A stretch of 64,000 bases of DNA, taken from NCBI GenBank assembly GCA_028287305.1, contig JAQBPX010000033.1:1-64000 (forward strand), read 5' to 3'. The notes beneath the pieces were generated by a model. That model did not search any database. It was not told the origin of the DNA and was given only the letters and a program-made list of their open reading frames with translations. The translations under genes and the position numbers were made by a program. Shown here piece by piece: positions 1 through 64,000 of the stretch (the first letter of the stretch is position 1; each line of letters starts with the position of its first letter). This DNA comes from Gemmatimonadota bacterium (GTDB lineage Bacteria > Gemmatimonadota > Gemmatimonadetes > Gemmatimonadales > Gemmatimonadaceae).

Positions 1-352
1 ACGGCGCGCTGGGCGAAGGCGCCGGCGCACTGGCGGCGGCGACAGCGGTGGGTGCCGAAGCAGCGGGCGCAGCGGCGGGGGCCGGAGCCGATGGCGCGAG
101 CGACGCGCCCTTCTCCGTCTCGATGCGCGCCACGAGCGCCTGCACCGGCACGGTCTGCCCCTCGACCACCAGGATCTCCGCAAGCACGCCGGAAATGGGC
201 GACGGGATCTCCGCGTCCACCTTGTCGGTGGAGATCTCGAAGATCGGCTCGTCGCGCTTCACTTCATCGCCGACCTTCTTCAGCCACTTCGACAGCGTGC
301 CCTCGGCGATGGACTCGCCCATCTGGGGCATCAGGACGTCAACGCGAGACAC
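1..352 (-). CDS. 2-oxoacid dehydrogenase E2 subunit, N-terminal part (runs off left edge)
   Basis: This is the lipoyl-domain end of a dihydrolipoamide acyltransferase, the core enzyme that moves the acyl group from E1 to CoA. About 117 residues are visible. The lipoyl domain spans residues 2-80, with the lipoyl-lysine in STDKVDAEI (K44), followed by an Ala/Pro-rich flexible linker; the catalytic domain lies outside the window. I chose the GTG start because AAGGAG lies 8 bases upstream and the protein then begins [14 protein letters not shown], as the family does. The start overlaps the end of the small membrane-protein gene. Whether the complex uses pyruvate or branched-chain 2-oxoacids cannot be told from this part. 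Confidence 0.9.
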
Positions 353-647
353 CGCTCTCTCCTTCGTTCGTGGGATCCGGGCGGCGCGCCGAGAGGACTC
401 GCCACACCATGAATGCCGGGAACAGGGTGACCCCGAGGAGCACGCCCGTCTTCCAGTACGGATCAATATTACATATCGGGAAGGTGTTCGGGGCAGGCTT
501 GCAGCGCTGGACCAGCCCCACGGCCCATCCCACGGCCACTCCGAGCATCCCGCAGCCGAAGAAGCCCACCAGGATGCTCATGCAGCCGACCCCGGCCGCA
601 GCCCAGCGCTTCTCCGAAACCGGGGAGATGGGCGACTGGCCCGCCAT
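339..647 (-). CDS. Small two-helix membrane protein inside the dehydrogenase operon
   Basis: The protein has 102 residues and belongs to no family I recognise. It has two hydrophobic segments (about 16-46 and 66-86), the first rich in Gly and containing Cys residues; the connecting loop has two more Cys (RCKP and ICNI). The tail is charged. Its ATG overlaps the E1 beta stop (TGATG) and its end overlaps the E2 start by 14 bases, so it is translated together with the complex. Coding is supported by the tight junctions and by the membrane-like composition. A role at the membrane next to E1/E2 is only a guess from position. Confidence 0.7.
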
Positions 648-1627
648 CAGTAGGCCGCCAGGCGGCGGACGGCCCGCACCACGTCGGACACCTGGGGCAG
701 CACGAAGTCCTCGAGGGGGGGCGCGTACGGCAGGGGGACGTCGTGCGCCGTGACCCGCAGGACGGGCGCATCGAGCCACTCGAAGCAGGTCTCGTTGATC
801 CGCGCGGTGATCTCGCCGGCGATGCCCCCCGTGCGGGTGTCCTCGTGAAGCACGAGCACGCGGTTGGTCTTCCTCACGGTCTTCTCGATGGCCTCGTCGT
901 CGAGCGGCGCGAGCGTGCGAAGGTCGATGACTTCCACGGAAATGCCGTGCTCCGTGGCGAGCAGCTCCGCCGCCTCGAGCGCCTTGTAGACCGTGGCCGC
1001 GTAGGTGATGATCGAGACGTCCTTCCCTTCCCGCGCGACTCGCGCGACGCCGATCGGGACGGTGACGTCGCCTTCGGGCATCACGCCCTTGATGCGACGA
1101 TACAGGTACTTGTGCTCGAAGAAGAGCACGCAGTCGTCGTCCCGGATGGCCGACTTCATCAGCCCCTTGGCGTCCTCGGCGGTCGAGGGATAGACCACCT
1201 TGAGCCCCGGCGTGTGGATGAACCCCGCCTCCGGATTCTGCGAGTGAAAGGGGCCGCCGCGCACGTAGCCGCCGCTCGGGCCGCGCACCACCATCGGGCA
1301 CGGCAGGAACGCGCGATAGCGCGCCGTCGCCACGTAGTTGGTGAGCATGTCGTACGCGTTCGCGATGAAGTCGATGAACTGCATCTCGACCACCGGACGC
1401 ATTCCCATGTGCGCCGCGCCGGCCGCCGCGCCCACGATCCCGATCTCGCTGATCGGCGAGTCGATCACGCGCTGCTCGCCGAACTTCGCCATCAGGCCGT
1501 CGGTGACCTTGAACGCGCCACCGTACGCCCCGATGTCCTCGCCGAGCATGAAGACGTTCGCGTCACGCTCCATCTCCTCGAAGAGCGCCTCGCGAATCGC
1601 CTCGAGATAGGTGATCTCGGCCGTCAC
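647..1627 (-). CDS. 2-oxoacid dehydrogenase E1 component, beta subunit
   Basis: The 326-residue beta subunit of a heterotetrameric thiamine-diphosphate E1 decarboxylates a 2-oxoacid and reductively acylates E2. The N-terminal pyrimidine-binding transketolase domain begins ITYLEAIREALFEEM and contains MLGEDIGAYGGAFKVT and SPISEIGIVGAAAGAA. The C-terminal transketolase domain follows from about residue 200 (VIDLRTLAPLDDEAI). An open frame continues 28 codons upstream, but I place the start at the GTG that makes a GTGA overlap with the E1 alpha stop, because it gives the usual short N terminus. Pyruvate and branched-chain 2-oxoacid dehydrogenases are both possible. Confidence 0.92.
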   Translation of the reverse strand: MTAEITYLEAIREALFEEMERDANVFMLGEDIGAYGGAFKVTDGLMAKFGEQRVIDSPISEIGIVGAAAGAAHMGMRPVVEMQFIDFIANAYDMLTNYVATARYRAFLPCPMVVRGPSGGYVRGGPFHSQNPEAGFIHTPGLKVVYPSTAEDAKGLMKSAIRDDDCVLFFEHKYLYRRIKGVMPEGDVTVPIGVARVAREGKDVSIITYAATVYKALEAAELLATEHGISVEVIDLRTLAPLDDEAIEKTVRKTNRVLVLHEDTRTGGIAGEITARINETCFEWLDAPVLRVTAHDVPLPYAPPLEDFVLPQVSDVVRAVRRLAAY

Positions 1628-2715
1628 TTCCTGCCCCCTTCCTGCCAGGTGCCCCACCCCTCGGGACGCTCGTGCGCATCCACCGCGCTGGCCACGTCCT
1701 GGCGGTACCACAGCGGCTGCTCCCGCGGCGGGTCGGCGTAGATGCCCACCAGCGCGTCGAGGGCCTCAGGCGGTCCGGAGCGTTCCGCCTCGTCGGTGGC
1801 GGCGTCGACTTCGGCGCGCACCCGCGCGTCCACCTGTTCGACGTCTGCCACCTTGAACTTCAGCTCACCCTGCAGCCGGTCGATGTAGCGCGTGATGGGA
1901 TCGTTGTCCTTCTCCCAGCGCTCGATCTCGCCGTCGGGCACGTAGGACTGGTTGTCGTGCTCGGCGTGTCCCTTCCGGCGATAGGTCACGAGCTCCACCA
2001 GGGAGACGCCACCGCCGGCGCGCGCGCGATCCACGGCGCGCCTCGTGACTTCGTAGCTCGCGATCACGTCGTTGCCGTCCGCGCGCTCGCCGGGAATGCC
2101 GTAGCCGATCGCCTTGTCGATGAACTGCTTCGCGAGCGTCTGCTTCGACGTGGGCGTGGAGTAGGCGTAGCCGTTGTTCTCGACCACCACCACCAGCGGG
2201 CATCGCTGCACCGCGGCGAAGTTGATCCCCTCGTGGAAGGCGCCGGTGGACGTCGCGCCGTCTCCCACGTACACGAGCCCCACGCGATCCTCGCCGCGCA
2301 TGCGGAAGGAGAGCGTCACGCCCGCCATCACCGGCACCATGTCGCCCAGCGGCGAGATCTGCCCGATGAACCCGCGCTCCGTGTCGCCGAAGTGGATGTT
2401 GAGCTCGCGCCCGCGCGTGGGGGAGTCCGCCTTCGCCATGTACTGCTTGAGGATCTCGACCGGCGTCGCGCCCTTCACGAGCATCGAGCCCAGGTTGCGG
2501 ATGAGCGGCGAGAGGATGTCACGCCGCTCGAGCGCGAAGGCGCTGCCCACCGCGTCGGCTTCCTGTCCGAGCGACCGAAAGAGTCCGCCCACCACCTTGG
2601 TCTGGCGATAGAGCGCGACGAGCCGTTCCTCGAGGGTGCGCGTGAGGCGCATCCAGTAGTAGAGCTCCAGCTGGCGCTCGCGCGAGAGGCCGCTCGGATG
2701 CCCGGCGGCCGCCAT
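1624..2715 (-). CDS. 2-oxoacid dehydrogenase E1 component, alpha subunit
   Basis: This is the 363-residue alpha subunit of the same E1. The thiamine-diphosphate/magnesium motif runs from GDGATSTG (151-158) to ENN (179-181), with the expected spacing of about 30 residues. The N-terminal part (YWMRLTRTLEERL, GGLFRSLGQEA, RNLGSML) is typical of E1 alpha chains, and to my eye closer to the branched-chain/acetoin type than to enterobacterial pyruvate dehydrogenase. The stop overlaps the E1 beta start by 4 bases. The gene starts 1 base after the stop of the small upstream gene, so the operon is unbroken. Confidence 0.92.
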   Translation of the reverse strand: MAAAGHPSGLSRERQLELYYWMRLTRTLEERLVALYRQTKVVGGLFRSLGQEADAVGSAFALERRDILSPLIRNLGSMLVKGATPVEILKQYMAKADSPTRGRELNIHFGDTERGFIGQISPLGDMVPVMAGVTLSFRMRGEDRVGLVYVGDGATSTGAFHEGINFAAVQRCPLVVVVENNGYAYSTPTSKQTLAKQFIDKAIGYGIPGERADGNDVIASYEVTRRAVDRARAGGGVSLVELVTYRRKGHAEHDNQSYVPDGEIERWEKDNDPITRYIDRLQGELKFKVADVEQVDARVRAEVDAATDEAERSGPPEALDALVGIYADPPREQPLWYRQDVASAVDAHERPEGWGTWQEGGRK

Positions 2716-2716
2716 G

Positions 2717-3010
2717 CTAGTACGCGGCTTCGAGCGCGTGGTGCGGGTCTTCGTTCCGGTGCAGCGAGACGAAGAACCGCTTCACGTTGCGGTCGAGGCG
2801 GCTCTCGCCCATCTGGTCGGTCTCGACCTCGACGAACGTGTAGTGCCCCCCCTCGGCGCGCGCGCTGAGCTTCATCGCGCCCAGGGCGCCGGCGAAGGTG
2901 CGCGCGCGCGGCGCGGTGGACTGCTGCGCCAGGTCGAGCGTGGGAAAGAACGCGTCCGCTGCGGTGAGCACGGCGGCGGGGCTGGTGTGGCAGCGATAGA
3001 AGTGGCGCAT
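2717..3010 (-). CDS. Small conserved-looking protein of unknown function
   Basis: The protein has 97 residues and I recognise no family. It begins MRHFYRCHTSPAAVL and ends with a charged Arg/His/Glu-rich stretch (RFFVSLHRNEDPHHALEAAY). There is no signal peptide or membrane segment, so it is probably cytoplasmic. The middle (ARAEGGHYTFVEVETDQMG) looks like alternating beta strands. The ATG overlaps the stop of the upstream lipoprotein gene as TGATG, and the stop lies 1 base before E1 alpha; this coupling on both sides is the main evidence that it is real. Confidence 0.65.
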   Translation of the reverse strand: MRHFYRCHTSPAAVLTAADAFFPTLDLAQQSTAPRARTFAGALGAMKLSARAEGGHYTFVEVETDQMGESRLDRNVKRFFVSLHRNEDPHHALEAAY

Positions 3011-3443
3011 CAGGGCTTTTTGGTGACGGGCGCGTCGGCGCGTTCGTTCATGACATCCTGGATCCACTCGATCTTCTCGAGTGGCGAGAGCGAGTCGCGC
3101 CGGAACCGGATGGCGACTGCCCACTGTCCCGCGGTCACGTAATTCAGCTTGCCGTAGTAGGTCCCCAGCTCATCGGCCTTTCGCATGCCGTCCCACGTGC
3201 TGGCTCCCTCGGCGTTGTTCGAGTAGATCTGCCCTTCCCCGTTCTCGATCGGCTGGCGCGACTTGCGGTCTCGGACCACGATCTTGAACAGGATGGCCTC
3301 GCGCGCATGCGGTGGCGACTCGCTGGGGCTCACCGTGAACGCATACGTGGTGCTGAGCTGGTGCAGCTCGCCGAGCTTGCGATCCGACGGCCCGCAGGCC
3401 GGGATCGCGAGCAGTGCGAGTGCAGCCAGCGCGCGCGCCCGCA

Positions 3444-3444
<1 letters not shown>
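3010..3444 (-). CDS. Predicted lipoprotein with YtkA/FixH-like domain
   Basis: This is a 144-residue exported lipoprotein. The N terminus has Arg residues, a hydrophobic core and a lipobox ending at C17 (LLAIPAC). The rest resembles YtkA/FixH-like immunoglobulin-fold domains: a strand-rich start (TYAFTVSPSESPP), a variable middle, then GTYYGKLNYVTAGQWAVAIRF, matching the family's terminal pattern of small residues followed by G-W-x-V. The family assignment comes from pattern memory and is tentative. The ATG overlaps the inositol-phosphate synthase stop as TGATG; a GTG one codon upstream is an alternative start. Copper binding is known for some relatives, but no clear ligand set is visible here. 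Confidence 0.7.
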
Positions 3445-4778
<1,334 letters not shown>

Positions 4779-4793
4779 GTACGTATTCTCCGG

Positions 4794-5492
4794 TTACAGA
4801 GTGCGCGGGGCCTGACGCCGCCGGCGACGCCACGAGCGCTGCTGCTGCTCGCCGGTCGTGACCCGCAGTGCGTCGGTGTCCTGCCGCGTGGCTTCATAGA
4901 CGAAGGCGACGCGCTGGATCACGGTGATCCAGGCCGTTACGGTCAGCAGAATGATGATGGCGGCGAGCACCAGCCCGCCGAGGGCGAGGCCGAACAACGC
5001 CTGCGGCGCCGACAGCAGCACCACGCGCTCCGGGCGCTGCAGCATGCCCACCTTGGCGTCGATCCCCAGCGCCTCGGCACGCGCGCGGGTGTAGGAGGTG
5101 AGGTACGCCCCCATGATGCCCAGGATGCAGGTGACGAGCATCGGGAGGCTGTGATGGACGGGATCCCAGGCGTAGAAGATCGCCAGGCCACCCAGCACGG
5201 CTCCGTCGGCGACCCGGTCGAGCGTGGAGTCGAGGAAGGCGCCGAAGGTCGAGCTCTTGTTGCTGCGGCGGGCCACCGTGCCGTCCAAAACGTCGAACAG
5301 GGCGGTGAGTCCCAGGAACCAGCCTGCGATGGAGATGTGGCCGGCGGCGTAGATGCCGCCGCCGATCATCGAACAGGCCGTGCCGATTGCCGTGATCGTG
5401 TTCGGGTGCACGCCATTGCGGACGAACCAGTTCGCGACCGGATCGACGACGCGCAGGTACCCGTTCTTGATCGAGTCCGGCAACAGCTGCAT
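4794..5492 (-). CDS. CDP-alcohol phosphatidyltransferase, probable phosphatidylinositol(-phosphate) synthase
   Basis: This is a 232-residue integral membrane enzyme that joins a CDP-activated lipid to an alcohol. The complete CDP-alcohol motif D-G-x2-A-R-x8-G-x3-D-x3-D is present at D70, G71, A74, R75, G84, D88 and D92, so the di-metal site is intact. About six hydrophobic segments follow the motif region, and the C-terminal tail is Arg-rich. The adjacent inositol-phosphate synthase gene makes inositol phosphate the likely acceptor. Phosphatidylglycerophosphate synthase is the main alternative by sequence alone. The gene leads the minus-strand operon that ends at the dehydrogenase genes. Confidence 0.88.
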   Translation of the reverse strand: MQLLPDSIKNGYLRVVDPVANWFVRNGVHPNTITAIGTACSMIGGGIYAAGHISIAGWFLGLTALFDVLDGTVARRSNKSSTFGAFLDSTLDRVADGAVLGGLAIFYAWDPVHHSLPMLVTCILGIMGAYLTSYTRARAEALGIDAKVGMLQRPERVVLLSAPQALFGLALGGLVLAAIIILLTVTAWITVIQRVAFVYEATRQDTDALRVTTGEQQQRSWRRRRRQAPRTL

Positions 5493-5554
5493 TCGACTCC
5501 GGTGTGCGAAAGCCGGGGGCGGCCGGGCGGAAACGCGTGCCCCGAAAAGCAAAA

Positions 5555-5574
5555 GGCCGGAGGTATCTCCGGCC
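5555..5574 (-). terminator. Intrinsic terminator downstream of the 5680-6015 gene
   Basis: On the minus strand an 8-bp perfect stem (arms 5567-5574 and 5555-5562) with a 4-base loop is followed by TTTTGCTTTT. This is a standard Rho-independent terminator. It separates the lipoprotein gene at 5680-6015 from the inositol-lipid operon. Confidence 0.8.
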
Positions 5575-5636
5575 CGTAAAGGTAGTCCGCTGAATTAGTT
5601 CCAGCAACGCCCGTAAACGGCCGTTGTCGTGCCCGG

Positions 5637-5660
5637 GCGCCCCTGTTTCAGCAGGGGCGC
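5637..5660. terminator. Stable GC hairpin just after the lipoprotein gene
   Basis: A 9-bp perfect GC-rich inverted repeat (5637-5645 and 5652-5660) with a 6-base loop sits 20 bases past the lipoprotein stop. It has no T-run on either side, so it may serve as mRNA 3' protection upstream of the real terminator at 5555-5574. Confidence 0.5.
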
Positions 5661-5679
5661 ACAGGCGACATGCGCATGC

Positions 5680-6015
5680 TCAGGGCACGCGCCAGGTGGT
5701 GCCCGAGGAGAGCGTGACGTCCGTTCCCGGTGCGTAGGTCCGGCCCCCGTCGAGGGTCACGGCCTTGAGCTTCACTGAAGTGCCGCTCGGCACGCTGCGC
5801 ACGGCGAGGTTCTCGGTGGTGTTGGCGGCAACCTGCTTGATGAACAGGTCCTTTCCATCGGTCGTGACGTACACGTTCACGGCCTGCGAGAGATTGTTCG
5901 TGAAATGGATGGATGACTCATCGGCCGCACTCGCGGCCGTCCGCACCTCGACCTGACGTGGGCCGCACGCGGTGAAGAGTGCGAGCAGCGAGGTGAGGAT
6001 CAGTGTCTTGCGCAT
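5680..6015 (-). CDS. Small predicted lipoprotein of unknown function
   Basis: The protein has 111 residues. The N terminus MRKTLILTSLLALFTAC gives a signal peptide with a lipobox-like end at C17, although Phe at -3 is unusual. The mature part is a compact strand-rich domain of about 85 residues (SIHFTNNLSQAVNVYVTTDG, then VRSVPSGTSVKLKAVTLDGG), resembling small immunoglobulin-like or DUF4397-like lipoproteins. I recognise no catalytic motif. It is a single gene with its own hairpin and terminator downstream, transcribed divergently from the serine hydrolase gene. Confidence 0.75.
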   Translation of the reverse strand: MRKTLILTSLLALFTACGPRQVEVRTAASAADESSIHFTNNLSQAVNVYVTTDGKDLFIKQVAANTTENLAVRSVPSGTSVKLKAVTLDGGRTYAPGTDVTLSSGTTWRVP

Positions 6016-6108
6016 GACGTAGGCTCCGGGGAACGAGGGTGCACCGCGCTCAGGTGCAAGAGCCATGCGCGGACCGGGCTCGACATTCCGCGAGGCAGCC
6101 CGGCGGCA

Positions 6109-6114
6109 TATAAT
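6109..6114 (+). promoter_or_regulatory. -10 element (TATAAT) placed for a leaderless transcript
   Basis: A perfect TATAAT lies 5 bases before the ATG at 6120, so a start 6-7 bases downstream would fall on the initiation codon itself. No convincing TTGACA is found at 17 bases and no Shine-Dalgarno is possible. This is consistent with a leaderless mRNA. Confidence 0.5.
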
Positions 6115-6119
6115 GCCGC

Positions 6120-7370
6120 ATGCCCTGCCCCGTGCTCTCCCGGCGCACCCGCGTCGCCATGGCCGTCGCACTGGGCCTCGCCTCCTCGCGAGGCGCTCAC
6201 GCGCAGGCTGCGACCGCGCGCCCGCTCCGGCGACCGCCTGCGACGCGAGCCGCAATCGCGCGCGCACTCCACGACACGCTCCAGGGGATCCTCGACCGCG
6301 CGCGAGCCGACAGCGCGTTTCCCGGTGCCTGGCTGGTGGTCGGCACCAGGCAGGGGGTACTGACGGAACTCGGCACCGGAACCATCGACTGGAAGCGCTC
6401 ACCGCGGCCCACCAGCCGCACCGTGTGGGACATCGCCTCACTCACCAAGGTGGTCGCGACCACCAGTGCGATCATGCAGCTGGTCGAGCAGCAGAAGCTG
6501 GACCTCGACGCGCCGGCGCAGCGATACCTGCCGGAGTGGACGGGCGCCGGAAAGGAGCGCGTGACGGTGCGCGACCTGATCCTGCACCGCTCCGGCCTGC
6601 CGCCGTTCAAGGCCCTGCCCTACGACCTGGATGCCGACAGCACGCGCCGCGCGCTGCTCGCCGTGCCGCTCGACACCGCACCCGGTGCGCGCATGGCCTA
6701 CAGCGACATCGGCTTCATCGTGCTCGCCGAGATCGTGCGGCACGTGAGCGGCGAGCGGATCGACGCCTATGCGCGGCGTCACGTGTTCCGCCCGCTCGGC
6801 ATGACCGACACGCGATACAACCCGCCGCGCGCCTGGATGGCGCGCATCGCGCCGACCGAGACGGACACGCTCCGGGGCGGGCAGGTGCGCGGCGTGGTGC
6901 ACGATGAGCGCGCGTGGCGGATGGATGGAGTCGCCGGTCACGCCGGCGTGTTCTCGAGCGGCAGGGACCTCGCGCGCTTTTGCCTGATGTACATGAACGG
7001 CGGCGTGCTCGACGGCGTGCGCGTGTTCAGCGCCGCCACCGTGAGCGCGTTCACTGCGTACCAGGACTCCACCTGGTCGAATCGCGCGCTCGGCTGGCAG
7101 AAGCCCGAGTTGCCGGGGATGAAGTTCACCGGCCCGAGCGCGGCGTGGGGCGGACATGGTGCCTCCGCGCTGGCGATCGGGCACACCGGCTTCACCGGTA
7201 CGTCGCTCTACATGGATCCCGCGCACGACGTGTTCGTCGTGCTCCTCACCAACCGCGTGAACCCCACGCGGAACCACAGCAGGATCACCCCCGTGCGCAA
7301 CCAGGTTGCGGACGCGGTGCTCGCCGTGCTCGCGCATTTCGACTCCACTCCAGGCTCCCCGCGCCAATGA
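6120..7370 (+). CDS. Secreted serine hydrolase, class C beta-lactamase/DD-peptidase fold
   Basis: This is a 416-residue periplasmic enzyme. A signal peptide ends at AHA-Q (residues 26-29). The active-site elements are in the family order: SLTK at 107-110 (nucleophile S107, base K110), YSD at 194-196 replacing YxN, and HTG at 355-357 replacing KTG. Relatives act as esterases, DD-carboxypeptidases or amidases, so a true beta-lactamase is not implied. The stop overlaps the start of the sodium symporter gene by ATGA. That coupling, together with the kinase further downstream, suggests it releases a small product that is then taken up. Confidence 0.9.
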   Translation: MPCPVLSRRTRVAMAVALGLASSRGAHAQAATARPLRRPPATRAAIARALHDTLQGILDRARADSAFPGAWLVVGTRQGVLTELGTGTIDWKRSPRPTSRTVWDIASLTKVVATTSAIMQLVEQQKLDLDAPAQRYLPEWTGAGKERVTVRDLILHRSGLPPFKALPYDLDADSTRRALLAVPLDTAPGARMAYSDIGFIVLAEIVRHVSGERIDAYARRHVFRPLGMTDTRYNPPRAWMARIAPTETDTLRGGQVRGVVHDERAWRMDGVAGHAGVFSSGRDLARFCLMYMNGGVLDGVRVFSAATVSAFTAYQDSTWSNRALGWQKPELPGMKFTGPSAAWGGHGASALAIGHTGFTGTSLYMDPAHDVFVVLLTNRVNPTRNHSRITPVRNQVADAVLAVLAHFDSTPGSPRQ

Positions 7371-9166
7371 CCATGTCCCCGATCGACTGGGCGATCGTCG
7401 CCGCGTACTTCCTGCTCTCGACCGGCATCGGCTTCTACTTCACGAAGCGCGGCGGCGAGAGCCTGGAGGAGTACTTCATCTCGGGGCGGCAGGTGCCCTG
7501 GTGGCTGGCGGGCGCCGCGATGGTCGCCACGACGTTCGCCGCCGACACGCCGCTGGTGGTCACGGGGCTCGTGGCCACGAAGGGCGTGGCCGGCAACTGG
7601 CTCTGGTGGAACATGGTGATGAGCGGGATGCTCACCGTGTTCTTCTTCGCGCGGCTCTGGCGCCGCGCGCGGGTGATGACGGACGTGGAGTTCGCCGAGA
7701 TCCGCTACAGCGGCAAGCCGGCGGCGTTCCTGCGCGGCTTCCGCGCGCTCTACCTGGGCATCGCGATCAACCTGATCATCATGGGCTGGGTGACGCGCGC
7801 GATGATCAAGATCCTCACGATCTCGCTCGGCATCTCGCCGGTGCTCGCGGTCGGCATCTGCTTCGTGATTACCGTGGCGTACGCGGTGGCGGCCGGGCTG
7901 TGGGCCGTGCTGTGGACGGACCTCGTGCAGTTCGTGATCAAGATGAGCGCGGTGATCGTGCTCGCGGTGTACGCGGTGCGGAAGGTGGGCGGCATGGACG
8001 CGCTGGTGGCCGGCGTCACCAAGCACTTCGGGAGCGAGACCGCGGCGATCTCGGTGCTGCCGGTGAAGTTCTCCGGCGGGCACCTGGAGGCGTACGCGTG
8101 GATGCCGCTGCTCGCGCTCACCGTGTTCCTCTCGATGCAGTGGTGGGCGGCGTACTACCCCGGCGCGGAGCCCGGCGGCGGCGGCTACGTGGCGCAGCGC
8201 ATCTTCTCGGCGAAGACCGAGCGCGACGGCGTGCTCGCCACGCTGTTCTTCCAGGTCGCGCACTACGCGCTGCGTCCCTGGCCGTGGATCGTGACCGGCC
8301 TCGCGACGGTGATCATGTACCCGGACCTCAAGGACAAGGAGGCGGGCTACGTCCACGCCTTCGTGGACCTGCTGCCCACGCCGTGGCGCGGCTTCATGCT
8401 CGCGGGCTTCGCGGCCGCGTACATGTCCACCATCGGCACGCACCTCAACTGGGGGGCGAGCTACCTGGTGAACGACTTCTACAAGCGGTTCGTGAAGAAG
8501 AACGAGACCGAGAAGCACTACGTGAACGTGGGACGCGTGGCCACCGTGCTGCTGTTCATCCTCTCGATCGCCGTCACGAGCCAGCTCGAGTCGGTGGAGA
8601 AGGCATGGAAATTCCTGCTGGCGATCGGCGCGGGCACCGGGCTGGTGCTGATCCTCCGCTGGTACTGGTGGCGCATCACCGCGTGGAGCGAGATCAGCGC
8701 GATGATCACGTCGTTCATCGCGAGCCTGATCTTCCTCAACACGATCCCGAGCCACTTTGCGGCCAGCGACCCGAACGCCGATGCCTGGGTGATGATCGCG
8801 ACGGTGGTCGTGAGCACCGTGGTCTGGCTGGCGGTCACCTTCATCATGCCGAAGGAGACGGACGCGCAGCTGGACTCGTTCTACAATCGCGTGCGTCCGG
8901 GTGGACCGGGATGGCGGGCGGTGGCAGCGCGCAACGGCTTCCCCAACGAGGGGATCCCCGGGGGGGCGCTGGCGTGGACCAACTGGATCGCCGGCATCAT
9001 CGCGGTGTATTCCACGCTCTTCGGGATCGGGAAGCTGGTGTTCGGGCACATGGCGCTGGGCTTCGGCCTGCTGGGCATCGCCGTGGTCGCGTTCGCCTGG
9101 ATCGCCCGGAGCTTCCGGGGGGACGAGATGCTGGCGCCGGCGCCCGGCACCTACAAATCCCCCTGA
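7367..9166 (+). CDS. Sodium:solute symporter (SSS family)
   Basis: This is a 599-residue inner-membrane transporter with 13 or more hydrophobic segments. It starts with IDWAIVAAYFLLSTGIGFYF and has the family motifs YFISGRQVPWWLAGAAMVATTF (with the Thr/Ser-rich sodium region) and, near residue 345, AAYMSTIGTHLNWGASYLVNDFY. The C-terminal third is longer than in PutP-type members and contains a soluble loop (ETDAQLDSFYNRVRPGG). The start is the ATG overlapping the hydrolase stop. The substrate is unknown; neighbouring genes suggest a sugar, an amino sugar or a peptide fragment. Confidence 0.9.
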   Translation: MTMSPIDWAIVAAYFLLSTGIGFYFTKRGGESLEEYFISGRQVPWWLAGAAMVATTFAADTPLVVTGLVATKGVAGNWLWWNMVMSGMLTVFFFARLWRRARVMTDVEFAEIRYSGKPAAFLRGFRALYLGIAINLIIMGWVTRAMIKILTISLGISPVLAVGICFVITVAYAVAAGLWAVLWTDLVQFVIKMSAVIVLAVYAVRKVGGMDALVAGVTKHFGSETAAISVLPVKFSGGHLEAYAWMPLLALTVFLSMQWWAAYYPGAEPGGGGYVAQRIFSAKTERDGVLATLFFQVAHYALRPWPWIVTGLATVIMYPDLKDKEAGYVHAFVDLLPTPWRGFMLAGFAAAYMSTIGTHLNWGASYLVNDFYKRFVKKNETEKHYVNVGRVATVLLFILSIAVTSQLESVEKAWKFLLAIGAGTGLVLILRWYWWRITAWSEISAMITSFIASLIFLNTIPSHFAASDPNADAWVMIATVVVSTVVWLAVTFIMPKETDAQLDSFYNRVRPGGPGWRAVAARNGFPNEGIPGGALAWTNWIAGIIAVYSTLFGIGKLVFGHMALGFGLLGIAVVAFAWIARSFRGDEMLAPAPGTYKSP

Positions 9167-9204
9167 AAACCGGCTATATTCCGAAAGCCAACAGGAGGCC
9201 ACTC

Positions 9205-9561
9205 ATGAGCACGGTCCAGCAGCCAGACGTCGCGGTCCTCGTCACAGACGCCGCCGCGGCCGAGGTTCGGAAGTTCATGGAGCAGGAGGGAGTCGATCCC
9301 GCCATCGGCGGTCTGCGCGTGAGCGTGCAGCCCGGCGGATGCTCCGGTTTCAAGTACGGGCTCCTCATCGAGGATGCGCCCGCGGATGACGACATGGCCA
9401 TCGAGCAGCAGGGATGGAAGGTCCTCGTGGACCCCTTCTCGGCCCAGTACATCAACGGCGTCGTGATCGATTACGTCTCGTCGATGCAGGGCTCCGGCTT
9501 CACCTTCAAGAATCCGAACGCCACCGGCGGCTGCGGCTGCGGTAGCTCCTTCTCCGCCTAG
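9205..9561 (+). CDS. A-type iron-sulfur carrier protein (IscA/ErpA/HesB family)
   Basis: This 118-residue cytoplasmic protein delivers Fe-S clusters to apo-enzymes. The three conserved cysteines are C46 (GGCSGFKYG), C110 and C112 (GGCGCGSSF). AGGAGG lies 7 bases before the ATG, and a TATATT at 9175-9180 could be the -10 of its own promoter in the 38-base gap. The gene stands alone between two symporter genes without the rest of an isc or suf operon. ActB and other FeS proteins in the window are plausible clients. Confidence 0.93.
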   Translation: MSTVQQPDVAVLVTDAAAAEVRKFMEQEGVDPAIGGLRVSVQPGGCSGFKYGLLIEDAPADDDMAIEQQGWKVLVDPFSAQYINGVVIDYVSSMQGSGFTFKNPNATGGCGCGSSFSA

Positions 9562-9594
9562 CGTCGCGATTCACCGGGCCAGGTCACGCTCCTG

Positions 9595-11118
9595 ATGCCC
9601 GCGCACTTCAATGCGATCGACCTCGCCGTGTTGCTGGCCTACCTGGCCGGCACCACGGCGCTTGGCATCTGGGTGGGCCGCCGCCAGAAGGACGCGAAGG
9701 ACTACTTCGTGGCCGGCCGTGACATCCCGTGGTGGGCGGTGCTCTTCTCCGTGGTCGCCAGCGAGACGAGCGCGCTCACCTTCATCTCGATCCCCGGCCT
9801 GGCGTACGCCACCGACCTGGGGTTCCTCCAGATCGCCTGCGGCTACCTGCTCGGACGCATCGTGGTCGCCAACGTGCTGCTCCCCCGCTACTACCAGGGT
9901 GAGCTCGTCACCGCCTACGCCCTGCTCGAGCAGCGCTTCGGCCTTGCCACGCGGCGCTTCACGTCAATCGTGTTCATGGTCACGCGCGCGCTCGCCGACT
10001 CCGTGCGCGTGTTCGCGACCGCCATTCCGATTGCACTGATCCTCGGCAGCAGCGTGCCGAAGCAGTACGTCATGCCCGTGGCAGTGCTGATCCTCGGCAC
10101 GCTCACGATCATCTACACGTATCGCGGCGGGATGCGCGCGGTGGTATGGACGGAGATCGTGCAGGCATGCGTCTACCTGCTCGGCGGCATCTCGGCGATC
10201 GTGCTGATCGGGCAGGCCGTGCAGGGCGGATGGGGCGCCATCATCCCGCAGGTGAGCGCCGCAGGCAAGCTGCACCTCATCAACACGTACACAGGCTTCG
10301 ACAAGCCGCACACGATCTACGCGGGGCTCATCGGCGGCGCATTCCTCGCCATGGCGAGTCACGGGGCGGACCAGTTGATCGTGCAGCGCCTGCTTTCCGC
10401 GCGCTCCCTCAAGGACGCGCAGGTGGCGATCATCGGCAGCGGCGTTGCCGTCATCGCGCAGTTCACGCTCTTCCTGTTCATCGGGCTCGGGCTCTGGGTG
10501 CTCTACCAGGGGCGCACCTTCGCCACGCCGGACCAGATCTTCCCCACGTTCATCATCGAGCAGATGCCGCACGGCCTCGTGGGGCTGCTCATCGCGGCGA
10601 TCCTCGCGGCGACGATGAGCACGCACTCCGGGGCGATCAACTCGCTGGCAGCGGCCGCGACGCACGACATTTATCTTCCCCTCACCGGCCGGAGCGCCGA
10701 CGACCCGCGCACGCTGCGTGTCGGCAAGCTGTTCGCGCTGGCATGGGGTGTCGTGCTCACCGGCGGCGCCCTGCTGTTCCCCGAGAACCAGAAGCTGCCC
10801 GTGGTGGTGGTCGCGCTTTCCATCGCGAGCTTCACCTATGGCGGGCTGCTCGGCGGCTTCTTCCTCGGAATCTTCTGGAAGCGGGCTCGCCAGCGCGATG
10901 CGATCGCGGGGATGGCCGTGGGCATCACGGCAATGAGCTTCATCGTCTTCGCGAAGCAGATGATCGCGGTGGTTCCCTCCCTCGCTCCCACCCTGGGGCC
11001 GCTGGCGACGATCGCCTGGCCCTGGTATGTGCTCATCGGCACGAGCATCACGCTCGCGACCGGAATTCTCGTCTCGCTCGCGCCCCACGGCGACGGGCCC
11101 GTTCAGCGGAAGGCATGA
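9595..11118 (+). CDS. Sodium:solute symporter (SSS family), second copy
   Basis: This is a 507-residue transporter with about 13 hydrophobic segments. It starts with IDLAVLLAYLAGTTALGIWVG and has KDYFVAGRDIPWWAVLFSVVASETSALTF, the sodium-binding region, split here for reading as KDYFVAGRDIP and WWAVLFSVVASE. AAILAATMSTHSGAINSLA near residue 345 is the second sodium-site motif. It is the standard length for sialic acid/glucose-type SSS transporters and is shorter than the copy upstream. Its stop overlaps the start of the kinase gene by ATGA, which favours a sugar or amino-sugar substrate that is phosphorylated on entry. Confidence 0.9.
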   Translation: MPAHFNAIDLAVLLAYLAGTTALGIWVGRRQKDAKDYFVAGRDIPWWAVLFSVVASETSALTFISIPGLAYATDLGFLQIACGYLLGRIVVANVLLPRYYQGELVTAYALLEQRFGLATRRFTSIVFMVTRALADSVRVFATAIPIALILGSSVPKQYVMPVAVLILGTLTIIYTYRGGMRAVVWTEIVQACVYLLGGISAIVLIGQAVQGGWGAIIPQVSAAGKLHLINTYTGFDKPHTIYAGLIGGAFLAMASHGADQLIVQRLLSARSLKDAQVAIIGSGVAVIAQFTLFLFIGLGLWVLYQGRTFATPDQIFPTFIIEQMPHGLVGLLIAAILAATMSTHSGAINSLAAAATHDIYLPLTGRSADDPRTLRVGKLFALAWGVVLTGGALLFPENQKLPVVVVALSIASFTYGGLLGGFFLGIFWKRARQRDAIAGMAVGITAMSFIVFAKQMIAVVPSLAPTLGPLATIAWPWYVLIGTSITLATGILVSLAPHGDGPVQRKA

Positions 11119-12050
11119 CAGCGATCGTGATTGGCATCGATGGCGGCGGTTCGAAGACGCGCGCCATCGTGGCGGATGAACATGGCAACCAGGTAGCCGA
11201 GGTGGTGGGCGGCGCGAGCGCCGTTCGCCCTGGCGCGGTGGAGGCAAGCGCCGAGGTGATCGCCGCCACGGTGGCGGATGCGCTCGCGAGCTGCGAGATG
11301 ACGCACGTGATCCCGCGCGTCCTCTGCGTCGGCGTGGCCGGCGTGGGACGCGAGCCGGAGCGGCAGGCCCTCTGGCAGGCGCTGGTGGAGCGCGAGATCG
11401 CCGCCGAGGTGGTGGTGCACACCGACTTCGGCGTGGCACTCGACGACGCCTTCGCCGAAGGCCCGGGCATCCTGCTCGTGGCGGGCACGGGGTCGGTGGC
11501 ATTCGGTCGTGGTCCCGCGGGTGCCACGGCGCGCGCCGGTGGCTGGGGGCCGGTGTTCGGCGACGAGGGCGGTGGAAGCTGGATTGGCCGCCGCGCGCTG
11601 TCGATCGTGTCGGCGGCGAGCGACGGTCGTGAGCCCGAGTCGGCGCTCACCGGCGCACTGCTCACCGCCGCGCAGCTGAACGAGACGTCGGAGCTGGTGG
11701 GCTGGGCCGCGAAGGCGACCCCCGCCGAGCTCGCGTCGCTCGCACCCGTGGTGATGAGCGTGGCGGACGCCGGCGACCTGCGCGCGAACTCGCTGCTCTC
11801 GCTGGCGGTGGAGGAGCTCGTGGTGCACGTGCGCTCGCTCGCCCGGCAGCTGTTCGGCGATGAACGCGCTGCAATCTCCGTGGCGCTCAGCGGCGGCCTG
11901 CTCAAGCGAGGCACGACACTCCGCAAGCGACTGGAGCACCGCCTGAGGTCGGCGGTGCCGGGGGCTCAGGTACGGGCCGAGGAAGTCATTCCGGCGCGAG
12001 GTGCCGTGCGTGGCGCGCTGCGATATCTCGGCGAGTCGATGCCGGTGTAG
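11115..12050 (+). CDS. BadF/BadG-type ATPase, probable N-acetylglucosamine kinase
   Basis: This is a 311-residue actin-fold (ASKHA) kinase. The phosphate-1 loop is IGIDGGGSKTRAIV (6-19). The second phosphate loop is VAGTGSVAFG, followed by GGWGPVFGDEGGGSWIGRRAL, which is characteristic of eukaryote-like GlcNAc kinases. Near the C terminus is ISVALSGGLLKRG, the adenosine motif. Translation is coupled to the symporter upstream by ATGA. It would phosphorylate imported GlcNAc or a related amino sugar; glucosamine or MurNAc-like substrates cannot be excluded. Confidence 0.87.
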   Translation: MTAIVIGIDGGGSKTRAIVADEHGNQVAEVVGGASAVRPGAVEASAEVIAATVADALASCEMTHVIPRVLCVGVAGVGREPERQALWQALVEREIAAEVVVHTDFGVALDDAFAEGPGILLVAGTGSVAFGRGPAGATARAGGWGPVFGDEGGGSWIGRRALSIVSAASDGREPESALTGALLTAAQLNETSELVGWAAKATPAELASLAPVVMSVADAGDLRANSLLSLAVEELVVHVRSLARQLFGDERAAISVALSGGLLKRGTTLRKRLEHRLRSAVPGAQVRAEEVIPARGAVRGALRYLGESMPV

Positions 12051-12093
12051 TTCTGCTGTTGCGCGCCGGGGCCGGTTGCTCCGTCGCGCGGGT

Positions 12094-12278
12094 GCCGGTC
12101 TACGCGGAATGCGCGGACGAACTGAAGCGGATTGCGCGGAGACTACGACTACAACTGATCCTTGAAAAATGCACACCCTTTGGGCGCGAGCCCGGAGGAT
12201 GTGCATTTTTTCAAGTCGTTTGCGTTGAAGTTTCCGCGGATGTCCGCCCTTCAGTCCGCGACGTCCGCGTAGACCGGC
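12094..12278. repeat. Long imperfect palindrome between convergent genes (bidirectional terminator-like)
   Basis: Arms of about 80 bases read as imperfect inverted copies. The outer 15 bases (12094-12108 and 12264-12278) match perfectly. The inner arms pair an A-run plus TGCACA with TGTGCA plus a T-run, around a central GGGC-GCGA-GCCC hairpin with a GNRA loop. GCGGA units recur along both arms. The element lies between the kinase (plus) and the symporter (minus), so it can terminate transcription from both sides. It is much larger than needed for that job. Confidence 0.65.
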
Positions 12279-12292
12279 CCCGCCGCGAAGAG

Positions 12293-13570
12293 CTAGGCCT
12301 CCACTACGGGCGCCGGCGCGACGGTCGGGAACTCTCCTTCCCACCTCGCCATCACGACGGTCGCGAGGCAGTTGCCGAGCAGGTTCACGCTGGTCCGCGC
12401 CATGTCCATCAGCGCGTCCACGCCGAGGATCACGGCGACTGCCTGCAACGGCAGGCCGAACGACGCCAGGGCTCCGGAGAGGATCACCAGCGAGGCGCGC
12501 GGCACCGCGGCGACGCCCTTCGAGGTGAGCATCAGCGTCACCATCATCAGGATTTGCGTGCGCAGCGGCATGTCGATCCCGGCCGCCTGCGCCGCGAACA
12601 CGCTCGCCACCGCCAGGTAGAGCGTGCTGCCGTCCAGGTTGAAGGAGTAGCCGGTGGGCAGCACGAAGGCCACGATGCGGCGCGGCACGCCGAACTTCTC
12701 CATGCGCTCCATGGCCAGCGGGAACGCCGCCTCGCTCGAGGCCGTAGTGAACGCGATCAGCCACGGCTCCTTCACCGCCTTCACGAACCGGCGGATGGGC
12801 ACGCGCGCAACCAGCGCGACCGGCAGCAGCACGCCGAGGATGAACACGATCAGCGCGCCGTAGAGCGTGCCCACCAGCATCCCGAGGCTCCTCAGCACGC
12901 CGAGCCCGCTCTGCGAGACGGTGACCGCGATCGCCGCGCCGATGCCGATCGGCGCGTACGCCATCACGATGCCCACGAACTTGAACATCACCTCGGACAG
13001 GCTCTCGCAGAACGAGAGCATGAACAGCTTGCCCTTCCCTTCCACGCGCGAAAGCGCGACGCCGAAGATGATGGCGAAGAACACGATCTGCAGCACTTCG
13101 TTCGCCGCCGCCGCCTCGAAGAAGCTCTGCGGCACGGTGTGCTCGATCACGCTGCTCAGGGTCGCGTGCTTGGTCGCGAGCTCCTGGCCGGTCGTCGCGC
13201 TCGCGGTGTCGAGCACGATGCCACGCCCCGGCCTCACGAGGTTCACCGCCACGAGGCCCACCACCAGCGCCAGGGTGGTGACCACCTCGAAGTAGAGGAT
13301 CGACCGGAATGCCAGCCGTCCCACGCGCTTCATGTCGTCGCCGTGTCCCGCGATGCCCACCACCAGCGTGGCGAACAGCAGCGGCACGATCAGCGACTTG
13401 ATCATCCGCAGGAAGATCGTGCTGAGGATCTTCAGGTCGGCGGCGGCCCAGCCATGCGGCGTGAGCCACGAGACGTGCTTCGCGGCGTCCGACACGGGAT
13501 ACAGGTATCCGAGCGCGACACCCACGACCATCGCCACGATGATCCACTGCGTCTGCGACAGGCGGCGCAT
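12293..13570 (-). CDS. Dicarboxylate/amino acid:cation symporter (DAACS/GltP family)
   Basis: This 425-residue transporter has eight or so membrane segments and two re-entrant loops. The family hallmarks are the Ser-rich loop FTTASSEAAFPLAMERM, then GYSFNLDGSTLYLAVASVF (the NMDGT-like site, here NLDGS), then AAVPRASLVIL and DALMDMARTSVNLLGNCLA, which holds the Asp/Arg/Asn that bind the substrate carboxylates. It carries glutamate, aspartate or C4-dicarboxylates with protons or sodium. The ATG overlaps the permease stop as TGATG, so it is the last gene of a four-gene transport operon. Confidence 0.92.
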   Translation of the reverse strand: MRRLSQTQWIIVAMVVGVALGYLYPVSDAAKHVSWLTPHGWAAADLKILSTIFLRMIKSLIVPLLFATLVVGIAGHGDDMKRVGRLAFRSILYFEVVTTLALVVGLVAVNLVRPGRGIVLDTASATTGQELATKHATLSSVIEHTVPQSFFEAAAANEVLQIVFFAIIFGVALSRVEGKGKLFMLSFCESLSEVMFKFVGIVMAYAPIGIGAAIAVTVSQSGLGVLRSLGMLVGTLYGALIVFILGVLLPVALVARVPIRRFVKAVKEPWLIAFTTASSEAAFPLAMERMEKFGVPRRIVAFVLPTGYSFNLDGSTLYLAVASVFAAQAAGIDMPLRTQILMMVTLMLTSKGVAAVPRASLVILSGALASFGLPLQAVAVILGVDALMDMARTSVNLLGNCLATVVMARWEGEFPTVAPAPVVEA

Positions 13571-15099
13571 CAGTGCTGTTCTGGCGGGTAGTCCAGCATG
13601 TTCACGGAACCCGTCCCCTTTCGCAGCGTGGAGTTCTTGTAGCCGTACACGAAGTACAGCACGAGCCCGATCGCCAGCCAGATGCCGAATCGCTCCCACG
13701 CCTGCTGCGGCAGTCCCTTCATCACGAAGGCGCAGAGCGCCGCGCCCGCGATCCCCACGAAGTGCACGAAGGGCACGCGGAAGGGTCGCTTGCGATCGGG
13801 GTCCGTGTAGCGGAGCACGATCACCCCAATGCACACCAGCATGAACGCGAACAGCGTCCCGATGTTGGTGAGGTCATAGGTCTCGCCGGCATCGCCGACC
13901 AGCGACCAGAGCGCCACGAAGATGCCGGTGAACAGGGTGGCGACATGCGGCACATGATGCTTGCCGCTCACCCTCGCCGCCCACTTGGGCAGCAGGCCAT
14001 CGCGCGCCATCGCGAAGAAGATGCGCGGCTGGCCGTACTGGAACACCAGCAGCACCGCCGCCATGGAGAACACGGCGCCGAGCGCCACGATCTTGGCAAT
14101 CGCCTGGAGCCCCGTGCGATTGAGCGCGTAGGCGAGCGGATCCGCCGCCCTGCCGAGCTCGGAGTACGGCACCATGCCGGTGAGCACGTACCCTACCAGG
14201 ATGTAGATGATGGTGCAGATGGCCAACCCGCCCAGGATCCCGATCGGCAGGTTGCGCTGCGGGTTCTTGGTCTCCTCGGCCGCCGTGGAGATCGCGTCGA
14301 AGCCGATGTAGGCGAAGAACACGATCGCCGCGCCCTGGTGGATGCCCTTGAATCCGTTCGGCGCGAAGGGGTGGTAGTTCGCCTTGTCGATGTGCATGGC
14401 GCCCGCCACGAGGAAGAGCGCGAGCACGACCAGCTTCACGGCGACCATGATGTTGTTCGCCCGCGCGCTCTCGCGCGCGCCGCGCAACAGCAGCCAGGTG
14501 ATGAACATGACGATCGCGAACGCCGGCACGTTGACCAGGATGGGAATCCCGAGCACGTGCGGCGCCTGCTCGATCATGCCGTGGATCTTCGGGTCCGAAC
14601 TGAGGAGCGCCGTCCGGTACCCGTTCGTGAGCCAGAAGGGAAAGTCCACCCATCCGGCAAAGAGCGACTTGAAGTAATCACCCCACGAGATCGCGACGGC
14701 CACGTTGCCGACCGCGTACTCGAGGATCAGGTCCCATCCGATGATCCAGCCGACGATCTCGCCGAGCGTCGCATACGAGTACGCGTACGCGCTGCCGGCC
14801 TGCGGGATCATCGACGCCAGCTCGGCGTAGCAGAGGCCCGCCAGGGCGCAGCAGGCCCCCAGCAGGATGAAGGAGATCACGAGCGCCGGGCCGGCGCCCA
14901 CGCGAATGACGTGGCCGGCGGCATCCACCTGCCCTGCCGCCGCCGACCCGATCGAGCCGAAGATGCCGGCGCCAATCACGGCGCCGATCGCCAGCATGAC
15001 CAGGTCGGCGGCGCCGAGTGAGCGCTTCAGGCCGTCGGGGTTGTCCCCGTCAGCGAGAAGCGCCGCAATCGGCTTCCGTGCCCAAATGGAAGTCGCCAT
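13570..15099 (-). CDS. Cationic amino-acid-type permease (APC superfamily)
   Basis: This 509-residue transporter has 12-14 hydrophobic segments. The first helix carries [15 protein letters not shown], the substrate-binding GxG break of the APC fold. [39 protein letters not shown] follows the pattern of CAT-type transporters (quoted as [18 protein letters not shown] and [11 protein letters not shown]), as does [20 protein letters not shown]. Substrate is likely an amino acid, perhaps cationic. The gene begins 9 bases after the pyrophosphatase stop and overlaps the DAACS gene. Confidence 0.9.
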
Positions 15100-15108
15100 G
15101 GAGCCGGC

Positions 15109-17643
15109 TTACGCCGTGGCGCCCTCGATGCGCATTCCGTAGAACGAGCGATAGACGAAGAAGAGCGCGATGGCGAGGAACACCGCCGCGAGGGCATGGC
15201 CGAGGCCGGGCCCGTTCTGCTCCTTGAGCGAGACCGCGAGCTCCACGGCGAGCAACCCGAACAGCGTGGTGAACTTGATGATCGGGTTGAGCGCCACCGA
15301 CGACGTGTCCTTGAAGGGGTCGCCGACGGTGTCGCCGATGACCGTGGCCGCGTGCAGCGGCGTTCCCTTCTGCTTCAGTTCGACTTCCACGATCTTCTTC
15401 GCGTTGTCCCAGGCGCCGCCGGCGTTCGCCATGAAGATCGCCTGGTAGAGGCCGAACAGCGCGATCGAGATCAGGTAGCCGATGAAGTAGTACGGCTCCA
15501 CGAAGGCGAAGGCGAGCGTGGCGAAGAATACCGTAAGGAAGATGTTGAACATCCCCTTCTGCGCGTACTTCGTGCAGATCTCGACGACCTTCTTCGAGTC
15601 CTCCACGCTGGCCTTTCCCGCGCCCTCGTCGAGGCGGATGTTCGCCTTGATGAACTCCACGGCGCGGTAGGCGCCGGTGGTCACGGCCTGCGTGGAGGCG
15701 CCGGTGAACCAGTAGATCACCGCGCCACCGGTCACGAGCCCGAGCAGGAAGGGCGGGTGCATGATCGAGAGGTAGGCGATGTACTGCGGCTGCAGCCCGT
15801 GCGTGAGGCCCACGATGATCGAGAAGATCATGGTCGTGGCGCCCACCACCGCGGTGCCGATGAGTACCGGCTTGGCCGTGGCCTTGAAGGTGTTGCCGGC
15901 GCCGTCGTTCTCCTCGAGGAAGTGCTTGGCCAACTCGAAGTCGAGGGCGAAGCCGTAGTCCTTCTGGATCTGGTCGCGGATGCCGGGGATCGCCTCGATC
16001 GTCGAGAGCTCATACACCGACTGCGCGTTGTCCGTCACCGGACCGTACGAGTCCACGGCGATCGTGACCGGGCCCATGCCGAGGAAGCCGAAGGCCACGA
16101 GGCCGAAGGCGAACACTGCGGGGGCCATCATCAGCGTGCCGAAGCCCATGTTGCTGATCAGGTACGCCACCGACATCAGCGCCATGATCGTCATCCCCAG
16201 CCAGAAGGCGGAGAAGTTGCCCGCCACCAGGCCGGACAGGATGTTGAGCGACGCGCCACCCTCGCGCGAGCTCGTGACCACCTCGCGCACGTGGCGCGAC
16301 TCGGTCGACGTGAAGACCTTCACGAACTCCGGGATGATCGCGCCGGCGAGCGTGCCGCAGGTGATCACGGAGGACAGCTTCCACCAGAGCGAGCCATCAC
16401 CCAGCTCGCGAATCAGGACGTACGACGCCGCATACGTTGCCGCCACGGAGACGATGGACGTGAGCCACACGAGCAGCGTGAGCGGCGCCTCGAAGTTCAT
16501 CTTCGCGGCGGACTCGTACTTCGCCTTCGCGAGCGCGGCGTTCACCAGGTACGACAGGCCGCTGGCGATCACCATCACGATGCGCATGGCGAAGATCCAG
16601 ACCAGCAGCTGCACCTGCACCGTGGGGCTGGTGACGGCGAGCAGGATGAACGAGATCAGCGCGACGCCGGTCACGCCGTACGTCTCGAAGCCGTCGGCGC
16701 TCGGGCCCACGGAGTCGCCGGCGTTGTCGCCGGTGCAGTCCGCGATCACGCCCGGGTTGCGCGCGTCGTCTTCCTTGATGTCGAAGACGATCTTCATGAG
16801 GTCGGCGCCGATGTCGGCGATCTTCGTGAAGATGCCGCCGGCGATGCGCAGCGCGGCCGCGCCCAGCGACTCGCCGATGGCGAAGCCGATGAAGCAGGGG
16901 CCGGCATAGTCACCCGGCACGAAGAGCAGGATGCCGAGCATGATCACCAGCTCCACCGAGATCAGCAGCATGCCGATGCTCATGCCGGCGCTGAGGGGAA
17001 TCTGGTAGCAGGGATACGGCTTGCCGCGCAGCGCCGCGAAGGCCGTGCGCGAGTTGGCGAAGGTGTTCACGCGGATGCCGAACCAGGCCACGCCGTAGCT
17101 GCCGGCGATGCCGACCAGCGAGAAGGCGAGGATGATCGCCACGCGCATCGGCTCCATCTTCAGCAGCACGCCGAAGTAGAGCAGGATCACGGCGCCGATG
17201 AAGATCTCGAGGATGAGGATGAACTTGCCCTGCGTGACGAGGTACGTCTTGCAGGTCTCGTAGATCAGCTCCGAGACTTCGCGCATGGACTCGTGCACTT
17301 CCATGTTCCTCAGCTTGGTGTAGATCACCATGCCGAAGATCAGTCCGAGCACGCAGACCAGGATGCCGGCCTTGAGCAGCGAGCCGCCCTTCACGTCGCC
17401 GAGGAAGGTGACGCTGTTGAGGTCGGGGATGACGAGGTTCGCCTCACCGCCCACGCGCTCCTGCGCAGCGGGCGTGGAAGGCGCGACGACCGGCTGCATC
17501 GCCATGCTGTCCGGCACCACCGTGGGGGCGGCGACCTGGGCGCGCAGCGGCGGCGCGGCAATGGCACTGACGCCGAGCGTCACGAGCGCCGCGATCACGA
17601 GCGGGAGGGCACGCTTGAACATTGTGTCCAGCCGAATCTTCAT
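15109..17643 (-). CDS. hppA: Membrane-bound ion-translocating pyrophosphatase
   Basis: This 844-residue pump couples pyrophosphate hydrolysis to ion transport. It has about 16 hydrophobic segments. The catalytic loops include DIKEDDARNPGVIADCTGDN and GDSVGPSADGFETYG, and near the C terminus NAGGAWDNAKK and GDTVGDPFKDTSS. The sequence GNTFKATAKP carries Lys at the position that marks potassium-independent enzymes, so a proton pump is likely. The N terminus has an extra 70 residues with a signal-peptide-like start (FKRALPLVIAALVTLGV, then LRAQ). I prefer the ATG with GGAG upstream; an alternative ATG is 7 codons later. Confidence 0.94.
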   Translation of the reverse strand: MKIRLDTMFKRALPLVIAALVTLGVSAIAAPPLRAQVAAPTVVPDSMAMQPVVAPSTPAAQERVGGEANLVIPDLNSVTFLGDVKGGSLLKAGILVCVLGLIFGMVIYTKLRNMEVHESMREVSELIYETCKTYLVTQGKFILILEIFIGAVILLYFGVLLKMEPMRVAIILAFSLVGIAGSYGVAWFGIRVNTFANSRTAFAALRGKPYPCYQIPLSAGMSIGMLLISVELVIMLGILLFVPGDYAGPCFIGFAIGESLGAAALRIAGGIFTKIADIGADLMKIVFDIKEDDARNPGVIADCTGDNAGDSVGPSADGFETYGVTGVALISFILLAVTSPTVQVQLLVWIFAMRIVMVIASGLSYLVNAALAKAKYESAAKMNFEAPLTLLVWLTSIVSVAATYAASYVLIRELGDGSLWWKLSSVITCGTLAGAIIPEFVKVFTSTESRHVREVVTSSREGGASLNILSGLVAGNFSAFWLGMTIMALMSVAYLISNMGFGTLMMAPAVFAFGLVAFGFLGMGPVTIAVDSYGPVTDNAQSVYELSTIEAIPGIRDQIQKDYGFALDFELAKHFLEENDGAGNTFKATAKPVLIGTAVVGATTMIFSIIVGLTHGLQPQYIAYLSIMHPPFLLGLVTGGAVIYWFTGASTQAVTTGAYRAVEFIKANIRLDEGAGKASVEDSKKVVEICTKYAQKGMFNIFLTVFFATLAFAFVEPYYFIGYLISIALFGLYQAIFMANAGGAWDNAKKIVEVELKQKGTPLHAATVIGDTVGDPFKDTSSVALNPIIKFTTLFGLLAVELAVSLKEQNGPGLGHALAAVFLAIALFFVYRSFYGMRIEGATA

Positions 17644-17684
17644 TCCGAGAGTCTCCACGAGGATGACGTGCGGTGAGGGCGCAA

Positions 17685-19202
17685 CTACGCGGCTTCCGCG
17701 GGGCGGGAGCCTTCTACCTTGCGCCACAGGTAGTACACGGGCACTCCGACGAGCACGAGCACCAGGCCGCTGAAGGCCTGCGGGCGCGTCTTCTCGGAGA
17801 TGAGCAGGATGATCGCGACGCTCGCCGCGAGCACGATGTACAGCGCCGGCAGCACCGGATACCCGATGGCCCGGTACGGACGCTCGGCGTCCGGCCGCTT
17901 CCTGCGCAGCACGAACAAGCCGATGGTGGTGAGGACGTAGAACACCAGCGCCGCGAAGATCACGTAGTCGAGCAGCTGGTTGTACGTGCCGGTGAGGCAG
18001 AGCAGCGACGTCCAGATGGCCTGGATGACCAGTCCCGCGGCGGGCACGTTGCGCTCGTTGAGCTGGCCCACCTTCCGGAAGAACAGCCCGTCGCGCGCCA
18101 TCGCGTAGTACACGCGCGCACCGGAGAGGATCAGGCCGTTGTTGCAGCCGAAGGTCGAGATGAGGATGAGTCCCGCCATGATTGCCGCGGCACTCGCGCC
18201 GAACATCACCTCGACCGCGGCAGTGGCCACGCGGTCCTGCGTGGCGTACTGGATGCCGCGCGCCATCACGTCCGTCCCGGCCGCGGCGCCATGGAAGGGC
18301 AGCACGCTGAGGTACGAGAGGTTGGCGGAGATGTAGAGCAGCGTCACGAGGCCGGTGCCGAGCACCAGCGCCAGCGGCAGGTTGCGCTTGGGGTTCTGCA
18401 CCTCGGCTGCGGCGAACGTCACGTTGTTCCAGGCGTCGCTCGAGAACAGCGAGCCCACCAGCGCCGCACCGAAGGCGATGACGAAGGCGCCGGTGACGTC
18501 GCTTCCCGTCGCGAAGCCACCCCCGAAGTTGAACGACACGGCGCTCGCCTGGCGGCCGATGGTGAGGCCGAGCAGGATGAGCGCCGCGAGGGCGAGCGTC
18601 TTCACCACGGTGAGCGTGGTCTGCACCAGCTTCCCTTCCCGCACGCCGCGCAGGTTGACCCAGGTGAGCAACCACACGGTGAGCAGGCCGACCAGCCGCT
18701 GCGGCGTGAGGCCGAGCTGGATGGCCGCCGCGGGGTCCTTGCAGCCGAGCATGGCGCTGCAGATGTCCGCCTGCGGGAACCACCCGTAGCGGGTGGTGGT
18801 GACCACCGGCCAGAGCACGCCGAGGTACTTGCCGAAGGCCACGGCGACGGCGGCGATGGTGCCCGTCTGGATCACTACGAAGAGGGTCCACCCGTAGAGA
18901 AAGCCGACGAGGGGACCCATGGATTCACGGAGGAACACGTACTGCCCGCCAGCCTTCGGATACATGGCCGCGAGCTCGCCGTAGGCGAGCGCGCCGAGCA
19001 GGGTGATGATGCCGGTGAGCACCCAGGCGAGGAGCAGCCAGAGGGGAGACCCGACGGTGCGCCCGATGTCGGCGGAGACGATGAAGATGCCGGACCCGAT
19101 CATCGACCCCGCGACGAGCATCGTCGCGTCGGTCAACGTGAGTGCCTTGACGAATTCCCGCTGGGACTGCGACGCGTCGGTCGATTCGGCCACGCCTGTC
19201 AT
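17685..19202 (-). CDS. Amino-acid permease (APC superfamily, LAT-like)
   Basis: This is a 505-residue, 12-segment transporter. The first helix is LVAGSMIGSGIFIVSADIG, the substrate-binding break, followed by AYGELAAMYPKAGGQYVFLRE, the most conserved APC stretch. SSDAWNNVTFAAAEVQNPKRNLP in the middle is typical of LAT-type and bacterial relatives. The ATG has AGGAG close upstream and a TATTAT at 19214-19219 that could be a -10. This is the first gene of the run permease, pyrophosphatase, permease, DAACS symporter. Confidence 0.9.
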   Translation of the reverse strand: MTGVAESTDASQSQREFVKALTLTDATMLVAGSMIGSGIFIVSADIGRTVGSPLWLLLAWVLTGIITLLGALAYGELAAMYPKAGGQYVFLRESMGPLVGFLYGWTLFVVIQTGTIAAVAVAFGKYLGVLWPVVTTTRYGWFPQADICSAMLGCKDPAAAIQLGLTPQRLVGLLTVWLLTWVNLRGVREGKLVQTTLTVVKTLALAALILLGLTIGRQASAVSFNFGGGFATGSDVTGAFVIAFGAALVGSLFSSDAWNNVTFAAAEVQNPKRNLPLALVLGTGLVTLLYISANLSYLSVLPFHGAAAGTDVMARGIQYATQDRVATAAVEVMFGASAAAIMAGLILISTFGCNNGLILSGARVYYAMARDGLFFRKVGQLNERNVPAAGLVIQAIWTSLLCLTGTYNQLLDYVIFAALVFYVLTTIGLFVLRRKRPDAERPYRAIGYPVLPALYIVLAASVAIILLISEKTRPQAFSGLVLVLVGVPVYYLWRKVEGSRPAEAA

Positions 19203-19343
19203 GCAGCTCCTGGATAATACGAGATCCCCTCCGGCTCACGGGATCGGCCGGGGGTTGGGAACATCGCGCAATTATACAGGAAGGCAGCGCCCTTGTGCCA
19301 GAGCGCGACAGGCGAAATCCGCGTGAATTACGCGGGAATTCCG

Positions 19344-20207
19344 CTAGAAATCGTAGCTGATGGTGGTCTTCATCCTCACGGGCGTTCCGGCGGGCGTGGT
19401 CCCCGGCCGGAAGCGGTAGCTCCGGAGCACCTCGCGCAGCTTTCGATTGTACCCCCCGTCGCGCGTCTCGCTGAACTTCATGTCGCGCACGCGCCCCGTC
19501 TCGTCCACGTCGAACTCGGCCACGAGGTGGAATCCCTTCACGCTGCTGGGGACCGGCAGCGGCGGGATGAACATCTCGGTGAGGGTGGGGGGATAGTTGG
19601 CCTGCGTTCCTCCCCCCGTGCCCGGGCCCGTGCCGGAGCCGCGCCCCGTCCCGATCCCCGAGCCCACGCCACCGCCCGAGCCGGGGCCATTCCCGGCCGT
19701 GCCGTCAGCGCCGCTCCCGCCACCCGACCCCGGAACGACGGAAACCTCCGGCGCCTTGACTGGGGCCGGAGGCTGGGGAGTGGGCGCTTGCTGCGGGGCG
19801 GCCTGCGGCGGAGGTGTGGGCGGCGGCGGAATCACCTGCTGCGGCACCACGGGCGCCGGGACGGGGAGCGGGACTGGAACGGGCGCGGGCGCCACCTGGA
19901 TGTAGTGGATGCGCTCGGGATTGTACCGTGGAGTGCCGCCACCGGTGCCGCGATTGCCCCCTCCACCGCCCCCGGCCGGACCGCTGCCCCCCGCTCCCTG
20001 CAGGATCTCGAGCACGGGACCACCGGCCACGAAGGGCACGGCAATCAGCAGGATGATGAGCAGGTGCAGCAGGAGCGAGACGATCGCGCCCGCGCGCCGG
20101 TTCTCGTCCCCCTGCGGGATGCCGAGGGGAACGCGATAGGCCGGACGGGCCGGCTTCACGGGTTGGGGGGAGTCTGGCGACTCGAACTGGCGCGCACTCA
20201 TTGCCAT
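19344..20207 (-). CDS. TonB-like energy transducer with Gly/Pro-rich linker
   Basis: This is a 287-residue protein that spans the periplasm. One membrane anchor (about 42-62) follows a cytoplasmic N terminus. The linker has a Gly-rich block, then a Pro-rich block (PPPPTPPPQAAPQQAPTPQP), then a second Gly/Ser/Thr block. The C-terminal TonB domain runs from about 205 (VKGFHLVAEFDVDETGRVRD) to the end, with YRFRPGTTPAGTPV as the usual F/Y-x-P motif. A terminator-like hairpin separates it from exbD. The start could be either ATG in MAM; both are in frame. The long Gly-rich linker is unusual beside the Lys/Pro-rich linker of the other TonB. Confidence 0.87.
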   Translation of the reverse strand: MAMSARQFESPDSPQPVKPARPAYRVPLGIPQGDENRRAGAIVSLLLHLLIILLIAVPFVAGGPVLEILQGAGGSGPAGGGGGGNRGTGGGTPRYNPERIHYIQVAPAPVPVPLPVPAPVVPQQVIPPPPTPPPQAAPQQAPTPQPPAPVKAPEVSVVPGSGGGSGADGTAGNGPGSGGGVGSGIGTGRGSGTGPGTGGGTQANYPPTLTEMFIPPLPVPSSVKGFHLVAEFDVDETGRVRDMKFSETRDGGYNRKLREVLRSYRFRPGTTPAGTPVRMKTTISYDF

Positions 20208-20216
20208 GAAAAGTTA

Positions 20217-20252
20217 TACGGCGGACGCACCCAAAAGGGTTCGTCCGCCGTA
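20217..20252 (-). terminator. Hairpin between exbD and the second tonB
   Basis: A 16-bp stem with one mismatch (20217-20232 and 20237-20252) closes a 4-base A loop. On the minus strand it is followed by TAACTTTTC and then the tonB-like start. It could end or attenuate the tonB-exbB-exbD-exbD transcript, so that the downstream tonB is expressed at a lower level. Confidence 0.65.
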
Positions 20253-20277
20253 CACATCAGGCATGCCCCGCGCCGCA

Positions 20278-20715
20278 TTACTTCGCGGGCGCGGCTCCCG
20301 GCGCAACAGGATCCTTCGGCGGGACTCCGATGATCAGGACGCCAGCGCCACGCGAAACGTCCATGGCCCAGATCACGTCCTCGAACTTCGTCTTCGGGTC
20401 GCCCTTCACGAAGATGATCTTCTCCGGGCGGCCGTCGTAGATCTCCTTGAGGCGAGCCTGCAGGCGATCGTGCGGGACCTTCTCGGTGTTGATCGAATAG
20501 CTCTGGTTCGGCCCGACCTCGAGCACGATCTGGTCGGACTTCGCATTCGCCGGCACGATGGACGGCGTCGGGTCTGGCAGCTGCACGTCGATGGACTTTC
20601 TCATGGACGGCAGCGCCGCCATGAAGATGATCAGCAGCACCAGCAGCACGTCGATCATCGGCGTGACGTTGATGTCGTTCTGGAGGCCCCCCTGGGGGCC
20701 GGCGGCCATGGCCAT
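20278..20715 (-). CDS. exbD: ExbD/TolR-type biopolymer transport protein (second)
   Basis: This is a 145-residue inner-membrane protein of the proton channel that drives TonB. NVTPMIDVLLVLLIIFMAAL (17-36) is the single membrane helix, with the channel Asp in MIDV. The periplasmic part (about 45-135) has the ExbD fold, with DRLQARLKEIYDGRPEKIIFV. It follows the first exbD with a TAATG overlap. Two ExbD paralogs per ExbB are common in Bacteroidota-like and related bacteria. Confidence 0.92.
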   Translation of the reverse strand: MAMAAGPQGGLQNDINVTPMIDVLLVLLIIFMAALPSMRKSIDVQLPDPTPSIVPANAKSDQIVLEVGPNQSYSINTEKVPHDRLQARLKEIYDGRPEKIIFVKGDPKTKFEDVIWAMDVSRGAGVLIIGVPPKDPVAPGAAPAK

Positions 20716-21203
20716 TACGGAGTTCCTCCCGTCTTGGCGCCCGGCGGAACGGGCGCCTTGGAGTCGCCCTTCACCGTGGACACCGTGCCCGACTTCTGCT
20801 CGCTGATCATCCCCACCACGCGCACGCCGTTGTGGCCGGCGAGGTCGATGGCGTCCAGCACCTTGCTGTACTCCAGCGACTTGTCGGCCTTGAGGTACAG
20901 GACCTTGTCGTCCGGGCGCCCGTCGTAGATCTGCTTGAGCATCTTCGGCAGGTCGGCGTTCTGGATCTGCTTCTTGTTCAGGTAGTACTGGCCATCACGG
21001 TCGATGCCCAGCACCTGGTCGGTCTGTTCGTCCTCAGGGTGATCCTTGAGGTTCACCCCTGTCGGCGGGGTCGCATTGAATCCCGCGAGCAGGGCCGGCG
21101 CCACCACCATGAAGATGATGAGCAGCACGAGCATGACGTCGATCATCGGCGTCACGTTCGGCTCGGCCTTGATCCCGCCGCCACTCGAGGCTGACATAGC
21201 CAT
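20715..21203 (-). CDS. exbD: ExbD/TolR-type biopolymer transport protein (first)
   Basis: This 162-residue protein has the same layout as its neighbour. NVTPMIDVMLVLLIIFMVVA is the membrane helix with the channel Asp, and the periplasmic domain contains YLNKKQIQNADLPKMLKQIY. It has a longer polar insert (NLKDHPEDEQTDQVLGIDRDG) after the helix than the second copy. The gene lies 27 bases after exbB. A partner in a heteromeric ExbD pair is likely. Confidence 0.92.
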   Translation of the reverse strand: MAMSASSGGGIKAEPNVTPMIDVMLVLLIIFMVVAPALLAGFNATPPTGVNLKDHPEDEQTDQVLGIDRDGQYYLNKKQIQNADLPKMLKQIYDGRPDDKVLYLKADKSLEYSKVLDAIDLAGHNGVRVVGMISEQKSGTVSTVKGDSKAPVPPGAKTGGTP

Positions 21204-21230
21204 TGGTCTACCTCCGGATGCCGATCGTGA

Positions 21231-21968
21231 TTACTTCGAGATCGGACCGGGGTTGCCGCTGGCCGCGTTGAACTCGCGGGTGAACCGGCTGCGACCGAAC
21301 TCGCCCGACACGCCCTTGATGAGGTAGTCGATCATCTCCTTGGAGACGTACGTCATCTCGGCGGTGAGGTTGTCGATCTTCGTGGCGAAATAGTTGTAGC
21401 CCCACACTGCGGGGATGGCCACGATGAGGCCGAAGGCCGTCGTGATGAGCGCCTCGGCGATGCCGCCGCCGATGGAGGCGAGACCGCCGGAACCCGACGC
21501 GGCCATGCCCGTGAACGCGTTCACGATGCCCATCGTAGTGCCGAGCAGCCCGACGAACGGCGCGGTCGAGCCGACCGTGGCCAGCACGGCCAGGCCGCGC
21601 TTCAGGTTCGTGAGCTCCATGAGCATGTTGCGCTCGACGGCCCGCTCGGCCGAGTTGATGTCGGCCACGGTGACGGACCCGTCGGCGATCAGGGGCTTCA
21701 CTTCACCCAGCGCGCCGCCGAGGACGATGGCGACATGGGACTTCTTGTAGCTCTCGGCGAGGCGGATCGCCTCGGTGAGGTTGTCCTCCTCGAGGAACTG
21801 GGAGAACTCGGGGGCGAACTTGATCGTTTCCTTCTGCGCCTTGCGGAGGTTCCACCACTTGGAGACCATCACGGTCAGCGAGTAGATCGACATTGCCGCC
21901 AGGGTGAACACGATGCCCTTGGCGAAATTGCCCATCTGCTTCCAAAGATCGAGCAGCGAGAGATCCAT
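21231..21968 (-). CDS. exbB: ExbB/TolQ/MotA-type proton channel protein
   Basis: This 245-residue inner-membrane protein has three helices (about 14-34, 130-155 and 172-195). The typical central stretch is LAVLATVGSTAPFVGLLGT, followed by TMGIVNAF. The third helix is EALITTAFGLIVAIPAVWGYN with its conserved Thr and Pro. It supplies the pore that ExbD and TonB use. The gene lies between tonB (23 bases upstream) and the first exbD. Confidence 0.94.
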   Translation of the reverse strand: MDLSLLDLWKQMGNFAKGIVFTLAAMSIYSLTVMVSKWWNLRKAQKETIKFAPEFSQFLEEDNLTEAIRLAESYKKSHVAIVLGGALGEVKPLIADGSVTVADINSAERAVERNMLMELTNLKRGLAVLATVGSTAPFVGLLGTTMGIVNAFTGMAASGSGGLASIGGGIAEALITTAFGLIVAIPAVWGYNYFATKIDNLTAEMTYVSKEMIDYLIKGVSGEFGRSRFTREFNAASGNPGPISK

Positions 21969-21991
21969 GGTAAATCAGTCTCCGGGTGGGA

Positions 21992-22711
21992 TTATTGTTT
22001 GGACAGCGAGAACTGGAACGTCTGCTGCACGAGCTGCTTCACCCGGCGACCGCCGATCTCGGCCGGGTAGAACTTCATGTTCACGAGCGCGGCCTTGACC
22101 GCATTCGAGAACAGGTCGTGGCTGGACTTGAGGACCTTGAAGGTGCTCATCTCCGCCCGGCCGGTGGTGTCCACGACGAAGGTCGCGAGCACCTCACCCT
22201 CCACGTTGGAGGAGCGGAGCATGTCGGGGTAGCGCGGGCCGGAATTGCCGGGCGCGGTCGCCACCTGCTTCTCCACCTGGAACTCGAAGTACGGCTGGTC
22301 CTGGTTGACGATCGGCGTGCCGCCGACCACACCCCTGGCGATACCACCGGCGACGCCCTTGCCGGAGAAGTCGGCCTCATCCGTGACGTGCTTGGAGAGG
22401 TCGATCTGCGGGATGACGTCGGGCACCTTGATCGGGGCGGTGAGCACCTGGAACCCCTTGGCGATCGGGGGCGGCGCGACCACGTCCGGCGGCGGCGGCT
22501 TCGGCTCATCCTTCGGCGGGGGCGGCTCTTCCTTCTTCTTCATCTCCACGAACTCGACCTTCTCCGCCTTCGGCTTCTCCATCTGCTCCTTTGCCTGGAG
22601 CGTGCCGTAGACCGCGGCCGTGATCAGCCCGGCGTGGAGGAGTGCGGAGAAAACGATGCCGCCCGTGGCCTTCTGCTTCCTGGCCTTGGATTCGATCAGG
22701 TTGTCGAACAT
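21992..22711 (-). CDS. tonB: TonB energy transducer
   Basis: This 239-residue periplasm-spanning protein begins MFDNLIESKARKQKATGG, then an anchor helix (about 18-37), then a Lys/Glu/Pro linker (KKKEEPPPPKDEPKPPPP). The C-terminal TonB domain (about 145-235) has SGPRYPDMLRSSNVEGEVLATFVVD and KFYPAEIGGRRVKQLVQQTFQF, the conserved ends of the fold (each quoted in part). It leads the tonB-exbB-exbD-exbD operon. A short perfect palindrome lies 55 bases upstream. Confidence 0.92.
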   Translation of the reverse strand: MFDNLIESKARKQKATGGIVFSALLHAGLITAAVYGTLQAKEQMEKPKAEKVEFVEMKKKEEPPPPKDEPKPPPPDVVAPPPIAKGFQVLTAPIKVPDVIPQIDLSKHVTDEADFSGKGVAGGIARGVVGGTPIVNQDQPYFEFQVEKQVATAPGNSGPRYPDMLRSSNVEGEVLATFVVDTTGRAEMSTFKVLKSSHDLFSNAVKAALVNMKFYPAEIGGRRVKQLVQQTFQFSLSKQ

Positions 22712-22765
22712 GTCTCCAGTGACCTGACGCTGCGGGAAACGAACTCGAAGGGGGGTTCCTCCCCT

Positions 22766-22783
22766 CGATAGTTGAACCTATCG
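22766..22783. promoter_or_regulatory. Short perfect palindrome upstream of tonB
   Basis: The arms CGATAG and CTATCG (6 bp each) flank a 6-base centre, 55 bases before the tonB start. It could be an operator or a hairpin in the leader. No iron-box (Fur-like) pattern is evident. Confidence 0.3.
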
Positions 22784-22813
22784 CGCCCCTTCAAGGGCTC
22801 AATGTTTCCAAGA

Positions 22814-24325
22814 TTAAGAAATGCTTAAAGGTTCCGCCTGATCGGGCTCGACCAATGGGAGCAGCACGGTGAAGATGCTGCCGCGCCCGAGTCGCGACTG
22901 GACCGACAGGGTGCCGCCGTGCGCGGTGACGATCCACTGCGAGATGGAAAGGCCGAGCCCGAATCCGCCGCGCTCTCCCCCGCCCTCCGGCGCGCGCCGC
23001 GACCGCGCACGATCGGCGCGCCAGAAGCGATCGAAGATGTGCGGCAGGTCCGCCGCCGAGATGCCGACACCGGTGTCGCGCACGGCCACGGCGATCTCGC
23101 CGTTGTTGCGATGGCTGAGCGTGATCTCCACCTTGCCGCCGCGTGACGTGTACTTGAGCGCGTTGGTGACGATGTTCAGGTAGAGCTGGCGCAGGCGCGT
23201 GCGGTCGCCGAGCACCATGCCGTCCTCCACGAGCGGGAGCGTGACGGAGACGCCCGCTTCCTCGCCGAGGATCACGGCGGTCTCGAAGACGTCGCGAATC
23301 AGCGGCTCCAGCTGCACGGGCTCGCGATGGAGGTCGAAGCGACCCTCGTCGGCGCGCGCGAGCGTGAGCAGGCTGTCCACCAGGTTCGACATGCGCGCCA
23401 CTTCCTGCAGCGCCTCCTCGAGCGCCACCAGGCGGTCGCCCTGCGCGGTGCCCGGGTGCATGGCGCGCTCCACGTCCGCGCGCAGCACGGTGAGCGGCGT
23501 CTTCAATTCGTGGCTCGCGTCGGCGGTGAAGCGGCGCAGCGCGGCGAAGGAGCCCTCCAGCCGCGCGATCATCTCGTTGAGCGTGGCGCTCACGCGTCCC
23601 AGCTCATCGTCGCTCGCGTCCACGGGCAGGCGGCGATGCAGGGACCGCCCGTCGCTGATCGCCTCCACTTCGTTGATGAGCTGGTCCACCGGGCTGAACG
23701 CCTGCGACGCGAGCAGGTACGCCACGCCGATCGAGGCGAGGAGGACGATGGGCGCGAGCACGAGCAGCGTGCCGAGGATCATCTGCGCCGCCAGGTCGGC
23801 GGTGCTCGCCGGGAGCGCCGCCACCACGCGCGAGATGTTGGGCCCCAGCCCCGGGTCGCGGCGCGCCACCAGCAACAGGCGGTCGCGCGCGAGCGTATCG
23901 TAGCGAATGGGCACGATCGCGCCCTCCTGCCCCACGCGCAGCTCGAACGCCACGCGCTGCAGCTCCTCCTGGTCCTCGGGGGGCAGCAGGCGCACGAGTG
24001 ACGAGGAGTAGAGCAGCTTGTCCTGGCTGTCGAGCACCAGGAAGTAGGCGGGGACGCGATCCAGCACGCGCCCCAGCACCTCGTTCGCGCGGATCTGCGC
24101 CACGCCGCTGGTGTCGGTCGGCACGATGCGCGTGAGCTGCTCGCCCCCGCCCTGCGCGTCGCGCATCACGCCGAGCACGCGATCGGCGGTCGAGATGACG
24201 TGTACGCCGAGCTCCTGGTACGCCGAGATGCGACGCGAGAAGTAGAGCGCCGCCGAGAACGCGACCAGCGCCCCCGCCACGATCCCCGCGATCGCGGTCG
24301 CGATGCGGAAGCGCGTGCCGGCCAC
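22814..24325 (-). CDS. Sensor histidine kinase (HAMP, HisKA, HATPase)
   Basis: This is a 503-residue two-component sensor. It has membrane helices at about 10-30 and 182-206 enclosing a periplasmic sensor domain, and a HAMP linker from about 208-262. The phosphoacceptor is H272 in DASHELKTPL. The ATPase domain carries the N-box (LYLNIVTNALKYT), the G1 box DTGVGI and a late G box GFGLGLSI. The linker between them is Arg/Gly-rich (RARSRRAPEGGGERGG). The start is GTG, 9 bases after the response-regulator stop. It pairs with that OmpR-type regulator. Confidence 0.94.
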   Translation of the reverse strand: MAGTRFRIATAIAGIVAGALVAFSAALYFSRRISAYQELGVHVISTADRVLGVMRDAQGGGEQLTRIVPTDTSGVAQIRANEVLGRVLDRVPAYFLVLDSQDKLLYSSSLVRLLPPEDQEELQRVAFELRVGQEGAIVPIRYDTLARDRLLLVARRDPGLGPNISRVVAALPASTADLAAQMILGTLLVLAPIVLLASIGVAYLLASQAFSPVDQLINEVEAISDGRSLHRRLPVDASDDELGRVSATLNEMIARLEGSFAALRRFTADASHELKTPLTVLRADVERAMHPGTAQGDRLVALEEALQEVARMSNLVDSLLTLARADEGRFDLHREPVQLEPLIRDVFETAVILGEEAGVSVTLPLVEDGMVLGDRTRLRQLYLNIVTNALKYTSRGGKVEITLSHRNNGEIAVAVRDTGVGISAADLPHIFDRFWRADRARSRRAPEGGGERGGFGLGLSISQWIVTAHGGTLSVQSRLGRGSIFTVLLPLVEPDQAEPLSIS

Positions 24326-24334
24326 GCTAGCGGC

Positions 24335-25003
24335 TCACTCGCGCACCATGTAGCCCACGCCGCGCACGGTGTGGATGAGCTTCCGCTCGTGCTTCGCGTC
24401 GATCTTCTTGCGGAGGTGGTTGATCACCACGTCCACGATGTTGGTGCCCGGGTCGAAGTGATAGCCCCACGCATACTCGGTGATCAGCGTGCGGCTCATC
24501 ACGCGGCCCGCATGGCGCATGAGGTACTCGAGCACGGTGAACTCCTTGGGCGTGAGCTCGATCAGCTCGGCCGCGCGGCGCACCTCGCGCGTGCCCTGGT
24601 CGAGCTCGAGGTCGGCCACGTGCAGCACGGGGCTCGACAGCGCGCTCGGTCGCCGCGCGAGTGCCTCCACGCGCGCGAGCAGTTCCTCGAAGGCGAACGG
24701 CTTGGTGACGTAGTCGTCCGCGCCGGCGCGCAGCGTGCCGACCTTCGCATCCACGGCGTCCTGCGCGGTGAGCACCAGCACGGGGCGCTGGAAGCCGCGC
24801 GCGCGCAGCGTGCGCAGCACCTCGAGCCCGTTCTTGCCGGGGAGGCGCATGTCGAGGATGATCAGGTCGTACGACTCGGTGAGCGCGAGGCGCTCGCCCT
24901 CCTCGCCATCGACGACCAGGTCCACGGCCCAGCGCTGCTCCTCGAGCCCGCGCTTCACGTACTGCCCCACCGTGGGGTCGTCCTCGATCACCAGGATGCG
25001 CAT
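24335..25003 (-). CDS. OmpR/PhoB-family response regulator
   Basis: This is a 222-residue DNA-binding regulator. The receiver domain (1-115) has the acid pair EDD at 7-9, phosphoacceptor D51 in LIILDMRLPG, T in LTAQD, and K in YVTKPF. The winged-helix domain (about 125-222) shows LTPKEFTVLEYLMRHAGRVM and VVINHLRKKID. It precedes its sensor kinase and lies 4 bases after the NtrC-type gene, so two two-component systems are transcribed together. Target genes are unknown. Confidence 0.95.
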   Translation of the reverse strand: MRILVIEDDPTVGQYVKRGLEEQRWAVDLVVDGEEGERLALTESYDLIILDMRLPGKNGLEVLRTLRARGFQRPVLVLTAQDAVDAKVGTLRAGADDYVTKPFAFEELLARVEALARRPSALSSPVLHVADLELDQGTREVRRAAELIELTPKEFTVLEYLMRHAGRVMSRTLITEYAWGYHFDPGTNIVDVVINHLRKKIDAKHERKLIHTVRGVGYMVRE

Positions 25004-25007
25004 GACG

Positions 25008-26378
25008 TCAGGCCCTGCGGGGACGCGCGAGTCCGTACTCGCGAATCTTGCGGTAGAGAGTCTTGGGAGAAATGGCGAGCGTCTCGCTCGCCTTGCCCTG
25101 GTGCCAGTGCACCTGGTTCAGCACGCTCTCGATGTGGCGGCGCTCGAGCTCCGCCAGCGTGAGTCGCGTGCCGGCGAGCCCGAGGGGCGACACCGAGCCC
25201 GAGCCGAGCGGCAGGTCCGCCGCGCCGATCTCGCGCCCGCGCACGAGCAGCAGCGTGCGCTCGATCACGTTGCGCAGCTCGCGCACGTTCCCCGGCCATC
25301 CGTAATGCGAGAGCGCGTCCACCGCATCCTCGGCGAGCACCGGCGTGTTGGGGCCGCCCAGCTGGCGGAGGTAGTGCGCGGCGAGGAGCGCGACGTCGCC
25401 CGTGCGCTCGCGCAGCGGGGGCAGCGTGACGGTGACGGTGTTGATGCGGAACAGCAGGTCATCGCGAAAGGCGCGCGCGCGGACCATGGTGTCCAGGTCG
25501 CGGTTGGTGGTGCACACCAGGCGCGCATCCATCGCCACCTTCTGCGCGCCGCCCACGCGGAGGAAGCTTCCCTGCTCGAGCACGCGCAGCATCTTGCCCT
25601 GCGCGGCGGACGAGAGCTGCCCCACCTCGTCGAGCAGCAGCGTGCCGTGCGCGGCGAGCTCGATCATGCCCAGCCGTCGCGCATGCGCGCCGGGGAACGC
25701 GCCGCGCTCGTGGCCCAGCAGCTCCCGCTCGGCGCTCTCGGCCTCGAGCATCGAGCAGCTCACGTCCACGAACGAGCCGCGACGCCCCGAGCGAACGTGC
25801 ACCATGCGCGCGGCGAGCTCCTTGCCCGTGCCGGACTCGCCCTGGATGAGCACCGGCATGTCACCGGCCGCCGCGCGCTCGAGCACCGCCAGCGTCTCGA
25901 GGAGGGGTGGATGCTGCGTGATGATGTCGGGGGGCGGCGCGATGCGGTCGAGCCGCGACTGGAGCAGGCGGTTCTCGTGGCCGAGGCGGCGCTTCTCCCA
26001 GGCGCGATGGACGAGCACGTCGATCTCCGCCATGCGGTACGGCTTGGTGAGGTAGTCGTAGGCGCCGAGCTTCATCGCGCTGATCGCGTTGTCGATCGTC
26101 GCGTTGCCGGTGATGATGATGACCTCGGGCGGGTCGGGCTCCTCGCGCACGCGCCGGAGCACCTCCAGGCCATCCATCTCGGGCATCATGATGTCGAGGA
26201 GGGCGACGTCGAAGGAGTCGTCGCGCATCGCCTCCACCGCGGCGCGCCCGTTGGCCACCGTGGAGACGTGACAGCCGCGCCCCTGCAGGAAGCTCGCGAG
26301 CAGCTGCGCGAGCGGGAGTTCGTCCTCGGCGATCAGCACGCGTATGCGTGGCGGAGCGGGTGCGGCGCCTTGCGTCAT
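25008..26378 (-). CDS. NtrC-type response regulator with altered GAFTGA loop
   Basis: This is a 456-residue enhancer-binding-type regulator with a receiver (1-125, phosphoacceptor D62), AAA+ domain and Fis-type helix-turn-helix at the end (GKASETLAISPKTLYRKI). The Walker A is GESGTGKE (180-187), the Walker B GTLLLDEVG, and the sensor II arginine lies in GWPGNVREL. The loop that contacts sigma-54 reads GAFPGA at 226-231 instead of GAFTGA, so sigma-54 activation is doubtful. It overlaps the PAS kinase gene by ATGA and so pairs with it. Confidence 0.93.
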   Translation of the reverse strand: MTQGAAPAPPRIRVLIAEDELPLAQLLASFLQGRGCHVSTVANGRAAVEAMRDDSFDVALLDIMMPEMDGLEVLRRVREEPDPPEVIIITGNATIDNAISAMKLGAYDYLTKPYRMAEIDVLVHRAWEKRRLGHENRLLQSRLDRIAPPPDIITQHPPLLETLAVLERAAAGDMPVLIQGESGTGKELAARMVHVRSGRRGSFVDVSCSMLEAESAERELLGHERGAFPGAHARRLGMIELAAHGTLLLDEVGQLSSAAQGKMLRVLEQGSFLRVGGAQKVAMDARLVCTTNRDLDTMVRARAFRDDLLFRINTVTVTLPPLRERTGDVALLAAHYLRQLGGPNTPVLAEDAVDALSHYGWPGNVRELRNVIERTLLLVRGREIGAADLPLGSGSVSPLGLAGTRLTLAELERRHIESVLNQVHWHQGKASETLAISPKTLYRKIREYGLARPRRA

Positions 26379-27652
26379 GCGGTGTCTCCATCACGGCCGC
26401 CCTGCCACGGGGGCAGCAGCAGGCGAAAGATGCTGCCGGTCCCGGGGACGCTCTCCACCTCGAGGCGACCTCCGTGCTCGGCGGCGATGGTGTAGGCGAT
26501 CGAGAGGCCGAGGCCCGTGCCGCGGCCGGGAGGCTTGGTGGTGTAGAAGGGCTCGAAGATCTTGCGCAGCTCACCGGGCGCCATGCCGATGCCGCCGTCC
26601 TCGACCTCGATCACCACGTCGCCGCCCGAAGCGCGGCGCGTGCGAACCGCGATGCTGCCGCGCTCCTCCACGGCATCGAGCGCATTGAGCATGAGCGCGA
26701 GCAGGAGCTGCAGCAGCTGTTCCTCACTGCCCCAGACGAACACGTTGATGGAGCGATCGAGCGACAGCTCCACGTCGAGCCGCTTGAAGCGCGGATGATG
26801 GCGCAGCAGGAAGAGCGCGCGCTCCGCCGTCTCGTTCACCTGCACCGCGCTCCGCTCCACCGGCTTGGGGCGACTGAAGTCGAGCACGCCCTCGGCGATG
26901 CGGCGGCAGCGCTGCACCTCGTCGTCCACCATCTGGAGCGTGGCGCGCACCTGCACGAGCAGCGGGTCGGGAGTGGGGCTCTCGTCGAGCTTGAGGGCCA
27001 TGATCTCGGCGGCGGCGGCGATGGTGGCGAGCGGGTTGTTGATCTCGTGCATCACGCCCGCGGCAAGGGTGCCGAGCGCCGCGAGCTTCTCGGCCTGCGT
27101 GAAGCGCTCCTCGGCGTTCTTCCACTCGGTGATGTCCTCGCCGACCGTGATCACGTGCGTCACGTCGCCGCCCGCGGCGCGCATCGGGATCTTGGTGAGG
27201 CGATAGCGGCGCAGCTCACCCGTCGCGCGCGACTCCATCTGGAACTGCTGCAGCTGGCCCGTGGCGAAGACCTCGTCGAACTCGCGGCGCAGCACGTCGG
27301 CCGGCTGGCGATGCAGCACGTCGAAGATCGTCTGGCCGATGGCCTCCTCGCGCCGCACGCCCTGCAGCCCAACCTCGCGCGTGCTGTTCCAGGCCTGGAC
27401 GCGATAGTCGCGATCGATGACGTAGAGGCCGAGGGGGAGCGAGTCGACGATGCGCTGGGTGAAGCGGCGCTGCTCCTCGATCTCGCGGGTGCGGGCCTCG
27501 ACCTCTCCCTCGAGGCGCGCGACGAGGTCCAGCACCCGGGGCATGACGCTGGCGAGCTCGCCCGCGTCGATGGCGCGGGAGATCTCGTCGGTGGCGCCGG
27601 ATGTGGAGGTGTGCGGCTGGGTCAGCTGGTGGGCCGGAGGGAGGAAGCCCAA
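26375..27652 (-). CDS. PAS-domain sensor histidine kinase (NtrB-like)
   Basis: This is a 425-residue soluble sensor kinase. A coiled coil (about 40-65) leads into a PAS domain (66-180: IVDSLPLGLYVIDRDYRVQA, VGEDITEWK). The phosphoacceptor is H202 in AAGVMHEINNPLA. The ATPase domain has NALDAVEE, EDGGIGM and GTGLGLSI. There is no membrane segment, so it reads a cytoplasmic cue. The start is uncertain: a TTG with GGAG upstream is used here, and no ATG exists before residue 37. It is partnered with the NtrC-like regulator downstream. Confidence 0.9.
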   Translation of the reverse strand: MGFLPPAHQLTQPHTSTSGATDEISRAIDAGELASVMPRVLDLVARLEGEVEARTREIEEQRRFTQRIVDSLPLGLYVIDRDYRVQAWNSTREVGLQGVRREEAIGQTIFDVLHRQPADVLRREFDEVFATGQLQQFQMESRATGELRRYRLTKIPMRAAGGDVTHVITVGEDITEWKNAEERFTQAEKLAALGTLAAGVMHEINNPLATIAAAAEIMALKLDESPTPDPLLVQVRATLQMVDDEVQRCRRIAEGVLDFSRPKPVERSAVQVNETAERALFLLRHHPRFKRLDVELSLDRSINVFVWGSEEQLLQLLLALMLNALDAVEERGSIAVRTRRASGGDVVIEVEDGGIGMAPGELRKIFEPFYTTKPPGRGTGLGLSIAYTIAAEHGGRLEVESVPGTGSIFRLLLPPWQGGRDGDTA

Positions 27653-27695
27653 GATAGGGCTCTCCGACCGATCTGGACAAGATGACCGAACGAAC

Positions 27696-28154
27696 TCAGG
27701 ACAGCTTGGCGATCTCGGCGAAGATCTCGGAGTCCTGCCGGCGCTGGCCCGGGTGGGTCTCGACGTGAGTCCAGCGGATGATGCCTTCGCGGTCGATGAG
27801 GAAGTAGGCGCGGTTGGAGAAGAAGCGCTCCTCGATCAGCACGTCGTAAAGGCGCGAGACCTCGCGCTTGAAGTCGCTGAGCATCTCGGCGTGCATGCCG
27901 TGCTTGGACTTGAACTCCCTGAGCGTGTCCACGGAGTCCACGCTGATCGGGTGCACCACGATGTCCTGGCCCGTGAACCTGTCCCAGTCGTCGCGCATCT
28001 CGCAGAGCTCGGCCGTGCAGGTGCTCGTGAAGGCGAGCGGGAAGAACGCGAGCAGCACGGGGCGGCCGCGGTACTGCGAGAGGGTGACCTTCTCGCCGGA
28101 GGTGGACGCGAGCGTGAAGTCGGGGGCGGGCTGGCCGGGCTGCGGAGGCGTCAT
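27696..28154 (-). CDS. Peroxiredoxin (AhpC/TSA, BCP/AhpE-like)
   Basis: This 152-residue cytoplasmic thiol peroxidase reduces hydrogen peroxide or organic peroxides. The active site PLAFTSTC matches PxxxTxxC with the peroxidatic Cys; a second Cys follows in CTAELC and may resolve the sulfenic acid, as in BCP-type enzymes. The Arg of the active site is in FFSNRAYFLID. It has no signal peptide. The gene lies 63 bases after tRNA-Ala, in the same direction, and may share its promoter. Confidence 0.93.
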   Translation of the reverse strand: MTPPQPGQPAPDFTLASTSGEKVTLSQYRGRPVLLAFFPLAFTSTCTAELCEMRDDWDRFTGQDIVVHPISVDSVDTLREFKSKHGMHAEMLSDFKREVSRLYDVLIEERFFSNRAYFLIDREGIIRWTHVETHPGQRRQDSEIFAEIAKLS

Positions 28155-28217
28155 GGTCGTGGTGGAGGACGATCGGAAACGCGAAGGGGACGGCGGGAAG
28201 TTCCCACCGTCCCCCAA

Positions 28218-28290
<73 letters not shown>

Positions 28291-28307
28291 GGAACTGCAA
28301 CTGCTGG

Positions 28308-28313
28308 AATATA
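28308..28313 (-). promoter_or_regulatory. Possible -10 element for tRNA-Ala
   Basis: TATATT on the minus strand lies 17 bases before the mature tRNA 5' end, a normal distance for a short leader. The -35 region is weak. Confidence 0.35.
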
Positions 28314-28329
28314 AATGTGGAGGGAACCA

Positions 28330-28464
28330 GGAAACAGCGAAGAAGCAACAGCGTTGCAGGGACCACGGCGGAAAAAAGCTGGACAGGGCATCAGCTACTA
28401 CCGCCCGTGTCCAGCTCCTCGCCGCCGTTGTCCTGGCTCAGGCTTTGTGCAGTTGCTGTTTCCC
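28330..28464. repeat. Long imperfect palindrome enclosing the act-operon terminator
   Basis: Arms of about 60 bases (28330-28389 and 28403-28464) are imperfect inverted copies with the shared blocks GAAACAGC, GGAC, ACGGCGG and AGCTGGACA. The outer end reaches the actF stop codon. It is the second of three such elements in the window. Confidence 0.5.
28377..28416 (-). terminator. Intrinsic terminator of the act operon
   Basis: The stem of 9 bp plus 4 bp (28377-28389 and 28403-28416, one bulged base) is followed on the minus strand by TTTTTTCC. It lies 47 bases after the actF stop and forms the core of the larger palindrome. Confidence 0.8.
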
Positions 28465-29792
28465 TATTCGTGCGCCGGCAGCGGCTCCATGGTCTCGGGA
28501 TTCACCGGGATCTGCACCTCGTCGCGATAGGGCGACGTCATGAGCGTCACCCGCATGCGCGGGAAGGCATCCATGAAGCGCGTGTAGCAGAAGCCCCACA
28601 CGCCCAGGTAGAACACGAACGCGCCGACTTCCCAGAGGCCGAAGGGCAGCGACGTGACGTTCTCGCCGAAGGTGGAGGGATAGACCTCCACGTAGCGCGT
28701 GAGCCAGAGGCCGAGCAGGCTGCAGAGGGCGAACAGCGCGAAGGTGGGACGGAACACCTTGGCGGCGCGCGAGAGCAGCCCGAAGAACGGGATGAGGAAC
28801 GCGAACACCACCGACGTCACCGTCATCCACTTCCACGGGTGGATCAGGCGGAGGCGCATGAAGTGCGTCTCCTCGCCCATGTTGCCGTACCAGATCACCA
28901 GGTACTGGCCGAACGTCAGGTAGCCCCAGAACGCGGTGAACGCGAAGCAGAGCTTGCCCAGGTCGTGGAAGTGCTTCTCGACGATCAGCTCCTCGGCGCC
29001 GAGATAGTTCCGCCACGCCATGGTGAGCAGCGAGAGCGTGGTGAGGCCGCAGAGCCAGCCGCCCATGAAGAACCACCAGCCGTACAGCGTGCTGGTGAAG
29101 TGGAGGCTGAGTCCCATCGAGAGGTCCCACGCCAGCACGGACCAGCCGTAGCCGAACACGAGCGCGAGGAACACCGCCAGCTTGCCCTGCATGGAGTGCG
29201 TGCTGTGGATCTCGCGGCGCTCCTCGCCGAAGCCGGTGCGCATGCGCTCGCGAATGCCCGCGGCCCAGCTGGCGCCGGACTCGGGACTGCCGCCCACGTC
29301 GAGCCGCACGCACGAATAGATGTACCAGAGGCTCATCACGGTCAGGATGCCGAACGTGATGATGTCGCGCGCGATCAGGAAGCTGCCGTTGTAGTACGTG
29401 GCCTTCTCGTGGTTCGGATACGCTTCGTGCGTCCACGGGAAGATGTGTCCCTTGCCGGCGAAGAGGATCACGAGCAGGAAGACGAACGCCACCGGCAGGA
29501 ACGCGACGTAGCCCTCCATGAAGCGGATCACCTCACGCGACCAGCGCGCGGTGGTGATGCGCTGCACGGCGACGAACATCACGCCGGCCGACGAGAGCAC
29601 GGTGAAGAACAGCCAGTTGAAGTGGAACGCGCGCCAGGCGCGGTCGGGCGCGATGAACAGGCCGGCCACCCAGATCACGAACCCGATCGCGGCCAGCGCG
29701 AGGGTCATCGTGGTGAGCGACTTCGGCAGCGGCTTGCTGGTGGCCGCGAGGACTTCCTCGCGCGTCCACTCGCGGGCAGGATGCATGCTCAC
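28464..29792 (-). CDS. actF: Alternative complex III subunit ActF (NrfD-like quinol subunit)
   Basis: This is a 442-residue integral membrane protein with about ten helices, of the NrfD/PsrC family, one of two such subunits in alternative complex III. Recognisable stretches are FHFNWLFFTVLSSAGVMFVA, FGYGWSVLAWDLSMGL and WYGNMGEETHFMRLR. It helps form the quinol site or proton path. The start is a GTG giving a GTGA overlap with the actE stop; an ATG two codons later is an alternative. It is the last gene of the operon, followed by a terminator, with no cytochrome oxidase genes attached. Confidence 0.92.
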   Translation of the reverse strand: MSMHPAREWTREEVLAATSKPLPKSLTTMTLALAAIGFVIWVAGLFIAPDRAWRAFHFNWLFFTVLSSAGVMFVAVQRITTARWSREVIRFMEGYVAFLPVAFVFLLVILFAGKGHIFPWTHEAYPNHEKATYYNGSFLIARDIITFGILTVMSLWYIYSCVRLDVGGSPESGASWAAGIRERMRTGFGEERREIHSTHSMQGKLAVFLALVFGYGWSVLAWDLSMGLSLHFTSTLYGWWFFMGGWLCGLTTLSLLTMAWRNYLGAEELIVEKHFHDLGKLCFAFTAFWGYLTFGQYLVIWYGNMGEETHFMRLRLIHPWKWMTVTSVVFAFLIPFFGLLSRAAKVFRPTFALFALCSLLGLWLTRYVEVYPSTFGENVTSLPFGLWEVGAFVFYLGVWGFCYTRFMDAFPRMRVTLMTSPYRDEVQIPVNPETMEPLPAHE

Positions 29793-30571
29793 AGCGCTCC
29801 TCCCTTCTTCGTCGAGTCAGCAGGGGTCGCGGCACCGGTGGGGACCGCGGGCGCAGCGATCACCGGTGCGCTCGCGGGCGCCACGACGGCCGTCGCGTTA
29901 CGAACGCCCGCCTGCGATCCCATGTGCCTGTAGTATGGCGCGGGGCGCGTGGGGCCCATCTCGGTGAATCCCGGCAGGTGCTCGCCGGTCTCACCGGGGC
30001 GACCGGGAGGCGTGGTGTCGGCGGTGATGCCCGCCACCTGGCCCTGCAGTGCCCTGATGTAGTTCACCACGTCCCAGCGATCCGGCTCCTCGATGCGGTT
30101 GTACGGCGGCATCATGCCCCGACCGTTGCGGATGATCGCGAACACGTAGCCGTCGGTGCGAGCCATGGTCGGCGCAAGCAGCGAGGGCGGAAAGAGCGCG
30201 CCGGCCTTGTGCTTCGTGATCTCGCCCATTCCCTGCCCGGCCTGCCCATGGCACACCGCGCAGTTGATCTGGTAGTACTTCCGGCCGTTCGCCACGGAGC
30301 GCGCGTCGGCGGGAATCGGGTTGGCGATGCCGGCCATGCTGTCGAGCACCTGCGGCATGCCGAGGCGCCCGTACATGAAGCCCGGTGCCGCCGAGCCCTG
30401 CACCGGCACGGAGTTCTGCGGGTTGCCACGCGAGGGCGTGGTGTCGTTCGGCGACTCCCAGGGGTCGATCTTCGGCTGCTGCTTGAAGTCGGTGAACCAG
30501 GAGCAGGCCGCGAAGGGCAGCGAGAGCGCCACGAAGTACACGGCCTGTCGAAGGCGACGACTAGCGTTCAC
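29789..30571 (-). CDS. actE: Alternative complex III subunit ActE (mono-heme cytochrome c lipoprotein)
   Basis: This is a 260-residue periplasmic cytochrome c. With the GTG start the N terminus has a signal peptide with lipobox FAAC (C23). One heme site CAVCH is at 104-108, with distal Met residues in the region GRGMMPPYNRIEE. WDVVNYIRALQGQ is the usual C-terminal helix of the cytochrome c domain. The tail after about 200 is Pro/Ala-rich and low complexity. The start lies inside the actD gene (11-base overlap). It likely passes electrons from ActA to a soluble cytochrome or oxidase. Confidence 0.9.
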   Translation of the reverse strand: MNASRRLRQAVYFVALSLPFAACSWFTDFKQQPKIDPWESPNDTTPSRGNPQNSVPVQGSAAPGFMYGRLGMPQVLDSMAGIANPIPADARSVANGRKYYQINCAVCHGQAGQGMGEITKHKAGALFPPSLLAPTMARTDGYVFAIIRNGRGMMPPYNRIEEPDRWDVVNYIRALQGQVAGITADTTPPGRPGETGEHLPGFTEMGPTRPAPYYRHMGSQAGVRNATAVVAPASAPVIAAPAVPTGAATPADSTKKGGAL

Positions 30572-31061
30572 TGCGCACCTCCTCGGCCCCGTGACGGCGC
30601 AGCAGCGCGGAGACTTCCTCGGCCTGCTCGGGCGTGGTCTCGACCCAGACGCCGAAGTGGCCACCGCTGAAGCGGGGATCGTAGCCCACGGTCATCGTGA
30701 GGCGCGGGATGCGGGAGTTGGCGAACATGCCGATCACGGTGGAGAGCGCCCCGATGAGCACCATCACCTCGAACCCGAAAATGGTGTAGGGCACCCAGCT
30801 GGCCACGGCCTTGCCGCCCACTACCAGCGGCCAGTACTTCGAGCACCAGATGGCAATCCAGTATCCGAAGGTCACGCCGCAGAGTCCACCGACCAGCGTG
30901 AACTTGCGCACGGGGCTTTCGGGGGCTCCCAGCACGTCCTCGAATTCGTGGCGCGGCGTGGGCGTGTAGACGGTGACGTCCCCGTACTTCCTCTTCTTGA
31001 GCTCCTCCACGGCGTGCACCGCGGAGTCGAGTTCGTGGAATGCTGCGACGACGCCCTGCAT
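30561..31061 (-). CDS. actD: Alternative complex III subunit ActD
   Basis: This 166-residue inner-membrane protein (DUF3341 type) has an N-terminal soluble part (AAFHELDSAVHAVEELKKRK) and two helices (about 55-78 and 95-118), then a soluble C terminus with GYDPRFSGGHFGVWVETTPE. The assignment rests on its place between actC and actE and the two-helix layout. The ATG overlaps the actC stop as TGATG. Confidence 0.9.
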   Translation of the reverse strand: MQGVVAAFHELDSAVHAVEELKKRKYGDVTVYTPTPRHEFEDVLGAPESPVRKFTLVGGLCGVTFGYWIAIWCSKYWPLVVGGKAVASWVPYTIFGFEVMVLIGALSTVIGMFANSRIPRLTMTVGYDPRFSGGHFGVWVETTPEQAEEVSALLRRHGAEEVRSER

Positions 31062-32467
31062 CAGTGCGACCCTCCGCCGTGCTGGCTGCGCATGCGTGGC
31101 GCCAGGATCTCCTTGATCTCGGCGATGGCCACCACGGGCAGCTGCTTGATGAAGAGCAGGAACCACATGAAGAACCAGCCGAAGGAGCCGAGCAGGATGC
31201 CGTAATCCACCCAGGTGGGGCGGTACGAGCCCCACTGCCAGGGCTCGAACTCGTGCGAGAGCGACGGCACGACGATCACGAAGCGCTCGAACCACATCCC
31301 GATGTTGATGAAGATCGAGAGGATGAAGAGCCAGGTGGTGTTGCGCCGGAGCCGCTGCGAGAAGAGCGAGATCGGCAGCACCATGTTGCAGATCAGCATG
31401 ATCCACGCGGCCCACGCCCACTGGCCGAACACGCGGTTCCAGAAGTAGTCCTGCTCCACCTTGTTGCCGCTCATCCAGGCGATCTGGAACTCGGTGAGGT
31501 ACGCGAGTCCCACCACCATGGAGGTGAAGAGGCAGAGCTTGGCGGCTGCGTCGAGGTCGTTGAGCGTGATGTAGTGCTGCAGCCGGAAGAAGCGGCGCAA
31601 AGGGATCACGATGGTGAACACCATCCCGATGCCCGAGAAGATCGCGCCGGCCACGAAGTACGGCGGGAAGATCGTCGCGTGCCAGCCGGGGGTGAGCGCC
31701 ATGGCGAAGTCGAACGACACCACGGAGTGCACGGAGAGCACGAGCGGCGTGGCGAGTGCGGCCATGAACAGGTAGGCGCGCATGAAGTGGCGCCACTCAC
31801 GGTCGGAGTTCCGCCATCCCAGCGAGAGCATCGCGAAGATGCGCTTGCGGATGGGGTTCGTCTCCTTGTCGCGCAGCACCGCCAGGTCGGGGATGAGGCC
31901 GACGTAGAGGAAGGTGCTGGAGATCGTGAAGTACGTGAGGATCGCGAACACGTCCCACACGAGCGGGCTCTTGAACTGCGGCCAGAGCAGGCGCCAGTTG
32001 GGATAGGGGATCAGCCAGAAGAACTTCCAGGGCCGCCCGATGTGGATGATCGGGAAGAGGCCCGCCGTCATCACCGCGAACACCGTCATCGCCTCGGACA
32101 CGCGATAGATGCTCGTGCGGAAGCCGGCGCGGAACAGGTAGAGAATGGCGGAGATCAGGGTGCCGGCGTGGCCGATACCGACCCAGAACACGAAGGTGAT
32201 GATGTACACGCCCCACATCACCGGCGGCTGGTAGCCGGCGGCGCCGAGGCCCTCGTGGATCTGGTAGATCCAGGTGGAGATGCCGATCAGCAGGCAGAAG
32301 ATCGCGGTGGCGAGCGCGGCGAACCAGCCGAAGCTCGGCTGGAGCGTCTCGATGACCTCGCGATCGACCTGCTCGTAGTCGCGCACCGCCGGAAAGCGGT
32401 TGTTCGCCGACGGCACGTTGGGACGTTCACCCGGGCCAGTCGGACGCGGAGCTGCTGCGGAAGCCAT
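31061..32467 (-). CDS. actC: Alternative complex III subunit ActC (NrfD-like quinol subunit)
   Basis: This 468-residue integral membrane protein with about ten helices is the main NrfD/PsrC-type subunit. Typical stretches are YIITFVFWVGIGHAGTLISA, FPIIHIGRPWKFFWLIPYPN and PLVLSVHSVVSFDFAMAL, which contain the His and Asp residues thought to line the quinol and proton path. The start lies 11 bases after actB; the first 30 residues are Pro/Ala-rich and cytoplasmic. Confidence 0.94.
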   Translation of the reverse strand: MASAAAPRPTGPGERPNVPSANNRFPAVRDYEQVDREVIETLQPSFGWFAALATAIFCLLIGISTWIYQIHEGLGAAGYQPPVMWGVYIITFVFWVGIGHAGTLISAILYLFRAGFRTSIYRVSEAMTVFAVMTAGLFPIIHIGRPWKFFWLIPYPNWRLLWPQFKSPLVWDVFAILTYFTISSTFLYVGLIPDLAVLRDKETNPIRKRIFAMLSLGWRNSDREWRHFMRAYLFMAALATPLVLSVHSVVSFDFAMALTPGWHATIFPPYFVAGAIFSGIGMVFTIVIPLRRFFRLQHYITLNDLDAAAKLCLFTSMVVGLAYLTEFQIAWMSGNKVEQDYFWNRVFGQWAWAAWIMLICNMVLPISLFSQRLRRNTTWLFILSIFINIGMWFERFVIVVPSLSHEFEPWQWGSYRPTWVDYGILLGSFGWFFMWFLLFIKQLPVVAIAEIKEILAPRMRSQHGGGSH

Positions 32468-32478
32468 GCTCGTGATCC

Positions 32479-35544
<3,066 letters not shown>

Positions 35545-35564
35545 GTCAGGAGATGGGAGCGCGG

Positions 35565-36227
35565 CTAGTAATGACAGTTGGCGCAGTCATACCGCGCCTT
35601 CTTCTTCTCGGCCGACGGCGTCGGCGTCGTGTTCGCGCTGGTGGTGCCTGGCGTCGCCGGGGAGGTGGCGGGCGCGTAGCCGGCGGCCTTCAGCCCTTCC
35701 TGCGGATCGTAGCCGTTGACGTGACACTGCACGCACCAGCCCATGTTGAGCGACGCGTACTGGTAGACGCGATCCATCTTCTGCACCTGGCCGTGACATG
35801 TCTGGCAGGTGACGCCGGCATTGACGTGCCGCACGTGCGGGAAGTGGACGTACTCGGGCACCTTGTGGATGCGCTCCCACGGCACGGGCTTGTTGCTCGC
35901 GGCGAAGGCCTGGAGCTTCTTGATCTCGGCCTGTCCGCCCGGCGTGGTGCCGGCGACGGCGCCGAGGGCGTGGCAGCCGATGCAGGTGCCGACGGCGGGC
36001 ATGCCCGGGTCGGGCGACTTGTTCGCGGCGTAGTGGCAATAGACGCAGTTGAGGCCGAGTCCCCCGTCGGCGACCGCACCGGCGTGCTTGGGGTGCGGAA
36101 AGGCGATCGGCTGTGCGGGGCCGTGTCCCTGGGAGGAGGAGGCGCCGCTGTAGGCAGAGAGCATCACCGCCAGGGCTGCAAGAGCGAGCAGCCCGGGGAT
36201 CGCAGTCCACTTCCTTCGCTTGGTCAT
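35565..36227 (-). CDS. actA: Alternative complex III subunit ActA (penta-heme cytochrome c)
   Basis: This is a 220-residue periplasmic multiheme cytochrome anchored by an N-terminal helix (10-28). Five CxxCH heme sites are visible at 61-65, 82-86, 141-145, 165-169 and 215-219, the usual number for ActA. The last lies at the very C terminus after a Thr/Pro linker. It is the first gene of the actABCDEF operon, which replaces or supplements the bc1 complex as quinol:cytochrome c oxidoreductase. A CRP/FNR-type palindrome lies 35 bases upstream. Confidence 0.94.
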   Translation of the reverse strand: MTKRRKWTAIPGLLALAALAVMLSAYSGASSSQGHGPAQPIAFPHPKHAGAVADGGLGLNCVYCHYAANKSPDPGMPAVGTCIGCHALGAVAGTTPGGQAEIKKLQAFAASNKPVPWERIHKVPEYVHFPHVRHVNAGVTCQTCHGQVQKMDRVYQYASLNMGWCVQCHVNGYDPQEGLKAAGYAPATSPATPGTTSANTTPTPSAEKKKARYDCANCHY

Positions 36228-36563
36228 CGCGCGAGTGCGAGGAGTAGGGGTCGGACGGGCTTGTGAAATTCTTCACAAGAGCCGGTACAGCATGAAAAAA
36301 CAACAACATGCGACGTGGCGCAACTGCTTGTCGTCGCGGCGAATGTTAATCGCGACGGGTGTGGGGCGCGACTAGGTATTGCGGGTTCGATTCGGGGGTA
36401 AAGCCGAGGGATATCGTCGGTTATGGTTCGGTGCGCCGGGCTTCAACTGCAAACACGAAGGACACGAACGGCCGCTACGCGGCTCGGACACGAAGAACGG
36501 CGGGGAAACGACCTCGGGATTCCTGACTATTCGTGCTCGTTCGTGTCGGCGCAGGCGTTCGTG
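36228..36563. other. 336-base intergenic region upstream of the act operon
   Basis: No gene is seen here. The region holds the TGTGA-N6-TCACA palindrome at 36262-36277, an A-rich patch (36295-36308), a 7-bp hairpin (36332-36338 with 36351-36357) and the left arm of an inverted CACGAA-type repeat from 36451. The act promoter should be in the first 150 bases, but I cannot assign clear -35 and -10 boxes. Confidence 0.7.
36262..36277. promoter_or_regulatory. CRP/FNR-family operator-like palindrome
   Basis: TGTGA-N6-TCACA matches the consensus half-sites of CRP-type regulators exactly, and the symmetry extends to 8-bp arms (36260-36267 and 36272-36279). It is 35 bases upstream of the actA start codon, a position more often seen for repression or for a downstream-shifted promoter. 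Confidence 0.5.
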
Positions 36564-36584
36564 TCATTCGTGTTCGTTGTTCTT
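36451..36584. repeat. Inverted pair of CACGAA-type repeats
   Basis: The left arm (36451-36500) carries CACGAAGGACACGAACG and then CGGACACGAAG; the right arm (36530-36584) carries the reverse complement of CACGAATGACACGAACG and CGACACGAACGAGCACGAA. About 30 unique bases separate them. The right arm enters the end of the amidohydrolase gene and supplies its last codons and stop. I recall similar CACGAA runs as intergenic repeats in other environmental bacteria. Confidence 0.6.
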
Positions 36585-37370
36585 CGGGTCCGGCGGAAGT
36601 GGCCAGCGAGGGTCACCAAGTCTCGAATCCAGCAGTTCCGGCGGCAGCAGGTCAAGGTTGGCGCGCGGCGCCTGGGTGAGGCGGAGCGGCCAGTGCGTCC
36701 CGAAGCAGAAGCGTTCGCTGCCGATGGTGGTGAAGAGCTTCGCCAGGTGGTCCTCAGGCGGGCCCCAGATCCACGAGATGTCCCAGAGCACCCTGCCCTG
36801 CTCCTCCGGCGTGAGGCTCCAGTGGACTTCCTCGACCAGCTCGCGCCCCGCGGCGGTGACCACGAGCCGCACCTGCTCACCGGCGCGAGCCAGCGTCCGG
36901 ATGGCGGCCGCGGTGAGGTCGCCGGCGACGTCGAGCCCGTGCCGCTGCCGCAGGTCCTCGAAGCGAACCGTGAGGAGCAGGCTGACGCCCGCGTCCCCGG
37001 AAGCGAGGGCCAGGCGCTGCATGTCGGGATCGTGCGGGCCCATGCCCCAGTGCGTGGGATACGCTCGCACCGCGGGAGCGCCTGCGTCGACCGAGTCGCG
37101 GAGGGTGCGCTCCCAGCGCGGCCAGTCGGGGCGCACGGTGGGCACGGGATCGAGCACGGCGCGATGCGGCGCGAGCGCGGCGAGGAGCTGCGCGTTGCCG
37201 GGAACGGGATCGCGATGAAACGCCGTGGGCAGGTGACCGACCCACGCGCGCGCGATGCCCTCGCGTTCCATGACGCGCACGAGCACGTCGGGATCGGGGT
37301 GCGGCACGTAGCGAAAGGGATAGGTGCCGATCAGCGTGTTGACGTCGAGCACGTGGCGGTCCTCGCTCAT
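36564..37370 (-). CDS. Amidohydrolase-fold protein lacking the metal-binding HxH (possible pseudoenzyme)
   Basis: This is a 268-residue TIM-barrel protein of the amidohydrolase superfamily. Where active members have HxH at the end of strand 1, this one reads DVNTLIGTYPFRYV, so the first metal site is missing. Later parts (GMGPHDPDMQRLALASGD, RVLWDISWIWGPPE, FCFGTHWPLR) are still recognisable, including a late acidic/His strand. The gene is coupled to the HAH-containing amidohydrolase upstream by ATGA, so the two proteins may form a heteromer. The last residues NNEHE come from the CACGAA repeat. Confidence 0.75.
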   Translation of the reverse strand: MSEDRHVLDVNTLIGTYPFRYVPHPDPDVLVRVMEREGIARAWVGHLPTAFHRDPVPGNAQLLAALAPHRAVLDPVPTVRPDWPRWERTLRDSVDAGAPAVRAYPTHWGMGPHDPDMQRLALASGDAGVSLLLTVRFEDLRQRHGLDVAGDLTAAAIRTLARAGEQVRLVVTAAGRELVEEVHWSLTPEEQGRVLWDISWIWGPPEDHLAKLFTTIGSERFCFGTHWPLRLTQAPRANLDLLPPELLDSRLGDPRWPLPPDPKNNEHE

Positions 37371-38206
37371 GCGGAGAGGCCGGGGAATGCGCCGGGGGGA
37401 AAGAGCCGCACGGCGTTGCGCCAGCGGATCGCCTCGAGCTGCGCCTTCGGCATCCCGATCACCTCGAGCGCCCGCAGCTTGGCGAGCCCCGTCTCGATCG
37501 TGAGGTCACAGGCCCAGAGCAGCCGATCGGCGCCGAGCTCGATGAGCGCGGCATCGAGCATCCCGCGATCCACGCCGCTACCGGAAAGGTCGGGAACGAT
37601 GTTCGGGATGTCCTTCACCGCCGCCAGTGTGTGGGCCCAGTCGCCGCCGCCGCCCAGGTGCGCGAGCACAAAGGTCGTGCGGGGATGGCGGGCGGCCAGG
37701 CGACCGAGGTCGAGGCCATCAGAGATTTCCTGGTTGGGCCATTCGCGACGGCGATGCTGCCAGATGTGATGCAGCACCGGAAGGTGATGCTCCGCTGCGA
37801 GCTCGCAGATGGGATCGAGCAGCGCATCGTCGGCGCGGCGGCTCGCGAGGAGCTTGACGCCGATGGCGCCGCGCGCCACGCAGCGCGTGACCTCCGCGAG
37901 TGCGTGCGCGGTGTGATTGGGGTTCACCGTCACGTACATGCGCGTGCGCCGTGGCTCTGCGGCGCAGACGTCGAGCATGTAGTCGTTGCCGCGCGTGCAG
38001 TCGTGCGGGCTCGGGAAATACGTGGGACTCGTGAAGCCGTAGCTGCCGAGCACACTCGCCACGTGATAGCTGATGCCCACGCGCTCGCCGGCGCGGAAGC
38101 GGGCCGCGTTCACATCGGCCCAGTCGGCGCGCCCCGCAAATGGCGGATAGAAGTGCGCGTGCGCGTCGACCAGCGGCGTGCTGCCGCCGAGTGGCGCTGC
38201 CGTCAC
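37367..38206 (-). CDS. Metal-dependent amidohydrolase (PF04909-like)
   Basis: This 279-residue TIM-barrel hydrolase or decarboxylase has HAH in VDAHAHFYPPF near the N terminus, a Lys in AIGVKLLASRRADD, a His pair in LPVLHHIWQH, a His in FVLAHLGGGGDW and an Asp in RLLWACDLTIETG, which together give the usual metal site. Relatives include 2-pyrone-4,6-dicarboxylate hydrolases, decarboxylases and lactonases; the substrate is unknown. It starts with GTG overlapping the aminotransferase stop (GTGA) and overlaps the metal-less paralog downstream. Confidence 0.88.
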   Translation of the reverse strand: MTAAPLGGSTPLVDAHAHFYPPFAGRADWADVNAARFRAGERVGISYHVASVLGSYGFTSPTYFPSPHDCTRGNDYMLDVCAAEPRRTRMYVTVNPNHTAHALAEVTRCVARGAIGVKLLASRRADDALLDPICELAAEHHLPVLHHIWQHRRREWPNQEISDGLDLGRLAARHPRTTFVLAHLGGGGDWAHTLAAVKDIPNIVPDLSGSGVDRGMLDAALIELGADRLLWACDLTIETGLAKLRALEVIGMPKAQLEAIRWRNAVRLFPPGAFPGLSA

Positions 38207-39543
38207 GGCTGCTCCTCGTCGCGCATGGCGACGCAGGCGGCGCTCGCGGCCGACTCGATCTCGAGCAGCGTGTCCTCATCGTGCGCGAGCGACGCATAGT
38301 TGTACGCGCCGCGCTTGAAGAGCACGCCCTGCCCCGCCCCGAGCTCGAGGAAGCGCGACTCACGCTCCGGCGTGTCCCAGCGCAGCAGCCACATGGGATC
38401 GAGGCCGTGCGCCGTGACGCCCTGCAATCCGCTCGCCTCGATTGCGGACGACACGCCGCGCTGCATCTCGCGGCCGATCTCGGCGAGCGACTCGCAGACC
38501 TCGGCGCGCTCGTGCCAGTCGAGCACCGCGTCGCAGGCGGCGAGTGAGACGCCCTCACTCGCCAGCGTGCTCGAGACCCATGTATTGCGAACGGCGTCCA
38601 TCACGCTCTTGTGGCCGACCACGGCGGAGAGCGGCCAGCCATTGGCCATCGCCTTTCCGAAGGCGGCGAGGTCGGGGGTGACGTCGGCGTACTGCTGGTA
38701 TCCGCCGGTGGCGAGGCGGAAGCCGGTCTTGATCTCATCGAAGATGAGCACGGCGCCAGCTTCATCGCAGTGACGGCGCGCCGCGGCGATCCACTCGACG
38801 CTCGGCAGCTTCTCGACCACCGGCTCGATGACGATGCACGCCAGGTCGCTGCCTGCCTCGCGCACGGCGCGCTCGAGCGCCTCCAGGTCGTCGTGCGGCA
38901 CGCGCGCGGTGAGGGCGCGCGTGGATGCGGGGACGCCGGCGGCGTCGCTGGCCCAGTCGTGCCAGCCGAAGTAGCCGGCGGCGATGACCTTCTCGCGCGC
39001 GGTGTACGCGCGCGCGATGCGCACCGCGGCCGACATCGCCTCGGCGCCCGTCTTGAGGAACTGCACGCGCTCCGCGCAGGGAATCACGCCGGTGAGGCGA
39101 TCGGCGACCTCCACTTCGCGCACATCCGAGAGGCCGCTGACGTGGCCGTTCGCGGCCGCCTCGATCGCGGCGCGCGTGAGAGTGGGCTCCGCATAGCCGA
39201 GGGCAACGGCGCCGAGCGCCATGGAACAGTCGATGTATTCCTGGCCGTCGGTGGCGATCACGCGACAGCCGGCGGCGCGCATGAAGTGCGTGGGGGCGTC
39301 GGCGTCGAAGTGGCCCCAGAGCGACTCCGCGCGCTTGCTGCCCGTGGAAGCGCCGGTGGGCAGGAGCGTGACGGCGCGATCGCGCCAGCGCTTCATGTCC
39401 ATCGCCTCGGGCAGGCCTTCCTCCGGCAAGGTGTCGTCGTCGTTGGGCGCCGACTCGGCCTCGGTGTTGGGGCCCTCGACTGCTTCGATGTTTTCGCGCG
39501 GGGGTTCATCCTTGCCGCGGCCGAACAGGCGTGAGAGCACCAT
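38203..39543 (-). CDS. Class III PLP aminotransferase, glutamate-1-semialdehyde aminomutase-like
   Basis: This is a 446-residue PLP enzyme. The N-terminal 50 residues are an acidic, probably disordered extension (EDDDTLPEEGLPEAMDM-like composition). The core begins with RAAGCRVIATDGQEYIDCS. The PLP-phosphate loop is KTGAEAMSAAVRIARAYT, the cofactor Asp lies in GAVLIFDEIKTGFR, and the Schiff-base Lys in AFGKAMANGWPLSAVV. GSA aminomutase for heme synthesis is possible, but the coupling to two amidohydrolases suggests a catabolic or amino-sugar transaminase instead. Confidence 0.88.
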   Translation of the reverse strand: MVLSRLFGRGKDEPPRENIEAVEGPNTEAESAPNDDDTLPEEGLPEAMDMKRWRDRAVTLLPTGASTGSKRAESLWGHFDADAPTHFMRAAGCRVIATDGQEYIDCSMALGAVALGYAEPTLTRAAIEAAANGHVSGLSDVREVEVADRLTGVIPCAERVQFLKTGAEAMSAAVRIARAYTAREKVIAAGYFGWHDWASDAAGVPASTRALTARVPHDDLEALERAVREAGSDLACIVIEPVVEKLPSVEWIAAARRHCDEAGAVLIFDEIKTGFRLATGGYQQYADVTPDLAAFGKAMANGWPLSAVVGHKSVMDAVRNTWVSSTLASEGVSLAACDAVLDWHERAEVCESLAEIGREMQRGVSSAIEASGLQGVTAHGLDPMWLLRWDTPERESRFLELGAGQGVLFKRGAYNYASLAHDEDTLLEIESAASAACVAMRDEEQP

Positions 39544-39572
39544 GGGTCAGTGAGCTGGTGTGATGGAGTCGG

Positions 39573-40331
39573 TCATTCGGTGGGCACGTTGCGGCCCGAC
39601 CACGCCATGAACTTGCGGACCTCGATGGCGATCGCCTGCAGCAGCACGATCTCGCGCGCGTCCGGCGCGGCGCGGAAGGTGAGCGAGCGGATGGTGCGCA
39701 TGATGTGGCCCGAGTGCCGCGTCTTGAGGAACTGGATGGAGTCGAGCGACTGCTCGGCCTCGCGATACCAGCGCTCGAGGTCCTCGGTGGACGCGGGAGG
39801 CGCGTCCTTGCGCGGCGGGGGGAGCGTGCGCGTGGCGTCGCCGGCCGCGAGGTGCAGCTCGTAGGTGGCAATCAGCACCGCCTGCGCGAGGTTGAGCGAC
39901 GCGTGCTCGGTGGTGGGGATGGTGACGTGGGCGTGCGCCCGATCCAGGATCTCGTTGGGGAGCCCCGAGTCCTCACGACCGAACACGATGGCCACCGGCC
40001 CTTCCTGCGCGTGCGCCAGCGACTGCGTGGCCGCCTGCTTCGGGTCGATCAGCTGCCACTTGGCGGCGCGGCGCCGCGCGGTGAAGGCGCTGACGAACAC
40101 GCGATCGGCCACCGCGGCGTCGAAGCTGTCGAAGTGCTGGATGCGCTCGATGACGTCGTGCGTGTTGTGCGCGATGCCGAGCATGCGGTCCACTTCATAC
40201 TCGCAGGGGCGCACGAGGCGGAGGTCGTGCACGCCCATGTTCTTCATCGCGCGCACCGTGGCGGCGATGTTGATGGGGTCCTGCGGCTCGAAGAGGACGA
40301 CGCACACCGCGTCGAGGATCGAATCAGCCAT
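39573..40331 (-). CDS. tRNA/rRNA 2'-O-methyltransferase, SpoU family (TrmJ-like)
   Basis: This is a 252-residue SAM-dependent knotted methyltransferase. The N-terminal motif CVVLFEPQDPINIAATVRAMKN is typical of TrmJ (tRNA position 32), followed by the knot motifs AIVFGREDSGLPNEI and TIPTTEHASLNLAQAVLIATYEL (quoted in part). The C-terminal helical extension (about 170-252) is also TrmJ-like. The gene overlaps the heparinase-like gene by 8 bases, so this RNA-modification gene travels within the glycan-related operon. Confidence 0.9.
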   Translation of the reverse strand: MADSILDAVCVVLFEPQDPINIAATVRAMKNMGVHDLRLVRPCEYEVDRMLGIAHNTHDVIERIQHFDSFDAAVADRVFVSAFTARRRAAKWQLIDPKQAATQSLAHAQEGPVAIVFGREDSGLPNEILDRAHAHVTIPTTEHASLNLAQAVLIATYELHLAAGDATRTLPPPRKDAPPASTEDLERWYREAEQSLDSIQFLKTRHSGHIMRTIRSLTFRAAPDAREIVLLQAIAIEVRKFMAWSGRNVPTE

Positions 40332-43017
40332 CCGGAAGCGCGAAGGACAACAGGCGAGGGGGATCGTGGCGGTCTCCCCGAAGATACACGAACTCCCCGC
40401 GCGCGCCGCCCAGCACCAGCTGCCCGCGGCGCCGCTCGCGCTCCGGCGAGGACTCGTTGACGATCACGCCGAGTGAGATTTCGCGAAGGCTCGCGGAGAC
40501 GGGGATCACCGCGGTCACGCGATACCCGTCCGGGCGCACGACCGCGGTGGCCTCGACCTCGACCCCGCCGAGCCAGCCCGAGAGGGAGCGGACCCGCGCG
40601 GTGTTGGACGCGGGATCGGGGATGATCATCCAGCCCGCCTTCACTTCGCCGAGCGCCGCGTAGAGCTGGATTCCGTCACCGTTGATGTCGGGAGGCTCGT
40701 TGTCGAGGGCATTCACGGCGCCAGGCGGCACGAAATGCATCTCGTGCTTGTGGACGTTGACCTCGACGAGGACGCTCGCGACGTGCGCCGTGATGCGGAC
40801 ATCGGCGCGCGGGGAACCGGCCTCGGTCCAGCTCTCCTCGGAGCGTCGCCAGTGACTCTCGGCGAGCTCGAAGTGCGACGGGAGCGCGCGGGGTTCAGGT
40901 GCCTCCTGCCCCGCTTCGCGAGCATCGATCGCGCTGATTCCGAACTCCTCGGGCACCACGCCAGCGAGCTCGATCGTGCTGGCCTTTCCTGCGGATTGTG
41001 TCTCGACGCGCCAGCCGTACTCCGTGCGGCGGTGCAGCTGCCGGGTGCCGTCACGCAGCGTGACGGCGACCTCGCCGTCGATCGTCACGTCCTGAACGCT
41101 GTCATCCCAGCACCACACCGAGCGAATGGTGCCCTCGTCGTTCGTTACGCGGGCAGCCAGGAAGCGCGCGCGGCTGCCGACCGGCTGCGCCGGAGCTTCG
41201 GCGCTCCAGAGAGTGGCACCTGACTCGAGCTCGATGAATCCGGTGAGTGACTTTCGCTCGCTGGTGCGCGTGGCGTTCACCCGCACGACCGTATCGGCGG
41301 ATACTTCCACGCGCCTTGCCCCGCGAATGGCATCGAAGCCGTCCTCGAGTCCTCCTGCGCCGCGTACCTCGGCGTGCGTCATTCGTGCGTCGAGCGAGGT
41401 CGAGGCGTCCACGTGCCACGGCAGGTCCACCGTCACGTGGTGATCGGCGCTCCAGGTGAGCTCGTCCACCAGGTAGCCCTTCATGGTGACCACGCAGCGC
41501 ACCATCTCCACCCCCGGCGCGATCTCAGCGGTGGCCGCCACCCAGCCTGCGTCGCCGCGCTCGTCCCACGCGAGCAGGTGTCCGTTGACCTCCTGCTGCG
41601 AAGCGCCATTCACCAGCGGCGCCTGGTGCGCGAGCGTGCTGCGATACCAGTGCAGCGAGGGATCCACGTAGGAGCCGGTGCCCATGTCGTCGAGCCACCG
41701 CGCGTCGCGGTCCACGAGCAGCAGGTTGAGGCGGTCGGGATGGCCATGACCGCCGCCGGACACTCCGTAGTCGAGCGCGACGCAGGCGTCGCCCTCGCTC
41801 CGGCGCAGGATTGCGAAGCCCTGCCCACTCATGAGGACCGAGCCCGGAGCCTCCGCCGTCGAGAGCGACAGCGACTCGCGGGCGAACAGGAGCGAGCGCC
41901 AACCGAGGTCGGCGCGCGTGAGGCGCACACTGGGTGAGTGCCGCTCCACGTCGGCGGCCGAGCGATCGCGCTGCGTGTCACCCTGAGGGACGCTCGCGAG
42001 GTACATGCGGGCGAGCGCGGTGCGCAGGCGTGGGTCATCGCAGCGCGCCGCTCCCACTTCGCACCAGTCGGCGATGCGCCACTGTCGCAGCGTGATCCCC
42101 CACTGGCTGTCGCGACGCGCCGGAAAGGTGAAGTCCGGCAGCGCGGTGAGGAACGGTGCCGCGAAGCCGCTGTCGAATCGCGCAACGAGTGGCGCGTCCA
42201 GCGTGATGCCCGCTCGCTCCGCGAGCGCCACCCCATACCACAGGCCGCGGTGCGCGAAGAGGTGATAGTTCTCGCCCTCGTACCAGGAGCCGTCCTCGAG
42301 CAGCCCCCGCTCGAGGTGTGCATGAAGCCCGCTCGGCCCAAGCACGGCGTGCCGCGCCAGCGCCGGGTCGCCGAGCAGGCGAGCCCCGGCAAGCAACGCG
42401 GCGTTGTTCCACACTTGCCGGTTCGATTGTCCCTCGTCGAAGCTCGCAACCAGCTCGAGGCTCGGCTGTACGACACGGTCGGCGAGTCGCGCAGTCACCG
42501 CGGCATCGCCAAGGAGGTCGGCGGCGAGCACCAGCTGCAGCAGCCAGATGGACTCCAGGTACGTGCTGAAGAAGGGGCGCGTGGGCCCGAGCACGTTGTC
42601 GCGATTCGGGTACTGCAGGTAGCGCTCGCCGTATCCGTCGAGGATGGCGGCGGCGTATGCGCGATGTCGTTCGTCGCCCCCGAGGCGGAAGAGGGTGGCG
42701 GCGCGCAATGCGCGCTCGGCGAGCCAGAGCTGGTACCAGTAGATCCACCAGCGGTCGTGCGCCTCTCCGCGCTCGATGATATTGCAGTGCAGGCAGCGAT
42801 GATCGTGCGGAGAGTGCGGATCGAAATCGAGCATCGCCCCGCAGCGTGGACACTTGCCCCCGGCGCGGGAGAGCAGCGCCTTCTCGCGAGGAAAGTACGG
42901 ATCACGCGTGAGCTCCGGTGCGAGCTCGGCGGCCAGCGAGTCGAAGAGCGGCGCGAGCGTACCTCGCGAGATTTCGCGGCGATGCTCCAGCGCATTCGTG
43001 GCGAGGAGCAGGGTCAC
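40324..43017 (-). CDS. Heparinase II/III-like polysaccharide lyase-type protein
   Basis: This 897-residue protein has an alpha/alpha-toroid N-terminal half (about 80-370) and a beta-sandwich heparinase II/III-like region (about 395-720), with SGGGHGHPDRLNLLLVDRDA and WLDDMGTGSYVDPSLHWYRS as hallmarks. A CxxC-x18-CxxC zinc-ribbon-like motif lies near the N terminus (KCPRCG, RCLHCN), with HSPHDH between. The last 200 residues form an extra beta domain resembling a carbohydrate-binding module. No signal peptide is seen, so it seems cytoplasmic. It starts with GTG overlapping the binding-protein stop. Confidence 0.85.
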   Translation of the reverse strand: MTLLLATNALEHRREISRGTLAPLFDSLAAELAPELTRDPYFPREKALLSRAGGKCPRCGAMLDFDPHSPHDHRCLHCNIIERGEAHDRWWIYWYQLWLAERALRAATLFRLGGDERHRAYAAAILDGYGERYLQYPNRDNVLGPTRPFFSTYLESIWLLQLVLAADLLGDAAVTARLADRVVQPSLELVASFDEGQSNRQVWNNAALLAGARLLGDPALARHAVLGPSGLHAHLERGLLEDGSWYEGENYHLFAHRGLWYGVALAERAGITLDAPLVARFDSGFAAPFLTALPDFTFPARRDSQWGITLRQWRIADWCEVGAARCDDPRLRTALARMYLASVPQGDTQRDRSAADVERHSPSVRLTRADLGWRSLLFARESLSLSTAEAPGSVLMSGQGFAILRRSEGDACVALDYGVSGGGHGHPDRLNLLLVDRDARWLDDMGTGSYVDPSLHWYRSTLAHQAPLVNGASQQEVNGHLLAWDERGDAGWVAATAEIAPGVEMVRCVVTMKGYLVDELTWSADHHVTVDLPWHVDASTSLDARMTHAEVRGAGGLEDGFDAIRGARRVEVSADTVVRVNATRTSERKSLTGFIELESGATLWSAEAPAQPVGSRARFLAARVTNDEGTIRSVWCWDDSVQDVTIDGEVAVTLRDGTRQLHRRTEYGWRVETQSAGKASTIELAGVVPEEFGISAIDAREAGQEAPEPRALPSHFELAESHWRRSEESWTEAGSPRADVRITAHVASVLVEVNVHKHEMHFVPPGAVNALDNEPPDINGDGIQLYAALGEVKAGWMIIPDPASNTARVRSLSGWLGGVEVEATAVVRPDGYRVTAVIPVSASLREISLGVIVNESSPERERRRGQLVLGGARGEFVYLRGDRHDPPRLLSFALPDG

Positions 43018-44618
43018 CGGGAGACCGTCCAGCGGCTGGAGGTCGCCAGCTCACCGCGCAGGTCGAGTCGCACGTGCTGCATGCGCGCGGCAATGCCCTG
43101 CAACCCGCGCGAGTGGTAGAGCCAGGTGGCTGGCACCGTGGCCAGCAACTCGCGCTGCACGTCACCCCACGCGGCGACGAGTCCCTGGCGCGACGGCGCC
43201 TGGTGCGTGCGCGCGAGCAGCGAATCGAGGCGCGGCGTATGGTGCCCCGCGTAGTCGAGCGCGCCACCGCGTTGCGCGGACGCGAACATCGCGCCGAGGT
43301 AGGAGAGCGACAAGTCGCCGGGAATGCCGGTGATCAGCAGGTCGAAGTTCTTGTGCGTTGCGCGGGCGCGCGCGAGGAACGCGCCCATCTCCACGGGCTG
43401 CACGGCGAGCGTGATGCCCCGGTCGCGCAGGTCCGCCTGCACGAGTTGCTCCACCGCGTTGTCGCCGCTGACGACGGCCAGCAGCTCGATGGCCAGTGGC
43501 TTGCCCGCGCGCATGCGAATGCCATCCGTGCCTCGCGGCCAGCCTGCCGCGTCGAGGAGTGAGTCGGCAAGCACCGTGTTGCGCACGAGCGAATCGCGCA
43601 GTGCGAGCGGATTTTCCGGCGGAACTGGCCCGCCCGCCACCGTGCCGTAGCCGGCGAGCGCCGCGGAGATGATGCGCGAACGATCGATGCTCGCGGCCAC
43701 TGCGCGGCGGAGGCGCACGTCGTCGAAGGGCGCGCGCTGCGTGTTGAAGATCAGCGCGGTGGAGATGAGCACGGGATAATCCACCACGCGGAGCGAGGGA
43801 TCGCGCGCGGCGAGCGACGCCGACATCGGCGAGATGCCGGCGAAGTCGAGCTCGCCGCTCGCCAGCCCCGCGAACTTGGTGGTGGGCTCGTCCACCACCG
43901 CGACCACCATTCGCCGCATGGCGGGCGGCCCGCCCAGCTCCATGGGAAATTCAGGATTGCGCTCGAAGATCCAGCGCTGTCCCGCGTCGCGCCTCACGAA
44001 CCGCCAGGGACCGTTGCCGACCGGCGCGCGGTTGAAGTCCGAGCGCTTGAGCTCCACGTGCGGCGTTCGGCCGAGCAGGTGCTCGGGGAGGATCGGCAGC
44101 TCGCAGAGGATCGGGGGAAGCGCCGGCTGCGGAACGGACCACTCGAGCACGAGCGTGGAGTCATCGGTTGCCGTCGCGGCGGAGAGCGAGGCGAGATCCG
44201 AGGCGCGCGCGTAGCCGGTTGCGGGGTCGCGCGCCGCGAGCAGGGTGAACGCCGCATCGCGGGCCGTGGTGACGTGACCGTCCTGCCACGCGAGGCCCGA
44301 CACGAGGTGCAGGGTGAGCGTGGTGCGGTCAGTACTCCAGTCCCAGCGTCGCGCGAGGTAGGGCTGCTCGGAGAGCGTGCTGTCCCAGCGCACGAGCGTG
44401 GTGAAGAGCAGGAAGCGCTGCACCTGCCGGGAGAGCGGATGGATCGTCGCCAGCGGATTGGCGCCCTCGAGGTCGGTGCCGGAGGCGAAGACCACCGTGT
44501 CGGCGTCGCGCGGCGAGGCGCCACACGCAGCGCTCGCAGCGACACCCGAGAATGCCACGAGCGCGACCAGCACGTGTCGCGCAGTTGACGCAACGATTGA
44601 CGGAATGGTTGACGGCAC
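43014..44618 (-). CDS. ABC transporter solute-binding lipoprotein, family 5
   Basis: This is a 534-residue periplasmic binding protein of the DppA/OppA type. The signal peptide ends in a lipobox with Cys at about 31 (AASAAC). The N-terminal family signature is DLEGANPLATIHPLSRQVQR and the conserved middle is NRAPVGNGPWRFVRRDAGQR. Members bind peptides, but also oligosaccharides and nickel. The start is GTG with GGTGGGGG upstream; no ATG is near. It reads away from the two permease genes, whose start is only 24 bases away. Confidence 0.88.
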   Translation of the reverse strand: MPSTIPSIVASTARHVLVALVAFSGVAASAACGASPRDADTVVFASGTDLEGANPLATIHPLSRQVQRFLLFTTLVRWDSTLSEQPYLARRWDWSTDRTTLTLHLVSGLAWQDGHVTTARDAAFTLLAARDPATGYARASDLASLSAATATDDSTLVLEWSVPQPALPPILCELPILPEHLLGRTPHVELKRSDFNRAPVGNGPWRFVRRDAGQRWIFERNPEFPMELGGPPAMRRMVVAVVDEPTTKFAGLASGELDFAGISPMSASLAARDPSLRVVDYPVLISTALIFNTQRAPFDDVRLRRAVAASIDRSRIISAALAGYGTVAGGPVPPENPLALRDSLVRNTVLADSLLDAAGWPRGTDGIRMRAGKPLAIELLAVVSGDNAVEQLVQADLRDRGITLAVQPVEMGAFLARARATHKNFDLLITGIPGDLSLSYLGAMFASAQRGGALDYAGHHTPRLDSLLARTHQAPSRQGLVAAWGDVQRELLATVPATWLYHSRGLQGIAARMQHVRLDLRGELATSSRWTVSR

Positions 44619-44642
44619 GAATCCCCCACCGATCTTCACCCG

Positions 44643-45632
44643 GTGCGCGCCTCCCTGCTCCGCCGCGTCATCGACGCCATCGTCCTCTTCTGGCTGGTGG
44701 TCACCCTGACGTTCGTCCTCGTGCGACTGGCTCCGGGCGACCCGGCGGAGTTGTTGATCGCACCGTCGGCTTCGGCCAGCGAGCGCGCACAGCTCCGCGC
44801 ATCCCTGGGGCTCGACGCCTCGCTCGCGACTCAATATGCGCGCTGGGGCGGAGCGCTGCTGCGCGGGGACATGGGCGAGAGCGTGGCGCTGCACCGTCCC
44901 GTGAGCGCCGTGCTGGCGGAGGCGGTGCCGGTCTCGCTGGGGCTGGGGGTGGCGTCGCTCGCGCTGACCTTCCTGCTGGGGGTGCCGATCGGCCTGGCGC
45001 AGGCACTGCGACGCGGCCGCGCAACCGACCGGCTCCTCACCGTGCTCACGACGACGGTGTACGCGGCGCCGGCCTTCTGGCTGGCGCTCGCGCTCGTGGC
45101 CGTGTTCACGTACGGCGCGGCGAGCTGGGGGCTGCCCCCCTGGATGCGGCTGCCGGCCTTCGGGCTGCATGCGCCGGGTGGCTCGCCCGGAGGCCTCGCC
45201 GGATTTCGGGACCTGCTGCGACATGCCGTGCTGCCGGTGACGATCCTCGCGGCACTGGGCGCGGCGGGCATCGCGCGCTACGCGCGCAGCAGCTTTGCAG
45301 CGCTGTTGGGCGAGGACTGGATTCGCACCGCGCGCGCGAAGGGCGCGCGCGAGCACGACGTGCGGTGGCACCACCTGCTCCGGCCGGCGATGCCACCACT
45401 CGTGATCCTGTTCGCGCTTGCGCTACCGGGCGTGATCGCGGGGTCGATCTTCGTGGAGTCGATCTTCGCATGGCCCGGCATGGGCCGCGTGATGGTGAGC
45501 GCGATCAGCACGCGCGACTATCCCGTGGTGCTCGGGGCCACGCTGCTCTACGCCGCGCTCGTGATCGCCGCGAACCTCGCGAGCGACCTGGCCATGCCGC
45601 TACTGGACCCGCGTCGCCGAGGGGCGGCATGA
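44643..45632 (+). CDS. ABC transporter permease, DppB/OppB type
   Basis: This is a 329-residue inner-membrane permease with six helices. It opens with RRVIDAIVLFWLVVTLTFVL and RLAPGDPAELL, a hallmark of DppB. The cytoplasmic coupling loop is RTARAKGAREHDVRWHHLLRPA, with the EAA motif, and the end is FAWPGMGRVMVSAISTRDYP. The start is GTG. It overlaps the second permease gene by ATGA. It pairs with the divergent solute-binding protein. Confidence 0.92.
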   Translation: MRASLLRRVIDAIVLFWLVVTLTFVLVRLAPGDPAELLIAPSASASERAQLRASLGLDASLATQYARWGGALLRGDMGESVALHRPVSAVLAEAVPVSLGLGVASLALTFLLGVPIGLAQALRRGRATDRLLTVLTTTVYAAPAFWLALALVAVFTYGAASWGLPPWMRLPAFGLHAPGGSPGGLAGFRDLLRHAVLPVTILAALGAAGIARYARSSFAALLGEDWIRTARAKGAREHDVRWHHLLRPAMPPLVILFALALPGVIAGSIFVESIFAWPGMGRVMVSAISTRDYPVVLGATLLYAALVIAANLASDLAMPLLDPRRRGAA

Positions 45633-46444
45633 AGCGCGACCCGTGGGTGATCGGGAGTGTCGCGACGCTCGTGGTGGTGATCGGAGCAGCGCTGCTGGTG
45701 CCCGCGCTCTCCAGCCAGGATCCGCTGTCGATCGGCGAGGTGCTGCACACGCGGCTGCTGCCGCCGCTCTCTCGTGATCCCGGCGGCACGCTACACCTGC
45801 TCGGCACCGACCGATTCGGGCGCGACCTGTTCGTGCGGATGATGCTCGCGGCGCGCGTGTCGCTGGCCGTGGGGATCGCGGGGTCGGTGCTCGCGGCGAC
45901 CGTGGGCACAACGCTCGGCGCGCTCGCGGGGTGGCACGGCGGCGTGGTGGACCGGCTGGTGATGGCGCTGTCCGACACGTTGCTCGCGGTGCCGCGACTG
46001 GTGCTGCTGCTGGTGTGCGCGGCGCTCTGGAGGCCCGGGCTTGGGACGGTCGTCGTGGTGCTGGTCGCCACGGGGTGGATGGGCGTCGCGCGGCTGGTGC
46101 GAGGGGAAATCCAGGGGCTGCGCTCGCGGCCGTTCGTGGAGGCGGCCACCGCGCTGGGAGCGACGTCGCGCCGCGTGCTCTGGCGTCATGCCCTGCCGAA
46201 TGCGATCGCGCCGGCGCTCGTGGCTACCACGCTCGGTGTCGGGAACGCGATCCTGCTCGAGAGCGGGCTGTCGTTCCTCGGGATGGGGATCCAGCCGCCG
46301 CAGCCGAGCTGGGGCAACATGATAGCCGGGGGACGGGACCTCATCGTCGCAGCGCCGTGGGTTGCGATTGCTCCGGGGCTCGCGCTGGTCGTCACTGTCG
46401 TGGCATGTACGCTGCTTGGGGATCGGCTCGGCGAACTGCTTTGA
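45629..46444 (+). CDS. ABC transporter permease, DppC/OppC type
   Basis: This is a 271-residue permease with six helices. The family start (LLGTDRFGRDLFVRMM) and the EAA loop (RPFVEAATALGATSRRVLWRHALPN, quoted in part) are clear. ESGLSFLGMGIQPPQPSWGN is the usual late motif. No ATP-binding gene follows; the gene is convergent with the mannosidase gene. The ATPases must be encoded elsewhere. Confidence 0.92.
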   Translation: MKRDPWVIGSVATLVVVIGAALLVPALSSQDPLSIGEVLHTRLLPPLSRDPGGTLHLLGTDRFGRDLFVRMMLAARVSLAVGIAGSVLAATVGTTLGALAGWHGGVVDRLVMALSDTLLAVPRLVLLLVCAALWRPGLGTVVVVLVATGWMGVARLVRGEIQGLRSRPFVEAATALGATSRRVLWRHALPNAIAPALVATTLGVGNAILLESGLSFLGMGIQPPQPSWGNMIAGGRDLIVAAPWVAIAPGLALVVTVVACTLLGDRLGELL

Positions 46445-46458
46445 AGGTCAAGGGCAGG

Positions 46459-46528
46459 AGCGGCTAGCGGCTAGCGGCTGACGAAACTGCCACAGCGGCC
46501 ACTGCGGCCACGGCGGCCACTGCGGCTA
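46459..46528. repeat. Two short tandem repeats between convergent genes
   Basis: Three copies of the 7-mer AGCGGCT (46459-46479) are followed by four near-copies of a 9-mer of the type CTGCGGCCA (46493-46528). The last copy provides the mannosidase stop codon. They could pair with one another in RNA. Confidence 0.6.
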
Positions 46529-49147
46529 GCTTCGCACGATGATGGTGACTATTCCTCGGGGTGGTGCGACGAACGGGATGAAGTGATCCTGAATCTCGAT
46601 CGGCTCCAACGCAGTCTCGTCCAGGCGCGCCAACCAGGCATCCGGGGTGGGATGCGGCGTGGTCCATGATCCTGCTACCGGTATGTCGAGCAGGTTTATG
46701 CAGCGGAGCACCACACCGCTGCCAACGGCGGCGGGCTTGATGGCTGAGACGGCGAGGCCGTCGCCCTTTAGCTCGGGACCTGCGATCGTCGCGGGCAGGC
46801 CCTGCACTTCATGGACGGTTGCGCCCGCGAGCGGAAGCAGCACGTCGTCGGCCAGCTGCTCGATCTCGTGAATGACCGCGCTCGTGCGCGCCGAGTGCAA
46901 CGCGACCGCAAGCTCCGCGGCGAAGGGGCCGAGGCATTGCGCCTGTGGCGTATCCACCGGCCAGCCAGCGTGGCCGCGACGCTCGGGGAGGTCGTTGCGT
47001 GAGAGGTCGCCTACCGCGCGCAGCAGCGTGACCCAGATGGTGCCGTCGCGCGTCGCCTCGTACTCGGCCAGGCCGTCGGAGTAAAGCGTGACCGTGGCCG
47101 CATCCGAGGCAAGGCTCACGTAGCGCTGCAGCGGTGCGGTCGGCACCACATGCTCCTCGCGCTGGTCGCGCCTGGGCACGTCGAGCGGGACGCGCTCGAC
47201 CACGCCGAGCGATCCGTCAGCGAAGCATCGCGCGGCCGCAAGCTGGCTGCGAATGCCGATGCGCAGGCGATGATTGCGCGACGCGTTCATGCCGCGCACC
47301 CCGATGCGGAGTGCGCCCAGTCCGGCGTCGATCGTGAGGCGGACACGCACTCGCGTGGCCGACCCTTCGAGCGTGTAGCGAAGCTCGATCGTGCCGCGGA
47401 GGGGGCCGCGATCCACCACTCGCGCGCCAGCGAACCTCGGGCGGAACGCCGCGCCGCGGAGCGATGGCGAATAGAGGTCGCCTTCGTCGCGCAGGGACTC
47501 GAAGCGCAGCAGGTCATGCAAGGCCGTGCGCGTGCGACTGTCCCGCAACGTCACCGCCCCCTGCTCATCCACATCGAGGCGGACGAGGCCGTTGTCCAGC
47601 GAGCGCCTGCTCACGGAGACCGCGAGCGGCTTCGCTGCGAGCGTCTCGAACGACCCGACCTCGAGCGGCAGCAGGCCGGAGGGGGGTGCCTCATCCACCC
47701 ACACCGCTACGCGCTGCTCGCTCGCCAGGTAGTTGCGAGGGTAGGCGCGAGGATCCTCGATGCGATCCCGCGCGAACCGCTGTCGCAGCAGCTGGACGGG
47801 GCAACCCGCGAGCGTCGGCGGCGCTGGGTGTTCGAGCTCCGCTGGCGCGAGGACGCCCGACCCCGGACCCACGCGCTCGCGCTCGAGGTGTGAGACCAGC
47901 GTGACGAACGCCACGCCGGAACGCGCGCGCGCCGAGCGGTTGCGCACCAGCACGATGGACACCGGCGCCGAGTCGCTGCGGTCCTGCTGCGGGAGCACCA
48001 GCGCCTGCAGTGCGTCGTGTTGCAGCCCCAGGAGCTGCGCGGCAACCGAGTCCATGCGCGCGTCCATTGCGCGAGCCACCGCGTCGGTCGAGCAGCCACA
48101 GAGCGTGTCGTGCGGATGACAGAGGAGCAGCTCGCGCCACGCTTCGTCGAGCACAGCGCGGTCGGCGCTGCGCCCGGCGAGCGCGAGCAGCGGCTCCACG
48201 TCGCGCACGAGCATGCGCTCGAGGCGGCGCGCGCGGCGCTTCTGGTGCGCACGCGAAGCGAGGGTGCCGCCGAGCGTCCAGGCGTAGCCGTAGGAATCGC
48301 GCAGTTCGCCCTGCACCGTGTGGAGCTCGCGCGTTGCGCACGCGCCCGAGAGCGCGGCCGCGAATGCGCGCAGCGAGGAGGGGCGCACCTCGACGGGCAT
48401 GGCCGCGCGCGCGAGCGCATCGAGCGCGAGTCCGAGCCTCGCCTGTCGCGCGTGGTGATCGGCGCCGTTGAGCAGCAGCGCGACGCTCGTGACGGCGCGC
48501 GGCTCGATCACTTCCCGGATGCGAGACCAGCGCGCACGAGCGCTCGCGTCATCGGGAGGAAGCGCCGACCCGAACTCATAGCCGTCGGGCGGGAGGTGAT
48601 GCAGCAGTACCGCGCTGCCGTCGGGCCCCGACCAGCGCACCGTATCGCCCGACGGCCAGCGCGCACCGCCATATCCACGCCAGGCTATCACGACGCCCAA
48701 ACCGAACCCCTGCGCAATTGCCGGCAGCGCCGACGGGTGCCCGAACGAGTCGGGACAGTAGAGCACCGGTGTCGGCTCGGCGCCCATCTCCTCCAGTGCG
48801 CGGCGCCCCGCGAGCAGGTTGCGAACGAGCGCCTCGCCGCCGGGAATCAGCTCATCGGCCAGCACATACCACGGGCCAGCCTCGAGGCGTCCCTGCTGGA
48901 GCAGCACCGCGAGCTCGTCCCGCCGGTCGGGGCGAGCCGCCAGGTAGTCATGCAGCACCACGGCCTGCCCGTCGAGCAGGAAGCTGGTGCCGGCCGTCGG
49001 GGGGGACGCGATGAGCTCGTCCACGAGTGCCACGAGGCGCTGCCGAAAGCGGGCGGCCTGGTGGTACCACTCGCGGTCCCAGTGGGTGTGCGAGACGACG
49101 TGCAGGTCCACTCGGGTGGGGAACGGGAACGGGGCGGGATGACGCAC
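46526..49147 (-). CDS. Glycoside hydrolase family 38 alpha-mannosidase
   Basis: This is an 873-residue zinc enzyme that removes alpha-mannose residues. The N-terminal catalytic domain has HTHWDREWY (zinc ligands H20 and D24) and CPDSFGHPS with nucleophile D133, and CHPHDTLCGCS near residue 345 provides the distal His residues. A central three-helix domain and the C-terminal beta-sandwich (RLDVDEQGAVTLRDSRT) follow. No signal peptide is seen, so it works on imported glycans. The GTG at 49147 lies at the foot of a 17-bp hairpin; a GTG 12 codons later is an alternative start. It is convergent with dppC. Confidence 0.92.
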   Translation of the reverse strand: MRHPAPFPFPTRVDLHVVSHTHWDREWYHQAARFRQRLVALVDELIASPPTAGTSFLLDGQAVVLHDYLAARPDRRDELAVLLQQGRLEAGPWYVLADELIPGGEALVRNLLAGRRALEEMGAEPTPVLYCPDSFGHPSALPAIAQGFGLGVVIAWRGYGGARWPSGDTVRWSGPDGSAVLLHHLPPDGYEFGSALPPDDASARARWSRIREVIEPRAVTSVALLLNGADHHARQARLGLALDALARAAMPVEVRPSSLRAFAAALSGACATRELHTVQGELRDSYGYAWTLGGTLASRAHQKRRARRLERMLVRDVEPLLALAGRSADRAVLDEAWRELLLCHPHDTLCGCSTDAVARAMDARMDSVAAQLLGLQHDALQALVLPQQDRSDSAPVSIVLVRNRSARARSGVAFVTLVSHLERERVGPGSGVLAPAELEHPAPPTLAGCPVQLLRQRFARDRIEDPRAYPRNYLASEQRVAVWVDEAPPSGLLPLEVGSFETLAAKPLAVSVSRRSLDNGLVRLDVDEQGAVTLRDSRTRTALHDLLRFESLRDEGDLYSPSLRGAAFRPRFAGARVVDRGPLRGTIELRYTLEGSATRVRVRLTIDAGLGALRIGVRGMNASRNHRLRIGIRSQLAAARCFADGSLGVVERVPLDVPRRDQREEHVVPTAPLQRYVSLASDAATVTLYSDGLAEYEATRDGTIWVTLLRAVGDLSRNDLPERRGHAGWPVDTPQAQCLGPFAAELAVALHSARTSAVIHEIEQLADDVLLPLAGATVHEVQGLPATIAGPELKGDGLAVSAIKPAAVGSGVVLRCINLLDIPVAGSWTTPHPTPDAWLARLDETALEPIEIQDHFIPFVAPPRGIVTIIVRS

Positions 49148-49181
49148 GAGAGGCCGCTGCGAAGTTCGCAGCGGCCTCTCG
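49147..49181. terminator. Perfect 17-bp hairpin at the start of the mannosidase gene
   Basis: Inverted arms at 49147-49163 and 49165-49181 match perfectly around one central base. It sits 25 bases after the stop of the small membrane gene and touches the first codon of the mannosidase. There is no T-run. It could be a transcript end, an RNA-processing site or a block on translation initiation. Confidence 0.55.
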
Positions 49182-49205
49182 CATGGGGCAAGTGTCCCGC
49201 GAGCG

Positions 49206-49352
49206 TCAGATGGGCTTTCGGCCCGTGATGACGCGGTACAGGATGACGATGATGGCGATCACGAGGAGCAGGTGGATGAGGCCACCAGCGACGTGAAAGA
49301 CACCAAAGCCAAGCGCCCACAGGATCAACAGGATGATGGCAATCGTGATCAT
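49206..49352 (-). CDS. Small membrane protein, lmo0937 type
   Basis: This 48-residue protein consists almost wholly of two hydrophobic helices separated by HVAGGLIH, and it ends ITGRKPI. This is the pattern of the lmo0937 family (xILLILWxLGF, then xGGxIHxLLVIAIIVxL). It begins with ATG. It is too short to stand out by length alone, but the match to the family pattern is good. Function is unknown; relatives are often stress-related. Confidence 0.8.
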   Translation of the reverse strand: MITIAIILLILWALGFGVFHVAGGLIHLLLVIAIIVILYRVITGRKPI

Positions 49353-49407
49353 GGTCAGTTCCGGGGTGATTGGACGAGTCCGCGTAATGGCAACGGCCGT
49401 GCCGCCG

Positions 49408-49842
49408 CTACGATCCGGAGGGCGGTGGGCCCTTCTCGACGCTGGCGGCGCCGCGCTCCGTCATGGTGTGCAACTGGCGCGACAGCAGGATCCGGCCGGC
49501 GCGCACGTCATGCCCCACGTCGATCAGGAGCAGGGCCAGGTCGCCCACGCCCCAGAGGAGCCCGGCGAGCACGAGCAGGCGGCTGGCCTCACCGAGCAGC
49601 GTGGGCAGCGACGCGGTGCCCTGCGCCGAGATGCCGGTGACGGCCTCGGTGAGCAGCAGCAGGATGAGGATCACGGCCATGAAACGGAACAGCTTCGACA
49701 GGTACTTGAGCCCCACGTAGGGCTCGAGGTCCGTCGCACGAATGTCGGGAATCACCGGCTGCTCGACGCCGTCCACGATGACCTTCCTGGCCGACGTGTC
49801 CTCCGCCTGCTCGCTCGCGTCCCGCTGTCGCCTCTTGTCCAC
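49408..49842 (-). CDS. Two-helix membrane protein of unknown function
   Basis: This 144-residue protein has a charged N terminus (DKRRQRDASEQAED), two helices (about 54-71 and 88-108) and a C-terminal tail. I chose the GTG start because GGAGGAGG lies 6 bases before it. That Shine-Dalgarno overlaps the end of the peptidase gene, whose stop is 3 bases upstream. A region of Asp/Glu/Pro (DIRATDLEPYVGLKYLS) before the first helix may be a soluble domain. No family is recognised. Its location next to the M15-like peptidase suggests a role in the cell envelope. Confidence 0.75.
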   Translation of the reverse strand: MDKRRQRDASEQAEDTSARKVIVDGVEQPVIPDIRATDLEPYVGLKYLSKLFRFMAVILILLLLTEAVTGISAQGTASLPTLLGEASRLLVLAGLLWGVGDLALLLIDVGHDVRAGRILLSRQLHTMTERGAASVEKGPPPSGS

Positions 49843-49844
49843 GT

Positions 49845-50987
49845 TCAACCTCCTCCAGTGCCAGTCCACCGCGCGTGATAGCCACGCGCGTCGATGTGGG
49901 TGAAAGGACCGTGCCCGGGGCCCGCGACGTAGACGCCGCAGCCCCCCACGGTCTCCGGGTGGGCCCGCTCGACCGCGTCCACGGCGGCGCCGATCACGCG
50001 GCTGTCGCCGATGTCGATGCGCCCGTCGTGGTTGAGGTCGTCCATCTGTCCGTTGCCGTCGTTGTCGATGAAGATGTCCGCCGCGTCCCCGTACATGTGA
50101 CGGCTGAGCTCGGCGCGTCCTGCCGTATTTCCACCCCCCGCGTTGTACTGCGGCGAGCGGAATCCACTCATCACCTTGACCCCCTTTGTGCTAATTCCGC
50201 GCCGCTCGAGCTCGTCTAGGGTGAGTTCCAGCTTGTCCAGCAGCTGGATGCGCAGGACGAGCATCTTCGGCCAGACGTCCTGCTGGTCGTGGGGCAGGAA
50301 GTCCCGGAGCTTGAAGTGCGCGGAAACGGGCGTGTCCTCGTTCTCCCGCGTGACCTCGATGAAGCCGGAGGGATTCGCATACGCCTCCGAGCGCACCCTG
50401 CCCTTCTCCCCGGGCCATGCGCCCAGGTAGTACATGCCCACGCGACCGCTGCGCTTCTCGCTGAAGGCATGCATGGTGATCACGCTGAGGTCGGCGATGG
50501 GCTTGAGCGCGCTGCCGACCTTGAGCGCGAGCCCCCAGATTCCCGGCCGCTGGGGCGTGGCCGTGGCGACGCTGGCGCCCTGCGTGTAGGCGACCTTCGC
50601 CCCGCCGGCGAGGGCGGTGTCCACGATGGCGCTCGAGTCGGGGGTGGAGAATCGAACCCTGAGCTTTCCACTCGTGCCGCGCAGCGGGTCGGCGACCGAC
50701 TGCAGCAGCGCATCGGTGAGATAGGCCGCGGTGGGCGCGTCGGCGGCGGTGATGCTCGAGACGACGGACGACGCGACGCCGGCCACGCCATGGGCGCCGA
50801 GTGCATCGTGCGGCTGCACGCCGACGACCACCCACCCGATCGCGAGGAGCAGCACCAGCGCCGAGGCACACCAGTGAAAGATTCGCTCGCCACGGCGCGA
50901 GAGTCCCACGCGCTTTTTCGTCGCGTGCGCGGTTGACCCCACTGCGGCAGCCGTCGAGCTTTCCGGTTCGCTGGTGGCCTGGTTCAT
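49845..50987 (-). CDS. Membrane-anchored M15/DUF882-type peptidase with calcium-loop-like repeats
   Basis: This is a 380-residue protein. A cytoplasmic start is followed by one helix (about 37-58) and a periplasmic part. The C-terminal domain has SGFRSPQYN, SRHMYGDAAD (the SxHxxGxAxD zinc motif) and HIDARG (third ligand), as in D,D-carboxypeptidases of the M15/VanY-like group. Right after the Asp comes DNDGNGQMDDLNHDGRIDIG, two DxDGxG-like loops such as dockerins or EF-hands use to bind calcium. The middle domain (80-240) is of unknown type. It is divergent from dedA with 15 bases between start codons. Confidence 0.85.
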   Translation of the reverse strand: MNQATSEPESSTAAAVGSTAHATKKRVGLSRRGERIFHWCASALVLLLAIGWVVVGVQPHDALGAHGVAGVASSVVSSITAADAPTAAYLTDALLQSVADPLRGTSGKLRVRFSTPDSSAIVDTALAGGAKVAYTQGASVATATPQRPGIWGLALKVGSALKPIADLSVITMHAFSEKRSGRVGMYYLGAWPGEKGRVRSEAYANPSGFIEVTRENEDTPVSAHFKLRDFLPHDQQDVWPKMLVLRIQLLDKLELTLDELERRGISTKGVKVMSGFRSPQYNAGGGNTAGRAELSRHMYGDAADIFIDNDGNGQMDDLNHDGRIDIGDSRVIGAAVDAVERAHPETVGGCGVYVAGPGHGPFTHIDARGYHARWTGTGGG

Positions 50988-51002
50988 CTCAGTCCGAAAC
51001 GC

Positions 51003-51632
51003 ATGTCCGGCATCGTCGACCTCATCCGCAGGCTCACCAACGTTCGAGAGCTGATCGCCTGGGGCGGCTACGTCGGCCTCACGCTGATCATCTTCGCGGA
51101 GACCGGCCTCCTCATCGGCTTCTTCCTGCCCGGCGATTCCCTGCTCGTCACGGCCGGCCTGCTGGCGACGCAGGGCGTGTTCAACGTCTACCTGCTGGGG
51201 CTGCTGCTCAGCATCGCCAGCATCCTTGGCAACACCGCTGGATACTGGTTCGGCCGGGTGACCGGTCCCCGCCTGTTCACGCGCGAGGACTCCCTGCTCT
51301 TCAACCGCAAGCACCTGGTGCGCGCGCACGAGTTCTATGAGCGGCATGGCGGCAAGGCGATCGTCATTGCGCGTTTCATGCCGATCGTGCGCACCTTCGT
51401 GCCCATCGTGGCCGGAATGGGCGGGATGGACGCGCGGAAGTTCACCGTCTACAACGTGGTGAGCGGGATAGGCTGGATCTGGCTGATGCTCTTCACCGGC
51501 TACTTCATGGGTCGCTACATTCCCGGAGTCGAGCGGCACATCGAGGTCGTGATCATCGGCGTGATCTTCCTCTCGCTGCTGCCCGGGATCATCGCCTGGC
51601 TCCGCTCGCGCAAGACGACCACCGCCACCTGA
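51003..51632 (+). CDS. DedA-family membrane protein
   Basis: This is a 209-residue inner-membrane protein with four or five helices. The signature [22 protein letters not shown] is followed by [17 protein letters not shown], then [27 protein letters not shown], which contains the conserved F/Y-x-R-x-x-P-x-x-R stretch (quoted here in parts). The family includes undecaprenyl-phosphate and phosphatidylethanolamine flippases and affects envelope stress. The gene is divergent from the peptidase gene and 23 bases upstream of the superoxide dismutase gene. Confidence 0.92.
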
Positions 51633-51655
51633 CTCGCGCACCCCGAGGACCGACC

Positions 51656-52264
51656 ATGGCATTCACGCTCCCCCCGCTCCCGTACGCGCCCGCCGCGCTC
51701 GAGCCGCACATCGATGCACAGACCATGGAGATCCACCATGGCAAGCATCACAACGCGTACGTCACGAACCTGAACGCGGCGATCGAGAAGGCGCCGGAGC
51801 TGCAGGGCAAGTCGCTGGAGGAACTGCTGAAGAACGTCGGCAGCGCCCCCGAGGCGGTGCGCGGCGCGGTGCGCAACAACGGCGGCGGTCACTGGAACCA
51901 CTCGCTCTTCTGGACGCTGATGGGCCCCAGCGCGGGCGGCGAGCCGACCGGCAAGCTGGCCGACGGGATCAAGGGCGCATTCGGGGACTTCGAGAAGTTC
52001 AAGGAGCAGTTCGCGGCGGCGGGCACGGGCCGCTTCGGCTCGGGCTGGGCGTGGCTGATGAACGACGGCGGCAAGCTGTCGATCACGAGCTCGCCGAACC
52101 AGGACAACCCGATCATGGACGGCAAGTCGCCGAACCAGGTCCTGCTCGGCCTCGACGTGTGGGAGCACGCGTACTACCTCAAGTACCAGAACCGCCGGCC
52201 GGATTACATCAAGGCGTGGTGGAACGTGGTGAACTGGGGCGCGGTGTCGGAGCGGCTGGGCTGA
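51656..52264 (+). CDS. sodA: Superoxide dismutase (Fe/Mn family)
   Basis: This 202-residue enzyme converts superoxide to peroxide and oxygen. Metal ligands are H27 (EIHHGKHH), the His in [10 protein letters not shown], and the Asp and His in [13 protein letters not shown]. The sequence [12 protein letters not shown] matches manganese-type enzymes better than iron-type, because the Gln lies in the C-terminal domain. A GAGGA Shine-Dalgarno lies near the ATG. It is co-directional with dedA. Confidence 0.95.
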
Positions 52265-52300
52265 GCATTTCGCGCAAGACGAGCACCTAAGGCTTTTTCA

Positions 52301-52388
52301 CGCCGAAAGGGCCATGAAATAGCTGAAACACGCCGGACATGGGGAGCCTTCGCTTCAGCTGTTCGGCGTTTTTCGATTCCTTTCGGCG
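52301..52388. repeat. Imperfect palindrome between convergent genes
   Basis: CGCCGAAAGG (52301-52310) and its complement CCTTTCGGCG (52379-52388) frame arms that pair further inward around GAAA-ACACGCCG and CGGCGTTTTTC. It lies between sod and the antiporter gene, so it can act as a two-way terminator. Confidence 0.55.
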
Positions 52389-52392
52389 CGTT

Positions 52393-53373
52393 TCAGCGTG
52401 CGCGAGCGCAGCGAGCGAGAAGTGGCGGTGTCACGAACGTCGTGACCAGTACCATCATCATCAGCGCGCCGAACAGGCCGGCGTCGATCGCGCCCGAGGC
52501 GAGGCCCATTTGCGCGAAGATGAGGCCCACCTCGCCGCGTGGGACCATGGCAACCCCCACGAGCAGCTTGTTCCCCGTGAACCACCACGGCGCGTAGCCC
52601 GCGGCGAGCTTGCCCGCGACGCCGCAGGCGATGAGCACCGCGCCCACGGTGAATGCGCGCGGGTCGGCGAGCGCCCGCAGGTCCACCTCGGCCCCCACGC
52701 TGGCGAAGAAGATCGGGACCAGCACGAACCCGACGCTGCCGCTCACTCGCTCGATCGCATGCCGCGCGCGCACGCGATGCAGCAGGAGTCCCGCCACGAA
52801 CGCACCGATGATCATCGCCGAGCTCGCGCCGCTCGCGTCGCCGGTGCCCACCAGCTTCACCACCACCGCGAGTATCACGAGGCCGATCACGTCGTCGAGC
52901 ACGGCGGCGCCAAGCACCACGCGGCCCTCCGGCGCCTGCAGCAGCCCGAGGTCCGCGAGCACGCGGCTCGAGATGCCCACCGACGTCGCGCAGAGCGCGG
53001 CACCGCACACGAGGGCGGGCGCAACGGCGATTCCGAGCAGGCGCGCGGCCGCGTAGCCACTCGCGAACGGAAGCACCATGCCGGTGACCGCCACCGCAGT
53101 CGCCGCGCTGCCGACGCTCCACAACGCGCGCAGGTCCGTCTCGAGGCCGATGCCGAAGAGCAGGAGCACCACGCCGGCCTGTGCGAGCGCATGCACTGCG
53201 GGCTGCGCGGGATCCACCACGCCCAGCACGGAGGCTCCCAGCAGCACCCCGGCAACGAGCTCGCCCAGCACGGCGGGTTGTCCCACGCGCTGGGCGAGCC
53301 GGCCGAACAGCTTTGCGAGCACCAGCATGGCCACGAGCGCAACGAGCACGCCCGGCCAGCCGGCGACGATCAT
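52393..53373 (-). CDS. Cation:proton antiporter, CPA2 family, short form
   Basis: This is a 326-residue membrane protein. The two halves of the fold are visible: LGELVAGVLLGASVLGVVDP and FGIGLETDLRAL in the first, then AAVLDDVIGLVILAVVVKL with the paired Asp of the ion site, and FFASVGAEVDLRAL and VAMVPRGEVGLIFAQMG. From the DD motif to GAFVAGLLL there are only about 38 residues instead of the usual 80-100, so two helices seem to be missing. It has no TrkA domain. Its ATG overlaps the arginine decarboxylase start region by ATGA. Confidence 0.88.
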   Translation of the reverse strand: MIVAGWPGVLVALVAMLVLAKLFGRLAQRVGQPAVLGELVAGVLLGASVLGVVDPAQPAVHALAQAGVVLLLFGIGLETDLRALWSVGSAATAVAVTGMVLPFASGYAAARLLGIAVAPALVCGAALCATSVGISSRVLADLGLLQAPEGRVVLGAAVLDDVIGLVILAVVVKLVGTGDASGASSAMIIGAFVAGLLLHRVRARHAIERVSGSVGFVLVPIFFASVGAEVDLRALADPRAFTVGAVLIACGVAGKLAAGYAPWWFTGNKLLVGVAMVPRGEVGLIFAQMGLASGAIDAGLFGALMMMVLVTTFVTPPLLARCARAR

Positions 53374-55340
53374 TGTGCCGCTTCGCCCTCGAGGTACGTG
53401 TAGCCTTCGAGGCCCGCGACGTAGTCGGCGATGAACGTGTTCGCCTCCTGCCGCGACAGGTGCTTGGCCGACGCCACCTTGCGACGGAAGACCTGCAGCA
53501 GGTCGGAGGCGCGGAACTGCACGTAGTTCAGCACCTCGGTCACGGTGTCGCCGTGCACGAGGTCCGTCACGTCATACCCGCCGTTCGGCGCGAGCCGCAC
53601 GTGCACGGCGTTCGTGTCGCCGAACAGGTTGTGCAGGTCGCCCAGGATCTCCTGGTACGCGCCCGTGAGGAACACGCCGAGCATGTACGGCTCGCCGTCG
53701 TTGAAGTCGTGCAGCTCGAGGCTCGGGCTGCCGTCCTTGGCGCCCACGAAGCGGTCGATCTTGCCGTCGGAGTCGCAGGTGACATCCTGCAGCGTGCCGC
53801 GGCGCGTGGGCTCCTCATGCAGCCGGTGGATGGGCATGATCGGGAAGAGCTGGTCGATGGCCCAGCTGTCCGGCAGCGACTGGAAGAGCGAGAAGTTGCA
53901 GAAGTAGCGGTCCACCATCGAGGCGTCGAGGTCCTCGATGATGTCCTCGAAGTCCTCGCGATGCTTGTTGATGTGGCGCGCGAGGTGGTGCATGGTCGCG
54001 AAGTACAGCTGCTCCGCGAACGCGCGCCCGCGCAGGGTGAGCACGCCACTGCTGAAGTATTCCTGCGCCCGCTCCTTGTCGAACGTCACGTCGTGGAAGA
54101 CCTCGCGCAGCTTGCGCTTCGCCAGCGTCTTCTTGGACACCTCGCGAAAGTCGTCCATCATCTCGTGCAACAGCTGGTGGTCTTCCTCGCCCAGCTCCGG
54201 CAGGGGACGGTTCGTCTGCGTCTCGACGTCGATGACCTTGATCAGCAGCAGCGCATGGTGCGCGGTGAGCGCGCGCCCCGACTCGCTGATCACGTGCGGC
54301 ATGGGCAGCTCGTTCTCGCGGCACGCCTCGGCCAGCGTGTAGATCACGTCGTTGGCGTATTCCTGCAGCGTGTAGTTCACGCTGGAGTCGCTCGTGGAGC
54401 TGGTGCCGTCGTAGTCCACGCCCAGCCCGCCGCCCACGTCCACGTGCGTGATGTCCACGCCGAGCGCGCGCAGCTCCACGTAGAAGCGCGTCACTTCCTG
54501 CAGGCCGAGCTTGATGAAGCGGATGTCGGTGACCTGCGAGCCCAGGTGGAAGTGGATCAGCTTGAGGATGTCGAGGCGGCCCATGGCCTTCAGCCGGTCG
54601 ATCAGCGCCATGAGGTCCGCGGAGTTGAGCCCGAACTTGGACTTCTCGCCGCCACTCTCCTTCCACCGCCCGAACCCGCGGCTCGCGAGCTTGATGCGAA
54701 TGCCGGCCGTGGGCTGTACCCCAAGCTCCTCCGCGGCGGCAAGCAGCACGTCCAGCTCACTGAGCTGCTCAATGACGATGAACACCTGGTGCCCGAGCTT
54801 CTGGCCCATGAGGGCCAGCCGCATGAACTCGTCGTCCTTGTAGCCGTTGCAGACGATCAGGTGGTTGGTGTGCTCCGCCAAACCGAGCACTGCCTGGAGC
54901 TCGGGCTTGCTGCCGCACTCGAGCCCCACGCCGTGCGCCGCCCCGAACTGCACGATCTCCTCGACCACATGCCGCTGCTGGTTCACCTTGATCGGGTAGA
55001 CCGTGGTGTACCCGCCCGTGAAGCCGAACTCCTCGCGCGCGTTGTCGAAGCGCGAGTCCAGCGACTCGATGCGCGAGCGCAGGATGTCGGAGAAGCGGAG
55101 GAGCACCGGCAGCTGAATCCCCTGCTCCTCGAGGTCGAGCGCGATCTCGTAGAGGTCGAGCTCCTTCTCGGGATGCTCCTTGTCGGGGCGGACCACGACG
55201 TGGCCACCGGCGTTCACGTCGAAGTAGCCGGCGCCCCACCCTTCGACGTTGTAGAGCGCGCGCGCGGCGTCCACGGTCCAGCCGGACGGCTGGGCGTCGT
55301 CGAGGGGCGGCGAATCAGGGACGTGCGTGGGGGTGGCCAT
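53370..55340 (-). CDS. speA: Biosynthetic arginine decarboxylase
   Basis: This 656-residue PLP enzyme (alanine-racemase fold) makes agmatine for polyamine synthesis. The PLP-binding Lys is K118 in TVYPIKVNQQ. Further hallmarks are GLECGSKPEL, IRIKLASRGFGRWKESGGEKSKFGL (in parts), HFHLGSQ, DVGGGLGVDYDG and SESGRALTAHHA. The length matches biosynthetic SpeA. The gene follows pdxH by 20 bases and overlaps the antiporter gene, so a PLP producer and a PLP user are co-expressed. Confidence 0.96.
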   Translation of the reverse strand: MATPTHVPDSPPLDDAQPSGWTVDAARALYNVEGWGAGYFDVNAGGHVVVRPDKEHPEKELDLYEIALDLEEQGIQLPVLLRFSDILRSRIESLDSRFDNAREEFGFTGGYTTVYPIKVNQQRHVVEEIVQFGAAHGVGLECGSKPELQAVLGLAEHTNHLIVCNGYKDDEFMRLALMGQKLGHQVFIVIEQLSELDVLLAAAEELGVQPTAGIRIKLASRGFGRWKESGGEKSKFGLNSADLMALIDRLKAMGRLDILKLIHFHLGSQVTDIRFIKLGLQEVTRFYVELRALGVDITHVDVGGGLGVDYDGTSSTSDSSVNYTLQEYANDVIYTLAEACRENELPMPHVISESGRALTAHHALLLIKVIDVETQTNRPLPELGEEDHQLLHEMMDDFREVSKKTLAKRKLREVFHDVTFDKERAQEYFSSGVLTLRGRAFAEQLYFATMHHLARHINKHREDFEDIIEDLDASMVDRYFCNFSLFQSLPDSWAIDQLFPIMPIHRLHEEPTRRGTLQDVTCDSDGKIDRFVGAKDGSPSLELHDFNDGEPYMLGVFLTGAYQEILGDLHNLFGDTNAVHVRLAPNGGYDVTDLVHGDTVTEVLNYVQFRASDLLQVFRRKVASAKHLSRQEANTFIADYVAGLEGYTYLEGEAAQ

Positions 55341-55360
55341 GCGCGGAAAATAATGCCTGC

Positions 55361-55966
55361 TCAGGGATACAGGAGACTGGTGCGCCAGGCGCTCCCGTCG
55401 CGCTCGTACAGGTGCCGCTGGTGCAGGCGCGAGGGCATGTTGTGCCAGAACTCGATGCGGACCGGCACGAGGCGAAAGCCCGACCAGTGCAACGGGCGCG
55501 GCACGGGACCGTCGGCGAAGCGCGCCTCGAACTCCGCCACGCGCGCGTCGAGGTCGCTGGGCGACTCCATCGGCTGGCTCTGCAGCGAGGCCCAGGCGCC
55601 GAGCTGGCTGCCGCGCGCCCGCGACGCGAAGTACGCGTCGGCCTCCTCGTCGCTCACCTGCTCCACGGTGCCCTCGACGCGCACCTGGCGCTCGAGCAGC
55701 TGCCAGTGGAAGCACATGGCCGCACGGCCGGCCCAGAGCAGCTCGCGGCCCTTGCGGCTTTCGAGGTTCGTGTAGAACACGAAGCCGCGGTCGTCCACGT
55801 GCTTGAGCAGCAGGATGCGCGCGGAAGGCTGGCCCTGCGGCGAGACCGTGGCGAGCGTGAACGCGGTGGGCTCCGGGAGCACGGAGCGATCCAGGCGCGT
55901 TGCCGCTCCAAGCAGTTCGCTGAAGCGGGCAATCGGGTCGGCTGGAATCGTGTCGCTGGTGGTCAC
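55361..55966 (-). CDS. pdxH: Pyridoxamine 5'-phosphate oxidase
   Basis: This 201-residue FMN enzyme converts pyridoxamine or pyridoxine phosphate to PLP. Visible motifs are AFTLATVSPQGQPSARILLLK, FVFYTNLESRKGREL and CFHWQLLERQVRVEG (FMN and substrate sites), and at the C terminus PVRIEFWHNMPSRLHQRHLYERDG (each quoted in part). The start is GTG. The gene is divergent from a secreted amidohydrolase, with 27 bases between. Confidence 0.94.
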   Translation of the reverse strand: MTTSDTIPADPIARFSELLGAATRLDRSVLPEPTAFTLATVSPQGQPSARILLLKHVDDRGFVFYTNLESRKGRELLWAGRAAMCFHWQLLERQVRVEGTVEQVSDEEADAYFASRARGSQLGAWASLQSQPMESPSDLDARVAEFEARFADGPVPRPLHWSGFRLVPVRIEFWHNMPSRLHQRHLYERDGSAWRTSLLYP

Positions 55967-55972
55967 GTGCGG

Positions 55973-55987
55973 AAAGGTATAGCCTTT
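55973..55987. promoter_or_regulatory. Symmetric TATA element between divergent genes
   Basis: AAAGG-TATAG-CCTTT is an inverted repeat in the 27-base gap between the pdxH and amidohydrolase starts. It gives TATAGC on the plus strand and TATACC on the minus strand, so one -10 could serve both directions. It could equally be an operator. Confidence 0.4.
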
Positions 55988-55993
55988 GCCCCC

Positions 55994-57970
55994 ATGATGC
56001 GGACCACAGCCCCTGCCATCGCCCTGCTCGCCCTCACGGCCGCGTGCGCGTCTACGAATGTCGCGTCACGCGAGGCCCCGGCCCCGCCGGCGCGCGACAG
56101 CGTGCGCTACGAGATCCTGCTCGGTGGCCACGCCGGGAGCTTTGGGGCCGAGTGGCGCGACGCCGAGGGAACGCTGCGCGGCGTGGAGGAAATTCACGAC
56201 CGGGGACGCGGCCCGCGCCGTCGCACGGCCACCCGGTTCGACTCCACCGGCCTCCGCGCGATCGAGGTACGCGAGGAGGGGCGCGACATCTGGGGCAACC
56301 CGGTGAACAGCACGCGACGCATCGTGGGCGACACGCTCTACTGGCAGCGAGGCGCGGACAGCGGACGCGTGGCCATCGCACGGGACGTGAGCCTGGCGGG
56401 CTGGCTGCCGAGCGCGGGCGAGACCGGATTCTGGGTGCGCGTATTGCGCGGTCGGGACTCCCTGCGCATCGCGCCCTGGATCGTGCCGATGGTCATCAGC
56501 GCGCGCCCCGTGGCAACGGACACGCTGCGCACGCTGCATGGCGACGTGCCGCTCACGCTCTGGCGACTCGAGTCGCACGAGCGGCCCCTCGGTCGCGCGT
56601 GGCTCGACCGCGACCGCCGCTTCGTGGCGGAGGTGGACGCGCAGTCCACATTTCGCAGCGGCCTGCAGTCCTTCGAGCGACAGCTGTACGCCACGCAGGA
56701 GCGGCTGATCGCGCCGCGCCGGGCCGCACTTGCGACGCAGCTCGCGCAGAAGAGCGACTCCGGACTGGCGATCATCCACGCGCGGCTGATCGACGTGGAG
56801 GCCGGCACCTCGGCTCCCGGCGCCACGGTGATCATTCGCGGCAATCGCATCGCGGAAATCGGGAACGATGGCAGCGTCCCGATCCCGGTCGGCGCCCGCG
56901 TGATCGACGCGGCCGGCAAGTCGCTGATGCCCGGACTCTGGGAGATGCACGGACACTACGGTGGACAGTCCGACGCCGGGCGCTTCAAGCTGGCCGCGGG
57001 CATCACCTCGCAGCGCGACCTGGTGACGCTCTCCGCCGATCCCTTCGACATCGTCGCGCGCGCACGGCGAATCCGGTCGGGACGTGAGGTGGGGCCGCGC
57101 GTGATCAACGCCGGCGGCTTCATCGACGGCACGGGCTACTACGGCGGCCCCTCCACGGTGCTGGTGGACAGCGCCGCGCAGGCCGTGCGCTGGGTGAATG
57201 CCTATGCCGATTCCGGCTTCGTGAACATCAAGCTCTACAGCTCCTTCCCCGTGGCGTTCGTGGCGCCCACCATCGCGGCCGCGCACGCACGCGGACTGCG
57301 CGTGAGCGGGCACGTGCCGAGCGGCCTGCGCGCGGAGCAGGCCGTCCGGCTGGGGTTCGACGAGCTCAATCACATGAACTTCGTGATGCTGAACTTCCTC
57401 GGCGGCGACACGATCGACACGCGGGGAACCGGTCGCTTCATGCCGGTGGCGGAGCGCGGAGCCACGGTGAACGTGGAGGGACCGGCGGTGCGCGACTTCA
57501 TCGCCCTGCTCGTGCAGAAGCACGTGGCCGTGGACCCGACCCTCTGCGTGTTCGAGTCACAGTTCACCTCGGCGCGCGGGCTCCCGGCCACCAGCGACGC
57601 GCAACGGGCCCGCTATCGCGGCGCGTTCGAGACCATGGCGCGATTGACGCTGGCCCTGCACCGAGCGGGCGTGCGCCTCGTGGCCGGCACTGACAATTCG
57701 TGCGCCCTGGCCCGCGAGCTCGAGCTCTACGTGCAATACGGCATGCGTCCCGCGGAGGCGCTTCGCATCGCCACGCTCGGCGCCGCCGAGTACGCCACGC
57801 TGCAGAAGGAGCTCGGCAGCATCGCCGTGGGCAAGCTGGCCGACCTGGTGCTGGTGGAGGGCAATCCGCTCGAGAAGATCGCGGACGTGCGCAACGTGCG
57901 CCTGGTGATCAAGGACGGCGCCGTGTACGACCCGCCCGCACTCACGCGCGCCGTGCTCGACTGGCCCTGA
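55994..57970 (+). CDS. Secreted lipoprotein amidohydrolase with extra N-terminal domain
   Basis: This is a 658-residue exported enzyme. The lipobox LLALTAAC places the lipid on C18. Residues about 35-240 form a strand-rich domain of unknown type (GHAGSFGAEWRDAEGTLRG). The amidohydrolase domain follows: HxH in EMHGHY, Lys in VNIKLYSSF, His in VSGHVPSG and NHMNF, and Asp in AGTDNSC. It resembles imidazolonepropionase/prolidase-like exported hydrolases. The stop abuts the ABC permease stop on the other strand (TGATCA). Confidence 0.88.
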   Translation: MMRTTAPAIALLALTAACASTNVASREAPAPPARDSVRYEILLGGHAGSFGAEWRDAEGTLRGVEEIHDRGRGPRRRTATRFDSTGLRAIEVREEGRDIWGNPVNSTRRIVGDTLYWQRGADSGRVAIARDVSLAGWLPSAGETGFWVRVLRGRDSLRIAPWIVPMVISARPVATDTLRTLHGDVPLTLWRLESHERPLGRAWLDRDRRFVAEVDAQSTFRSGLQSFERQLYATQERLIAPRRAALATQLAQKSDSGLAIIHARLIDVEAGTSAPGATVIIRGNRIAEIGNDGSVPIPVGARVIDAAGKSLMPGLWEMHGHYGGQSDAGRFKLAAGITSQRDLVTLSADPFDIVARARRIRSGREVGPRVINAGGFIDGTGYYGGPSTVLVDSAAQAVRWVNAYADSGFVNIKLYSSFPVAFVAPTIAAAHARGLRVSGHVPSGLRAEQAVRLGFDELNHMNFVMLNFLGGDTIDTRGTGRFMPVAERGATVNVEGPAVRDFIALLVQKHVAVDPTLCVFESQFTSARGLPATSDAQRARYRGAFETMARLTLALHRAGVRLVAGTDNSCALARELELYVQYGMRPAEALRIATLGAAEYATLQKELGSIAVGKLADLVLVEGNPLEKIADVRNVRLVIKDGAVYDPPALTRAVLDWP

Positions 57971-58765
57971 TCAGCCGATGGCGCGCTTGTAGAATCCGCG
58001 CACGCCCATCGTCCAGAACACCGCGGTGATGATCGAGAGGGCAACGGCCACGACACGCAGGGGCATGTGCGGCACGCTGGGAGTGAGCGCGCCGCGCATC
58101 CCCTCTGCCACGTAGACGAGCGGGTTGATGAGCACCGCGTACTTCATCACCGGCACCGCGTCGAGGCCGCGCCAGGGATAGTAGGCGCACCCGAAGAAGA
58201 GCATCGGGCTGATAATGGCGCTGAACATCAGCCCGATCTGCTGCGGGCTGATCGCCGTGCCGAGCCACATCCCGAGCGCGGAGAACGCGAGGGCGCCGAG
58301 CGTGGTGATCACCACGGTCTCTCCCAGCCCGATCCATGCGAAGGTGATGACGGGGCCCATCACGAGGCGCGCGATGGGAAGCACCACGAGCGCGGCGATG
58401 ATTCCCTGCAGGGCACCCGCGACGATCTTCTCCGCGGCCACGAGCGAAGTGGGAATCGGCGCGAGCAGGCGATCCTCGATTTCCTTCGTCCACCCGAAGT
58501 CCTGCACCATCGGCAGCGCGACCGACTGGATGGCGGAGAGCGTGAGGCTCACGGCCAGGATGCCCGGAAGCAGCGCGGTGGAATAGCCGCCGCGCACGAA
58601 GCCCATCTTCGGGAGCAAAAAGCCGAAGACGACGAGGAAGAGCACCGGCTGCATGAGCGTCCGCACCAGGAAGAACGGCAGCTCGCGCCGCACCACGCGA
58701 AGGTCGCGTCGCAGCAGCGCAAGGAAGACGGTGGCCGAGGTGGGCGCGTGCGTGTTGGCGCTCAA
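57971..58765 (-). CDS. ABC-2 type transporter permease
   Basis: This 264-residue membrane protein has six helices. FFLVRTLMQPVLFLVVFGFL, WTKEIEDRLLAPIPTS and MLFFGCAYYPWRGLDAVPV are typical of ABC-2 permeases of the DrrB/NodJ group. It starts with TTG overlapping the ATPase stop (TTGA). Drug, lipid or polysaccharide export are possible. Confidence 0.9.
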   Translation of the reverse strand: MSANTHAPTSATVFLALLRRDLRVVRRELPFFLVRTLMQPVLFLVVFGFLLPKMGFVRGGYSTALLPGILAVSLTLSAIQSVALPMVQDFGWTKEIEDRLLAPIPTSLVAAEKIVAGALQGIIAALVVLPIARLVMGPVITFAWIGLGETVVITTLGALAFSALGMWLGTAISPQQIGLMFSAIISPMLFFGCAYYPWRGLDAVPVMKYAVLINPLVYVAEGMRGALTPSVPHMPLRVVAVALSIITAVFWTMGVRGFYKRAIG

Positions 58766-59703
58766 TCGAGTTTCCTGCCGGTGAGGGAGATGAACAGGGT
58801 CTCGAGGCTCGGCTGCGTGAGTGCGATCTGGCCCACGGTGCGCTGCTGCGACTCGGCGAGCTGCAGCAACGCGGGCAGTGCGCGCGCCGCCGAGTCCGTG
58901 CGAACGCGCAGCGCGTTCCCTGCCGCATCGGCGCCCAGCACGTCAGGCAGGGCCAGCGCGCTGGCGACGAGATCGGCGGCGAGACCGTTCAGCGTGAGCT
59001 CGACCATCGTGCCGCCGGGCGCGCGCGCCTTGAGCGCCTCCGGGGTATCGAGGGCGAGCAACGTGCCCTTGTCGATGATCGCGAGCCGGTCGCAGAGCTG
59101 GTCGGCCTCCTCCATGTAATGCGTGGTCATCACGATCGTGCGCCCCTCGTCGTGGAGCGAGCGCAGGATGTCCCAGAGCGCCAGGCGCGCCTGCGGGTCG
59201 AGCCCGACCGTGGGCTCGTCGAGGAAGAGCACCTGTGGCTCGTGTATCAGCGCGCGCGCGATCATCAGCCGCTGCTGCTGGCCACCGGACATCGCGTCCA
59301 CCTTCGCGGTCGCCTTGTCCGAAATGGCCAGCTGCTCCAGCAGCGCGCCGGCGCGCTGCTTCGCCTCGGCGGTGGGGATCCCGAAATACGCGGCGTGAAA
59401 CACGAGGTTCTCGAGCACGTTCAGTCCGCGATCGGGATTCGGCCGCTGCGGCACGACGCCGATCCGCTGGCGGACCGACACCGAGTCGCGCACCACCTCG
59501 GCGTCGCCGATGAAGGCCTTGCCCTCGGTGGGAAGCACGCGCGTGGTGAGGATGCCGATCGTGGTCGTCTTCCCCGCCCCGTTCGGCCCGAGCAGCCCGA
59601 AGAACTCGCCCTCGTGCACCTCGAGGTCGAGTCCCTCGAGCGCGACGACCTTCTCGTTGTAGACCTTTCGAAGCCGTTCGGTGCGGATCGCCGCGTGCGG
59701 CAT
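58762..59703 (-). CDS. ABC-2 exporter ATP-binding protein
   Basis: This 313-residue ATPase has the Walker A GPNGAGKTTT, the signature MSGGQQQRL, the Walker B VLFLDEPTVGLD and the switch His in MTTHYMEEADQLC. The C-terminal 80 residues (LRVRTDSAARALPALLQLAE) are the small domain seen in DrrA-type proteins. The gene begins 1 base after the AIM24-family gene and is followed by its permease. Confidence 0.95.
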   Translation of the reverse strand: MPHAAIRTERLRKVYNEKVVALEGLDLEVHEGEFFGLLGPNGAGKTTTIGILTTRVLPTEGKAFIGDAEVVRDSVSVRQRIGVVPQRPNPDRGLNVLENLVFHAAYFGIPTAEAKQRAGALLEQLAISDKATAKVDAMSGGQQQRLMIARALIHEPQVLFLDEPTVGLDPQARLALWDILRSLHDEGRTIVMTTHYMEEADQLCDRLAIIDKGTLLALDTPEALKARAPGGTMVELTLNGLAADLVASALALPDVLGADAAGNALRVRTDSAARALPALLQLAESQQRTVGQIALTQPSLETLFISLTGRKLD

Positions 59704-59704
59704 G

Positions 59705-60511
59705 CTAGCCGTTGTCGTTGTTCAGCAGCGAGCCGGCAATTCCGCCGATCATGCCGAGCCCGCCGAGTCGCTCACCGCCGCCGCCGCGACCCACGCGCGG
59801 CACCGCGGCGATGATGCGGTCGGCCATTCGCGAGAACGGCAGCGACTGGAGCACGATCTTGCCGGGCCCGGTGAGCTTTGCGAAGAACAGTCCCTCACCG
59901 CCGAAGAGCGCGGTCTTCACCCCCGGGACCATCTGGATGTCGTAGTCCACCGTCTGCTCCATGGCCACGATGCAGCCCGTGTCCACGCGCATGGACTCGC
60001 CCGGCTGGAGCGTGTACTCGTAGAGCGTGCCGCAGGCGTGGAGGAACGCCAGCCCGTCGCCCTCGATGCGCTGGAGGATGAATCCCTCGCCGCCGAAGAA
60101 GCCGGCGCCGATCCGCTTCGTGAAGGCGATGGTGACGTTGATGCCGCGCGCCGCGCAGAGGAAGGCGTCCTTCTGCGCGATCACCACGCCCTTCCAGGTG
60201 TTGAGGTCCACCGCCAGGATCTTGCCGGGGAATGCCGCCGAGAAGGCGACGTCCTGCCGGCGGGTGGCGCCATTGGTGAAGGTGGTGACGAAGAAGGAGT
60301 CGCCGGTCAGCGCGCGCTTGGCGCCCTGCAGCAGCTTGCCGAGCATGCCACCGCCCTGCTGGTTGGGATCGAGCGTGGTGTCCATGGTGATGCCGTACTG
60401 CATGAACATCATCGCGCCCGCCTCGGCGAGCACCGTCTCGCCGGGATCGAGCGTCACGATCACGGCCTGCATGTCGTCGCCGATGATCCGGTAGTCGATT
60501 TCGTCTGCCAT
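59705..60511 (-). CDS. AIM24/TIGR00266-family protein
   Basis: This 268-residue protein of the AIM24 (DUF124) fold has a beta-sandwich core. It contains VLAEAGAMMFMQYGITMDT, FFGGEGFILQRIEGDG and ALFGGEGLFFAKLTGPG, the repeated GGEG-type motifs of the family. The last 25 residues are Gly-rich. The function of the family is unsettled. It precedes the ABC-2 exporter and may belong to the same operon. Confidence 0.92.
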   Translation of the reverse strand: MADEIDYRIIGDDMQAVIVTLDPGETVLAEAGAMMFMQYGITMDTTLDPNQQGGGMLGKLLQGAKRALTGDSFFVTTFTNGATRRQDVAFSAAFPGKILAVDLNTWKGVVIAQKDAFLCAARGINVTIAFTKRIGAGFFGGEGFILQRIEGDGLAFLHACGTLYEYTLQPGESMRVDTGCIVAMEQTVDYDIQMVPGVKTALFGGEGLFFAKLTGPGKIVLQSLPFSRMADRIIAAVPRVGRGGGGERLGGLGMIGGIAGSLLNNDNG

Positions 60512-60593
60512 GGCTGGGAGGACCTGTGTTGGGGGAGTGGGAAGTCGCCCAGAAAGTACCACACGCGCAATGGCCGCGCAGCGCCCCGTGCGA

Positions 60594-60599
60594 TATTCT
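60594..60599 (+). promoter_or_regulatory. Possible -10 for a near-leaderless transcript
   Basis: TATTCT lies 5 bases before the ATG at 60605, the same spacing as TATAAT before the gene at 6120. No Shine-Dalgarno is present in between. Confidence 0.35.
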
Positions 60600-60604
60600 T
60601 CGGG

Positions 60605-62026
60605 ATGCTCCTTCGCCGCTTCTATGACGAGTCGCTCGCCCAGGCGAGCTACCTGATCGGCTGCCAGGCCACCGGCGACGCCATCGTCATCGACCCCAAT
60701 CGCAACGCGGAGCAGTACGAGAAGGTGGCGCGCGAAGAGGGCCTGCGGATCACGCAGGTAAGCGAAACGCACATCCACGCCGACTATGTCTCGGGCAGCC
60801 GCGAGCTCGCTCGGCGCACCGGCGCGCGGCTGCTGCTCTCGGGGGAGGGCGGCGTGGACTGGCAGTACGCCTTCGCGAAGGAGGACGGCGCCACCCTGCT
60901 GCACGATGGCGACGAGATCCGCGTGGGGAACATCGAGTTGCGCGTGATGCACACACCGGGGCACACGCCCGAGCACATCGTGTTCGTCGTGACCGACACG
61001 GCCGCGGCGGATGGGCCGATGGGAATGGTGTCGGGCGACTTCCTGTTCGTGGGCGACGTGGGCCGCCCGGACCTGCTCGAGCGGGCCGTGCGCCAGGAAG
61101 GCACCATGGAGCTGGCCGCCGGCCAGCTCTTCGACTCGCTGCAGAAGCTCGGCGACTTGCCCGACTGGCTGCAGGTCTGGCCGGGACACGGCGCTGGTTC
61201 CGCGTGCGGCAAGGCCCTCGGTGCGGTGCCGCAGAGCACCCTGGGATACGAGCGCCGCTTCTCTCCCGCGCTGAAGGCGCGGGAGAGAAGTCTTTTCGTG
61301 AGCACCATCCTCGCCGGACAACCCGAGCCGCCGAAGTACTTCGCCGTGATGAAGCGCCTCAATCGGGAGGGGCCGCCCATCCGGCCGGCTTCCGTCGAGC
61401 GCACGCTCTACGACCTCGCGCGACTGGATGCCGCCGTCGCAGCGGGCGCCCAGCTCGTGGACGTGCGAGCGGCCGCTGACTTCGCGAAGGCCCACGTCCC
61501 GGGCTCGCTGAACATCCCGCTTGGCCGCTCGTTCATCGGATGGGCCGGCGCACTCCTGGACTATGCGCGGCCGATCATCCTGCTCGCGAGCGACATCGGC
61601 CCCGCCTACGGCGCTCGTCACCAGCTGGCCCTGATCGGCCTGGACCAGGTGGACGGAATTTCCAGCGCCTCCGCGATCCTCGAGAGCTGGATCGCCGCGG
61701 GGCGAGCGGTTGGCACGGTGAAGAGCACCGACGCCGCATCGCTGGCGGCAACGAGCACTGGCGATCGTCCGCGCGTCATCGACGTGCGCGCCGCGTCCGA
61801 ATGGCAGCAGGGTCACCTGCCCGGCGCCACGCACATGGTGCTCGGCGAGCTCGCAGAGCTGAGCGCGACGCTGCCGCATGATGCGCCCATCGTGGTGCAG
61901 TGCGCAGGCGGGAGTCGCTCGGCGATCGCCGCGAGCCTGCTGCAGGCGAAGGGCTTCACGAACGTCACGAACCTCGCCGGCGGACTTGGAGCCTGGCGCA
62001 AGGCTGGCTTCCCCGTCGAAGGATAA
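60605..62026 (+). CDS. Metallo-beta-lactamase hydrolase fused to two rhodanese domains
   Basis: This 473-residue protein of the persulfide-dioxygenase-like group has the metal motif HIHAD (H56, H58, D60), TPGHTPEH, SGDFLFVGDVGRPD and WPGHGAGSACG, which together form the iron site of ETHE1-like enzymes. The first rhodanese (about 275-360) has ASDIGPAYGAR where the Cys loop should be; the second (about 375-470) has QCAGGSRSA with the active Cys. It likely oxidises persulfides or sulfide. A perfect hairpin with a T-run lies inside the gene. Confidence 0.92.
   Translation: MLLRRFYDESLAQASYLIGCQATGDAIVIDPNRNAEQYEKVAREEGLRITQVSETHIHADYVSGSRELARRTGARLLLSGEGGVDWQYAFAKEDGATLLHDGDEIRVGNIELRVMHTPGHTPEHIVFVVTDTAAADGPMGMVSGDFLFVGDVGRPDLLERAVRQEGTMELAAGQLFDSLQKLGDLPDWLQVWPGHGAGSACGKALGAVPQSTLGYERRFSPALKARERSLFVSTILAGQPEPPKYFAVMKRLNREGPPIRPASVERTLYDLARLDAAVAAGAQLVDVRAAADFAKAHVPGSLNIPLGRSFIGWAGALLDYARPIILLASDIGPAYGARHQLALIGLDQVDGISSASAILESWIAAGRAVGTVKSTDAASLAATSTGDRPRVIDVRAASEWQQGHLPGATHMVLGELAELSATLPHDAPIVVQCAGGSRSAIAASLLQAKGFTNVTNLAGGLGAWRKAGFPVEG
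61258..61290 (+). repeat. Perfect 14-bp hairpin with T-run inside a coding sequence
   Basis: Arms at 61258-61271 and 61277-61290 match perfectly around a 5-base loop and are followed by TCTTTTC on the plus strand. It has the form of an intrinsic terminator but lies in frame within the hydrolase/rhodanese gene, coding FSPALKARERSLF. Confidence 0.7.
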
Positions 62027-62030
62027 GACC

Positions 62031-63305
62031 ATGAATGGCCCCCTCGTTCGCGCGAGGTCACTCGGCGTCGCGCTCGTGCTTTCGGCCTCCGTCGTGCGCG
62101 CACAGGCCGCGGCCACGCTGCTCGCGCCGGCACGGGTGTTCGATGGCGCCGAGATGCACGAGGGATGGGCGGTGCTGGTGCGCGGCGACAAGATCGAGGC
62201 CGCGGGGCCGCGCGCGTCGCTCGCATCCACGGGCGCACGCGTGGTCGAATTGCCGAACACCTCCCTGCTGCCCGGGTTTATCGAGGGACACTCGCACCTG
62301 CTGCTGCATCCCTACAACGAGACGCCATGGGATGACCAGGTGCTCCACGAGGCGGAAGCGGTTCGCGTCGCGCGCGCCGTCAATCATGCGCGTGCCACGC
62401 TGCTGGCCGGCTTCACCACTACGCGCGACCTCGGCTCGGAGGGCGCAGGCTACGCCGACGTGGGGCTCAAGCAGGCGATCGCGCAGGGAATCATCCCTGG
62501 ACCGCGGATGTTCGTGGTCACGCGCGCGATCGTGGCCACCGGCAGCTATGGGCCGAAGGGCTTCTCGCCGGAGTGGGACGTGCCGCAGGGCGCCGAGGAG
62601 GCCGACGGCATCGATGGAGTGACGCGAGTGGTACGCTCACAGATCGGCCACGGCGCCGACTGGGTGAAGGTCTACGCCGACTATCGTTGGGGGCCGAATG
62701 GCGAGGCGCGGCCGACCTTCACCGAGGCCGAGCTGAGGCAGGTCGTGGATGTCGCGCGCTCGAGCGGGCGCGCGGTGGTGGCGCATGCGGCCACGGCGGA
62801 GGGGATGCGTCGCGCGATCATGGCGGGCGTCGAGACCATCGAGCACGGCGACGCGGGCACGCCCGAGATATTCAGGCTCATGGTGCAGCACGGCACGATC
62901 CTCTGCCCCACCGTCGCGGCGGGCGACGCAGTGTCACGCTATCGCGGCTGGAATGGCGCCGCTCCCGAGCCGGCGCGCATCACGGAGAAGCGGGCCAGCG
63001 TGGCCGCGGCGATCGCCGCGGGCGTGACGATCTGCACGGGAGGAGACGTCGGCGTGTTCACGCATGGCGAGAACGCACGCGAGATCGAGCTGCTGGTGAA
63101 CTACGGGCTCACTCCGCTGCAGGCACTGCACAGCGTGACCGCCGTGAACGCGAAGATGCTGCACATGGAGGACAGGATCGGCGCCGTGAAGCCGGGGATG
63201 CTGGCCGACCTGGTCGCCATAGACGGCGATCCGCTCAAGGACATCTCCGCCACGCGTCGCGTGCGCTTCGTGATGCAGGGTGGCCAGGTGGTGCGGCTTC
63301 CCTAG
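62031..63305 (+). CDS. Secreted amidohydrolase
   Basis: This 424-residue exported hydrolase has a signal peptide (residues 1-25, ending VRAQA). The metal motif HSH is at 87-89 in PGFIEGHSHLL, the Lys lies in DWVKVYADY, His residues in VVAHAATAEG and TIEHGDAG, and the Asp in TGGDVGVF. It belongs to the imidazolonepropionase-like amidohydrolases, distinct from the longer lipoprotein at 55994. It begins 4 bases after the rhodanese gene, and its stop overlaps that of the permease on the other strand. Confidence 0.9.
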   Translation: MNGPLVRARSLGVALVLSASVVRAQAAATLLAPARVFDGAEMHEGWAVLVRGDKIEAAGPRASLASTGARVVELPNTSLLPGFIEGHSHLLLHPYNETPWDDQVLHEAEAVRVARAVNHARATLLAGFTTTRDLGSEGAGYADVGLKQAIAQGIIPGPRMFVVTRAIVATGSYGPKGFSPEWDVPQGAEEADGIDGVTRVVRSQIGHGADWVKVYADYRWGPNGEARPTFTEAELRQVVDVARSSGRAVVAHAATAEGMRRAIMAGVETIEHGDAGTPEIFRLMVQHGTILCPTVAAGDAVSRYRGWNGAAPEPARITEKRASVAAAIAAGVTICTGGDVGVFTHGENAREIELLVNYGLTPLQALHSVTAVNAKMLHMEDRIGAVKPGMLADLVAIDGDPLKDISATRRVRFVMQGGQVVRLP

Positions 63306-64000
63306 GCGACCAGGCGGCGCGGGCGCGACGCGAAGCGATACGCCAGCGGCCCGAGTACGATGGCGACAGCGGCACCGATGAGCGCCGGCGTCCCGTACTC
63401 GCCATCGAGGAAGGACATCGCCACCACGAACGCCATGACGAGCAGCGGCATCGCGGCGAGCACCGCGACGCCATTCCGACCGAGCGGGATCCTGAATGCG
63501 CCCCGGAGTTCCGGCTCTCGCGTGCGCAGCGCGACCAGCGCGGCGGCCTCGAGCCCGAGCGCCAGCGAGTACAGGAGCGTGTCGGCCACCACCAGGCTCC
63601 CGAAGGGGAGCAGCACGAATGCCGAGTAGAACACCGACGCCACGATCACCGCTTTGCGCGGCGTGCCGCGTGCGTCCACGCGCCCGAGCAGCTCGGGCAA
63701 CAACCCATCCTCTGCCATCACGAATGGCACGCGCGAGAACGAGAGCAGCAGGGCGCTGAAGAGCGAGAGCGCGCTCACCATGCCGGCGATCGCGAGCCAG
63801 GGGGCGATCACGCGCCCGGCGCTGCCCGCCGACGCGAGCGCGACCTGCGGCCACCCACCGTCCTGCCAGGTCGTCCAGTCGGATGCGCCGAGTGTCGGCA
63901 GGAGCGGGATGAAGTAGCCGAGCGCCACCAGTGGCAGCGCGAACGCGAGCGCGCGCGGGTACGTGCGGGTGGCGTCCTTCACTTCTCCCAGCGCGGGAGA
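63302..64000 (-). CDS. APC-superfamily amino-acid permease, C-terminal part (runs off right edge)
   Basis: About 232 residues from the C-terminal half are visible. GEVKDATRTYPRALAFALPL is the cytoplasmic loop after helix 6 that is conserved in APC transporters, followed by a helix with SALSLFSALLLSFSRVPFVMAEDGLLP and further helices. The frame stays open to the edge, so the start lies beyond 64000. The stop overlaps that of the amidohydrolase as CTAG. Confidence 0.88.
   Translation of the reverse strand, partial: SPALGEVKDATRTYPRALAFALPLVALGYFIPLLPTLGASDWTTWQDGGWPQVALASAGSAGRVIAPWLAIAGMVSALSLFSALLLSFSRVPFVMAEDGLLPELLGRVDARGTPRKAVIVASVFYSAFVLLPFGSLVVADTLLYSLALGLEAAALVALRTREPELRGAFRIPLGRNGVAVLAAMPLLVMAFVVAMSFLDGEYGTPALIGAAVAIVLGPLAYRFASRPRRLVA

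Follow-up and report, generated by a model that had tools for sequence, protein, structure and literature searches.

A gene-less hairpin between convergent genes of a Gemmatimonadota bacterium, probably an old member of a class of dispersed elements built like 23S rRNA IVSs

The window analyzed here is a stretch of 64,000 nucleotides from the genome of a Gemmatimonadota bacterium (assembly GCA_028287305.1, contig JAQBPX010000033.1). In this window, a long imperfect palindrome separates two convergent genes, whose stop codons are at 12050 and 12293 (Table 1). The left gene presumably encodes a BadF/BadG-type ATPase-like protein, and we take the product of the right gene to be a dicarboxylate/amino acid:cation symporter-like protein. 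A preliminary description, made from the letters of the window, had pointed out the convergent genes, a perfect inversion of the outer 15 bases, arms that stay similar around the core, and an A-run/T-run core with a GNRA-type loop, and all of these proved correct. The outer ends match at 15/15 positions, and complementarity extends from there both inwards and outwards, with the arms of the whole element 77% identical. The segment designated I1 spans 35 nt and is 83% complementary. The GNRA loop, GCGA, closes the core stem, and the A-run and T-run lie at the base of this stem. RNA folding, a check proposed in the same description, gave -118.1 kcal/mol for the plus strand (z = -12.4; equaled by 0/200 shuffles) and -107.4 for the minus strand (z = -11.8). 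The ORFs of the stretch include no GxxExxY or IVP ORF inside the palindrome. A search of the window against Rfam assigned the palindrome to no family, and a comparison with phage records gave no match to it. The sole Rfam match in the window is a tRNA gene at 28218-28290 on the minus strand.

Table 1. Features of the palindrome and its neighbors (positions in the window)
Feature	Position	Strand	Remarks
Whole gene-less hairpin element	12084..12288	.	Inverted repeat, left 12084-12144 and right 12229-12288; copies in the genome
Outer left arm, GCCGGTCTACGCGGA	12094..12108	+	Perfect inverted match to 12264-12278
Outer right arm	12264..12278	+	Exact reverse complement of 12094-12108
Left inner arm, GCGGA units (CGCGGACGAACTGAAGCGGA, type A unit)	12104..12140	+	
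Right inner arm (TCCGCCCTTCAGTCCGCG, type B unit)	12229..12263	+	
Core stem with GCGA loop (12186-12189) and A-run/T-run	12161..12215	+	One terminator-like match, minus strand
Extra subfamily 1 outer end (GCGCGCCGGGGCCGGTTGCTCC; begins GCGCGCCGGGGCCGGT)	about 12062..12083	+	Precedes left arm
Left convergent gene	11115..12050	+	Conserved neighbor in relatives
Right convergent gene	12293..13570	-	

The palindrome belongs to a multicopy family. When the host genome (4.37 Mb, 39 contigs) was searched for other copies of the arms, as the preliminary description had suggested, the outcome was strongly positive, with 55 matches at E<=0.001. We grouped these into 38 places, the window and some half copies included, and a search with the second outer end added three more (L188, L191, and L192), giving a total of about 41 places with nested GCGGA arms. 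The copies share an anatomy in which an outer end is followed by GCGGA-bearing inner arms and a variable core, forming nested hairpins of about 100-360 bp. Outer ends are of two kinds, GCGCCGGGGCCGGTTCCTCGGA in subfamily 1 and GCGCTCCACACGTAGGGGTC... in subfamily 2, and the inner arms occur in the variants CGGACGAACTGAAGCGGA, CGGACTGAAGGGCGGA, and CGGACGAACTGATACGGA. Folding of 35 copies gave z < -4 for every one (mean, -13), and the left and right arms of a copy are more alike than arms taken across copies (0/5000 permutations, 32 copies). Comparison of the copies in the host genome showed no pair with identity above 87% over most of the length, which argues that the family is old; no recent movement was seen. 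An intrinsic terminator as a family feature was rejected, as only 2 of the 35 copies, L017 and the one in the window, have a T-run of at least 6, and the terminator core stressed in the preliminary description is thus not a trait of the family.

Three further observations concern the modular build of these hairpins. A plain small hairpin beside a putative tRNA gene (L187, contig C4 67961-68019) consists of subfamily 2 outer ends alone; it is either an outer hairpin with nothing inside or what a deletion has left. At L193 (contig C24 338957-340182), inverted subfamily 2 outer ends stand 1.2 kb apart around a 272-amino-acid ORF. L189 and L190 carry differing inner modules within identical outer ends. 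From their sequences, L187 and the inner modules of L189 and L190 could be read as traces of nested insertion, and deletion would fit equally well.

Beyond the host, an exact search with 20-mers of the arms in 84,980 species genomes found six scattered stretches, which we take as chance, so the GCGGA family looks lineage specific. A search for GCGGA elements among relatives, covering 40 genomes with the host included, matched three, the host and two others (G014 and G025) with weak, single-arm matches.

The copies are concentrated at the 3' ends of genes. With gene calls from a simple custom codon-usage script, not a published gene finder, the 38 places divide into 16 convergent, 18 tandem, and 2 divergent junctions and 2 contig ends, the two divergent places being the gene-bearing copy described below and a half copy. 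With stricter ends, the distribution is 15 convergent, 18 tandem, and 1 divergent (n = 34) versus 13, 132, and 27 for junctions free of copies (P = 8e-7). By our own count in the 16 convergent places, arms start about 0-20 bp past the stop codon at 27/32 ends. Twenty gene-less copies of other arm families in the host genome are distributed similarly (9 convergent, 10 tandem, 1 divergent). No such preference is seen among the 13 coding elements (2 convergent, 6 tandem, and 5 divergent). Elsewhere in the window, two more convergent gaps contain no copy. The bias may reflect tolerance, target preference, or use as a stop signal, and a terminator role for the hairpins is possible.

One member of the family carries a gene between the same arms. 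At L015/L049 (contig C28, about 10129-10677), GCGGA arms surround an ORF that matches NCBIfam TIGR04256 (GxxExxY) with an E value of 9e-33. Its arms are 85-86% identical to those of the window copy over 55-56 nt, and the two arms match 25/35 and 24/35 gene-less copies at E<=1e-4. The residues D, E, and K of the motif, which we take to be PD-(D/E)XK-like, are invariant in 18 GxxExxY family members, L015/L049 included. This is the only gene-bearing copy among the roughly 41 GCGGA places, so the gene could be a hitchhiker.

In the host genome, genes of GxxExxY (PF13366/TIGR04256, a predicted PD-(D/E)XK nuclease) and of IVP/S23 (PF05635/TIGR02436, a four-helix bundle) are associated with inverted repeats. 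There are 7 GxxExxY (PF13366) and 8 IVP (PF05635) genes, and the 300 bp on each side of a gene was compared for inverted repeats, with shifted positions as controls. Inverted repeats were found at 10/15 genes versus 0/30 controls at E<=1e-5, and at 12/15 genes versus 1/30 controls at E<=0.001; 5/15 genes failed the stricter test. L052/L066 (GxxExxY) and L061/L072 (IVP) have no inverted arms detectable within 300 bp and are decayed, domesticated, or of a different lineage. The left arms of ten coding elements, joined as one query, matched many other places in the genome. Twenty of these, chosen from the arm families of the IVP loci L056 and L059 and the GxxExxY loci L051 and L053, all proved to be hairpins of 146-228 bp without a gene. 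Together with the GCGGA family, these four make at least five arm families of the host genome that have both coding and gene-less members.

Presence at orthologous sites is lineage specific. Orthologs of the right neighbor were taken from relatives, and 18 loci were read, including that of the host. In seven relatives, the convergent genes are adjacent with a measurable gap, of -125, 5, 23, 86, 99, 109, and 163 bp, and none of the seven (0/7) has a GCGGA element at this junction. The 86-bp gap contains a plain hairpin (L235). In the 99-bp gap of G012, 26/26 nt are identical to an arm of that genome's own IVP element; in the 109-bp gap of G027, 92% identity over 26 nt links the junction to an IVP locus of G027; and the 163-bp gap of G002 holds an unrelated hairpin of 7-nt repeats, other units of which match an IVP locus of G002. 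A 617-bp IVP element of G024 corresponds to 7 bp in G039, a member of the same genus, with the flanking convergent genes intact and their ends conserved, and no target-site duplication is visible at this one clean junction. Two other differences were observed between these two genomes. A second IVP gene (L132, about 9446-9760, versus L178) has a 210-bp internal deletion in G039 and is a decaying copy at an old site. A 91-bp gene-less hairpin of another kind (ACAGGCTAAAGCCTGT...; L132, 6755-6845) is present in G024 and absent from the G039 site, and copies of it occur elsewhere in G039 (C7:9418, C4:41469, and C63:39021).

The association of these genes with inverted arms extends beyond the host. 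Including the host, 17/40 genomes searched have GxxExxY and 35/40 have IVP. In a sample of relatives' loci made up of the best-scoring loci among all matches, from which 9 further loci were dropped because of short contigs, inverted repeats occur at 33/48 genes versus 1/96 controls at E<=1e-5 (IVP, 21/24; GxxExxY, 12/24), and at 34/48 genes versus 7/96 controls at E<=0.001. On plasmids of other bacteria (14 records out of 8 and 41 matched), arms were found at 9/14 loci versus 0/28 controls at E<=0.001 (IVP, 8/9; GxxExxY, 1/5). The association is thus weaker for GxxExxY than for IVP everywhere. The arms often consist of runs of 7- to 8-nt units. Gene-carrying hairpins of similar build occur in several bacterial phyla. 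Operons interrupted by an IVP gene include cas6/cas4 and that of the two ribonucleotide reductase subunits. Inverted heptamer arms flank the IVP gene between cas6 and cas4 on Anabaena pANA02 (L264), the one between ribonucleotide reductase subunit genes, on the opposite strand, on Nostoc edaphicum pNe_5 (L265), and the one between cas10 and cmr3 in Picosynechococcus (L271).

Short tandemly repeated repetitive (STRR) heptamers of cyanobacteria have been reported as simple tandem repeats. Such heptamers, arranged in runs, make up the arms at cyanobacterial IVP loci, but here they form inverted arms around IVP genes. The window family also resembles MITEs, being short, gene-less, and multicopy, with inverted repeats that it shares with a coding sister. 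It differs from MITEs in that the coding sister has no transposase of a known family; at the one clean present/absent junction, that of the IVP element of G024, no target-site duplication was seen.

The closest likeness is to the intervening sequences (IVSs) of 23S rRNA, some of which lack an IVP/S23 ORF. In Coxiella and Leptospira, IVSs are described as having terminal inverted repeats with a 28-bp stem, an S23 ORF, and heptameric repeats; their distribution is sporadic, they are termed a selfish element of unclear origin, and although they have been known for more than 25 years, neither their function nor their origin is clear (PMC4990558). This anatomy recurs in the IVP elements of the present analysis, with a long stem, heptameric repeats, a single small IVP ORF within the loop, and a sporadic distribution. 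The window copy likewise has a long stem formed from terminal inverted repeats. However, copies of its family lie between protein genes, outside rRNA helices 9, 25, or 45, and it is ORF-less, with a coding sister that carries GxxExxY rather than IVP; IVP does occur in other arm families of the host genome. Because it lies outside rRNA and its coding sister has GxxExxY, the window copy is not an IVS, and by this comparison it appears to behave like a gene-less relative of IVS-type elements. In open-license PMC full text, we recognized no paper on IVP or GxxExxY genes within dispersed inverted repeats.

The palindrome is probably an old, gene-less (MITE-like) member of a class of dispersed hairpin elements with the architecture of 23S rRNA IVSs, and it seems to represent a type of mobile element that is little known, beyond a mere transcription stop signal. 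The copies elsewhere in the genome and the element-free site in relatives support the miniature mobile element, one of three possibilities raised in the preliminary description along with an RNA and a protein-bound site; the terminator core is not a family feature, and an RNA role is not supported by the strand test. Against this reading stand the identity of at most 87% between copies over most of their length and the lack of an evident target-site duplication at the one clean junction. The lone gene-bearing copy among the GCGGA places, the absence of a 3'-end bias in coding elements, the 5/15 host genes that fail the stricter arm test, and the weaker association of GxxExxY also count against it.

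A different account, which we consider rather unlikely, is that the repeats are a transcription stop or insulator, of whatever origin, that the host has recruited and that selection keeps at gene ends. The concentration of copies at gene ends, the start of the arms shortly after stop codons, and the one terminator-like match in the window copy agree with it, as does the finding that in subfamily 1 (20 copies) the outer arms pair better with their own partner than with others (0/5000 permutations). Yet the inner arms of this subfamily show no co-variation (the observed value was reached by 577/5000 permutations), long T-runs are rare, strand asymmetry is absent, 5 or 23 bp suffice at the same junction in relatives, and two further convergent gaps of the window do without a copy. 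Selection at the RNA level, for a functional RNA or a site of RNase III processing, is improbable. The folds are very stable, and in a consensus fold of 28 copies, 6 of 20 pairs have two-sided compensatory changes, all in the outer stem. However, the transcribed strand folds better in 15/29 tandem contexts (P = 0.72), so the RNA suggested in the preliminary description gains no support from the strand test, the G-U excess is not significant (P = 0.21), and Rfam gave no family match.

Other readings concern how the hairpins move. REPs are multicopy GC-rich imperfect palindromes at gene ends, and the many palindromic repeats of this kind found here at gene ends would suit REP/REPIN elements mobilized by a RAYT (Y1/HUH) transposase. 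This is very improbable, since a search for Y1/RAYT transposase (PF01797) had 0 matches in the host genome while the same search was positive in 5/14 controls, and since these hairpins, at about 100-360 bp, are much longer and nested and have coding sisters. Products of a group II intron, DGR, or retron were also rejected, as the host genome has 0 matches to reverse transcriptase (PF00078). It is doubtful, too, that the GxxExxY and IVP genes are passengers in pre-existing hairpin repeats that something else moves. The single gene-bearing GCGGA copy and the different position preferences of coding and gene-less copies would be expected of passengers, but each of five distinct arm families in the host genome includes a coding member and several gene-less ones, and the association of gene and arms holds in other phyla, where the arms are unrelated.

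Under the preferred reading, that of dispersed hairpin elements with gene-less derivatives, a full member has one small gene (GxxExxY or IVP/S23) enclosed by a pair of long inverted arms, in which short units recur, and a gene-less member keeps the arms, closed by a short loop. The copies would have arisen by transposition. Because the two enzyme families searched for, PF01797 and PF00078, gave no match and strand asymmetry is absent, a DNA-level route is favored, in which the hairpin itself would be recognized. The substrate may be the hairpin as single-stranded or cruciform DNA, on which the protein of the coding member, or host enzymes recruited by that protein, would act in trans in the case of gene-less copies. 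Gene-less copies would persist mainly after stop codons, where insertion may be tolerated or even useful as a bidirectional stop or insulator.

A broader proposal, for which we would claim slightly less than an even chance, is an unrecognized, widespread bacterial class of selfish hairpins, each a long inverted repeat of short tandem units with a single IVP or GxxExxY gene, that spawn gene-less hairpins. The IVSs of 23S rRNA would be only those members that landed in rRNA. The elements would spread with no transposase, reverse transcriptase, or HUH protein involved, perhaps by nesting at the tips of hairpins already in place, terminators being one example. Both GxxExxY and four helix bundle proteins are frequent annotations that carry no assigned function. 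Should the two families prove to be encoded by dispersed hairpin elements that have gene-less derivatives, a single hypothesis would account for where IVSs come from, for two orphan protein families, and for a class of intergenic palindromes in bacteria.
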